Source: a virus. Taken from it: 33,422 bases of DNA. The notes under the pieces are model-generated. The model saw only the letters and a program-made list of their open reading frames with translations. It ran no database searches and was not told the origin of the DNA. The stretch covers positions 1 through 33,422 of the IMG/VR virus record IMGVR_UViG_3300036761_001395; one strand, 5' to 3'. Positions 1-33,422 of this stretch are shown one piece after another; position 1 is the first letter of the stretch; each line of letters begins with the position of its first letter. Position numbers and translations under genes: made by a program.

Positions 1-451
1 CCGTGGGCAGGTACGTCAGCCGGCCGATGAGCCCATCCTTGGTCCGCTGCCCCTTGTAGGGGCGCCGGAGAGTGGGCTCCCGTAGGTGGTCCTCGATGAA
101 GACCATGCGCTTGTCCACGGCCTCGGCAGCCTTGGCCTCGGTCTCGGACTGCCAGAGCACGAGGACGCTCTCATGATAGCGGGCCAGGTGCGCACACCAG
201 GCGGCCAGGCACCAGCTCACCATCATGCGCCGTGACTTGGGGACGGCGATGTAGTGCTTGTCCGGGTCGCTGAGCACGTCAACGAAATCGTGCAGGTAGT
301 CGAGGTGCGCGGGCCACCGGCGCTCGGACTTGGTCGCCTCGTCGATCGTCACAACCTGCTCGACCAGCCACGTCCAGCAATTCGCCTTGTACCGCTGCTC
401 GTCGATGGCCAGCTCGGTCAAGTACCGCTGCAACTCGTGGTCACGGCTCAC
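1..451 (-). CDS. terL: Terminase large subunit, N-terminal part (cut by window edge)
   Basis: Encodes the first 150 residues of a phage terminase large subunit, the ATPase/nuclease motor that packages DNA into proheads. The stretch VPKSRRMMVSW (about residues 74-84) fits the Walker A region of large terminases, and a predicted beta-strand (SVLVLW) follows as expected for the ATPase core. The start is GTG at 451-449. It overlaps the stop of the preceding gene as GTGA, so the two are probably translationally coupled. The Walker B motif and the C-terminal nuclease domain lie outside the window. The small subunit is encoded five genes upstream in the same operon, which supports the call. Assignment rests on the Walker A-like motif and the context. 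Confidence 0.85.
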   Translation of the reverse strand, partial: MSRDHELQRYLTELAIDEQRYKANCWTWLVEQVVTIDEATKSERRWPAHLDYLHDFVDVLSDPDKHYIAVPKSRRMMVSWCLAAWCAHLARYHESVLVLWQSETEAKAAEAVDKRMVFIEDHLREPTLRRPYKGQRTKDGLIGRLTYLPT

Positions 452-699
452 TGACGAATCCGCTGGCAAATCCGAGGATCTTCCTCCAGGCGCTCACAAT
501 GGTCAGCAATCAGGCGACCGAGCGTCGGGAGACTTACCCCCCACTTCTGCGCCAACTGGGAGAACGTCATCCCCTGCGTGTGCAACTCGTGGCAGAGAAG
601 TTCCCCGAAACTCGCGCCGCAACCTGTTGGGGCGGTTGCGTACGATTCCTCGATGAGTCGCCGTAGGCGTTCGATGCGGCCCTCTTCATGGTTGGTCAC
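448..699 (-). CDS. Small helix-turn-helix protein
   Basis: An 83-residue protein with a likely helix-turn-helix near residues 43-68 (MTFSQLAQKWGVSLPTLGRL), so it probably binds DNA. It sits directly before terL, with a GTGA overlap downstream and an ATGA overlap upstream. A DNA-binding protein here could assist terminase or act as a small regulator, but its target cannot be seen. It is not the small terminase itself, because a clear Terminase_2-type small subunit lies upstream. Confidence 0.7.
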   Translation of the reverse strand: MTNHEEGRIERLRRLIEESYATAPTGCGASFGELLCHELHTQGMTFSQLAQKWGVSLPTLGRLIADHCERLEEDPRICQRIRQ

Positions 700-887
700 T
701 GTCGTTCTCTCCCGAGGTACAGGAGCAGCGCACCAACAAAGGCCAGCACCAGGCCGGCGTCAAAGTGCTCCGGGTGAGTGGCGCGCGCCAGCCGGAGTAG
801 CGCGTCCTGTATCGTGTAGAGGAAGAGCGCGGCGCCAGCGATCACGGCACAGCCGCCCGCGACCTCGAAACCACGGCGGAGAGTCAC
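696..887 (-). CDS. Small two-helix membrane protein
   Basis: A 63-residue protein with two hydrophobic segments (about residues 9-28 and 44-58) separated by a short polar loop, so it should sit in the inner membrane. Start is GTG at 887 behind an AGGAG-type ribosome site. Its stop overlaps the next start as ATGA. Its position inside the terminase operon is odd for a membrane protein; a holin or anti-holin role is possible but nothing specific shows it. Confidence 0.6.
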   Translation of the reverse strand: MTLRRGFEVAGGCAVIAGAALFLYTIQDALLRLARATHPEHFDAGLVLAFVGALLLYLGRERQ

Positions 888-891
888 GTCC

Positions 892-1086
892 TCACTCCTC
901 TAGCCGCACCCTTGCGGCTTTCATCGCCGACTCTATCCTGGCCGGAAGGTTCGATTCCATAGCCCACACCAACTCCCACAGGGCGTCCTGGAGCCGCAGC
1001 CGACGGCCCGCGTCCACAATGCTCCACTGCTCGAGTGTCATCTGCCGAGTCTGAGCCTGGCGCAACGCTGCCGATGCGCGTCTCAC
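892..1086 (-). CDS. Small helical protein of unknown function
   Basis: A 64-residue, charged, mostly helical protein with no recognised motif. Its start overlaps the stop of the preceding gene as ATGA (1083-1086), and five bases separate it from the next gene. The tight packing is the main reason to accept it. A longer reading frame over the same bases in another phase (884-1219) lacks this fit and was not chosen. Confidence 0.6.
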   Translation of the reverse strand: MRRASAALRQAQTRQMTLEQWSIVDAGRRLRLQDALWELVWAMESNLPARIESAMKAARVRLEE

Positions 1087-1298
1087 GCCTTCTCCTCCTG
1101 GCCGTCTGCAACACGCTGTAAATAGTCGAGCATGTTTTCGGAAACCTCAGTCCACTGAGAACGATCATCGAGGTCGCAGTGACCGATCTTCCAGGCTGTG
1201 CGCCACTGACCCCACGCACTCCCGATGGCGTCGAGCATCATTGCGACCAGCAGCCGCCAGTAGAAGAGAACCTTGAAGGTCTTGGAGGGACCCGTCAT
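1083..1298 (-). CDS. Small protein of unknown function
   Basis: A 71-residue protein with an N-terminal hydrophobic stretch (about residues 9-28) that could be a membrane anchor, then an acidic C-terminal half. It is coupled by ATGA overlaps both to the small terminase upstream (1295-1298) and to the next gene downstream. No family is recognised. Confidence 0.6.
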   Translation of the reverse strand: MTGPSKTFKVLFYWRLLVAMMLDAIGSAWGQWRTAWKIGHCDLDDRSQWTEVSENMLDYLQRVADGQEEKA

Positions 1299-1867
1299 TC
1301 CTTCTCCCTCGCCGCCCTCAAGGCGTCTGCCCTCGCCCGGAGCTCGTCGGCGGTCATGGCCGCCAACTCCTTGGCCCAGGGCATCGTGAGTTCAACCTTG
1401 TCGCGGAGCAGGCCCTTGAGCTTTGCGAGCAGGGTCAACGCCTGGAGCTTGTCGTGCATCTTGACGCGAATGCTGCCGCCCTCTGCACTCACCGTCTGAC
1501 TCGCCTCGGAGATTGCAGCGAGCACGTCCTCCGACATCCCCTCGCTCGAGAGCGGGCTCACCCCACCGGGACCGAACGTGAGCACCTGGTCGATGCGGAC
1601 CCGGGCAATGCGGCACGCCTCCTGCACGATCTCCTCGGCGCTCATGTCGAGAGGACCAGCGGCTTTCGTGGCCAACTCGGCGATGCGTTGACTAATCCTG
1701 ACTTCTGTCAGTAGGTGCGCCGCCTTGCTGTCTGCTGTTTTTACTGAGTAACCCGCTGCAATAGCAGCCGCTTGTCCATTCGCCCCATTCGCGACATACT
1801 CCCGGCAGAAACGCTCTTGGCGGTCGGTTAGCCCCGCGTCTTGTGCGTCTTTCGTTGCCCTGCCCAT
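1295..1867 (-). CDS. terS: Terminase small subunit (Terminase_2 family)
   Basis: A 190-residue small terminase subunit, which recognises the packaging site and loads the large subunit. The N-terminal region has the family pattern: LTDRQERFCREY (residues 14-25), then NGQAAAIAAGYS and a helical segment with LLTE and RI near residues 52-60. The C-terminal half is charged and helical, as expected for the oligomerisation and TerL-contact region. It overlaps the gene upstream by 40 bases. The family pattern is clear by eye. Confidence 0.93.
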   Translation of the reverse strand: MGRATKDAQDAGLTDRQERFCREYVANGANGQAAAIAAGYSVKTADSKAAHLLTEVRISQRIAELATKAAGPLDMSAEEIVQEACRIARVRIDQVLTFGPGGVSPLSSEGMSEDVLAAISEASQTVSAEGGSIRVKMHDKLQALTLLAKLKGLLRDKVELTMPWAKELAAMTADELRARADALRAAREKE

Positions 1868-2109
1868 GTTGGTCTCGGCTCCTCGCCGGCGTCTGCCGTC
1901 TCCTCCTGTTGTGGGGCGGTGGCTGTCTCGGTGTCCACTTCGACCGTGATCCTGAGCGGGACCCGGGCGAGTGGCATCAGTGCGGCCAGTGCCGACAAAT
2001 CGACCTCTCCCACGTCAAACGTAACGGCTCCGCCACCCTCCAGCGCGCCAGACCTTTGTATGGCCGTTCGCCGATCTCCCAGGACCGCAGAGAACACAAT
2101 TGCACTCAC
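1828..2109 (-). CDS. First gene of the terminase operon, unknown function
   Basis: A 93-residue protein without a recognised domain. It has a beta-rich middle (near VTFDVGEVDLS and PLRITVEVDTE) and a disordered acidic then basic tail. An upstream ATG near position 2154 overlaps the promoter -10 box and could not be on the transcript. GTG at 2109-2107 is therefore preferred, with a GGGGAGGAG ribosome site at 2130-2122. The 40-base overlap with terS is long for this operon, so the C-terminus deserves a check. Confidence 0.55.
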   Translation of the reverse strand: MSAIVFSAVLGDRRTAIQRSGALEGGGAVTFDVGEVDLSALAALMPLARVPLRITVEVDTETATAPQQEETADAGEEPRPTWAGQRKTHKTRG

Positions 2110-2152
2110 AGCGGCACTATCTCCTCCCCGGGTTTCTGGGCACCCCACTTCC

Positions 2153-2181
2153 ATTATAGCAAAGGGGGGGGGCAAATATCA
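2153..2181 (-). promoter_or_regulatory. Leftward promoter of the terminase operon
   Basis: On the minus strand a perfect -10 box TATAAT (2158-2153) is preceded by TGC, giving an extended -10. The -35 region (TGATAT, 2181-2176) is weak at 17-bp spacing. A run of nine C residues (G on the plus strand, 2164-2172) forms much of the spacer. Predicted RNA start near 2146. The inverted repeat at 2185-2204 lies directly upstream, which suits an activator or repressor site. Confidence 0.6.
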
Positions 2182-2184
2182 CCC

Positions 2185-2204
2185 TCACACTAGATGTCGT
2201 GTGA
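2185..2204. promoter_or_regulatory. Operator-like inverted repeat, copy A
   Basis: The sequence TCACAC-TAGATGTC-GTGTGA has perfect 6-bp arms around an 8-bp centre. It lies between the divergent promoters for the terminase operon and the rightward accessory operon. Two near-identical copies occur at 7984-8003 and 24584-24603. The binding protein is unknown. Confidence 0.65.
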
Positions 2205-2222
2205 GCCTGATTCCATGCCCCC

Positions 2223-2251
2223 TTGACAAAGTGTGTACCCGGACTTATGTT
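2223..2251 (+). promoter_or_regulatory. Rightward promoter of the accessory operon
   Basis: A consensus -35 box TTGACA (2223-2228) is followed after 17 bp by TATGTT (2246-2251). Predicted RNA start is near 2258, with a GGGAGGG ribosome site and ATG at 2274. The strong match suggests expression by host sigma-70-type polymerase, early or constitutive. Confidence 0.7.
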
Positions 2252-2273
2252 GGGGGTAGGGAGGGACACACCC

Positions 2274-2429
2274 ATGAGGCCGAAGCAGTCAACCCGGGTC
2301 TACGAGAAGCGAAAGGGCGCTCAAGTCGCCCCGCGTCTCGTCTCGAGGGCGCTCCGCGTGCTGCGCCGACTGGCCGACAGCCAGCCGGTGACTCAGGCCG
2401 CGCGCGAGCAGATGCAGTTCTACACGTAG
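2274..2429 (+). CDS. Small basic protein, first gene of the rightward operon
   Basis: A 51-residue basic protein, rich in arginine and lysine, with no recognised domain. ATG at 2274 follows a GGGAGGG ribosome site; the in-frame TTG at 2223 is the promoter -35 box and is not the start. Nucleic acid binding is possible from its charge only. Confidence 0.6.
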   Translation: MRPKQSTRVYEKRKGAQVAPRLVSRALRVLRRLADSQPVTQAAREQMQFYT

Positions 2430-2438
2430 GGGGCGGCC

Positions 2439-2771
2439 ATGCCGAGCACCACGATCGCCAAGCTCATCGAGGGACAGCGCCTCGCCCGTCTCCACCCGGA
2501 CACCCCTTGCATCCGGGCCGACTGGTGTACCACCTGGACCGGCACTGAGTTCCGGCGCTGGTTCCTAGAGTGCCTACACCGCAAGATCAACGCCAACGGC
2601 GACCTACTGTGTCCTGACGAGGAGCGGTACGCCGACCTGGCGCACGACGCGCGGGTGGTCAACGACTACATCGGCCGACGTATCCGCAACACCGGGAGCT
2701 GCCGCCTACTCCGCGATCTTCGTATGCGGCGCCGGTACCCATACATCGACGACCAACACAAGGAGGAATGA
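2439..2771 (+). CDS. Protein of unknown function, accessory operon
   Basis: A 110-residue protein with three cysteines in the first half (near TPCIRADWC and LECLH), a fourth in LLCPDEE and a fifth near the end. Metal binding is possible but no classical zinc-finger spacing is seen. The C-terminus is strongly basic. ATG at 2439 follows GGGGGCGG. Second of nine closely packed small genes. Confidence 0.65.
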   Translation: MPSTTIAKLIEGQRLARLHPDTPCIRADWCTTWTGTEFRRWFLECLHRKINANGDLLCPDEERYADLAHDARVVNDYIGRRIRNTGSCRLLRDLRMRRRYPYIDDQHKEE

Positions 2772-2772
2772 G

Positions 2773-3171
2773 ATGGCCACGCATGTCAACGACATCTTTG
2801 GTGAAGTCATCAGTTCGTACTCCCGCGCCCAGGCCATCGAGGACGGCCAACTCATTGACGTGAGCGAGGTCGCCCGCGAGGCGGGGCTCAAGTGGCCCAC
2901 GGTGGTCACCGCTGCGGTGTGGGCGATGATCGAGGACATCCCGGCGGGTCTGCGTGGCAGTTGCCAGGATGTCAGCGGGCGACTGTGGGACGTGGTGTGG
3001 ATGGCCAGGTGTGCCGCCCACGACGCCCCCGCGGGCACCGACCTCGTGCCCTACCAGCTCAGGCTGCCGACCAACGGCACGCGCAAGAGCCTCGTCACGC
3101 TCTGGCTGCACTGCGGACCCGGCGACACCCCTGAACCGGTCCTGACAATCGGGCTGCCGGAGGACTTCTAA
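2773..3171 (+). CDS. DUF6573 family protein
   Basis: A 132-residue protein fitting the DUF6573 family found in phages and mobile elements. The family hallmarks are visible: ISSYSRAQAIEDGQLIDVS near residues 13-31, AREAG, LTAAVW-like TVVTAAVWAMIED, and SGRLWDVVWMAR near residues 68-79. The biochemical role of the family is not known. A strong AAGGAGGA ribosome site precedes ATG at 2773. Confidence 0.85.
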   Translation: MATHVNDIFGEVISSYSRAQAIEDGQLIDVSEVAREAGLKWPTVVTAAVWAMIEDIPAGLRGSCQDVSGRLWDVVWMARCAAHDAPAGTDLVPYQLRLPTNGTRKSLVTLWLHCGPGDTPEPVLTIGLPEDF

Positions 3172-3172
3172 C

Positions 3173-3406
3173 ATGCTAGTACCCATCAAGGACCCGAAAC
3201 GCGGGTGGCTGCTCGAAGACCGGCCGGCGACGCGCCGTGCTGCATCCACACCTGGACCGAGCGGTAAGCGACATGCCCACGGTCCGCGGACGTTCTCGAA
3301 GCGCCCGGACGAGCCGACCAAACCGCTGCCGTTCAAGCCGACGATCTCGCGGGTGATGGCCAAGCTCGCCGGTTTCCTCGGTCTGAACCGCCGCAAGGCG
3401 GCGTGA
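3173..3406 (+). CDS. Small basic, proline-rich protein
   Basis: A 77-residue protein rich in lysine, arginine and proline, likely disordered except for a short C-terminal helix (MAKLAGFLGL). The start at 3173 follows GGAGG inside the 3' end of the DUF6573 gene. The lysine/arginine pattern suggests nucleic acid or acidic protein binding, but there is no family match. Confidence 0.55.
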   Translation: MLVPIKDPKRGWLLEDRPATRRAASTPGPSGKRHAHGPRTFSKRPDEPTKPLPFKPTISRVMAKLAGFLGLNRRKAA

Positions 3407-3417
3407 AGGAGAGTGCC

Positions 3418-3675
3418 ATGCCAGAGATCACGGTTCACGGTGTCCACAACGTACACCTCGTCACCAAGTACAAGGCCGGCCACGCGGCAACTCTCGACGA
3501 CGCGAAGTTCAGTTGCCCGCCCTACTCGATCGTCAAGATGTACGTAGAGGCCCGCGACGGCGAGGTCCTTGTGCTCAACCTGTTCCTCGACGACCGCGCC
3601 ACGAGTGCCGTTGGCGACCTACAGGCGGTCTTCTGCCCTGACGGGACCGCGCCAGTCTACGAGGTGACGCCATGA
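3418..3675 (+). CDS. Protein of unknown function, likely beta-rich
   Basis: An 85-residue protein dominated by alternating hydrophobic and polar residues, typical of small beta-sandwich or barrel folds. ATG at 3418 is chosen because AAGGAGAG lies at 3407-3414; the upstream in-frame GTG at 3403 has no such site. It overlaps the next gene by ATGA at 3672-3675. No function can be assigned. Confidence 0.6.
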   Translation: MPEITVHGVHNVHLVTKYKAGHAATLDDAKFSCPPYSIVKMYVEARDGEVLVLNLFLDDRATSAVGDLQAVFCPDGTAPVYEVTP

Positions 3676-3884
3676 GCAGGCCGATCATCTGGGTGAATGA
3701 CGAGGAGTGCATCACCTGCCACGAACCCGGACGCATCGACGGCGGCAACTACTCGCTTTGCGTCCCCTGCTGGTGCCAGGTCAACCACAAGAACGTCAGC
3801 GAAGTCCGCATCCAGCACGTCCGCGAACGGGCGGCACTGGCCGCGCGACTCGCAAGCGGACGGCAGGGAAAGGAGGCGGCATGA
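3672..3884 (+). CDS. Small zinc-ribbon-like protein
   Basis: A 70-residue protein with CITCHEP and CVPCWC (about residues 14-36), giving a CxxC...CxxC pattern that should bind one zinc ion, followed by a charged helix. Small phage zinc ribbons often bind nucleic acid or protein, but no target is visible. ATGA overlaps join it to both neighbours. Confidence 0.65.
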   Translation: MSRPIIWVNDEECITCHEPGRIDGGNYSLCVPCWCQVNHKNVSEVRIQHVRERAALAARLASGRQGKEAA

Positions 3885-4009
3885 CCCCCAACATCCTGAT
3901 AGGAGTGCTGGTAGGCAGTATCGTGGGACTGGTGCTCGGCGTCCTCATCCCTCCGCCCCGATGGTTCTGTCGGGCTGCGGACTGGCTGTTCGACCGACTG
4001 GGGGCGTGA
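3881..4009 (+). CDS. Single-span membrane peptide
   Basis: A 42-residue peptide whose first half (ILIGVLVGSIVGLVLGVLI) is one transmembrane helix with small-residue packing faces, followed by a short amphipathic tail. It begins at ATGA overlapping the gene before and ends at TGATG overlapping the nucleotidase start. This double coupling supports it being real. Confidence 0.6.
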   Translation: MTPNILIGVLVGSIVGLVLGVLIPPPRWFCRAADWLFDRLGA

Positions 4010-4602
4010 TGCGCGTCCTGATCGACATGGACGGCGTGCTTTACCAGTGGACCGAAACCTACCTCCGCCTGTATCGCGAGTGGAGCGGCGAGGAACTGCC
4101 GCCCGGCTTCCGTTACCAGTGGCACTTCATGGACCAGCTCCCCAACGCCAAGGTCAGGGCCGCAGTCGAGAGCTCGCACGTGCTGTGGACTGAGGGCGAT
4201 GCGTGTCCGGGGTCCATTGAGGGCCTGCGTATCCTCTGCTCGAATCACGACACCTACATCGCGACCCATCCTGGACCCCGCCCCGACATCGCGGTACCCG
4301 GCAAGGTGCAGTGGTTGACGCGCAATGCCCCCTGGTTTGACCTTGAGCACCTCATCTGCATCAAGCACAAGTACCTACTCCGGGGCGACGTCCTCATCGA
4401 GGACCGGCTGCGCAACCTCGTCTCGTGGAAGGCCGTGAATCCGCAGGGAATCGCCCTGCTCATGGTCCGCCCCTGGAACGTGGCTGAGAGCTGGTTCCTG
4501 AGTCAGTCGTCGGGGATCGGAACGGTGTACGACTTGGTCGATGCAGCCAGGACCCTGCCTCGACTTGAGCCGCGCGAACGACCGGCATGGGGGGTGGCGT
4601 GA
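4009..4602 (+). CDS. HAD-family 5'(3')-deoxyribonucleotidase
   Basis: A 197-residue HAD hydrolase of the NT5C deoxyribonucleotidase type, which removes phosphate from deoxynucleoside monophosphates in the cytoplasm. Motif I DMDGVLYQW starts at residue 6 (nucleophile Asp6, acid/base Asp8). Motif II is the ATHPG region near residue 83, a lysine near CIKHKYL fits motif III, and LIEDR near residue 128 fits motif IV with Glu in place of the usual first Asp. Start at 4009 (TGATG overlap) gives the usual family length. A phage may use it to rebalance dNTP pools; the DUF6378 and methyltransferase genes elsewhere could also relate to DNA metabolism. Confidence 0.85.
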   Translation: MRVLIDMDGVLYQWTETYLRLYREWSGEELPPGFRYQWHFMDQLPNAKVRAAVESSHVLWTEGDACPGSIEGLRILCSNHDTYIATHPGPRPDIAVPGKVQWLTRNAPWFDLEHLICIKHKYLLRGDVLIEDRLRNLVSWKAVNPQGIALLMVRPWNVAESWFLSQSSGIGTVYDLVDAARTLPRLEPRERPAWGVA

Positions 4603-4835
4603 TGAGCACCCGAACTTACGAGCTCGCGGCGACAGCCACCTGTCTCGCCCTTCGCTCGCAGGGAGTAACAGCGGAGGAGCTGACGATCGCGACCGGGTGT
4701 TCACTGGTGACTGCACAGAGAACCCTCCGCAGACTCGGGCGTCTCCTCATGCTGCGCGGAAAGCGCCGATGCGGGGGGCAGGTCGGGAGCCACCCGATCC
4801 AGTGGAAGAGAGATCACCTGATCGACAACAAGTAG
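4602..4835 (+). CDS. Small helix-turn-helix protein
   Basis: A 77-residue protein with a likely DNA-binding helix-turn-helix (AEELTIATGCSLVTAQRTLRRL, about residues 25-46) and a basic tail. TGATG coupling to the nucleotidase fixes the start at 4602. As the last gene of the rightward operon it could regulate that operon or an opposing one. Its end overlaps the convergent leftward gene by 22 bases. Confidence 0.65.
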   Translation: MSTRTYELAATATCLALRSQGVTAEELTIATGCSLVTAQRTLRRLGRLLMLRGKRRCGGQVGSHPIQWKRDHLIDNK

Positions 4836-4996
4836 AGCGCCCACGCCACGAACGCCACACCGAGGACGGCAGCAATGCCGTCCTCTCCGCTTCCGGTCTC
4901 TTGCGTTCTGGGGTACTCACCACGCACCAGATGGGCAAGGCGCGCCAATACACCGAGGCCATTGAGCACCATAATCGTCCAGAGGAATACTCTCAT
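4814..4996 (-). CDS. Small two-helix membrane protein
   Basis: A 60-residue protein with hydrophobic segments at about residues 3-22 and 41-58 around a polar loop. It is the last gene of the long leftward early operon and is coupled by ATGA to the gene before it. It contains a perfect hairpin at 4862-4885. No family is recognised. Confidence 0.55.
   Translation of the reverse strand: MRVFLWTIMVLNGLGVLARLAHLVRGEYPRTQETGSGEDGIAAVLGVAFVAWALYLLSIR
4862..4885. terminator. Perfect hairpin between convergent operons
   Basis: GAGGACGGCA and TGCCGTCCTC form a perfect 10-bp stem closed by a GCAA (GNRA) tetraloop. It lies where the rightward and leftward operons meet. It lacks a following T-run on either strand, so classical intrinsic termination is uncertain; it could still act as a weak bidirectional terminator or RNA-stabilising element. 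It also encodes part of the membrane protein. Confidence 0.45.
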
Positions 4997-5313
4997 GCGA
5001 CTCCCCTTTCAACCCTCGCCCAATACCCCTCCTGCCAGGGGTAGACGCTATCTGAAGGCGGTGTGCACCACACGATGCCGCGGCCGATCTCCTGGCCGCA
5101 GATTGCACACCCCAGCACCACGAAGGAGATTCCCCGCCAGTCGTTCACATGATGCCAACGGGCGGCAGTTCCCACAAACGCATGGCTGGGCGCGAAGAAA
5201 CGCAGTGCGGCAGGACAGATCCACGCATGGACGCGGCCCCGTTCGATCAGCGCGACAGGGAACGGCTCGTCCTCGTCCCAGGTAAACTCGGGGTCAAAGT
5301 CGATGATCCGCAT
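4993..5313 (-). CDS. Cysteine-containing protein of unknown function
   Basis: A 106-residue protein. ATG at 5313 follows GAGAGGAGAC and is preferred over upstream in-frame codons, which lie inside the gene before it. Cysteines occur at AWICP and at CAICGQE, the latter a CxxC motif near residue 74, possibly half of a metal site. Many tryptophans in the C-terminal half. Not recognised. Confidence 0.6.
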   Translation of the reverse strand: MRIIDFDPEFTWDEDEPFPVALIERGRVHAWICPAALRFFAPSHAFVGTAARWHHVNDWRGISFVVLGCAICGQEIGRGIVWCTPPSDSVYPWQEGYWARVERGVA

Positions 5314-6100
5314 GGTCGTCTCCTCTCGGACCAAACAACAATTCTCGAAGCACCGGTGCGTAACGGATCGGGATTTGCACATAACGCTGTGAGGCGCGGT
5401 CAGCAAACCAACACCTTACGGTCTCGTACGAAATGTTCAGGCGCTCGGCGAGTTGCTTGACTGTGATCCCGGCTCGCTCTATCATGGGTCTCAACAACAG
5501 CTGCGGCGACACCAACCAGCAGGCGTACACGCTCCAGACCAGGAACGTGGGGTCGTCGAGTATCGCCTCGGTGAACGCCTGCGTCAGGTACGTGCGGCCG
5601 TCCCGGTAGTCGCGGCTACCAGCAAGTTGCGCGACCCGGCCCGCGGCCCACCTGAGCTCCGCGTCCATCAGTGCCTCGTCCTCCCTGAGTTCGGCGAGGA
5701 TGCCTGCCGTGGACTCCGGCGCCTTCTTCCCTGGGGGCGGGCTGAGCCGCTTGATGTCCGAGCGCAGGTGCTCGAGCTTGTTGTTGCGTTCGGCGACAGC
5801 AGCGTTCAGGCGCACCACCTGTTCGACCACAGGCATTCGAGTGGAGCTCGGGTTTTGGGGGTCGGTTGGCTGTGATGGGCACCGCGCGAGCTTGCAGCCC
5901 ACGGTGCAGATCCACAGCAACTCCGAGGGCTCGGTGTAGCCCTGGTGGTCCACGAGAGGCTCCCCATCAAGGCGCAGGGCCGGGGCCCCCCGCCCGTCGG
6001 CGCGCTCTAACCACCGTTCAAGGATGGCATCGAGCATCCAGCCCGGGAGCCGGATGCCGCGGCCGACCATCAGCAGCGGGCGCACCTGCCCTCTCTTCAC
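5294..6100 (-). CDS. Large HTH-containing protein of unknown function
   Basis: A 268-residue protein starting at GTG 6100 (GTGA overlap with the preceding stop). The middle part is helical and charged (likely coiled coil, around NNKLEHLRSDIKRL). The C-terminal quarter holds a clear helix-turn-helix (VKQLAERLNISYETVRCWF) preceded by a hydrophobic region that ends in a positive patch. A role in DNA binding is likely; the partner is unknown. Its stop overlaps the next gene by 20 bases. Confidence 0.65.
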   Translation of the reverse strand: MKRGQVRPLLMVGRGIRLPGWMLDAILERWLERADGRGAPALRLDGEPLVDHQGYTEPSELLWICTVGCKLARCPSQPTDPQNPSSTRMPVVEQVVRLNAAVAERNNKLEHLRSDIKRLSPPPGKKAPESTAGILAELREDEALMDAELRWAAGRVAQLAGSRDYRDGRTYLTQAFTEAILDDPTFLVWSVYACWLVSPQLLLRPMIERAGITVKQLAERLNISYETVRCWFADRASQRYVQIPIRYAPVLRELLFGPRGDDHADHRL

Positions 6101-6267
6101 CGCCTGGCCTTCCGCTTCTTCGGCTCCTTGGGAATCTGCACGATCATCGGCGACCATGCCCAAACGTTGCCGCCGTCTCGCCCGTCGAAATACAAATGGA
6201 GCGTGCCATTGCGGTTGATGTCGATCTGCTTCACCTTCGCCCCTGCTAACTCGTCAATCCGTTTCAT
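6097..6267 (-). CDS. Small protein of unknown function
   Basis: A 56-residue protein starting at ATG 6267 behind a strong GGAGGTGA ribosome site. An extended frame further upstream only shadows the methyltransferase gene. The sequence suggests a beta-hairpin ([17 protein letters not shown]) and a very basic tail ([11 protein letters not shown]). It is coupled by overlap to both neighbours. Confidence 0.6.
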
Positions 6268-7460
6268 GTCTTCACCTCCGCAAACAGTGGCGCCGTCCCC
6301 TCGATGCGACGGCGCGCTATTTCGACGTACTCCGGCGAAAGGTCGATGCCGATGAAGTTTCGCCCGGCTCGCAACGCCACAACGCCCACTGTGCCCGAGC
6401 CGGCGAACGGATCGAGCACCGTGCAGGCGATGGGCTGATGGCCGTGGTCGCAGCCAGGCACCCATCCGAGGGTGTCCACGAGGCGCCTGGTGCGCGAGCC
6501 CCCGCTAATGTTTTTGACCAAGCCGCCCTCGTTCGTCTTTACCCCGCCGCCGCCCGCAGGTCGGCCGTCTGTCGTCGTATCGTTCCGGTAGGAAATCTCA
6601 ATTTCACGCCGCCACGGTGCCCCGCACTTAGGGCAACACCCCCCCTCGCTGCTCCCCGCCGCGATGCAAGGCTCAACCAGCGCCTCGGGGAAGGTGGCGA
6701 AGTGCGCCTCGGGGAAGGGCTGCGTGGGGATCGTCCAGACGGAGCGGCGATTACGTGACGCTGGCGGCGGTTCCTGAAAATATCGTGCATTGAAACCGGA
6801 GTGTCGGCGCCCGTGGCCGTCCTGTTTCGTCTGTCCAGGCACGTCCAATCGCGGTGGCCCGGTTAGGTCATGCCATGTTCGACCATCGGCCGGCTCCTTG
6901 ATCGCCTCCCCGTCGTAGTAGTACCGTGCTGATTTCGTCAGCAGAAAAAGGTACTCGTGAGATTTCGTCGGCCGGTCGGTCACGCTCTCCGGCATGGGGT
7001 TCGGTTTGCTCCAGATAATGTCGGAGCGCAGCCACCAACCATCAGCCTGCAACGCGAATGCCACACGCCAGGGGATGCCGACGAGATCCTTGGGCTTGAG
7101 TCCGCACGCCATCTTTGTCCCCGACGCTTCGCCGCGAGCCGCCGCGACCGTCTTCGCGCCCTCGCTAGGGTTCCCCAGTTCGACCATGCGCGCTTCGCCG
7201 CGCCCACCCTGTGTTGCATAGCTGTCCCCGAGATTCAGCCACAGCGTCCCGTCCCCGCGCAGCACCCGCCGCACCTCGCGGAAAACCTCGACCAGCTTGG
7301 CGACGTACTCCTCCGGGGTGCGCTCAAGTCCGAGTTGGCCCGCGATGCCGTAATCCCGGAGGCCCCAATAGGGCGGCGACGTGATACAGCACTGCACGCT
7401 CTCGTCCGGCAGCAGCCGGAGCTGCTCAAGCGCGTCGCCGCAGAGGAGACGGATGGTCAC
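6264..7460 (-). CDS. DNA methyltransferase, beta class (N4-cytosine or N6-adenine)
   Basis: A 398-residue S-adenosylmethionine-dependent DNA methyltransferase. Motif order is that of the beta class: catalytic motif IV TSPPYW at residues 27-32, and AdoMet-binding motif I DPFAGSGT near the C-terminus. The TSPPY form favours N4-cytosine but does not exclude N6-adenine. A CxxC zinc knuckle (CCPKCGAPW) lies between. GTG at 7460 begins 12 bases after the upstream stop and gives a normal N-terminus; an upstream in-frame start at 7529 would add 23 unsupported residues. No cognate restriction enzyme is adjacent, so it is probably an orphan enzyme that protects phage DNA or marks promoters. Confidence 0.9.
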
Positions 7461-7471
7461 TCGGCGTCCGC

Positions 7472-7930
7472 TCAAGGCCGAGCTGGCCAGCAATTGCCGG
7501 CCGTCGTTCCCGGGGAGGCATTGGCACACCTAGCCCCACAAGAGCTGTATCCACAAATGTCTACCCAGGAATCAAAGTGGTCCGGGGTCTCGGCCAGGCG
7601 CGCGACCTTCACCAGGATCTCGAAGATCGCCACGTCCACACTCCCGAGTTGGCCTACGTCGTAGTTCCCCTCGGCGTCCTCGGTGCCCTTCGCCATCAGA
7701 TAGGCATTCCAGAACCGGGCGATATTGGCGAAGCTGTCTTCAGGCGGCCCGTACGCCTTCTGGCGATGTGCAAGGACGCAGCCCGCGGCCTCCACGAGCA
7801 CCCGGGCGCGGGGGTCTAGCCTGTTCCACGCCTCGTGTAGCAGTTCCAGGGTTGTAGGGTCTCGTTGTGGTAGTGGCTTCGGGACTGGTATTGATTGTTG
7901 CTGGTTACGAAGGATTTCAGCGAGATCCAT
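7472..7930 (-). CDS. DUF6378 family protein
   Basis: A 152-residue protein with the DUF6378 pattern: [19 protein letters not shown] in the middle, then LVKVARL, and [12 protein letters not shown] near the C-terminus. The family is common in phages and is thought of as all-helical; its reaction is unproven, though a resemblance to MazG-like helical nucleotide hydrolases is an inference. ATG at 7930 follows an excellent AGGAGG site, and the promoter B region lies just upstream. Confidence 0.8.
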
Positions 7931-7949
7931 GTGACACCTCCTGCTTGAC

Positions 7950-7978
7950 AGTCTGGCGCTGGGGCCGCCGCATGTCAA
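7950..7978 (-). promoter_or_regulatory. Leftward promoter B
   Basis: On the minus strand TTGACA (7978-7973) is followed after 17 bp by a poor -10 box CAGACT (7955-7950). The predicted start would give a leader of only about 13 bases before ATG 7930. The poor -10 and the operator five bases upstream of the -35 suggest dependence on an activator. Confidence 0.45.
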
Positions 7979-8002
7979 GGGTGTCACACTAGATTACGTG
8001 TG
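7969..8002. repeat. 34-bp direct repeat, copy 1
   Basis: These 34 bases are identical to 24569-24602. The block covers the -35 box and nearly all of the operator. Identity over this length between unrelated genes suggests a regulatory cassette copied or held under strong selection. Confidence 0.85.
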
Positions 8003-8003
8003 T
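7984..8003. promoter_or_regulatory. Operator-like inverted repeat, copy B
   Basis: TCACAC-TAGATTAC-GTGTGT, one base away from perfect 6-bp arms. It overlaps the last codons and TAA stop of the zinc-ribbon gene at 7994-8218, so this control site is internal to the early operon and could boost the downstream genes separately. Confidence 0.65.
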
Positions 8004-8218
8004 TGGGGCGGTGGTCCTTTGCGGCGGCGGGCGTAACGCAGGACGTACAGGCGATGCAATTCTTCTTCCTGCCGGTCATCCGGAAACAGAACATCGGCTG
8101 ACACCCGCATGAACTTACATTCCTCGCAGACGTGGGTCCGCAGGTAGGTGTTTCGCTTGTCATCTTCATTGTTCTCCCGGCCTCGGACCAGGACGGCATT
8201 GCAGACCGGGCACCTCAT
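7994..8218 (-). CDS. Small zinc-ribbon protein
   Basis: A 74-residue protein with CPVC at residues 3-6 and CEEC at about residues 31-34, a classical two-CxxC zinc ribbon, followed by a basic helical tail. ATG at 8218 gives an ATGA overlap with the gene before it. The tail ends inside operator B. Likely nucleic acid binding; no family is named. Confidence 0.65.
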   Translation of the reverse strand: MRCPVCNAVLVRGRENNEDDKRNTYLRTHVCEECKFMRVSADVLFPDDRQEEELHRLYVLRYARRRKGPPPQHT

Positions 8219-8463
8219 TTTGCAATCCCCATGACCTTCGTGTTCCACGCCTCGCGCGCCGTGCGCATTGACTCATTGATGACCTTCATGCCTTTCCGTT
8301 GTCCGAGTTTCCGTTGAATCTCGGCGCACAGCCGGTCCGTGAACTCGCCGGCCAGGCCGGTGCGGAGCCCGGCGACCGCTCTCCACTTGCGCTCCCTGCG
8401 CCACCAGACCACGCCAGCCACGACCAGGGCGAGGAACTCGACAACCGCAACCAGGTTCGTCAT
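8215..8463 (-). CDS. Membrane-anchored helical protein
   Basis: An 82-residue protein with one transmembrane helix (about residues 3-19, LVAVVEFLALVVAGVVWW) and a charged cytoplasmic helical tail, the topology of many small phage inner-membrane proteins. ATG 8463 overlaps the stop of the gene before it. Function unknown. Confidence 0.55.
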   Translation of the reverse strand: MTNLVAVVEFLALVVAGVVWWRRERKWRAVAGLRTGLAGEFTDRLCAEIQRKLGQRKGMKVINESMRTAREAWNTKVMGIAK

Positions 8464-8570
8464 CGTCCCGCCCTCTTCTGCACGTTGCGCGCGATTGCAC
8501 GATTGTCGATCTCGACGAGGACTACGAACAGGTACGTCCCAACAATCGCCGCTAGTATTCGAGCCAGCAT
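8460..8570 (-). CDS. 36-residue membrane peptide
   Basis: A very short gene: ATG at 8570 lies behind a strong GGAGG site (6-base spacing) at the very end of the DUF1064 gene, and its TGA overlaps the next ATG. Residues 4-20 (RILAAIVGTYLFVVLVE) form a membrane helix; the rest is basic. Start signal and coupling on both sides support expression. Confidence 0.5.
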   Translation of the reverse strand: MLARILAAIVGTYLFVVLVEIDNRAIARNVQKRAGR

Positions 8571-8936
8571 TCAAACCTCCGTGATCTCCCACCCCTGCCC
8601 GCTCTTGCGGACAAGGAGGAACTTGAAGGGGAACATCGAGGCAGCCACCTTGATTTTCACCTTGGCGTCGTCGCGGAAAAAAGACCCCTTGACCTCATGG
8701 AACTCAAGCGCGCCAACTGCGGGCAGGAGTGCAAAGTCCGGGGTATACCTGGTGTCCGGTGCCAGCTTGAGGGTGATTTTCTCATACCCCCACCACTCGA
8801 TCTCGCCCGCCCGCTTCCGGGCTTCAAGAACCCACGAGTAGGCTTCCTCGGTTTTGTTCATCGTGCCGGGCCTCTTGGTCCGCCCGGGGCGGGCCGTTCG
8901 GAGACCGGGCATTGCCCATGCCGGGCTCGGGGTCAC
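8571..8936 (-). CDS. DUF1064-type nuclease-like protein
   Basis: A 121-residue protein resembling DUF1064, a phage family related to PD-(D/E)XK nucleases. The core is visible: RYTPDF, then LEFHEVKG with the E-x-K arrangement, then DDAKVKIKVAASMFPF, the usual family C-terminal segment. GTG at 8936 gives a GTGA overlap with the upstream gene; ATG codons further in are possible starts. It could cleave branched or damaged DNA during replication and recombination. Confidence 0.75.
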   Translation of the reverse strand: MTPSPAWAMPGLRTARPGRTKRPGTMNKTEEAYSWVLEARKRAGEIEWWGYEKITLKLAPDTRYTPDFALLPAVGALEFHEVKGSFFRDDAKVKIKVAASMFPFKFLLVRKSGQGWEITEV

Positions 8937-9277
8937 GCCGGCACCCCTGCGGCAATCTCGTCGCCGTCCACCTCGAGCAGCCCGCGCTCCATCGCATACC
9001 CGTAGAGTTGCCTGAACAGCCACTCCCAAACCGACATGCCGAGGTCAAGCTCGAACTCGGGGAACCGCCCCTGCGCGAGCATGTGATGGTGCCAGCAAAG
9101 CCACGTCCCGGCGAAATCCGAGCCGCCGAGGAGAGGGTCGCTGCCAGCGGCCCCTCTGCGTTTTTCGTGGTGGTATTCCAGGCCGCCGTAGCAGTTCGGC
9201 CCACGACAGGTACACTCATGGGGAAGCCACTTCCTGAACGCCTCACTCGTCGTGCGTCTCGGCTTTGCGAGGCTCAT
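8933..9277 (-). CDS. HNH/Ref-like zinc-binding nuclease
   Basis: A 114-residue protein with a cysteine-rich start (CTCRGPNC, residues 22-29) then YHHEKRRG and LCWHHHM. This Cys/His arrangement is typical of small phage HNH-fold nucleases related to Ref or NinG. The central GSD...F segment also fits. It is coupled by ATGA and GTGA to its neighbours, next to DUF1064. Exact family not certain. Confidence 0.7.
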   Translation of the reverse strand: MSLAKPRRTTSEAFRKWLPHECTCRGPNCYGGLEYHHEKRRGAAGSDPLLGGSDFAGTWLCWHHHMLAQGRFPEFELDLGMSVWEWLFRQLYGYAMERGLLEVDGDEIAAGVPA

Positions 9278-9768
9278 CGCTCCCCCTTGTCGTCCAACGG
9301 GGGGTTTTCTCCCCCGTCGAGACCCGAAGCGTCAAGTGGGCGGTCCTCCCCGCGCAGTTCGGGCCACTGGCGCATCGGGCCAAGCAGCGCCTCGGCCGAT
9401 TCGATACAGTCCGCGCCTTCCGAGGACGCACACAGGCCGGAGTTACAATTCTCAACCGAGTGAACGTAGGACAGTTCAATGGCGCAGCGGCGCACTAGAG
9501 CCTCGGCCCGCTCGGCCCGCTCGGCACGACAGAAGGGACACGGGATTCCGTTGTTCTTGACGCTGAACGAGTGACGTTCACAGTCGCTCATCCACCCCTC
9601 CCCCGCGCGCAGGACACGCGAGATCACCTTCAGTGCGGTCATGGGAGTCAGCGGAAGACACCCCGCGACTTCTTTCATTGCCTCCTCCAACTCCTTGATT
9701 CGCTCGTCTCGTTCGCAGATTTCACACTTGCGGCGGAGAGATCCGTGCTCACACACCAAGTCACTCAT
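9274..9768 (-). CDS. Two-module zinc/coiled-coil protein (family member 1)
   Basis: A 164-residue protein joining two modules. The first (residues 1-35) is CEHGSLRRKCEICERDERIKELEE, a CxxC-containing head with a coiled-coil start. The second is CERHSF...CPFCRAERAER near residues 63-87. The first module recurs in the gene at 9765-9929, the second in the gene at 10528-10839. A cysteine-containing middle and a disordered tail follow. ATG 9768 is behind GGGGGCGAAG. Probably binds zinc; function unknown. Confidence 0.65.
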   Translation of the reverse strand: MSDLVCEHGSLRRKCEICERDERIKELEEAMKEVAGCLPLTPMTALKVISRVLRAGEGWMSDCERHSFSVKNNGIPCPFCRAERAERAEALVRRCAIELSYVHSVENCNSGLCASSEGADCIESAEALLGPMRQWPELRGEDRPLDASGLDGGENPPLDDKGER

Positions 9769-9929
9769 CTTCGCCCCCCCGCCGGTTTGTCTGGAAGGTC
9801 GCCCCATCCCTCGCCAAGTTGCCGCTTGAGTTGTTCGACTTCTTCCTCCAGCTCCTTGATGCGATCATCCAGCTCGCAGAGTTCGCACCATGGACGCAAA
9901 AATCCGTGCTCGCACACCAGGTTATCCAT
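9765..9929 (-). CDS. Small zinc/coiled-coil protein (family member 2)
   Basis: A 54-residue protein whose first 30 residues (NLVCEHGFLRPWCELCELD) repeat the first module of the next gene down, then a coiled coil (DDRIKELEEEVEQLKRQL). ATG at 9929; its TGA overlaps the next ATG at 9768. The conserved cysteines argue that this is a real paralogue produced by partial duplication. Confidence 0.6.
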   Translation of the reverse strand: MDNLVCEHGFLRPWCELCELDDRIKELEEEVEQLKRQLGEGWGDLPDKPAGGRR

Positions 9930-9937
9930 GCTCGTGA

Positions 9938-10231
9938 TCATCCATCCTCGCCTCCCTCGGCAGTACGAGCAGCTTTACGCTCACCCATCCGCGCCTCAAT
10001 AGAATCCTGTACTCGGGATTCCGAATCCACGAAGTCCGCGATGTCGCGTAAGCACCGCTGCTCATACACCGTGGCGCAATCAGCGGTCGGCCCAAACGCG
10101 TACTGCCGCCAAGGGCCGCACCAGAACACGGACCCCAAGATCACGCCGTCGTCCTTCGCCACAACGTTCCAGACGCTCGTCTTCTCGTAGGACTTCACCA
10201 GCTCAAATCGAATCCACCGGGAGTCACTCAT
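9938..10231 (-). CDS. Conserved-looking small phage protein
   Basis: A 97-residue protein. ATG 10231 is preferred because GGGAGGCGGAG precedes it; the upstream frame shadows the neighbouring gene. The core (RFELVKSYEKTSVWNVVAK, GSVFWCGPWRQYAFGP, CLRDIADFVD) resembles small uncharacterised phage proteins with a WRQY motif. Fold probably alpha/beta; role unknown. The tail ends in AEGGEDG. Confidence 0.6.
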   Translation of the reverse strand: MSDSRWIRFELVKSYEKTSVWNVVAKDDGVILGSVFWCGPWRQYAFGPTADCATVYEQRCLRDIADFVDSESRVQDSIEARMGERKAARTAEGGEDG

Positions 10232-10547
10232 CTCCGCCTCCCTCGGCAGCACGAGCGGCAAGAAACTCACCGGTAGCAGGAACAAGTGCCGCCCTGATGC
10301 GATCAAGTTCCCCCGCACATTGTTCCTGAGTGCATGCCTGCCAACTGTCGCCGTCTCCCTCGTATGGATCATCCAGACTGTCGATGATCCAGAAAATAGC
10401 GTCCACGAGCGGCTGGGTGTATTCGATCCTCTTGCGTGCGTCGAGGAGATCACGCCAGGGATTGCATCTTGAACAGCCAGAACATTGGCTATTCTCGTGT
10501 GCTTCGACTATTATCCTGGCGTCGTTGTCACTCACTCGCTGGATCAT
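10224..10547 (-). CDS. Cysteine-containing protein of unknown function
   Basis: A 107-residue protein starting at ATG 10547. Cysteines CSGCSRC near residue 24 form CxxCxxC, possibly metal binding; more cysteines occur at ACTQEQCAG. The middle is helical. The tail ends in AEGGGDE, similar to the next protein down, because it encodes the ribosome site of that gene. No family is recognised. Confidence 0.6.
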   Translation of the reverse strand: MIQRVSDNDARIIVEAHENSQCSGCSRCNPWRDLLDARKRIEYTQPLVDAIFWIIDSLDDPYEGDGDSWQACTQEQCAGELDRIRAALVPATGEFLAARAAEGGGDE

Positions 10548-10839
10548 CGCCCCCACCCCCGCCGTGATCTGTCTCAAACGGTGTCCCGATATGCAATGCT
10601 CCGCTGCCCTCATCCTTCGCGGCAGCACGAGCAGCGGCAATGGCGGCAAGCGTTGAATCCAAATAGAAAAGCCCCTTGCCCTCGTATACATCAAGCAGTG
10701 CCTTCCTTGCCTCATCCAGCTTTCGCTCGGCTCGCTCGGCACGACAGAAAGGACAAACAACCTTCTCGCTTTTCCAATCGTGTCGCTTGCACCACTCCCA
10801 GGCTATCGGGAGTCCCGTGCTGGTCCCTCGCTCACTCAT
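10528..10839 (-). CDS. Zinc-binding small protein (family member 3)
   Basis: A 103-residue protein with CKRHDW...CPFCRAERAER near residues 17-39, the same second module as the protein at 9274-9768, followed by an alanine-rich helix. The nucleotide sequence around the shared module is also alike, so the copies are recent. ATG 10839 follows GGGAGGCGAGG. Confidence 0.6.
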   Translation of the reverse strand: MSERGTSTGLPIAWEWCKRHDWKSEKVVCPFCRAERAERKLDEARKALLDVYEGKGLFYLDSTLAAIAAARAAAKDEGSGALHIGTPFETDHGGGGGDDPASE

Positions 10840-10967
10840 CCTCGCCTCCCTCCCCGCGCAGGACGCGCAAGCCATGCAAGATACCCCACTGCAACAAAGT
10901 AGATCGTCATCGGGACGAGTACCTTCCAGCAATGGTGCAGAAAATCCAAGAACTGCCACTTATTCAT
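10836..10967 (-). CDS. 43-residue membrane peptide
   Basis: A short protein with one membrane helix (VLVPMTIYFVAVGYLAWLA, about residues 16-34) and a basic tail. ATG 10967 is behind GGAGGCGGGG, embedded in the end of the replication gene, and the stop overlaps the next ATG. Function unknown. Confidence 0.5.
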   Translation of the reverse strand: MNKWQFLDFLHHCWKVLVPMTIYFVAVGYLAWLARPARGGRRG

Positions 10968-11748
10968 CCCCGCCTCCAAGCCCGAGTTCCTTCCAGCAGT
11001 TGTCGCCCATGTCCGAGTCCGGCCGGCGGGGCTCCTTCCCACAGCGGGTGCAGAGGTTTTGCCAGTTGGTCATCCTCTCCGGGTGGTTCTCCCTCCAGTT
11101 GGCTTCCCATGTCGCCATCCAGCCCTTCCAAGATTTCAGGGGCACTCGATTCTTTCCGGTCACCCAACCCACCGCCTCACCCTTGCCGATGAACTCCTCG
11201 GCCGTGAAGTGGTAGCCCCTTTCTTGGATGTAGATTCGTGCTTCCTCGATCGTGGGGGGTGTGAAATGTTCCCCCTTCCCTTCTCTTCTCTTCTCTTCTT
11301 TCTCTTCTCTTCTCTTCTTTCTCTTCTCTTCTCTTCTCTTCTCTTCTATGGCACTTGGCGGGCACTTGGCGGGCACTCCGGGGGCACTTGTATCGAAAGT
11401 GTCTATCCATCCAACACCTTCGCCTGAGCAAAGCGTCAACATCCTGGCGAGAATCGAGGCTCGTGCCTTGGTCTTAATGGAGAGGGCCTCGGCATCGTAG
11501 GGCACGCCGTCTGCCCGCCCGGTGTCCGTCAAGTACCCGGCACGCGGGCGGCCCTGTTTGGAGGCCACCAGGACCACCGACATGAACGCCCCGTAGATCG
11601 CCTCGCCGTCCCTTGCTCGCATCACCCGGCCGTAACCGAGACCGTCCTGCTTGTTGGGGATCGGGCACCAGGCGCAGAGCTCGCGCTCGCGGCTCTTGTT
11701 GTTCTCGAAGTGCAGATCCCAGTCGCGGATCTGGTAGAGGGTGCTCAC
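10960..11748 (-). CDS. Phage replication initiation/replisome organiser-like protein
   Basis: A 262-residue protein with a two-domain layout seen in phage replication proteins. The N-terminal domain has DLHFENNKSRE, WCPIPNKQDGLGY, then AIYGAFMSVVLVAS. The C-terminal domain has EEARIYIQERGYHF, AVGWVTGKNRVPLKSWKGW and a CTRCGKEP zinc knuckle. Such proteins load the host helicase at the phage origin. Between the domains lies a Glu/Lys/Arg linker encoded by a pentanucleotide microsatellite. Start is GTG 11748, GTGA-coupled to endonuclease VII. Naming as replication protein rests on the layout and on operon position. Confidence 0.65.
   Translation of the reverse strand: MSTLYQIRDWDLHFENNKSRERELCAWCPIPNKQDGLGYGRVMRARDGEAIYGAFMSVVLVASKQGRPRAGYLTDTGRADGVPYDAEALSIKTKARASILARMLTLCSGEGVGWIDTFDTSAPGVPAKCPPSAIEEKRREEKRKKRREEKEEKRREGKGEHFTPPTIEEARIYIQERGYHFTAEEFIGKGEAVGWVTGKNRVPLKSWKGWMATWEANWRENHPERMTNWQNLCTRCGKEPRRPDSDMGDNCWKELGLGGGDE
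11281..11347. repeat. TTCTC pentanucleotide microsatellite inside the replication gene
   Basis: About 67 bases of nearly pure pyrimidine on the plus strand: three TTCTC units, TTCTTTCTC, two units, TTCTTTCTC, then four units. On the coding strand it is an all-purine run that encodes the charged linker. Five is not a multiple of three, so gain or loss of one unit would shift the reading frame. Confidence 0.9.
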
Positions 11749-12275
11749 TCAGTCCTCCGCAGATAGTTGATTGCCTTTTGGAGGAGGTCCGGGTTGTCGT
11801 GCAAGAACCCAGTGGCCTTGTTGCACCCATGGCAGAGGAGGCCACGGACAGTTCCGGTGGCATGGTCATGGTCCACATCGAGCACCGACCGGCTCCCACT
11901 TGGAATCTCTCCGCAGATCGCACAACGACCACCTTGCGCGGCCACCATTGCATCGTATTCCTCGACAGCAAGACCATACTTGCGACGAAGGTCGGCTTTG
12001 CGTTGGTATTCACGTACCCTCTCGGGGTTGCCTTCTCTCCACTTGCGCGCGGCCCTGCGCGTTTTGTCGGGATGCTCCACTCGGCGCCGGCGGCTGTACT
12101 CTCGGGTGCGCACGAGCGCTTTCTCGGGATTCTCCGCATACCGCTTGCGGTGGAGCGCGTTGAGTTCCTCGCGGTGCGCCGCCCTGTACTTGCGGTTGGA
12201 CTCGCGGTACTTCTCCAGGTTGGCTGCGTGGTGCTTGCGCTGGTACTCGCGCTTCTTCTCTAGATCACGTGGCAT
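11745..12275 (-). CDS. Recombination endonuclease VII-like HNH nuclease
   Basis: A 176-residue protein whose C-terminal half fits the endonuclease VII/HNH fold: KYGLAVEEYDAM, then CAICG (zinc), then LDVDHDHATGTVRGLLC, then HGCNKATG. The DVDHDHATG motif is the catalytic signature and the four cysteines bind zinc. The N-terminal 80 residues are a basic helical array of tyrosine/arginine repeats (for example KKREYQRKHHA), likely DNA contacting. Such enzymes resolve branched DNA before packaging. ATG 12275 is behind GGGAGAGGGG and overlaps the RNA ligase gene by 11 bases. Confidence 0.85.
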   Translation of the reverse strand: MPRDLEKKREYQRKHHAANLEKYRESNRKYRAAHREELNALHRKRYAENPEKALVRTREYSRRRRVEHPDKTRRAARKWREGNPERVREYQRKADLRRKYGLAVEEYDAMVAAQGGRCAICGEIPSGSRSVLDVDHDHATGTVRGLLCHGCNKATGFLHDNPDLLQKAINYLRRTE

Positions 12276-13218
12276 TCTCGGCCCCTCTCCCAACTACGCC
12301 GTTGAAGAAAGCAAGCGCCGTCTCTCGCCCACGCTGGTACACAGCCTTTTTGAGTTGGCGCAACGACAGGATGTCCACCTTCTTTTCAATCCACCAATCG
12401 ATTAGTTCTTCGTACGCGCATTCATGCCAGAGCCGGCCCAGAACCTCTTCCATCGCCCGAACGTCAGCGGGTTCACCGTGCAGGTCGGAGACCTTGCCGA
12501 CGACCTTGAGTACCGCATCATCCGTCACGACATCGGCGACGAATCGCAATTCCGGGGCGTCCCACCTGGAGGCGCCCATGTGGAGCTTGTGGCGCTGCTG
12601 GAAGTCCTCGCCCACCACCTTGCCCCATGTGACTCGCCCGAAGCGGTTGACGAACCCGTACCGCTTGGCGACCACGCCCTCGCGCTTCGGTGCGCCGAGT
12701 GCGCTTGGACCTGCCACCAACTCAGCGATCTGAGCGGCGGCCGGGTCAAGGAGACAGGTGACTGTCGGGACGTAACGGCAACCGAGATCGTCCGCCACCT
12801 TCAGCCACTCGTCGGGGTGGACGTACTCTCCGGTGTCATACCGCTGGCAGTCGAAGATGTAGAAATGCTTGTAGTTGTCGGCTGCATAGTCCTTGACCGA
12901 ATGCGGCACCAGCCACTCACCGCGCACGATGTATACCGCCGCGAGCGTCTGTAGCCCGTGATGCCCAAGGATGTACTCGACGAGCCCCCGGAACCCGTTT
13001 GGAGGGTCGCCAGCGACCGACACGGCGCTGTTCCGGCTTGCGATCACCAGTCGCCCGGTCTCCGGCTCGATGGCCACCGTCGCGTTGGCCCCGTCGAGTT
13101 TCTCCTGGACGATCACCTCGCCGTCGAGCAGACCCTCAACGTCGGCATGCCCGAGGCGCTCGATGTGCTGATAGCGGGGCAGCCAGTCAGAAAAAAGCAT
13201 TCCGGTCCCGTTGCTCAT
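12265..13218 (-). CDS. RNA ligase (Rnl2-like nucleotidyltransferase)
   Basis: A 317-residue ATP-dependent ligase. Motif I is KLDG at residues 40-43, with Lys40 the adenylated lysine in the context QEKLDGANATVAI. RGE at about residues 99-101 fits motif Ia; HFYIFDCQ near 118 fits motif III; REGVVAKR near 179 is motif IV; and WGKVVGEDF near 198 carries the motif V lysine. RNA ligases of this type seal nicks in RNA, classically host or phage tRNA cut by defence nucleases. No polynucleotide kinase is seen in the window. The encoded phage tRNAs could be substrates, which is inference. Start ATG 13218 follows GGAGG. Confidence 0.87.
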   Translation of the reverse strand: MSNGTGMLFSDWLPRYQHIERLGHADVEGLLDGEVIVQEKLDGANATVAIEPETGRLVIASRNSAVSVAGDPPNGFRGLVEYILGHHGLQTLAAVYIVRGEWLVPHSVKDYAADNYKHFYIFDCQRYDTGEYVHPDEWLKVADDLGCRYVPTVTCLLDPAAAQIAELVAGPSALGAPKREGVVAKRYGFVNRFGRVTWGKVVGEDFQQRHKLHMGASRWDAPELRFVADVVTDDAVLKVVGKVSDLHGEPADVRAMEEVLGRLWHECAYEELIDWWIEKKVDILSLRQLKKAVYQRGRETALAFFNGVVGRGAENAT

Positions 13219-13234
13219 CTTGTCCTCCGGCGGG

Positions 13235-13933
13235 CTATGACGCCCGCTTTGCGATGCAGTTCTCCACCACGACCTCGCACCCGGGGATGCAGAACGAGTC
13301 TTTCTGCGCTCGCGCCATCGCATCGAGCGACTTCTCGTTGGGGAGCAGGCACGAGGCGAGGATCGCGGGGTTGGCGACCGCGAACACCGCGAGTTTGTGC
13401 AGGTCCGTCACGCGGCACGAGTACAACTTGCGGAACGACGTGCCCTCGAGGACAGGGGCCCCGACGGCCATCGGTAGGATGGCGGCGGGTGCCGGGGGCG
13501 CGTTGAGTACGGCCTGTGCGGCCTCCTTGTGGCCGGCGGCCTCGAGTGCCGCCGCCTGCGCGAGCTGGGCATCGTCGGCGGCCTTGCGCGCCCCAGCCTC
13601 GGCCAACATCTGCTCCCTGCGGGCCTCCGCCTCCCTCTGTGCCTGGTAGTCGCCCATCTTCCGCTTGACGACCTTTTCCGCTTCGTCTACCGGGTCGGAG
13701 TACCGCTTCTTCGTGGCAACCGCGAGTTTGTGGCTGCGGTGCAGGCTGGCAACAATCTCGTCATAGCCCTCGTCGATCTTCTTGCGCAGCGTCTTGATGT
13801 CACCCAGGAAGTCGTCCGCGAGGACGTAGTGCTCGTCGGTCTGGATCGTGATGCCCTGGGCGGCGACGAGCAGCTCAGAACTCTGGCTCGCCAGTTCGGG
13901 CCTCTCGTGTACGATGATGTCAGCAGAACCCAT
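13235..13933 (-). CDS. Coiled-coil protein of ERF/exonuclease operons
   Basis: A 232-residue protein with a long central coiled coil (from AEKVVKRKMGDYQAQREAE) and a C-terminal globular tail: EGTSFRKLYSCRVTDLHKL, then FCIPGCEVVVENCIAKR. This tail resembles an uncharacterised protein often encoded beside ERF or RecT annealing proteins in phages, ending in an IPG-V-E-K pattern. It is likely an accessory of the recombination pair next to it. ATG 13933 gives normal spacing; a 14-base overlap joins it to the nuclease gene. Confidence 0.65.
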   Translation of the reverse strand: MGSADIIVHERPELASQSSELLVAAQGITIQTDEHYVLADDFLGDIKTLRKKIDEGYDEIVASLHRSHKLAVATKKRYSDPVDEAEKVVKRKMGDYQAQREAEARREQMLAEAGARKAADDAQLAQAAALEAAGHKEAAQAVLNAPPAPAAILPMAVGAPVLEGTSFRKLYSCRVTDLHKLAVFAVANPAILASCLLPNEKSLDAMARAQKDSFCIPGCEVVVENCIAKRAS

Positions 13934-14513
13934 GATTGCGCCTCCACCACACACAGTTCACGGCTGAAAGGAATACCGTCTGGTCCGACGGGTCGAGGAA
14001 CGGGGGGCTGAGCTTGTAGTAACCCTCGCGGAACAACTGCAAGGAGTACCGCTCCGGCACATAGACGCCCGTTTCCTCGTGATAGGCGAACTGGTAAGCG
14101 GCAGTCTGGAGTTTCACGGCCTCTCCCGGATCGCCAGTTTTTACGTCAATGAGTGCCAAGGCTGGGTTGCCTCGGAAGACACCTATGAGGTCGAGGATTC
14201 CGGCGAACATCCGGCTGACCGAGCAGACGGGTCGCTCGACCTCTGTGGCGACAAACCCCTTCTCCACAAGAAACCGCCTGTAGCCTTGGATGTAGCCAGC
14301 GTACTCCGAGAGCAGCCGTGACTCATCAAGGTCGTTCTCGTGTAGGGCCTGGATGCACTGGTGGATATACGTTCCGCGGTCTCGGGCGTTGTCGTTCCAC
14401 CAGCGGTCATCGACGAAGTGCGCGGCCTTGAGTACGCTGGTGACGCCCGGCAGCGCCACGCCGTTGAGCGCGTGCGTGTGCGTTGCCGGGTCAAAGGTGT
14501 AGCCTTGGATCAC
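13920..14513 (-). CDS. PD-(D/E)XK exonuclease (Cas4/RecB-like)
   Basis: A 197-residue nuclease of the PD-(D/E)XK fold. The catalytic block is visible: RMFAGILDLIG (metal-binding Asp), then LIDVKTGD (the D-x-K motif), then LQTAAYQFAY, the glutamine motif of the RecB/Cas4 type. An N-terminal helical part contains GTYIHQCIQALHEND, also typical. It would resect DNA ends to make single strands for the ERF protein encoded directly upstream. GTG 14513 is chosen because GGAG lies five bases upstream and it overlaps the ERF stop. Confidence 0.83.
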   Translation of the reverse strand: MIQGYTFDPATHTHALNGVALPGVTSVLKAAHFVDDRWWNDNARDRGTYIHQCIQALHENDLDESRLLSEYAGYIQGYRRFLVEKGFVATEVERPVCSVSRMFAGILDLIGVFRGNPALALIDVKTGDPGEAVKLQTAAYQFAYHEETGVYVPERYSLQLFREGYYKLSPPFLDPSDQTVFLSAVNCVWWRRNHGFC

Positions 14514-15319
14514 ATCCACTCCAGCGCGGTGAGGTTCATGAACCCGTTCTTGACCTCGAAGCCGATCATCACGGGGTTCTTCTCGACGAGTGCCTTCTCG
14601 GCGAGTTCTCCGAGGGCCGTGTCGAACGTGCTCAGCGTCTTGTTGTCCGAGGTGTGGATGACGAAGTACAACTTCTTGGCCTTGGGAGATGTCTTTCTTG
14701 TGACGCTGGTGAGCAGAACCGGCAGCGGCAGGTCGTCGTCGTCCCCCGGCTCGCGGCCAGCGGGCGGCTCGGGTTGAGGATCTTGCGGTGCTGCGGCTGC
14801 CGGGGGCGGCGCTGCGGCCGCCGTCGGTTGATCGCTCTTGCGCGGGACCTGGGTGCCGGACGTCTTGACCCCTCCGTTGTCGTCACCCGCATCGTCACCG
14901 CACGAGATCATGAACACCTTGGAGAGGAACGCCTTGCCAGCGAATGTCTGCGCCTTCTGTAGAGCCTTGTCGCCCCAGTCGGCGGCCTCGCCGCTCATGT
15001 AGCAGGGGCCAAGGGTTTCCCCGGTGGCCGCGTCGATGAAGGTGTAGCCGACGCGCACGGCGAAATGCGAGGCTTCCTTGCCCTCCTTCGATCGCATGGG
15101 CGCGAGGGTTGTTACCGACTCCTCGGATGGCAGGCAGAGGATGGCCTCGCCAGCGAGGAGCGGGCGCAGACGTTCCATGACCGCATCCTCGGAGCGGTAC
15201 ATGAAATGCTGCTCCTTGTTCTGTAGGTCCTTGGGGATGCCGCCGACCTGGCCGAGAATCTTGGTCAGTTTGGCGACGAGTCCCGGGACCAGGGCCACAG
15301 TCTTCTCTTTCTCGGGCAT
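14510..15319 (-). CDS. erf: ERF-family single-strand annealing protein
   Basis: A 269-residue protein of the ERF recombinase type, which anneals complementary single-stranded DNA. The N-terminal core shows LVAKLTKILGQVGGIPKDL, then FMYRSEDAVMERLRPLL, and EAADWGDKALQKAQTFAGK, as in ERF proteins. A disordered Ala/Pro/Asp linker follows, then a C-terminal domain from about residue 200. The PD-(D/E)XK nuclease and coiled-coil protein immediately downstream support a recombination set. ATG 15319 is behind AGGAGTGAG. Confidence 0.85.
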   Translation of the reverse strand: MPEKEKTVALVPGLVAKLTKILGQVGGIPKDLQNKEQHFMYRSEDAVMERLRPLLAGEAILCLPSEESVTTLAPMRSKEGKEASHFAVRVGYTFIDAATGETLGPCYMSGEAADWGDKALQKAQTFAGKAFLSKVFMISCGDDAGDDNGGVKTSGTQVPRKSDQPTAAAAPPPAAAAPQDPQPEPPAGREPGDDDDLPLPVLLTSVTRKTSPKAKKLYFVIHTSDNKTLSTFDTALGELAEKALVEKNPVMIGFEVKNGFMNLTALEWM

Positions 15320-15320
15320 C

Positions 15321-15545
15321 TCACTCCTCCTTCTCTGCGAGGCGGATGATGGTGCGAAGAACCGCGTCGTCATCCCACAGGTCCTTCTCGGTCAACGCGG
15401 CTCTCAGCCTTTCCAGATCCCGCTGCGCCTCTGTCTGGTCAGGCTCGTGACAATGGCAAATGTGCGAGCCGTCGTTCGCGTCAACCCACCACCCGCGCGT
15501 TCCGGGCATTTCCCTTATCTCTCGTTTGCAGTGTTCGCACTTCAT
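15321..15545 (-). CDS. Small zinc-binding protein
   Basis: A 74-residue protein with CEHCKRE at residues 3-9 and HICHCHEPD near residue 28, a Cys/His set that should bind zinc, then a charged helix. ATGA overlap with the gene upstream fixes the start. A one-base gap precedes erf. Confidence 0.6.
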   Translation of the reverse strand: MKCEHCKREIREMPGTRGWWVDANDGSHICHCHEPDQTEAQRDLERLRAALTEKDLWDDDAVLRTIIRLAEKEE

Positions 15546-15925
15546 GGCCCCGCCTCCTCGGCCTCAACGTCGATCACGGCGGGCTCGGCGAACAGGATGC
15601 TCGGCGTGTAACCGGGGAAATCGTTGGAGGACTTCGGGAGGGTTCCTGCTAATAGTCCCTCATGTACGGCCTCCTCGAACGTGGCCGGCAACGGTTCGTC
15701 CGGGGGAGGAATCGGCTTGGGCCCCTTGTGGTATGTCACCAGTCCGAGTTTCTGGCGACACCAGTTGCAGGTCACGGCCTCGGCGCCGTTGTCGAACAGG
15801 CTATAGAGGCGGCGACCCTTGGTGTGGCAGATTGCGCGCCCGCAATCGAAGAACGGCGCCAGGAGCCACCAGCCCCCACGCAGCGCGTGAACCTCACCGT
15901 AGCGATGCAACTGAGCTAACTTCAT
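15542..15925 (-). CDS. Protein of unknown function with CxxC motif
   Basis: A 127-residue protein. The N-terminal half contains APFFDCGRAICHTKG and VTCNWCRQKLG, suggesting one zinc site; the second half is proline-rich and acidic, probably disordered. It is coupled on both sides by ATGA overlaps. The mixture of a zinc head and a disordered tail fits an adaptor protein, which is a guess. Confidence 0.6.
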   Translation of the reverse strand: MKLAQLHRYGEVHALRGGWWLLAPFFDCGRAICHTKGRRLYSLFDNGAEAVTCNWCRQKLGLVTYHKGPKPIPPPDEPLPATFEEAVHEGLLAGTLPKSSNDFPGYTPSILFAEPAVIDVEAEEAGP

Positions 15926-16131
15926 GGTGTTCTCCCTTCATCGTCGTCCACATCGTCCTCGTCGAAAATGGCCTCTTGACACTCTTCGCACAGACCATTG
16001 AAACCCTCGGCATCCGGATTGCCCGAGGGCAAGAAGTCGGCACCGCACCTGTCGCACTCGACCAGGAGATCGCAGCAACACCCGTGGCGTTCGCCGCACT
16101 CCTGGCAACCCAGCCGGCAAGTCTCAGACAT
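15922..16131 (-). CDS. Cysteine-rich zinc-finger protein
   Basis: A 69-residue protein with ten cysteines in pairs: CRLGCQEC, CCCDLLVECDRC and LCEEC, followed by a very acidic tail. It likely binds two zinc ions. ATG 16131 follows CGAGGAGGCC. The acidic tail is reminiscent of DNA mimicry only in charge; no function is assigned. Confidence 0.6.
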   Translation of the reverse strand: MSETCRLGCQECGERHGCCCDLLVECDRCGADFLPSGNPDAEGFNGLCEECQEAIFDEDDVDDDEGRTP

Positions 16132-16213
16132 AAGGTGGCCTCCTCGGTGGTGTAAGTGCCACGCAGACCAGGGCGGCGGCAACGACGATGAGCAGTACCG
16201 CAGTCGTCGTCAT
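16127..16213 (-). CDS. 28-residue membrane peptide
   Basis: A tiny gene: ATG 16213 behind CGAGG, one hydrophobic helix (AVLLIVVAAALVCVAL) and a short Pro/Arg tail, ending four bases into the next gene. Its overlaps with both neighbours and its ribosome site support it, but its size keeps confidence low. Confidence 0.4.
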
Positions 16214-16404
16214 CGCAACCTCGAAAGAAAAGGAAGGGCGCTGGCCGGTTTCCCGCTGCCGGACCCCGAGCTTTCGCTCCCCATACCCTTATCTTCCGCA
16301 GCGCCCATGAGTTGAAAAGTCGCCGGTGCTCCGGTACGCCAACGAGTCGTATGCCCGAAGGCTCCGGCCGGCGGGAAGGAGGAGAGAGCGCGGGGGGTCG
16401 TCAC
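16210..16404 (-). CDS. Possible small protein, uncertain
   Basis: A 64-residue frame that begins at GTG 16404 in a GTGA overlap with the regulator gene and ends in an ATGA overlap with the next peptide, so it fills an otherwise empty 190 bases exactly. The Gly/Ser/Pro-rich protein looks unlike a folded domain and codon use is mixed. It may be coding or chance. An 8-bp inverted repeat (GGGCGCTG near 16227 and CAGCGCCC near 16299) lies within it. Confidence 0.3.
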   Translation of the reverse strand: MTTPRALSSFPPAGAFGHTTRWRTGAPATFQLMGAAEDKGMGSESSGSGSGKPASALPFLSRLR

Positions 16405-16802
16405 GGACGCCCCCCGGTGGTACGCCTGCTGCGGAATTTGAGGATGTCCGCAGGGTCAAACAGGTACCCGCCGCGCCGACCGCCGCGGATCGCCACGATC
16501 AGACGATCACGCACCCACCGGCGCACTGTTTCTTGTGACACCTGGAAGTAGTTGGCAACCTCTTTCAGGCACAGGAGATGGGAGGGGCCCTTGACAGCGG
16601 GGGGGCCAGGGACCGACATTGTGGGTAAGACAAACGGAAGGTTGAAATGGAGCAGGTTCTCAAGCAGGTTGCGCAGGACATCACTGATCGTGGTGTCGTG
16701 CTCGGCCGCGAATACTCTGAGGCTGTGGGCGACCTCGGCATCGACCTCGGCGATGATCCGGCGCCGACCTTCGGGTGTCGCGTGTCCAGGGGAAGTGCTC
16801 AC
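16401..16802 (-). CDS. RHH plus MerR/excisionase-type HTH regulator, leaderless
   Basis: A 133-residue protein with two DNA-binding-like parts. Residues about 12-52 (RRIIAEVDAEVAHSLRVF, then TTISDVLRNLLEN) fit a ribbon-helix-helix. Residues about 75-125 (LCLKEVANYFQVSQETVRRW, then GGRRGGYLF, DPADILKF) fit the HTH_17 excisionase/MerR-like winged helix. The gene is first in the leftward early operon and diverges from the repressor, the usual place of a Cro or Xis. Start is GTG 16802, which coincides with the predicted RNA start, so the message is probably leaderless. It may control excision, early transcription, or both. Confidence 0.75.
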   Translation of the reverse strand: MSTSPGHATPEGRRRIIAEVDAEVAHSLRVFAAEHDTTISDVLRNLLENLLHFNLPFVLPTMSVPGPPAVKGPSHLLCLKEVANYFQVSQETVRRWVRDRLIVAIRGGRRGGYLFDPADILKFRSRRTTGGRP

Positions 16803-16808
16803 ACCACG

Positions 16809-16837
16809 AATATAGTGCCCCAATGAACACTTGTCAA
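16809..16837 (-). promoter_or_regulatory. Early leftward promoter
   Basis: A near-consensus promoter on the minus strand: TTGACA (16837-16832), 17 bp, TATATT (16814-16809). The RNA should begin near 16802, the first base of the GTG start codon. It would drive the 12-kb early operon. The palindrome at 16851-16864 lies 14 bases upstream. Confidence 0.75.
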
Positions 16838-16850
16838 CCCCCCCTGGGTG

Positions 16851-16864
16851 TACATCGTGATGTA
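16851..16864. promoter_or_regulatory. Palindromic operator candidate at the lysogeny switch
   Basis: TACATC-GT-GATGTA is a perfect 6+2+6 inverted repeat between the early leftward promoter and the repressor gene. Location and symmetry suit the binding site of a CI/Cro-like dimer. It differs from the three TCACAC-N8-GTGTGA sites, so two regulators are likely. Confidence 0.55.
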
Positions 16865-16906
16865 GGACCAGGAAAGAGGATTAACCCGTGTGCCAACAAT
16901 GGCTTG

Positions 16907-16915
16907 TGATACACT
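16907..16915 (+). promoter_or_regulatory. Possible repressor promoter (extended -10)
   Basis: TGA-TACACT is an extended -10 candidate upstream of the repressor, with no good -35. Predicted RNA start near 16922, only about 15 bases before ATG 16937. A weak promoter here would suit an autoregulated repressor. Confidence 0.35.
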
Positions 16916-16936
16916 TACCAGCCGAAGGGGGAAGCC

Positions 16937-17623
16937 ATGTCCGAAGCATTTGCACACCGACTTGAAGAGTGGCGAGGCTACCGGAAGATGTCCCAACGCG
17001 ACCTTGGGTTGCGGCTCAAGCACAGCGGGGGCAACGCAGTGGGGGCATGGGAGAGGGGCGAGGCGTCGCCCACGGACGAGACGCAAGGATTGATCTTCAA
17101 GGCGCTCGACATTCCGGGGAAAAACCCCTATCAGCAGAGGGTGGCGTTCTGGCTCGGCCCGGGGGTGCAGTTAGCGGACTTCGCCACGATCTCGGTGAAA
17201 GACGCAAACTACACGGCAGGGGACACGGTCATGATGCCCGCCTTTCTTGGCGTGCCGGCCAAGGGTTGGGAAGATCCCAAGGCGACGAAGTTCGATCCCG
17301 AGGCGGTCCCCCGCCTCGCCCTGCCGCGGGGTGGAAATGGGATAGTCGTGGTGGTCTCCAACGACGCCTCAATGGAGTGTACGGGGGTTGCCGGGCGCAC
17401 CCGATTCCTGATTGACACCCAGGCGACGGCCCTCAAGAGCAGACGCACCTATGCCCTGACCCTCGACAAGGCGGGGATGGTGCGCAACGTCGTGCTCGAG
17501 CGCCGGCACGTCATTCTCCAGTCCATGAACCGGACCCCATACCCCGACGTTGTGATCGACAAGGACACTGCCAACCTGGCTATACTCGGGCAAGTGGTCA
17601 AAATGGAGATCAACACGAAATAG
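16937..17623 (+). CDS. CI-like repressor, HTH plus S24-type domain with altered catalytic site
   Basis: A 228-residue phage repressor. The N-terminal XRE-type HTH spans about residues 8-60 (MSQRDLGLRLKHSGGNAVGAWERG). The C-terminal part follows the LexA/CI fold: VVVVSNDASMECTG (Ser145 matches the catalytic serine), FLIDTQA, TYALTLD, and ILQSMNRTPYPDVVIDKD near the end. An Ala94-Gly95 pair could be the cleavage site. Aligned on lambda CI, the catalytic lysine position is Arg183 (VRNVV), so RecA-stimulated self-cleavage may be lost. ATG 16937 is behind AGGGGGAAG. It is divergent from the early operon and coupled in direction with the integrase. Confidence 0.85.
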   Translation: MSEAFAHRLEEWRGYRKMSQRDLGLRLKHSGGNAVGAWERGEASPTDETQGLIFKALDIPGKNPYQQRVAFWLGPGVQLADFATISVKDANYTAGDTVMMPAFLGVPAKGWEDPKATKFDPEAVPRLALPRGGNGIVVVVSNDASMECTGVAGRTRFLIDTQATALKSRRTYALTLDKAGMVRNVVLERRHVILQSMNRTPYPDVVIDKDTANLAILGQVVKMEINTK

Positions 17624-17631
17624 GGGGATGG

Positions 17632-17796
17632 ATGAAGGTCGCTTTAGTGGTGGCGTGGTTTGTCCTCGTCGTGTTGCCATCGGTCATCACGATGCTTGTC
17701 CCGGGGACAGACTGGGTGTGGCTGATGGTGGGCGCGTTCCTCTGGATCGTTATGCTGACACAAATGCGGAGGCGCGGAGGGGTACAGCCCCAATGA
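17632..17796 (+). CDS. Small two-helix membrane protein
   Basis: A 54-residue protein with two hydrophobic helices (about residues 3-22 and 27-43) and a basic tail. GGGGG precedes ATG 17632, and its stop overlaps the integrase start as ATGA, so the two are coupled. A membrane protein between repressor and integrase is expressed in the lysogen and could be a superinfection-exclusion factor; this is inference. Confidence 0.55.
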   Translation: MKVALVVAWFVLVVLPSVITMLVPGTDWVWLMVGAFLWIVMLTQMRRRGGVQPQ

Positions 17797-18881
17797 AGTG
17801 GGATGCAGGACGCGGGGTGTATCGGTGCAGGAGGCAGGTCAACAAGAGGGAGTATCGGGCGAGTTTCCGGCGGAAGCCGGACGCCGAGGAGTGGGAACGG
17901 AACATGGACAGGAGGACAGCGGGACTTGACCCGCTGCCCCGCATCGTCACGCTTCAAGAAGCGTGGGACCTCTACAAGGCCGGGTTGCGTGAAGCCGGGA
18001 GCCCCGAGACCACCTTCCGCTACTACGAGGTCAAGTACGCGCGTCTCGAGGGGCATCTTTCGGGGGTGGCCATCCTCAACCGACTCACCGGCACCGACAT
18101 CCAAGGGTACATCCTGCGCCGTCGCCAGGGCAGCCGCCCCGCGGGCAACCGGACCCTGCGCGCCGAACTGGCGTTGCTCTACCGTATGACGGTGCGCGCC
18201 GGAGAAGCGCACGAGTGCGAGATCGTGCCAGCATGGCGGATGCCGAGGCTGCGCGTTGTGGAACGTCACCGGCAAGTGCCGGAACCCGAGGAGATGGCGC
18301 GCCTGTGGCACGAGCTCCGCGGACCGGCGCAGGTGGCCGTCGGTCTCTGTCTGTTCACCGGAATGCGAGCCTCAGAAGCGATGCGCGCCCACACCCGCGA
18401 CCTCTCGCTGCGCGACAAGGTACTACTCCTGCGGGAACGGAAGACCAACGATGAGCATGTCGTCCCGGTCGTGGACACCCTCGCTGTCTTGCTCCCGCCC
18501 TCGGGGCCCCTGGTGGCGGCCACCGAGGCAGCCGTGCGCTCGGCGCTGGTCCGCGCCTCGGCGCGCGCCGGTACGCGGAAGTGGAGCGGGCCCGGGCTCG
18601 GACGCGCGACGTTCTCGACGTGGGCGGTGAGGTACGGGGGGTTCACACAAGAACAGGTCGCCGACGCCCTTGGACATCGGACATCCGGCACCGCGACCCC
18701 CGGCTACATTCGGGCACAGGCCGTCGAACCGACTAGGAGACCGATGGCGCAGTTGGTCGAGCGCGTGCTGCTTGGGGCGCTGGCTGGACATCAGGTCCAG
18801 GGTGACACCGAGGGGCGGCCGACAACCCATCGCCTGTCCTGGGGCCTTCCAGGGACCTCTATGGGGCGAGGGCAGTTTTGA
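17793..18881 (+). CDS. int: Tyrosine recombinase integrase
   Basis: A 362-residue integrase that inserts and excises the phage genome. The catalytic residues are Arg192 (TGMRASEA), Lys217 (RERKTND), Arg271 (LGRATFSTW), His295 (ALGHRTSGT) and Tyr305 (TPGYIRA). The usual HxxR box reads GLGR, so the first histidine is glycine; this variation occurs in some active family members. The N-terminus (about residues 5-30) resembles the arm-binding domain and residues 53-135 the SAM-like core-binding domain. Start ATG 17793 is coupled to the membrane protein. About 40 residues after the catalytic domain look disordered. Confidence 0.9.
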   Translation: MKWDAGRGVYRCRRQVNKREYRASFRRKPDAEEWERNMDRRTAGLDPLPRIVTLQEAWDLYKAGLREAGSPETTFRYYEVKYARLEGHLSGVAILNRLTGTDIQGYILRRRQGSRPAGNRTLRAELALLYRMTVRAGEAHECEIVPAWRMPRLRVVERHRQVPEPEEMARLWHELRGPAQVAVGLCLFTGMRASEAMRAHTRDLSLRDKVLLLRERKTNDEHVVPVVDTLAVLLPPSGPLVAATEAAVRSALVRASARAGTRKWSGPGLGRATFSTWAVRYGGFTQEQVADALGHRTSGTATPGYIRAQAVEPTRRPMAQLVERVLLGALAGHQVQGDTEGRPTTHRLSWGLPGTSMGRGQF

Positions 18882-19059
18882 AACCGGCGTCAAGTTGGAT
18901 ATGAAACCAGTTGAGAATGACGTAACCGACTCCGCGGACTTGAGTTCCTTGCAGAACGATACGCGGCTTAGGAAACCGCCCGGGTCTATCCTTTATTTGC
19001 TCGCGCAACTTCTTAAACCACTTGATTAGCGCGGTGCCACCTGCATTCTCGGTGTACAT
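18859..19059 (-). CDS. Possible small protein between integrase and tRNA, uncertain
   Basis: A 66-residue frame (ATG 19059) with a plausible basic helix (IKWFKKLREQIKDR) and a hydrophobic C-terminal half (VGYVILNWFHIQLDAG). Codon use is richer in A/T than the neighbours. There is no good ribosome site and it overlaps the integrase end by 23 bases on the opposite strand. It may be a remnant, or chance coding over the att region. Confidence 0.3.
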   Translation of the reverse strand: MYTENAGGTALIKWFKKLREQIKDRPGRFPKPRIVLQGTQVRGVGYVILNWFHIQLDAGFKTALAP

Positions 19060-19119
19060 CTTGCACTACACGACACGGCACGGTACGACGGAGTACAACA
19101 TTCAGGCCGGCGTCAAACC
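18881..19119 (+). repeat. Cluster of AAACC repeats downstream of integrase (att-like)
   Basis: AAACC occurs five times on the plus strand, at 18881, 18904, 18973, 19015 and 19115, several extended as AAACCRG. Chance would give fewer than one in this length. The cluster lies between the integrase stop and the tRNA-Arg, the normal place for integrase arm-type sites and attP. Function is inferred from position. Apart from the uncertain frame on the other strand, no gene is seen in 18882-19173. Confidence 0.4.
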
Positions 19120-19125
19120 GGCACG

Positions 19126-19157
19126 AACGTCGCGTCTCGTCTCAGCGAGACCACGTT
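19126..19157. terminator. Imperfect hairpin 3' of tRNA-Arg
   Basis: GTCTCG (19134-19139) pairs with CGAGAC (19146-19151) around a 6-base loop, and AACGT (19126-19130) pairs with ACGTT (19153-19157) across a small internal loop. It lies 17 bases beyond the tRNA 3' end, where a leftward terminator is expected, and past the integrase for rightward transcripts. There is no strong T-run. Confidence 0.35.
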
Positions 19158-19173
19158 TCTCAATTAGCCCTGG

Positions 19174-19248
19174 AGGGGCTGACCGGGATCGAACCGGCGA
19201 CATCCACATTAGGAGTGTGGCGCTCTGTCCAGGCTGAGCTACAGCCCC
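19174..19248 (-). tRNA. tRNA-Arg(CCT)
   Basis: A complete cloverleaf of 75 bases: acceptor GGGGCTG/CAGCCCC, D arm GCTC/GAGC, anticodon stem CCACA/TGTGG around the loop CTCCTAA (anticodon CCT, reading AGG), and T arm GCCGG-TTCGATC-CCGGT with one G-T pair. CCA is not encoded. The 3' end points to the integrase, a geometry common for tRNA attachment sites, but lysis genes rather than host genes lie on its other side. It is therefore probably carried by the phage, with a role in translation or integration. Confidence 0.93.
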
Positions 19249-19340
19249 GCGCGCCGAGGATAGCACGGTAGGCGGTCGTCCCGGGCCACTGCTCATCGTC
19301 AAGTGGATTCCGGGGGTCGTCGTCGTCGTCGTGTTTCATG

Positions 19341-19664
19341 TCAGGGGTTCCGATAGACCTCCAGGACGGCCTGGTACTCGGCCAGGACGCGGATGAGTTC
19401 CTGCCGGTCATGCTCAAGAGCGGTTGCGATCTCCTGAATCGTGGCACCGCTGGCGCTCAGGTCCAGCAGCCAGAGCTGCGGCGGGGTGATCGTCGGGGGT
19501 GCCGGGCAAGGGACCACCGGGCCCGGAACCTGGACCGTGACGATCTCCGCCGGTGGGCAGGGCGGGCAGGGCTTGGTACTGGCGCAACCGAAGAGGATGA
19601 ACAGCAGGGCCGCCAACATGACGAGCCGGAAAACGACGCGATGGGTTCGTGCGGTGTAGGTCAT
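19341..19664 (-). CDS. Outer-membrane spanin lipoprotein (Rz1-like)
   Basis: A 107-residue lipoprotein. A hydrophobic signal (about residues 11-25) ends in the lipobox LFGC with Cys27 as the lipidated residue. A proline- and cysteine-rich segment (PCPPCPPAE, PGPVVPCPAPP) follows, typical of o-spanins, then a helical C-terminal part. It overlaps the Rz-like gene by ATGA. With it, it would join the outer to the inner membrane during lysis. It is longer than lambda Rz1 and is not nested inside the partner gene. Confidence 0.75.
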   Translation of the reverse strand: MTYTARTHRVVFRLVMLAALLFILFGCASTKPCPPCPPAEIVTVQVPGPVVPCPAPPTITPPQLWLLDLSASGATIQEIATALEHDRQELIRVLAEYQAVLEVYRNP

Positions 19665-20053
19665 GGCTTTGCCCCTCCGCGCAGTGCGAGCTCCCGTATC
19701 ACCTGCTCGCAGTCTTCCGGGTACGGCTGCGTCTGCCAGTAGGCGCGTTCGCGCTCGAGGATGGCGTTGTCGTCACGGACGCCCTGTAGGCGGCGCGCCA
19801 ACTCCTCGCCTCGCTCCCGGCTCTCGGCGATCACCCCGTCCTTGATGGCGTCCACCGCCCGCAGTTCCTTGAGGGTGATCTCGTAGCCGCGGAGCTGGCG
19901 ATCCTTCTCCACGGTCTGCTGGACGAGGACGACGTTCTTGGCCGTCTCGGCCTTCGCGGTGAGGCGCCAGCCGTTGATCATGGCCCCCAGCCAGATCAGC
20001 CCTCCGGCGAGGGCGGCGCCACCAATGAGCTTGGCGAGCTTGAGGTATCCCAT
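19661..20053 (-). CDS. Inner-membrane spanin (Rz-like)
   Basis: A 130-residue protein with an N-terminal membrane anchor (about residues 7-27) and a long periplasmic coiled coil (ETAKNVVLVQQTVEKD, IAESRERGEELARRL) ending near a cysteine, the layout of i-spanins. ATG 20053 is behind GGAGGGTGA. It overlaps the holin candidate by 58 bases and the o-spanin by four. It completes Gram-negative lysis after holin and endolysin action. Confidence 0.75.
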   Translation of the reverse strand: MGYLKLAKLIGGAALAGGLIWLGAMINGWRLTAKAETAKNVVLVQQTVEKDRQLRGYEITLKELRAVDAIKDGVIAESRERGEELARRLQGVRDDNAILERERAYWQTQPYPEDCEQVIRELALRGGAKP

Positions 20054-20223
20054 TCACCCTCCTTTCCGATCCACTTACTTGCGATGTTCGCCCCGAGTGC
20101 CGCGAGGGTCAGGGTGACGACGCCGCCGACGCTGTACCCGTCGAGCGGTTTCCCGAGGGCGGCCGGCAGAACGATGGCAAGCAGGCCCAAGAGGTAAGTG
20201 ACAAACTTGCGGAAGCCGATCAC
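19996..20223 (-). CDS. Holin candidate
   Basis: A 75-residue protein with two hydrophobic segments (about residues 6-23 and 33-50), a basic N-terminus, and a disordered polar tail. Size and topology fit a class II holin, and the next genes are spanins. Start is GTG 20223, just after the preceding stop. Several other small membrane proteins in the window could also be holins. Confidence 0.6.
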   Translation of the reverse strand: MIGFRKFVTYLLGLLAIVLPAALGKPLDGYSVGGVVTLTLAALGANIASKWIGKEGEWDTSSSPSSLVAPPSPEG

Positions 20224-20224
20224 G

Positions 20225-20410
20225 TTAGACCTTTCCCTTTAGGCTGGCGAAGAGTTCCAACGCCTTGATCTTGAGGGCAGTGGCCTCGGCCTTGAACAGT
20301 TCGGCCTCGTTCCACGCGGCCTCTGCGCGCTTCCGGTTGTTCTTCACGATGAAGAAAGTGGCGATCACACCCACCACAATTCCCCCAACAAACCACAGAA
20401 ACTCAGTCAT
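20225..20410 (-). CDS. Single-span membrane protein of the lysis cassette
   Basis: A 61-residue protein: one transmembrane helix (FLWFVGGIVVGVIATFFIV) then a basic junction and an amphipathic charged helix. AAAGGAG precedes ATG 20410. It may be a second holin, an antiholin or a structural lysis helper. Confidence 0.55.
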   Translation of the reverse strand: MTEFLWFVGGIVVGVIATFFIVKNNRKRAEAAWNEAELFKAEATALKIKALELFASLKGKV

Positions 20411-20434
20411 GACAGACTCCTTTCACTGTTCCCA

Positions 20435-22369
20435 CTACTTGCCAATTGCCAGGTGCCGCCTCGGGATCGACGAGCCGGGGTCGAGGCCCCAGGTGCGCGG
20501 CAGGTTCACGTTCAGCGTGTCTTGCGTGTCTATCCAGTAGTACAGGTGCCAGGTGTTTGCGGTCGGATCGTCGTTCTGCGCGATCATTGACACGACCGAC
20601 GGGTGGCCCTGGTCAATCCGCCCGAACTTGTCGCGGATGTAGGCCGGGTCAGCGACGTACAACGGCAGGGGGTCGAGGCCCCCGGGCGACTTCATCGTGG
20701 GTGCCTTCCAGGACCGAGTGCCCTTGTACCAATTCCGTCCGCCGTCGCCGGACACCCACTCGTCAATCGCGGTGCAGGAGAGGTACCAGCAGGTAGCGTT
20801 CCCGTGGTCGTCGAACTGCGCGGTAGCCAACCCGTAGAGGGTTCCGTCCCCGATCCCGAGTGCAATGTCCGTCAAGGGGACCGTCCCGGTGGCCCCGTCC
20901 TTGAAGTGGAACACCGGGATGAACTCCTTGTGGAGCGTGATCTCCGGGTCAAGCGTGATGGTGTATGCCACCATCCCGCCGGTCTTCCCAAGTAGGGAGC
21001 CGGTGTTGTCCTCGACGAACAGCCACAACTTCTGCGGGACCAAGAACCCGTTCACCGCGTCAATCCAGAGCACGGTCGGCATCAGCGGCCCGATGGAGTT
21101 GTCGCAGGTATTCCGCTCGCGGCAGTTCTCGTCCCAGGGCACGTTCACATCCCACCAGACCATGTATGGGTCCGAGTCAAGATCCTTGAAAAGTGCCGCC
21201 CACCCGCGGGCCCGGTTCTGGAGCGTGAACCCGGACTTCTGCCACGCGAGCCAGCTCGTCCAGGTGGTGCGCGTCCCCATCACCAGCCAGGACCTTTGAA
21301 CTTCCAGCCAAACCATGCTTGTCATACCGAACTCGTGAGTGTCGGCCGGCGGATAGAGCATCGGATCGCGGACCCGGACGGTGTTGCTGCCGTAGGTGAC
21401 GAGGATCGGACGTTCCCAGTCGGCCCAATTGTTCGGTTTGTACGCTTCGCAACAGAAACCAACGTGGAAACCCAGGTACGTCGTGGTGCGGTCCTGCACC
21501 GCGAACGGCGACTGGGAGTAGTTGGTGTGGTACGGCCGCCATGAGATTTCGCCCTCGCGGGGCGTGGGCTTGGGCGTCGGCACCGGACACGGATTCAACG
21601 AAAAGGTGTTCGGCGCGTTGCATGTCGTGCCGAACATTCCCGGCACCGGCCAGCAGGCGCCTGACGGCGAGGTGCAAGACCCACTCGGGGGCGGCGGCGT
21701 GGGGATTGGCGTCGGGGTCGGCGCGGGGGTGCAACTTGCGTCGTTATACCCTGGCGGGCAAGCGTAGGGCACCGCAATGCAATCAGGGTTCCAGGGTTTG
21801 TCCTCTCCGGGCCAGTTGTACGCGCATGTCCTGGGGCCGCCCACCCATCCCGGTGGCCGTGGCGTCAGGGCACCCTCGAATCCGGGCCGGGGGTCGGGAA
21901 CGCACGAACCCTGATTCTGGAAAAATCCACCCGAGGCATAACAGGAATCCCCGTTGATCGTGGTGAGGGGGAGGGTCCAGTCCACATACTCTCGGCAGAA
22001 TCCGTCTGGCCCGGGCCCACCATAGAACGGCAGCCAGTTCGCACAGTAGTAACTCGTGAGCGCGGGGCAGGTGGGGCCGGTGGGCGTGTACGCCGCGCCC
22101 TGGCCGCACCCGACCACCCACCTTCCTTCCGTCCACGCCCCGATTGTGCCAGTCGCGTCGGCGCAGCATATTCGCGTGTCATAGCAACTTCCATCAGGGT
22201 AGACGTATCCAAGGTAGTAGCCACCGCAGCCGGTTACGTTGTCGCTCATGTGGGTCACGCCACCGTGAACCGGGTCGTAACAGCAGACGGGGTAGGTCTG
22301 CGCCGAAAGTCCGGACACAAAAAAAGCCGCCACGAGGGCGGCCACTAGGACAATGCGGGTGACTCTCAC
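20435..22369 (-). CDS. Large secreted cysteine-rich protein with Asp-box motif
   Basis: A 644-residue protein with a signal peptide (hydrophobic residues 6-22, predicted cleavage after GLSA at residue 23). The N-terminal 200 residues have many cysteine pairs (PVCCYD, RICCADA), suggesting disulfide-bonded modules. A Pro/Thr linker (PTPTPIPTPPPP) follows. The C-terminal 380 residues are rich in tryptophan and glycine with a SGDGGRNW segment (residue 540) that fits the Asp-box SxDxGxxW of sialidase-type beta-propellers. It may bind or cleave glycans outside the cell. GTG 22369 overlaps the preceding stop as GTGA. No precise family is recognised. Confidence 0.65.
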   Translation of the reverse strand: MRVTRIVLVAALVAAFFVSGLSAQTYPVCCYDPVHGGVTHMSDNVTGCGGYYLGYVYPDGSCYDTRICCADATGTIGAWTEGRWVVGCGQGAAYTPTGPTCPALTSYYCANWLPFYGGPGPDGFCREYVDWTLPLTTINGDSCYASGGFFQNQGSCVPDPRPGFEGALTPRPPGWVGGPRTCAYNWPGEDKPWNPDCIAVPYACPPGYNDASCTPAPTPTPIPTPPPPSGSCTSPSGACWPVPGMFGTTCNAPNTFSLNPCPVPTPKPTPREGEISWRPYHTNYSQSPFAVQDRTTTYLGFHVGFCCEAYKPNNWADWERPILVTYGSNTVRVRDPMLYPPADTHEFGMTSMVWLEVQRSWLVMGTRTTWTSWLAWQKSGFTLQNRARGWAALFKDLDSDPYMVWWDVNVPWDENCRERNTCDNSIGPLMPTVLWIDAVNGFLVPQKLWLFVEDNTGSLLGKTGGMVAYTITLDPEITLHKEFIPVFHFKDGATGTVPLTDIALGIGDGTLYGLATAQFDDHGNATCWYLSCTAIDEWVSGDGGRNWYKGTRSWKAPTMKSPGGLDPLPLYVADPAYIRDKFGRIDQGHPSVVSMIAQNDDPTANTWHLYYWIDTQDTLNVNLPRTWGLDPGSSIPRRHLAIGK

Positions 22370-22791
22370 GGGAGGCACCGCAGGAGGTTGTCTTTGATGT
22401 AGACCTTGCCGCCCTCGACCTTAATCACCGACTCGGTGCCCGGCCAGTCGTGGGGGAGTTCTGTCGCGCACCAGAACCAGGACTGCCCCTTGTTCCCATT
22501 GGAACCAGGCACAACCAAACTTGCCTCGACGGTGTAAGCGGTGTTGCAGTTTCCCCGCGTGTAACCCTCGCCGCTCCTGGTTTTCTCGTACTTGAGGACG
22601 AGGATGTACTCCGGTCGCCCGTCGCCATCGAGGTCCACAAAAGCGGGGTCGATCCTGGCGTCACCAGGCCGGAATCCGAAGGCGGACTCCGGTGGCGGGA
22701 CCGGGCGCACGGGAGTCTTTGGGGTGCCACACTTAAATGAAGAGGCCGCCACGAGGGCGGCCCCAACAAGCACCGGTATCAGCATCTTCAT
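22366..22791 (-). CDS. Secreted protein with a DxDxDG calcium motif
   Basis: A 141-residue protein with a short hydrophobic signal (about residues 3-18). The sequence FVDLDGDGRPEYILVL near residue 52 is a DxDxDG calcium-binding loop as in FG-GAP-like proteins. There are four further cysteines. A lipobox is not clear. It is coupled to both neighbours by overlaps, so it may act together with the large secreted protein. Confidence 0.6.
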   Translation of the reverse strand: MKMLIPVLVGAALVAASSFKCGTPKTPVRPVPPPESAFGFRPGDARIDPAFVDLDGDGRPEYILVLKYEKTRSGEGYTRGNCNTAYTVEASLVVPGSNGNKGQSWFWCATELPHDWPGTESVIKVEGGKVYIKDNLLRCLP

Positions 22792-23138
22792 GGATCACCG
22801 TCCCCCGCAATCCATGAGGCGATTCCGCGGTTGGCATCGAGGATGTCAAAGAGAATCTGCGACTCGACCCGGATCATCTCTTCCGACATCAGGTCCCCCG
22901 CAATATCGTCCGTGACGTGTTCTAGTTCGTGCAAGAGCCAGAGTCGTTGATTCGCCCTGGATTCACCCGTGTCGATCTTGATGATCCACTCAGGCCGACC
23001 GCCGATGGTATGCAGACAGCATCCGCCGAGCCTGCCGAACTCCAGGTCTTTGTCCTTGTTCCCATCGACAAAACACACCCGGGCCTTTTTGCCGTGAGCG
23101 TCAAGCCACTTTCGGGGATTCCACCTGGCCTTGGTCAA
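22788..23138 (-). CDS. HExxH metallopeptidase-like protein
   Basis: A 116-residue protein with HELEH at residues 70-74 (LWLLHELEHVTDD), the zinc-binding HExxH motif of gluzincin/ImmA-type peptidases. A third zinc ligand is not obvious; downstream acidic residues (SEEMIRVESQ) could serve. The start TTG 23138 overlaps the stop of the gene before it (TTGA); frames reading further upstream only shadow that gene. Activity is likely by motif but the substrate is unknown. Confidence 0.65.
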   Translation of the reverse strand: MTKARWNPRKWLDAHGKKARVCFVDGNKDKDLEFGRLGGCCLHTIGGRPEWIIKIDTGESRANQRLWLLHELEHVTDDIAGDLMSEEMIRVESQILFDILDANRGIASWIAGDGDP

Positions 23139-23344
23139 TGCACCGTCTCCCCATCCGTATCGGGAAACCGATCGAGCGCCCTCCCAAGCGCCGTGCGCAT
23201 GGCAGTTGCCTCGGGCATGGTCAACTTGAGCGGCCGCGATCCGTTGATGCTGATGTGGACCACCACCGGGAACGGCTCGATCTCGTACACCGTCACCGCA
23301 CAGGCCACGCCGTCGATCTCCGAGAACCCCTTGATGACTGGCAT
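23135..23344 (-). CDS. Small protein of unknown function
   Basis: A 69-residue, probably beta-rich protein (VACAVTVYEIEPFPVVVHISIN) followed by a helix. ATG 23344 is 9 bases after the metallophosphoesterase stop with GTAGGGGG before it. It is coupled to the HExxH gene. Confidence 0.55.
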   Translation of the reverse strand: MPVIKGFSEIDGVACAVTVYEIEPFPVVVHISINGSRPLKLTMPEATAMRTALGRALDRFPDTDGETVH

Positions 23345-23352
23345 GCAACCCC

Positions 23353-24504
23353 CTACTGGTAGATGGTCGGTTCCGGAAGTTCGCGGCGGTCGGCCAGGAT
23401 CAGCTTGCGATCCCAGCTCACGCCGATGTTGCGGTGAACGCCGAGAATCCTTTGGAACGGAAGGCCGCCGGCCTGGAGTCGTTTGAGCGAAAACTCCGAA
23501 CCGCCGACAAAGCTACCGTTCATGAAGATGTCCGAGAAGCTGGCCGGCTCATGGTGGTGAGCGACCATCACATAGTCGAAGTCAACGCTCTCGCCCGACA
23601 CCTTCTTGAACGCCTGCTTGAGCACCTCGCGCATTCGCGCCTTGAACCCGAGCGCCCCGTAGAACGGAATCCGCAGCCAGGATTGAAACTCGTCGCCGTG
23701 CGCGACCAGGAACCGCCATCCCTGGGCCTCGAGCAGCATCCACCAGGTTTCGGGCAGGTTGAAGCGAACGCCCTCGATTTCGGAGAGCTGGAAACGCTCC
23801 CGGAGGAAGTGCATCATCAGGTAGTCGAGGTTGTCGTTGGGTGCCAGTTCGCCCTTGAGTCCGATCCGTGCGTGATTGCCGGGCACCCCGGATACCACCA
23901 CCTCATCGAACATCGCGCGCAAGTCGAGAATCAGGCGGACGAACGCCTCGTATGCGTGGATTACCTGCTGCACCACCGGCAGGTCGATCTGGCGCTGCTG
24001 ACCGCGAAAGATGGTCGAGCCGTCGATGATGTCCCCGCCAAGTACCAGGTGGACCCGTTTGACCGGGTTCGGGGTATAGCGCAGGATCTTGGCGACTCCG
24101 GAACACAGTCGCTCCATGCGCTCGGTGAACACCTCGAAGTCGTAGTGGCCGAGTCCTCCGGTCTGGGTCGCGGAGACAAGGGACCCGACGTGACAATCAG
24201 AGACGTGAAGGATCACATCCTCCTCGTCGAGCTCGGGGTCCACCTTCCGCACGACGCGCTTCACCTGGAGCGCGGGAAGTGCCCGGATTGAATCGCTGAT
24301 CGCCGTCGCAAGTTCGCTGGTGGGCGGGACGATGGGATCCGGCTCAACGGCCGCCTCGCCCGCCTGCTTCACTGTGCGGAGTAGCGTCCTTGCTTTCTCC
24401 TCGCTGAGGTTCAGGGCGTCCATCAGACTGTGCCGCCCGGCCCCTCCTTGAACCAATGCCCGTGCCCTTTCAATCAACTCCTGGGTCAACCACGGTCTCG
24501 GCAC
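23353..24504 (-). CDS. Metallophosphoesterase with N-terminal HTH
   Basis: A 383-residue calcineurin-like phosphoesterase. The metal motifs are SDCHVG (DxH), GGDIIDG (GDxxDG), GNHAR (GNH), and later AHGDE and AHHHEP in the order of the family. The N-terminal 50 residues (LTQELIERARAL and LNLSEEKARTLLRTV) look like a helix-turn-helix. Phage members may act on nucleic acid ends or nucleotides. GTG 24504 is behind AGGAGG and promoter C lies 46 bases upstream. It is followed by the small genes and secreted-protein genes in the same operon. Confidence 0.85.
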   Translation of the reverse strand: MPRPWLTQELIERARALVQGGAGRHSLMDALNLSEEKARTLLRTVKQAGEAAVEPDPIVPPTSELATAISDSIRALPALQVKRVVRKVDPELDEEDVILHVSDCHVGSLVSATQTGGLGHYDFEVFTERMERLCSGVAKILRYTPNPVKRVHLVLGGDIIDGSTIFRGQQRQIDLPVVQQVIHAYEAFVRLILDLRAMFDEVVVSGVPGNHARIGLKGELAPNDNLDYLMMHFLRERFQLSEIEGVRFNLPETWWMLLEAQGWRFLVAHGDEFQSWLRIPFYGALGFKARMREVLKQAFKKVSGESVDFDYVMVAHHHEPASFSDIFMNGSFVGGSEFSLKRLQAGGLPFQRILGVHRNIGVSWDRKLILADRRELPEPTIYQ

Positions 24505-24549
24505 CTAGTAGCCTCCTTGGGCCAACGTCATGCCTCTCGCCCGTTGCTA

Positions 24550-24579
24550 ACAATGGGACCGAGGGGATCGCATGTCAAG
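24550..24579 (-). promoter_or_regulatory. Leftward promoter C
   Basis: Minus-strand TTGACA (24579-24574) is followed after 17 or 18 bp by a poor -10 CATTGT (24555-24550). As at promoter B, the operator sits five bases upstream of the -35. Likely driver of the metallophosphoesterase-to-spanin operon. Confidence 0.45.
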
Positions 24580-24602
24580 GGTGTCACACTAGATTACGTG
24601 TG
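24569..24602. repeat. 34-bp direct repeat, copy 2
   Basis: Identical to 7969-8002 and in the same orientation. It holds the -35 box and most of the operator of promoter C. Confidence 0.85.
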
Positions 24603-24603
24603 A
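24584..24603. promoter_or_regulatory. Operator-like inverted repeat, copy C
   Basis: TCACAC-TAGATTAC-GTGTGA, perfect 6-bp arms around 8 bp. The stretch from 24604 to the tRNA holds no gene; a GC-rich hairpin (CCCGGG-N7-CCCGGG near 24656-24674) lies there and may end transcription from the tRNA side. Confidence 0.65.
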
Positions 24604-24691
24604 GAAGAGGACGGCCCCCGCCTACGGGTCCGAGGCGTGTACAGGGTCGCCGGGCCCGGGTTACTCGCCCGGGGGCTGTTTGCCCGTGTTT

Positions 24692-24767
24692 TGGGGTGGC
24701 CGCGGGACCTCGAATCCCGAACCAGCAGAGCCACAGTCTGCCGCTCTACCAATTGAGCTACGGCCAC
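24692..24767 (-). tRNA. tRNA-His(GTG), with encoded CCA
   Basis: A full cloverleaf: acceptor GTGGCCG/CGGCCAC, anticodon stem GCAGA/TCTGC around CTGTGGC (anticodon GTG), T arm CGGGA-TTCGAGG-TCCCG, discriminator C73 and encoded CCA (24694-24692). The base before position 1 is T, whereas histidine tRNAs normally have an extra G-1 pairing with C73. It stands alone between the lytic transglycosylase gene and promoter C. Confidence 0.93.
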
Positions 24768-24904
24768 ACTTAGAGGCGCCGGGCGGCTTCATGGTCCGCC
24801 TGGGGGCCGTCATCCTTTCGGGCTTTACCCTATCCACCCGCGCGTCCGCGAGCGGCGCCGAATCCTGATTCACTATCGTTTGTCAACGTTTTGTGGTGCT
24901 ATTG

Positions 24905-25444
24905 TCAACCGGAACCGAACAGCGGGCGCATCTTCTCGCGCCACCGGAGCACAGAGACCTCGTACGGGGAGCCCGGTACAGGATGGCCCGCATTGTAGGC
25001 GCTCACTGCGCCCGCCCCGAAGCGGCTGAGTAACTTCGCAAGCCACCGGCAACCCCACTCCAGCCCCTCGGCCGGGTCGCACAGGCCCGGCAGGTACTCA
25101 AGATGGCAGCCGGCCTCGCGGGCGCAGGCCCCCATGATCTGAAGGAGTCCCCATGACGCCTGCTGGCCCCACCATTCTTGATCGCGGTCCCCGGCCCGGC
25201 ACGGGAAGTCGGCCGGCGGGAACTTCGACGCGACCTCTGCTTGCGTGACCCTTCGGAACGGTTTCTGCCGCTTCACGTCCCAAAACCACTGATAGCGGGG
25301 CTCGGGGTTCCAGGCGTCGGACTTGCCCCCGGATTCCTGCATGACGAGGGCGGCGACCAACTCCGGTTCGAGGCCAAAGCGCAGCGCGGGGGCCTTGACA
25401 CTTTCGCGGTCGGGTGCGTTCTCGAAGTCGAGGACCGGCCTCAT
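24905..25444 (-). CDS. Lytic transglycosylase endolysin
   Basis: A 179-residue SLT-type peptidoglycan lytic transglycosylase. VMQESGGKSDAWNPE near residue 34 has the catalytic Glu of ESGG; ASWGLLQIMG and LSRFGAGAVSAYNAGHP complete the SLT pattern. There is no signal peptide, so release depends on a holin. It may also be a virion-associated or tail lysozyme. ATG 25444 overlaps the preceding stop by ATGA. Confidence 0.87.
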   Translation of the reverse strand: MRPVLDFENAPDRESVKAPALRFGLEPELVAALVMQESGGKSDAWNPEPRYQWFWDVKRQKPFRRVTQAEVASKFPPADFPCRAGDRDQEWWGQQASWGLLQIMGACAREAGCHLEYLPGLCDPAEGLEWGCRWLAKLLSRFGAGAVSAYNAGHPVPGSPYEVSVLRWREKMRPLFGSG

Positions 25445-25719
25445 CGCTGTTCCAGCAGGCGGTCAATCTTGACTTCCATCCTGTCTAGGCGTTTCTCCAG
25501 GCGGTTTTCCAGGTTTTTATGTTCTTCGGAGCCCCAGGAGTAATTTTTCTGGTCGCCCTCCACCCGCTGAACGGTTTCGACCTTGACCTGCTCGGCAACG
25601 GCGGTCTGGACAGCAGGCTTGATCATCGTGATGAACAAAATGAGCAGGGAAAGAACCAGTCCAATGATCGCCCCGAGGAACTTCACCCAACCGTTCAGTT
25701 TGTTGTTTTCAGTTGCCAT
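25441..25719 (-). CDS. Membrane-anchored coiled-coil protein
   Basis: A 92-residue protein with one membrane helix (about residues 12-33, FLGAIIGLVLSLLILFITMI) and a charged coiled coil (ENRLEKRLDRMEVKIDRLLEQ). ATG 25719 is behind GGAGATGAC. It stands between the giant protein and the endolysin gene, so it may be a holin of unusual form or a membrane partner for the lytic enzyme. Confidence 0.6.
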   Translation of the reverse strand: MATENNKLNGWVKFLGAIIGLVLSLLILFITMIKPAVQTAVAEQVKVETVQRVEGDQKNYSWGSEEHKNLENRLEKRLDRMEVKIDRLLEQR

Positions 25720-25739
25720 GTCATCTCCAGGGAGGTGGG

Positions 25740-28700
25740 TTACCGCGGGCGACCCGCGGCCCATCTCTCATACCATTCGTTTGCGATCCGGAGGGTTTCC
25801 TTGTCTTCGGGGCCCAGCGACGCGAGGAAGGCAAGACGCTGGGATTTGGGGACGGTACCCATCGGCGCCGAGAGCCGGATACTCGACATCATTCCCGGCC
25901 CCGTTCCGCCTCGCTCCGTGTATTCGGCAAGCCACTTCTTCGCCGCCTTCTCGTCTCCCCACTGGAGCGCCTTCTTGTAGTAGTAGAGTGCGTTCTGCCG
26001 GTTGGTCGGATCGCCGCCACCGGCACTCTCCTTGCCGTGGGTGTCATTCCACCGCCCGGCCTGGTCTCGGATCAGGTAGTAGGCGGCCTCGCCCGGGTCC
26101 GTAGCGTAGGTGAGGAAGGCATCCACGACATTCGCGGCCACCCCCCGGCGCTTCGGTTTCCCGGTCACAAGGTCATAGAGTTGAGCGACCGAGAACACGC
26201 GCGCGATGTGCTGCGCGCGGTCGCGGATCGGGGTGCCGCGCGGCTGGAAAGAAGTTCCCGACTCAAAGGTCTTCATCCCCACGCGCCGGCCCAGGGCCAA
26301 CTCGAACACCGTCTTGGAGAACGGTTCCCACGCGGAGACGATCCGCTCGGCGGGTCCCTTGATGGCGTCGGCCGCGATGTCCTTCCACGTCTTGCGACCC
26401 GCAGCCAGGCTCTCGATCTCGTGCGGCCAGTTGCCAAGGTTCAGCCAGTCCAACGCATCGGACAGTGCCCCCTCGAACCGAATGTACCGGATCGAGCCGT
26501 CCGCGCGGTGGCCCAGGATGAGGGACAGCTTGTCGCGGTTGCGGTTGAGGAGTTTGTCGTCCTCCGGAAACATCGTCCGGTTCCAGAGGTAGACCATCGC
26601 GAACAGCAGGTTGGACAGAATGGCAAGTCGGAACCACCGCCCCGCCAGCCACATTGCGCCGCGCTTTCCGGCGACCGCCGCGACCCGCTCCGCCGCCCCT
26701 CTGCCGGGTTTCTCACCCTCGGCTGTCCGCTCGTGTGCAAGGTTCTTGAGCAGGCGCACATACCGCGGTGCGTTGATCTCCTGCCACGACCAGAACGGGG
26801 CAAGGTGGGAACGAAGGTACTGGCCGGCAACCGAGACGTCGCCATAGTCACCGATCGCCTCGCGCGCCAGCTTGGCCGCAACATCCTCCAGGGTGCGGGT
26901 GCCCTTGGCGACGGCATCATAGAGGGCGTCCATCTCATCGCGCGGCGAGGCCCAGTAGAGCCGGTCCCCCGCGCGCAGCCGCTTGAGAGCCCGACGATAC
27001 GCCGCCAGGCGCAGCCCGTTCTCGCGCCAGGTGGTGAAGGTCTTGACTCCACCCCAGTACCGCTCGATGGCCCCCTGCACAAGGTTGGGGTTGCGGCTCG
27101 TCAGTAGACGGAATGCGCCGACCTTGTTGATGTCCTGGATCTCGGCCACCGTCAACCCGGATTCGATGACGCCCCGCTTGATGGCTTCCTGCATCTCCTC
27201 GCGCAGGGCCGCCGACACCCGATGCGTGACCTGGTAGCCCCATAGATCACGGGCCGCCTTGAGGTACTCGTGAGTGACGATCCCGGGATCAATGGCGATT
27301 GCGATGTCCATGTCGCCACTCTGGTTGTTGAGGTTGTAGCGGAGTGCCCTGGCTGGATTGAGCAGCGTCCACTGTTTCCATGAACTTTCCGCTGCGACGG
27401 CCGCTCGTTCCACCGGACTCTCGTCATGGTCCCGGTAACTGTCGAGTGCCTTGGCGAGGCTCGTAGGGATTACCCACTGGCGCTTGACGCCGCCAATCAC
27501 CAGTACCCGCTTGAGGTCTTCTACCGAGAGGGAGCTGGTGCCATCGAGTACACGGGCAAGCACCTTCTCGGGGATGGTGAGCGCGCCGAAGAAGTGATTG
27601 CCCTTCTCCGGCTGCCAGAAAGCGTAGCCCTCCGGCACGAGGCGCTGGTCGATGCGCTGCCCCTGGTAGCCCCACGTCAGATAGTTGCCGCCGAGGCGCT
27701 GGCGGGTGAACGCCTCGCGGTCCGAGATGGCCTTGAAGACCCCGCGGGCGGGTCCGGAACCCGGGCTGTCATTCTGCTCCGCAAGCCAGGAGAGGAACGG
27801 CCAGAGCCCATCCGTGTCGCCTTCGGCGGCCAACTGATCCGCGACCTTGCTATACCGCTCGGGAACCTCGACCTGGCCATCCTCGATCATCCCCCGGAGC
27901 TGGCTCATGGCGATGGCGATGCGCTGACGGAAGGGTGCCAGTACGTCGAGCTCGCGCAATTCGGCGATCTCCTCGTCGCTAATCTCGTCGCGAGGGATCG
28001 AGCGAAGGTACTGCACCCGCTGGTAGTTGTCGAGTCCGCCGAAGAGTTCGATGTTGTTGTGCGTCCGCGCCTCTTGGCGCAGCCGGTCGGCGATGTTGAG
28101 GGCGCGATCGAGTTTGTCGAGTGTTTCCTTGGTGGCAATCTGTGCGACGGCCTGCGAAAGCCACTCGAACTCCGCCTCGGTGTACCGGGTGTTAAAGTCG
28201 TGCTCGCCGCCCACGCGCCGCTTCTGGAACCCTTTCTTGTGCAGGCGCACATCCCCCGACCCGGTGCCGACGAACTTCGTCTTCTCGGGTTGGTAGTGCG
28301 AGAGTACCTGCCGGTGATAGTAGGCGCCCGCGTTGTTGAGCGCCTCTTCGGGCAGCAGTTCAAGGTCCACGAGTTTCTGCACGATTGCCTGACGCTGTGC
28401 AATGGCGCGTTCCAAGGCGGCGTGGACCGGGGCGTTCTCGGGCAGCGCCAGGACGGCCTCGTACTTCGCAAGGTCTTCGCGTGCTTCGTCTGCGTTCTCG
28501 TACCCGAACGAGAGGGTGCTGTCCTCGGTGTCGATCCCACTTTCGACGTTGCGCACGATGTCGCGCAGCGCCAGAACGCGGGTCAGGAGATCCTCGCGCT
28601 TCGGGCCGAGGTCGCGGGTGACGTTCCATAGGATGTCGTGCGCGACCGCCTTGGCGAGGGACGGCACGGCGTTGTACTGGCGCAGGATGTCCTGGGCCAC

Positions 28701-31700
28701 GGCCATCGTCGGACTCTCGTGCGGGTTGATCCCGGGGATCGACCCCTGCCACGCCAACCGCAACTCGACCACGGCCTTGCGCACCTTCATTATCAGGCTA
28801 GCCGAGGGCAACCCCTTGGCGGCGCGCCACCGCTTCTCGACTTCGGGGAACTTCGACTCGACGGCAACCGAGTCCGCCCGCTCGCGGGTACCGAACAGCG
28901 ACTCCAGAATAGCGGCCCACGGGCCGGAGGCGGCGTGCAACTCCTCGGGCCCCTCCTCCTCTGTATAAAGGGTCGGGAGTTTTGGGTATTTGGCTATGGC
29001 TGCATGGAACTTCTCGTTATTGATCTCCTTGTGCGCAAGACTCTTTTCCGCCTCGGATATAGCGTCCATGAAAGTCTTGGCGGGCCGACCGAACGTCGCA
29101 CCTGTGGTGGCCTCGGAGATGATCCAAAGGCCGTCGTCGTTCTGGTAGGCGAAGATGTCCGCCCCCATGATGCCAGCAATCTTCACATCAGGAACGCCCT
29201 CGACCCAGGTGATCGGCCCCAGGTCCGGTCGTCCCGGAACCATTCCGCGCGTCTCGGCGGTGAGGGGGGCAACAATGCGGTACCAATGGCGTCCGCGCGT
29301 TGGAGGTGTCTCCGGCGGGCGCTTGGGCGTTCCCTTCTCGGGCGTGCCCCGACGTTGGTTCAGCATCCTCTCGGAGAGGGCCTTGGCCATCTCCTCATCC
29401 GAAGCAGGCGCAACATGCTTGGCCTTGGGCGCCGGGGTCTCCACCTGACTCCGATGTACGACTTCGGCCACCGGCCGGTACTCAGTGATTCGCCGGAAGG
29501 TTTCCGGACCCTGAGCCCCGGTCGGGATGAAGTACCGTTTGGCGTAGGCGATGCGTTCTGTGAACACGCCGTCGCGCTTCAGTTCGTTGTCGGTCTGGAA
29601 GTCGGGACCGACGATCTCCACGCGCGGCTCACCACCAACGATCGCGCGCTTGACCGTCCACCCGTTCGACAACTTGACGGTGATCCTCCCGTCGGCGATC
29701 TTGTTCATCGCCTCGGTGGGCGTGATCTTGATTTCGCTCTCGGGGGCACCCGCCCCCAGGCGCTCCAGAACGGCGCCGATCTGCCCCGGGGGAATCACTC
29801 GACCGAGGAACCGCTCCCCTTCGTCCGTGACCATCCGTTGTACCTTGGTCATGCTGGTGGGCAGGCGGTCCCACACCGGGAGTAGTGCCCCGGTCAGCAG
29901 GTGGCGGTCCTCCGATGTGAACTGCGGGAGTTCGGCAACGGCCTCGTTCCACTGGCGCTCGGCTTCGGCCAGGTCGTCGATCTTCGTGTACCTCTTTTTG
30001 TAATCGTAGTCGATGCTGTCGGTGTCAACGTAGTGGAAACTGCGCTGGTCGGCGAGACGGTACTGCCGCATCACGTACCCGTCGGGCCGTGTCTTGGTGC
30101 CGCCATCGGCAGCCGCGTAGACCTTGCCATGAGACGAGCGGACAAAGAACTCGGGCTTCTTGCCGCCCAGGCCGGTCCCGCGGTTGACCGCTTCCCACGT
30201 GGTTACCTTGGTCTTGTTCTTCACCTCGAGCTTGATGTACTTGGTCTCGGCGCCGCTCCTCGGGTCCGTGTAGACAATCTGCTCGTCCTTCTTGGCGATC
30301 GAGTCGGCCTTGACCGTCTCCATTCCCTGATCGAGGGTTCCGGTCGCAATCGCCTGGTCAACCTTCTGCTGCAACCGCTCGGCGAACGCATCGAACAGAC
30401 TGTTCTGGGCATCCACCTTGAGGGCCAGAAGACGGTTGAGGAACTGTGTGATCGGCGGGAGCTGCTCTTTCAGATTGCCGTCTTCGGTGGTCAACTTGAG
30501 GCCGGTGCCCGACTCGAACTCGGCGTTGGTGATCCCCTCCACGTCGCCACGATGGATGTCTGTAAGCAACGTCTCAAGCGCGTCACGCGCCTCGGCGCTC
30601 TCCAAGTTGTCGGCAGCCGAGAAGATCCCGCCGGAGCCCGTCTGGCGCTGGCCCTTGGTCAACGCCCCCAGTTGATCGAGGCGCCGGGCAATCGAGGAGA
30701 TGAACCGCTTGTGCCCCTTGATGTCGGTCTCGGTGAGCTTGACGATGGGTGCCGACGCCTGGTTCGTGCGGTGGGTGCGGCCAAGTCCCTGGACAGCCGT
30801 ATCCGCGCGCCACCCGGGCTGCGCGAGGTAGTGGACGCGCCGCTGCTGGTTCTTGGCGGTGCGGTCAGAATGGTAACTGCGGCCCGTGCCCCCGGCCGCC
30901 GAGAACACGAGGATGCGCTTGTTGCCCTCCTGGAAGGCGTCCGTTTCAGCGGCGTTGGTGTGCGACGAGCGCCGTTCCACAACGGTCTTCTGACCGCCGT
31001 CGGGCATCGTCTTGCGCACGATCCTTCGTGTCCGGCCAGTGACCTCCGCTACGTTGTCCACGCCGAAGTGATTGAACAGATGCTCGAGGGGGCCATCCGG
31101 GACGCGAATGCTGGCGAGGTGGTCGAGGAGCCGATCGCGCATTTCGACCGCCTCGGAGTTCTCAACCGGGTTGCCCTTGGAGTCAACCACAAGCCGCCAC
31201 CCGACGTTGCCGTTGTCGTCTGTGTACTGTTCCTGCTGGAACACCGGGAATGCGTGTTGGACCATCTGCATCAGGGCTTCGCGTGGAGTAAGGTCAAGCT
31301 CCTCAAGGTCCTCAGGGCTTTCCGCTTTGGCGATCTGCCGTTCCTGCTCGGCCTCGTTGGTGTTGATGATCTGCACAACGCACGAGTGCCCGGCCTCAAG
31401 TTCCGTCTCCATGTCCGCGATGATCGACGGCATTTGCATCGCGGTGAGCACCTGGTTGAAGAACCTCTGCTGCGTGCCCCAGAACTGCGACATCGCGTTC
31501 TTGCGGGCTTCCTTGCTGACCTTGATCTCGCCGCGGCGGTTCTCGGCTCCGGCTACGATCTCCAGGGCCTTCTCAAAGTTCTGGAGTACGACCTGCCACG
31601 CCTCGGCCAGTTCGTTGTAGATTTCGCGCTGCCCCTCCGTGAGCTGGTGTGTAATGCGTCCCACCTCGACGGTGCCCTCGGGGGTGCCGTCATTGAACGA

Positions 31701-33422
31701 GAGGCTGCGCGCGACGTACGCCCCCATCGCCTTCGAGTTGAGGGCGACCATCTCCATCGCGGCCAGGCGCCCGGCGCCGATGTCCGCAATGAACTTGTGC
31801 TTGGTGGCGAAAGCGGTACCGCGCCCCCACAAGCCAAGCCGGTCGGCATAGGACAGGTTCGAGACCTCGGTAGCTGCCGTTGCCGAGGAATAGACAACGC
31901 GCGCATTGGGCAGTCTCCGCTGGAGCTCGACTCCGGCAAGGGCCTTGGCGGCGGGTTGCTTCTTGCCGCGAACGCCCTTGATCTCGATGGCGTTGCCCAT
32001 GTTGTGAGTCTCATCGAACACCAGCACGCCGTCGAAATCTTCGCCCACCCACCTCACAAGCTGATCGAGGCGCGACGCCTTCTGCTTCTCGGGGGCCTGC
32101 CCTTCCTCGGTCGGCGCCTTCTTCTTCTTGGGGATGCCGGCAAACTCCGAACCACTCTTGAGCGTGTCATAGGTGGCGACCATGATCCCGTGCGTGGACG
32201 CGATCTCCGACCCGGCCTTGATCTTGCCGTAGTCCATGATGAGTTTGGAATCGCCACCAATCGCCGTCCAGTCGCGGCGCGCGTCGTCCACGAGTATCCG
32301 CTTCTCGGTGATCCAGAGGGCCTTCTTTCGGCCCCGCCGCATGTTGTCCATGATGATGCCGGCGATCTCGCGGCCCTTGCCGACACCCGTGCCGTCGCCG
32401 ATCATGAACCCGCGCCGATACGGGGTCTCGCCTTCTGACGCGGGCAGCATCTCCTCATGTGCCTGACCCGCGTAGACCACGGCCTCGAGCTGAGACAGCG
32501 ACAGCAACCCCTTGCTGATAACCTCCTTGGGCAGGTTGGGGCTGTAGGTGGGCTTGGGTGGGAGGACCGAGGCCATCGCCGCACTCTCGACCAGGGCTCC
32601 GGGGTGGGGTTGCGCGCCGGGGATCGAGAGACGCTGTGGCGTGTACGGCTCGAAGATGACGTTTTCATCCAGGGCGCCGGATTTCTTTGCGGCTCCCTGG
32701 TCGGCAACCTCGACGGTGCCCGCTACTTGTTCAGGCTGCTGAGCAGGTTCTCGATGAGGTAGGACGCCGCCTCCTGCGGGCTCAGGCTCTCGATTTGCTG
32801 GCAGGTTTCCAGCGCCGCCTTCTCCAGCGACAGGCCCGAGTCCTGGTTCACCAGGAGGGCCTCCGCCTTCTCCGGCGACCAGTTCAGCATGCGGTTGGCC
32901 TGCTCGAGGAGCTCGGCTCGGTACTTGGATGCCGGCTCCGGCAACTCGCTCAGGTTCTCCAGCCCCCAGATTGCCAGCAGCAGGCTCGAGAGGCAGTGCG
33001 ACTTCGGGGGTTCCCCCACCTTCTTGAGGAAGCGGGCCGCCACCCGGTTGAGGCGGTTTTTGTTCAAGGTTCGGGCTTCGGCGATCATCTCTGACCTCAC
33101 TTAGAAGATCGGCTCCGTGTTGCAGGGTGTCAAAGTCCCCGACCTGGACGATGCCCGTGGTCGGGCCGGTCTTGTCAATTACAAGGATACGAGTTGCAAA
33201 CGCCGTGCCATACTTGGCATAGACGCTGGCCGGGGCCCCCATGTTGGCCCGGACGTTGTACTCCTTCTGGATGCGACCCCACCACGCCCGGTAGGTCTGC
33301 GCGTCCATCGTCATGCCGCGGCCGACGATCGACACCAGGCGCCCGCCCGGGGCCAGACGCTTGAGGGCTTGCTCGATGTGGTGGGCGCCCGCCATGATCT
33401 CGCGCTTGTCACCCATCCGGCC
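25740..33422 (-). CDS. Giant polyvalent protein: N6-adenine methylase remnant, Strawberry-notch helicase, long C-terminal region (N-terminus beyond window)
   Basis: At least 2560 residues remain; the N-terminus lies beyond the right edge. Bases 33130-33422 encode the end of a Rossmann methyltransferase: GAHHIEQALKRLAPGGRLVSIVG, then WWGRIQKEYNVRAN. A Pro/Gly/Glu linker (about 32690-33110) follows. The Strawberry-notch helicase has Walker A GDGTGVGKGRE (near 32374-32406), the DETH box (near 32003-32025), SSATAA and the C-terminal helicase motif QGLGRTHRTNQ (near 30770-30800). The C-terminal 1200 residues are helical, with a segment resembling polyvalent-associated domain LPD38 (NPARALRYNLNNQSGD). 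Such proteins are thought to be injected with the genome and protect or prepare it. Confidence 0.85.
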   Translation of the reverse strand, partial: GRMGDKREIMAGAHHIEQALKRLAPGGRLVSIVGRGMTMDAQTYRAWWGRIQKEYNVRANMGAPASVYAKYGTAFATRILVIDKTGPTTGIVQVGDFDTLQHGADLLSEVRDDRRSPNLEQKPPQPGGGPLPQEGGGTPEVALPLEPAAGNLGAGEPERVAGAGIQVPSRAPRAGQPHAELVAGEGGGPPGEPGLGPVAGEGGAGNLPANREPEPAGGGVLPHREPAQQPEQVAGTVEVADQGAAKKSGALDENVIFEPYTPQRLSIPGAQPHPGALVESAAMASVLPPKPTYSPNLPKEVISKGLLSLSQLEAVVYAGQAHEEMLPASEGETPYRRGFMIGDGTGVGKGREIAGIIMDNMRRGRKKALWITEKRILVDDARRDWTAIGGDSKLIMDYGKIKAGSEIASTHGIMVATYDTLKSGSEFAGIPKKKKAPTEEGQAPEKQKASRLDQLVRWVGEDFDGVLVFDETHNMGNAIEIKGVRGKKQPAAKALAGVELQRRLPNARVVYSSATAATEVSNLSYADRLGLWGRGTAFATKHKFIADIGAGRLAAMEMVALNSKAMGAYVARSLSFNDGTPEGTVEVGRITHQLTEGQREIYNELAEAWQVVLQNFEKALEIVAGAENRRGEIKVSKEARKNAMSQFWGTQQRFFNQVLTAMQMPSIIADMETELEAGHSCVVQIINTNEAEQERQIAKAESPEDLEELDLTPREALMQMVQHAFPVFQQEQYTDDNGNVGWRLVVDSKGNPVENSEAVEMRDRLLDHLASIRVPDGPLEHLFNHFGVDNVAEVTGRTRRIVRKTMPDGGQKTVVERRSSHTNAAETDAFQEGNKRILVFSAAGGTGRSYHSDRTAKNQQRRVHYLAQPGWRADTAVQGLGRTHRTNQASAPIVKLTETDIKGHKRFISSIARRLDQLGALTKGQRQTGSGGIFSAADNLESAEARDALETLLTDIHRGDVEGITNAEFESGTGLKLTTEDGNLKEQLPPITQFLNRLLALKVDAQNSLFDAFAERLQQKVDQAIATGTLDQGMETVKADSIAKKDEQIVYTDPRSGAETKYIKLEVKNKTKVTTWEAVNRGTGLGGKKPEFFVRSSHGKVYAAADGGTKTRPDGYVMRQYRLADQRSFHYVDTDSIDYDYKKRYTKIDDLAEAERQWNEAVAELPQFTSEDRHLLTGALLPVWDRLPTSMTKVQRMVTDEGERFLGRVIPPGQIGAVLERLGAGAPESEIKITPTEAMNKIADGRITVKLSNGWTVKRAIVGGEPRVEIVGPDFQTDNELKRDGVFTERIAYAKRYFIPTGAQGPETFRRITEYRPVAEVVHRSQVETPAPKAKHVAPASDEEMAKALSERMLNQRRGTPEKGTPKRPPETPPTRGRHWYRIVAPLTAETRGMVPGRPDLGPITWVEGVPDVKIAGIMGADIFAYQNDDGLWIISEATTGATFGRPAKTFMDAISEAEKSLAHKEINNEKFHAAIAKYPKLPTLYTEEEGPEELHAASGPWAAILESLFGTRERADSVAVESKFPEVEKRWRAAKGLPSASLIMKVRKAVVELRLAWQGSIPGINPHESPTMAVAQDILRQYNAVPSLAKAVAHDILWNVTRDLGPKREDLLTRVLALRDIVRNVESGIDTEDSTLSFGYENADEAREDLAKYEAVLALPENAPVHAALERAIAQRQAIVQKLVDLELLPEEALNNAGAYYHRQVLSHYQPEKTKFVGTGSGDVRLHKKGFQKRRVGGEHDFNTRYTEAEFEWLSQAVAQIATKETLDKLDRALNIADRLRQEARTHNNIELFGGLDNYQRVQYLRSIPRDEISDEEIAELRELDVLAPFRQRIAIAMSQLRGMIEDGQVEVPERYSKVADQLAAEGDTDGLWPFLSWLAEQNDSPGSGPARGVFKAISDREAFTRQRLGGNYLTWGYQGQRIDQRLVPEGYAFWQPEKGNHFFGALTIPEKVLARVLDGTSSLSVEDLKRVLVIGGVKRQWVIPTSLAKALDSYRDHDESPVERAAVAAESSWKQWTLLNPARALRYNLNNQSGDMDIAIAIDPGIVTHEYLKAARDLWGYQVTHRVSAALREEMQEAIKRGVIESGLTVAEIQDINKVGAFRLLTSRNPNLVQGAIERYWGGVKTFTTWRENGLRLAAYRRALKRLRAGDRLYWASPRDEMDALYDAVAKGTRTLEDVAAKLAREAIGDYGDVSVAGQYLRSHLAPFWSWQEINAPRYVRLLKNLAHERTAEGEKPGRGAAERVAAVAGKRGAMWLAGRWFRLAILSNLLFAMVYLWNRTMFPEDDKLLNRNRDKLSLILGHRADGSIRYIRFEGALSDALDWLNLGNWPHEIESLAAGRKTWKDIAADAIKGPAERIVSAWEPFSKTVFELALGRRVGMKTFESGTSFQPRGTPIRDRAQHIARVFSVAQLYDLVTGKPKRRGVAANVVDAFLTYATDPGEAAYYLIRDQAGRWNDTHGKESAGGGDPTNRQNALYYYKKALQWGDEKAAKKWLAEYTERGGTGPGMMSSIRLSAPMGTVPKSQRLAFLASLGPEDKETLRIANEWYERWAAGRPR
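32723..33088 (-). CDS. Overprinted gene inside the polyvalent protein linker
   Basis: A 121-residue helical protein in a different frame of the same strand. ATG 33088 has GAGG six bases upstream, and it ends at TAG 32723. Counting the first codons by hand, 36 of 41 in this frame end in G or C against 18 of 42 in the giant frame over the same bases, so this frame carries the genome codon signature. The protein (RLNRVAARFLKK, LSSLLLAIWGLENLSELP, SPQEAASYLIENLL) reads like a compact helical fold. No family is recognised. The giant frame here is a Pro/Gly/Glu linker, as expected for an overprinted region. Confidence 0.6.
   Translation of the reverse strand: MIAEARTLNKNRLNRVAARFLKKVGEPPKSHCLSSLLLAIWGLENLSELPEPASKYRAELLEQANRMLNWSPEKAEALLVNQDSGLSLEKAALETCQQIESLSPQEAASYLIENLLSSLNK

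Follow-up and report, generated by a model that had tools for sequence, protein, structure and literature searches.

In ShiLan, an HNH homing endonuclease is hidden in the other frame of a phage methylase gene (PMC11855218). The ardD gene lies within tniA of Tn5053 in antisense orientation, and its antirestriction activity has been tested (PMC3533173); for viral overprinted genes, codon usage tells which of two frames is ancestral (PMC3744397). The polyvalent methylase-helicase dyad, represented by DarB of P1 and by Strawberry-notch variants, acts in antirestriction (PMC5512222), and a term search of that paper found no mention of an overlapping gene. Here we describe a candidate gene nested in the second frame of such a dyad.

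The window analysed is the entire 33,422-nucleotide virus record IMGVR_UViG_3300036761_001395. Its giant polyvalent gene (25740..33416, minus strand; 2558 codons when counted from the first ATG) is cut off by the contig end at 33416-33422 and lacks its N-terminus, so the 2560 residues given for the protein in a preliminary description are a minimum. The contig end falls inside the methylase. What remains is the C-terminal part of a DNA methyltransferase domain (33087..33416, minus strand), which is predicted at a pLDDT of about 90-97 and conserved with methyltransferase-Strawberry-notch (MTase-Sno) relatives, where an N-terminal methyltransferase with the catalytic motif is present. Downstream the giant carries both Sno domains, the NTPase domain AAA_34 (PF13872; 31611..32609, minus strand, E 5.6e-105) and the C-terminal Helicase_C_4 (PF13871; 30318..31091, minus strand, E 6.8e-88). 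Between methylase and helicase the giant frame reads as a Pro/Gly/Glu linker (codons 110-231; 32724..33089, minus strand), as had been described, and its residues 115-222 are predicted to be disordered, with AlphaFold pLDDT below 50, and the methylase and helicase parts on either side are well folded. The contig also encodes, on the minus strand as well, a DNA methyltransferase (6264-7529), an RNA ligase (12265-13323), an ERF ssDNA annealing protein (14510-15373), an SbcD-like exonuclease (23353-24504) and an SLT transglycosylase (24905-25444).

Across the linker, on the same strand and in the +1 frame of the giant gene, lies a complete and fully embedded ORF of 121 codons (32723..33088, minus strand). 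It has its own start signals, an ATG preceded at 5 nt by the Shine-Dalgarno (SD) sequence GAGGT (33094..33098, minus strand), and ends in TAG; the ribosome site, start and stop reported in the preliminary description are all present. The giant gene as a whole has a GC3 of 0.806; over the nested ORF the value is 0.397 in the giant's own frame and 0.926 in the nested one. Among the first 41 codons of the nested ORF, 36 end in G or C, the same as the earlier hand count; for the giant frame there we obtain 19/42 in place of 18/42, which leaves the contrast standing. Scored by fit to the giant's own synonymous preferences, the nested ORF reaches +0.39, and the 12 other same-strand alternative-frame ORFs of at least 80 codons within the giant score −0.17 or below. 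The giant frame scores as non-coding (−0.42) only over the nested-ORF stretch, and the switch in codon usage coincides exactly with the limits of the ORF. Length was rejected as evidence: the giant holds 13 such ORFs in all, and when codons are resampled with the giant's amino acids fixed, 66% of simulations leave the small frame without a stop. The length of the nested ORF is thus unremarkable by itself, and codon usage is the exceptional part.

As a direct query the window protein matched nothing in Pfam, PHROGs, NCBIfam or PDB, nor any phage, plasmid, viral contig or genome contig, because it is too diverged. The giant's helicase was the one route to homologues: it led to plasmids, 80 genome loci and 80 viral loci, many of them metagenomic and some near-identical. 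Nearly all of these loci carry an ORF of 109-165 codons in the same +1 frame and place, usually ending 17-90 nt before the helicase, and the +2 frame holds almost no such ORFs. The exceptions are giants of two clades, one of Azospirillum type and one from cyanobacteria, alphaproteobacteria and actinobacteria. In three methanotroph plasmids the nested ORFs are all 114 codons long and plainly homologous, and RefSeq annotates the giant only. Among the carriers are Methylotuvimicrobium alcaliphilum 20Z, on its plasmid MEALZ_p (nested ORF at L004:8335-8679), and Sporomusa ovata DSM 2662 (L018). We collected 119 distinct nested proteins from phages and conjugative plasmids, so the arrangement is wider than phages; hosts of these giants belong to at least six phyla (Pseudomonadota, Bacillota, Bacteroidota, Spirochaetota, Thermodesulfobacteriota and Myxococcota). 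A family profile from which the window was left out still matches the window protein at 73.8 bits (E 1.3e-24). The same leave-one-out test on the giant-frame peptides, as a control, gave 21.5 bits with a composition bias of 28.6, and the nested similarity therefore does not merely reflect the giant frame. The preliminary description had named one pattern as contradicting a nested gene, conservation of the giant frame alone with stops in the small one, and the relatives do not show it.

The start signals recur across the family. Of the 119 nested members, 118 start with ATG and one with GTG, and 97% have a normally spaced SD match of at least 4 nt, a share that falls to 36% when the upstream DNA is shuffled. 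When the giant's amino acids are kept and codons resampled, the figure is 74%, and the SD signal is therefore partly tied to the giant peptide LLEG. SD-like motifs are able to stimulate frameshifting, as in RF2 and dnaX, and those at this site could in principle serve a programmed frameshift that joins the methylase to the helical domain, with no internal initiation; ahead of the ATG, moreover, the small frame has a median stop-free run of 8 codons. Since 43/119 members have an in-frame stop at most 4 codons before the start, the ATG stands at normal SD spacing in 118/119, and the free-standing relatives described below have ordinary starts, we regard frameshifting as improbable and internal initiation as the preferred reading.

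Mapped on the helicase tree, in which two of the rows without a nested gene are truncated or masked records (L030, L054), presence of the nested gene requires 4 changes, against a mean of 32.6 after shuffling. Searches of genomes with the nested-family profile nearly always return one copy per genome, at the giant locus (Methylococcales and other groups). The gene is absent from three genomes tested from the clades whose giant is without it, and neither P1 darB nor the non-Sno DarB-like phages phiC725A, phiARM81mr and Acinetobacter MD-2021a have a homologue of the nested protein. Distances of the helicase and of the small protein are only moderately correlated (Mantel rho 0.34, permutation maximum 0.16).

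Some individual loci depart from the common form. At one (L188, L207:6263-6682) the giant is disrupted, its helicase lost after the linker, and the nested ORF is intact at 114 codons. Another (L195, L206:7984-8340) is a decayed relic in a prophage-like region with two TAG stops in the nested frame and a fragment of the giant-frame linker still visible, and L197 is a further decayed relic. In two giants (L002, L012) about 100 extra residues separate the nested ORF's end from the helicase and look like another embedded domain.

Substitution patterns separate the two frames. Over 22 close pairs that are independent of one another, 458, 374 and 755 substitutions fall at positions 1, 2 and 3 of the small-frame codons, and pN/pS is 0.42 for the small frame, 1.42 for the giant frame over the same DNA and 0.20 for the helicase, values that are approximate only, as they come from simple counting (NG86) on overlapping frames. 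The codon-position counts, like the profile of free-standing genes below, are independent of this approximation. By these comparisons the small frame is under purifying selection and the giant frame across the same DNA is not. The giant frame is nevertheless without a stop in 119/119 loci, where 4.7 would be expected open with the small protein fixed and codons resampled by helicase codon usage; for 77 diverse representatives the expectation is 2.7, or 15.7 with the ORF's own codon usage. In the window alone neither frame is open to a degree that stands out statistically: P is 0.66 for the small frame and, according to the codon model, 0.014 or 0.72 for the giant frame. Together, pN/pS and the uniformly open frame indicate that the small frame is selected for its sequence and the giant frame for staying open. 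The earlier suggestion of a passive linker therefore holds for the linker sequence, which is disordered and unconstrained by pN/pS, and not for its reading frame, which has been kept open.

AlphaFold predicts the small product as seven helices (pLDDT 95.7, pTM 0.90), in agreement with the compact helical protein first proposed from the translation. Against Pfam, PHROGs, NCBIfam and PADLOC it has no family match, with isolated weak single-member matches only, and fold searches gave Foldseek E values of 0.48 or worse and VIA Z scores of 3.0 or below, which is no proof that the fold is new. A selfish homing insertion read out of frame would have the geometry of the ShiLan endonuclease, a hidden frame in a phage methylase gene with a stop-free, loop-like host frame (PMC11855218). 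We consider this very improbable here, since the small product matches no nuclease family and its predicted model is all-helical, the gene is present by whole clades and not patchily (4 changes on the tree), and stand-alone chromosomal homologues exist.

These homologues come from Thermodesulfobacteriota, in which 11/297 genomes match the nested-family profile. Nine of the 10 newly retrieved loci are free-standing chromosomal genes (L208, L209, L211-L217, at about 1470-1870 in each; contexts L218-L226) with ordinary starts, 6-12 stops in what would be the giant's frame, and no Pfam or NCBIfam name; the search for a stand-alone gene that the preliminary description had called for thus yielded nine copies. 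In an unrooted tree of few columns they form a single clade with support of 100/100. Four of the nine loci share neighbours that we take to be CcdA and Ppx/GppA genes; three of these four presumably also have a PAS-type kinase as neighbour, and two a sigma factor. One further free-standing copy, of 144 aa, lies in a Bacillota genome (L196:1480-1914, the same as L205:7963-8397). It has 10 giant-frame stops and groups with a nested phage sequence, and appears to be an escape from a giant; a few kb away are genes that we read from the sequence as McrB/McrC-like.

As the DNA of the nine chromosomal genes has no second frame to confuse a profile, a profile was built from them alone and compared with all 350 ORFs of the window. 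There was one significant match, the nested ORF (E 5.8e-9; next ORF 0.14), and the same profile also matches 83/119 nested proteins. One could read the ORF as a chance product of GC-rich DNA that encodes a low-complexity Pro/Gly linker, a reading that draws on how common such ORFs are by length; it is at odds with codon usage, conservation, selection and fold, and is already refuted by the solo-gene match, which leaves it a negligible probability. The ORF at 32723-33088 on the minus strand is almost certainly a real nested gene of 121 codons. Homologues, selection, structure and free-standing relatives all speak for dual coding between methylase and helicase, as first suggested for this locus, and we infer that the small protein is translated and presumably that both products are made from the region.

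In phages and conjugative plasmids from at least six phyla the nested gene stays linked to one and the same enzyme, which suggests that the small protein may be dedicated to the methylase-helicase as its partner or regulator; it would be translated from a shared message and act during phage entry and plasmid transfer. The few changes on the helicase tree and the absence from the three tested genomes whose giant is without the nested gene count for this role. The free-standing copies imply that the protein can work without the giant, which weakens the idea of an obligate partner, and we judge the partner role to be about evenly balanced. Its main rival is that the nested gene is real and an independent cargo, for example for anti-defence or antirestriction, merely carried on the same transcript. 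The acidic character of the family (mean net charge −7) and the free-standing copy near the apparent McrB/McrC genes are in keeping with cargo, and the nearly neutral window protein (−1) is not; strong negative charge would be expected of a DNA-mimic antirestriction protein of the Ard/Ocr kind. Giants of this kind act in antirestriction (PMC5512222) and ardD inside tniA of Tn5053 offers a precedent (PMC3533173), against which stand the lack of any PADLOC or family-library match, the attachment of the nested gene to one host gene with no movement among loci, and chromosomal homologues situated among housekeeping-like genes. We think cargo unlikely, although less so than any other alternative to the partner role.

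In the arrangement that we propose, one DNA stretch would be read in two frames. The giant frame would join the DNA methyltransferase to the Strawberry-notch helicase through a disordered linker, and internal initiation at its own Shine-Dalgarno sequence and ATG would produce a separate seven-helix protein of about 120 aa from the +1 frame. The small frame would be the functional, ancestral-like coding frame and the linker sequence its passive by-product, retained as a stop-free and flexible tether between two enzyme domains. A nested gene read in a second frame, with the linker as by-product and a probable partner role, is very probably the best explanation as a whole. Linkers are about 40-100 aa long in giants without the nested gene and 153-197 aa in those with it. 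Together with codon usage, these lengths favour a pre-existing gene that was caught between methylase and helicase, of which the linker would be the by-product. The preliminary description had posed as alternatives an insertion with both products made and a linker passively translated from an older gene; the results support a combination of the two. The gene may have been inserted into a linker, or the giant may have formed by fusion across a gene lying between its parts; both routes fit the data alike, and capture from cell to mobile element or the reverse is equally compatible with the unrooted tree of few columns. A broader scenario, to which we give somewhat less than even weight, is that a free-standing bacterial family was captured long ago into the methylase-helicase joint of mobile-element giants and became a fixed partner inside its partner's linker, such that more than 100 phages and plasmids make two proteins where the annotations checked show one.

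When a long gene lies within another on the same strand of a dsDNA phage or plasmid, gene callers usually distrust it or throw it out. The gene described here passes independent tests of conservation, selection, start signals and fold, and has solo homologues without a second frame. Through it the class of antirestriction and establishment proteins gains an unnamed family, and it suggests a route by which a gene becomes the linker of a multidomain protein. Missed by annotation, it has a clear experimental target in methanotrophs, which are non-pathogenic.

No prior description of the nested gene was found in the open-access literature, and its likeness to known systems is partial. As in ShiLan, a gene occupies the other frame of a methylase gene whose own frame stays open and forms a loop; unlike that patchy homing nuclease, it has no nuclease match, is fixed in whole phage and plasmid clades, lies between methyltransferase and helicase, and has stand-alone chromosomal relatives. 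Its host gene is of the same kind as the polyvalent methylase-helicase dyad, although P1 darB and the non-Sno relatives are without a homologue of the nested protein. The P1 annotation (L168) shows another overlap in the Dar gene set, iddB antisense within ddrB (26577-26975). Like ardD it is an overlapping gene on a mobile element, but ardD is antisense and the nested gene is on the same strand. With viral overprinted genes it shares a second frame across a disordered region, and it can be judged by the same test of codon usage, under which the hidden frame would here be the older and the linker derived; there are also free-standing cellular relatives. The nested gene stands apart from these precedents by its age, its breadth, its lack of a nuclease and its solo relatives.
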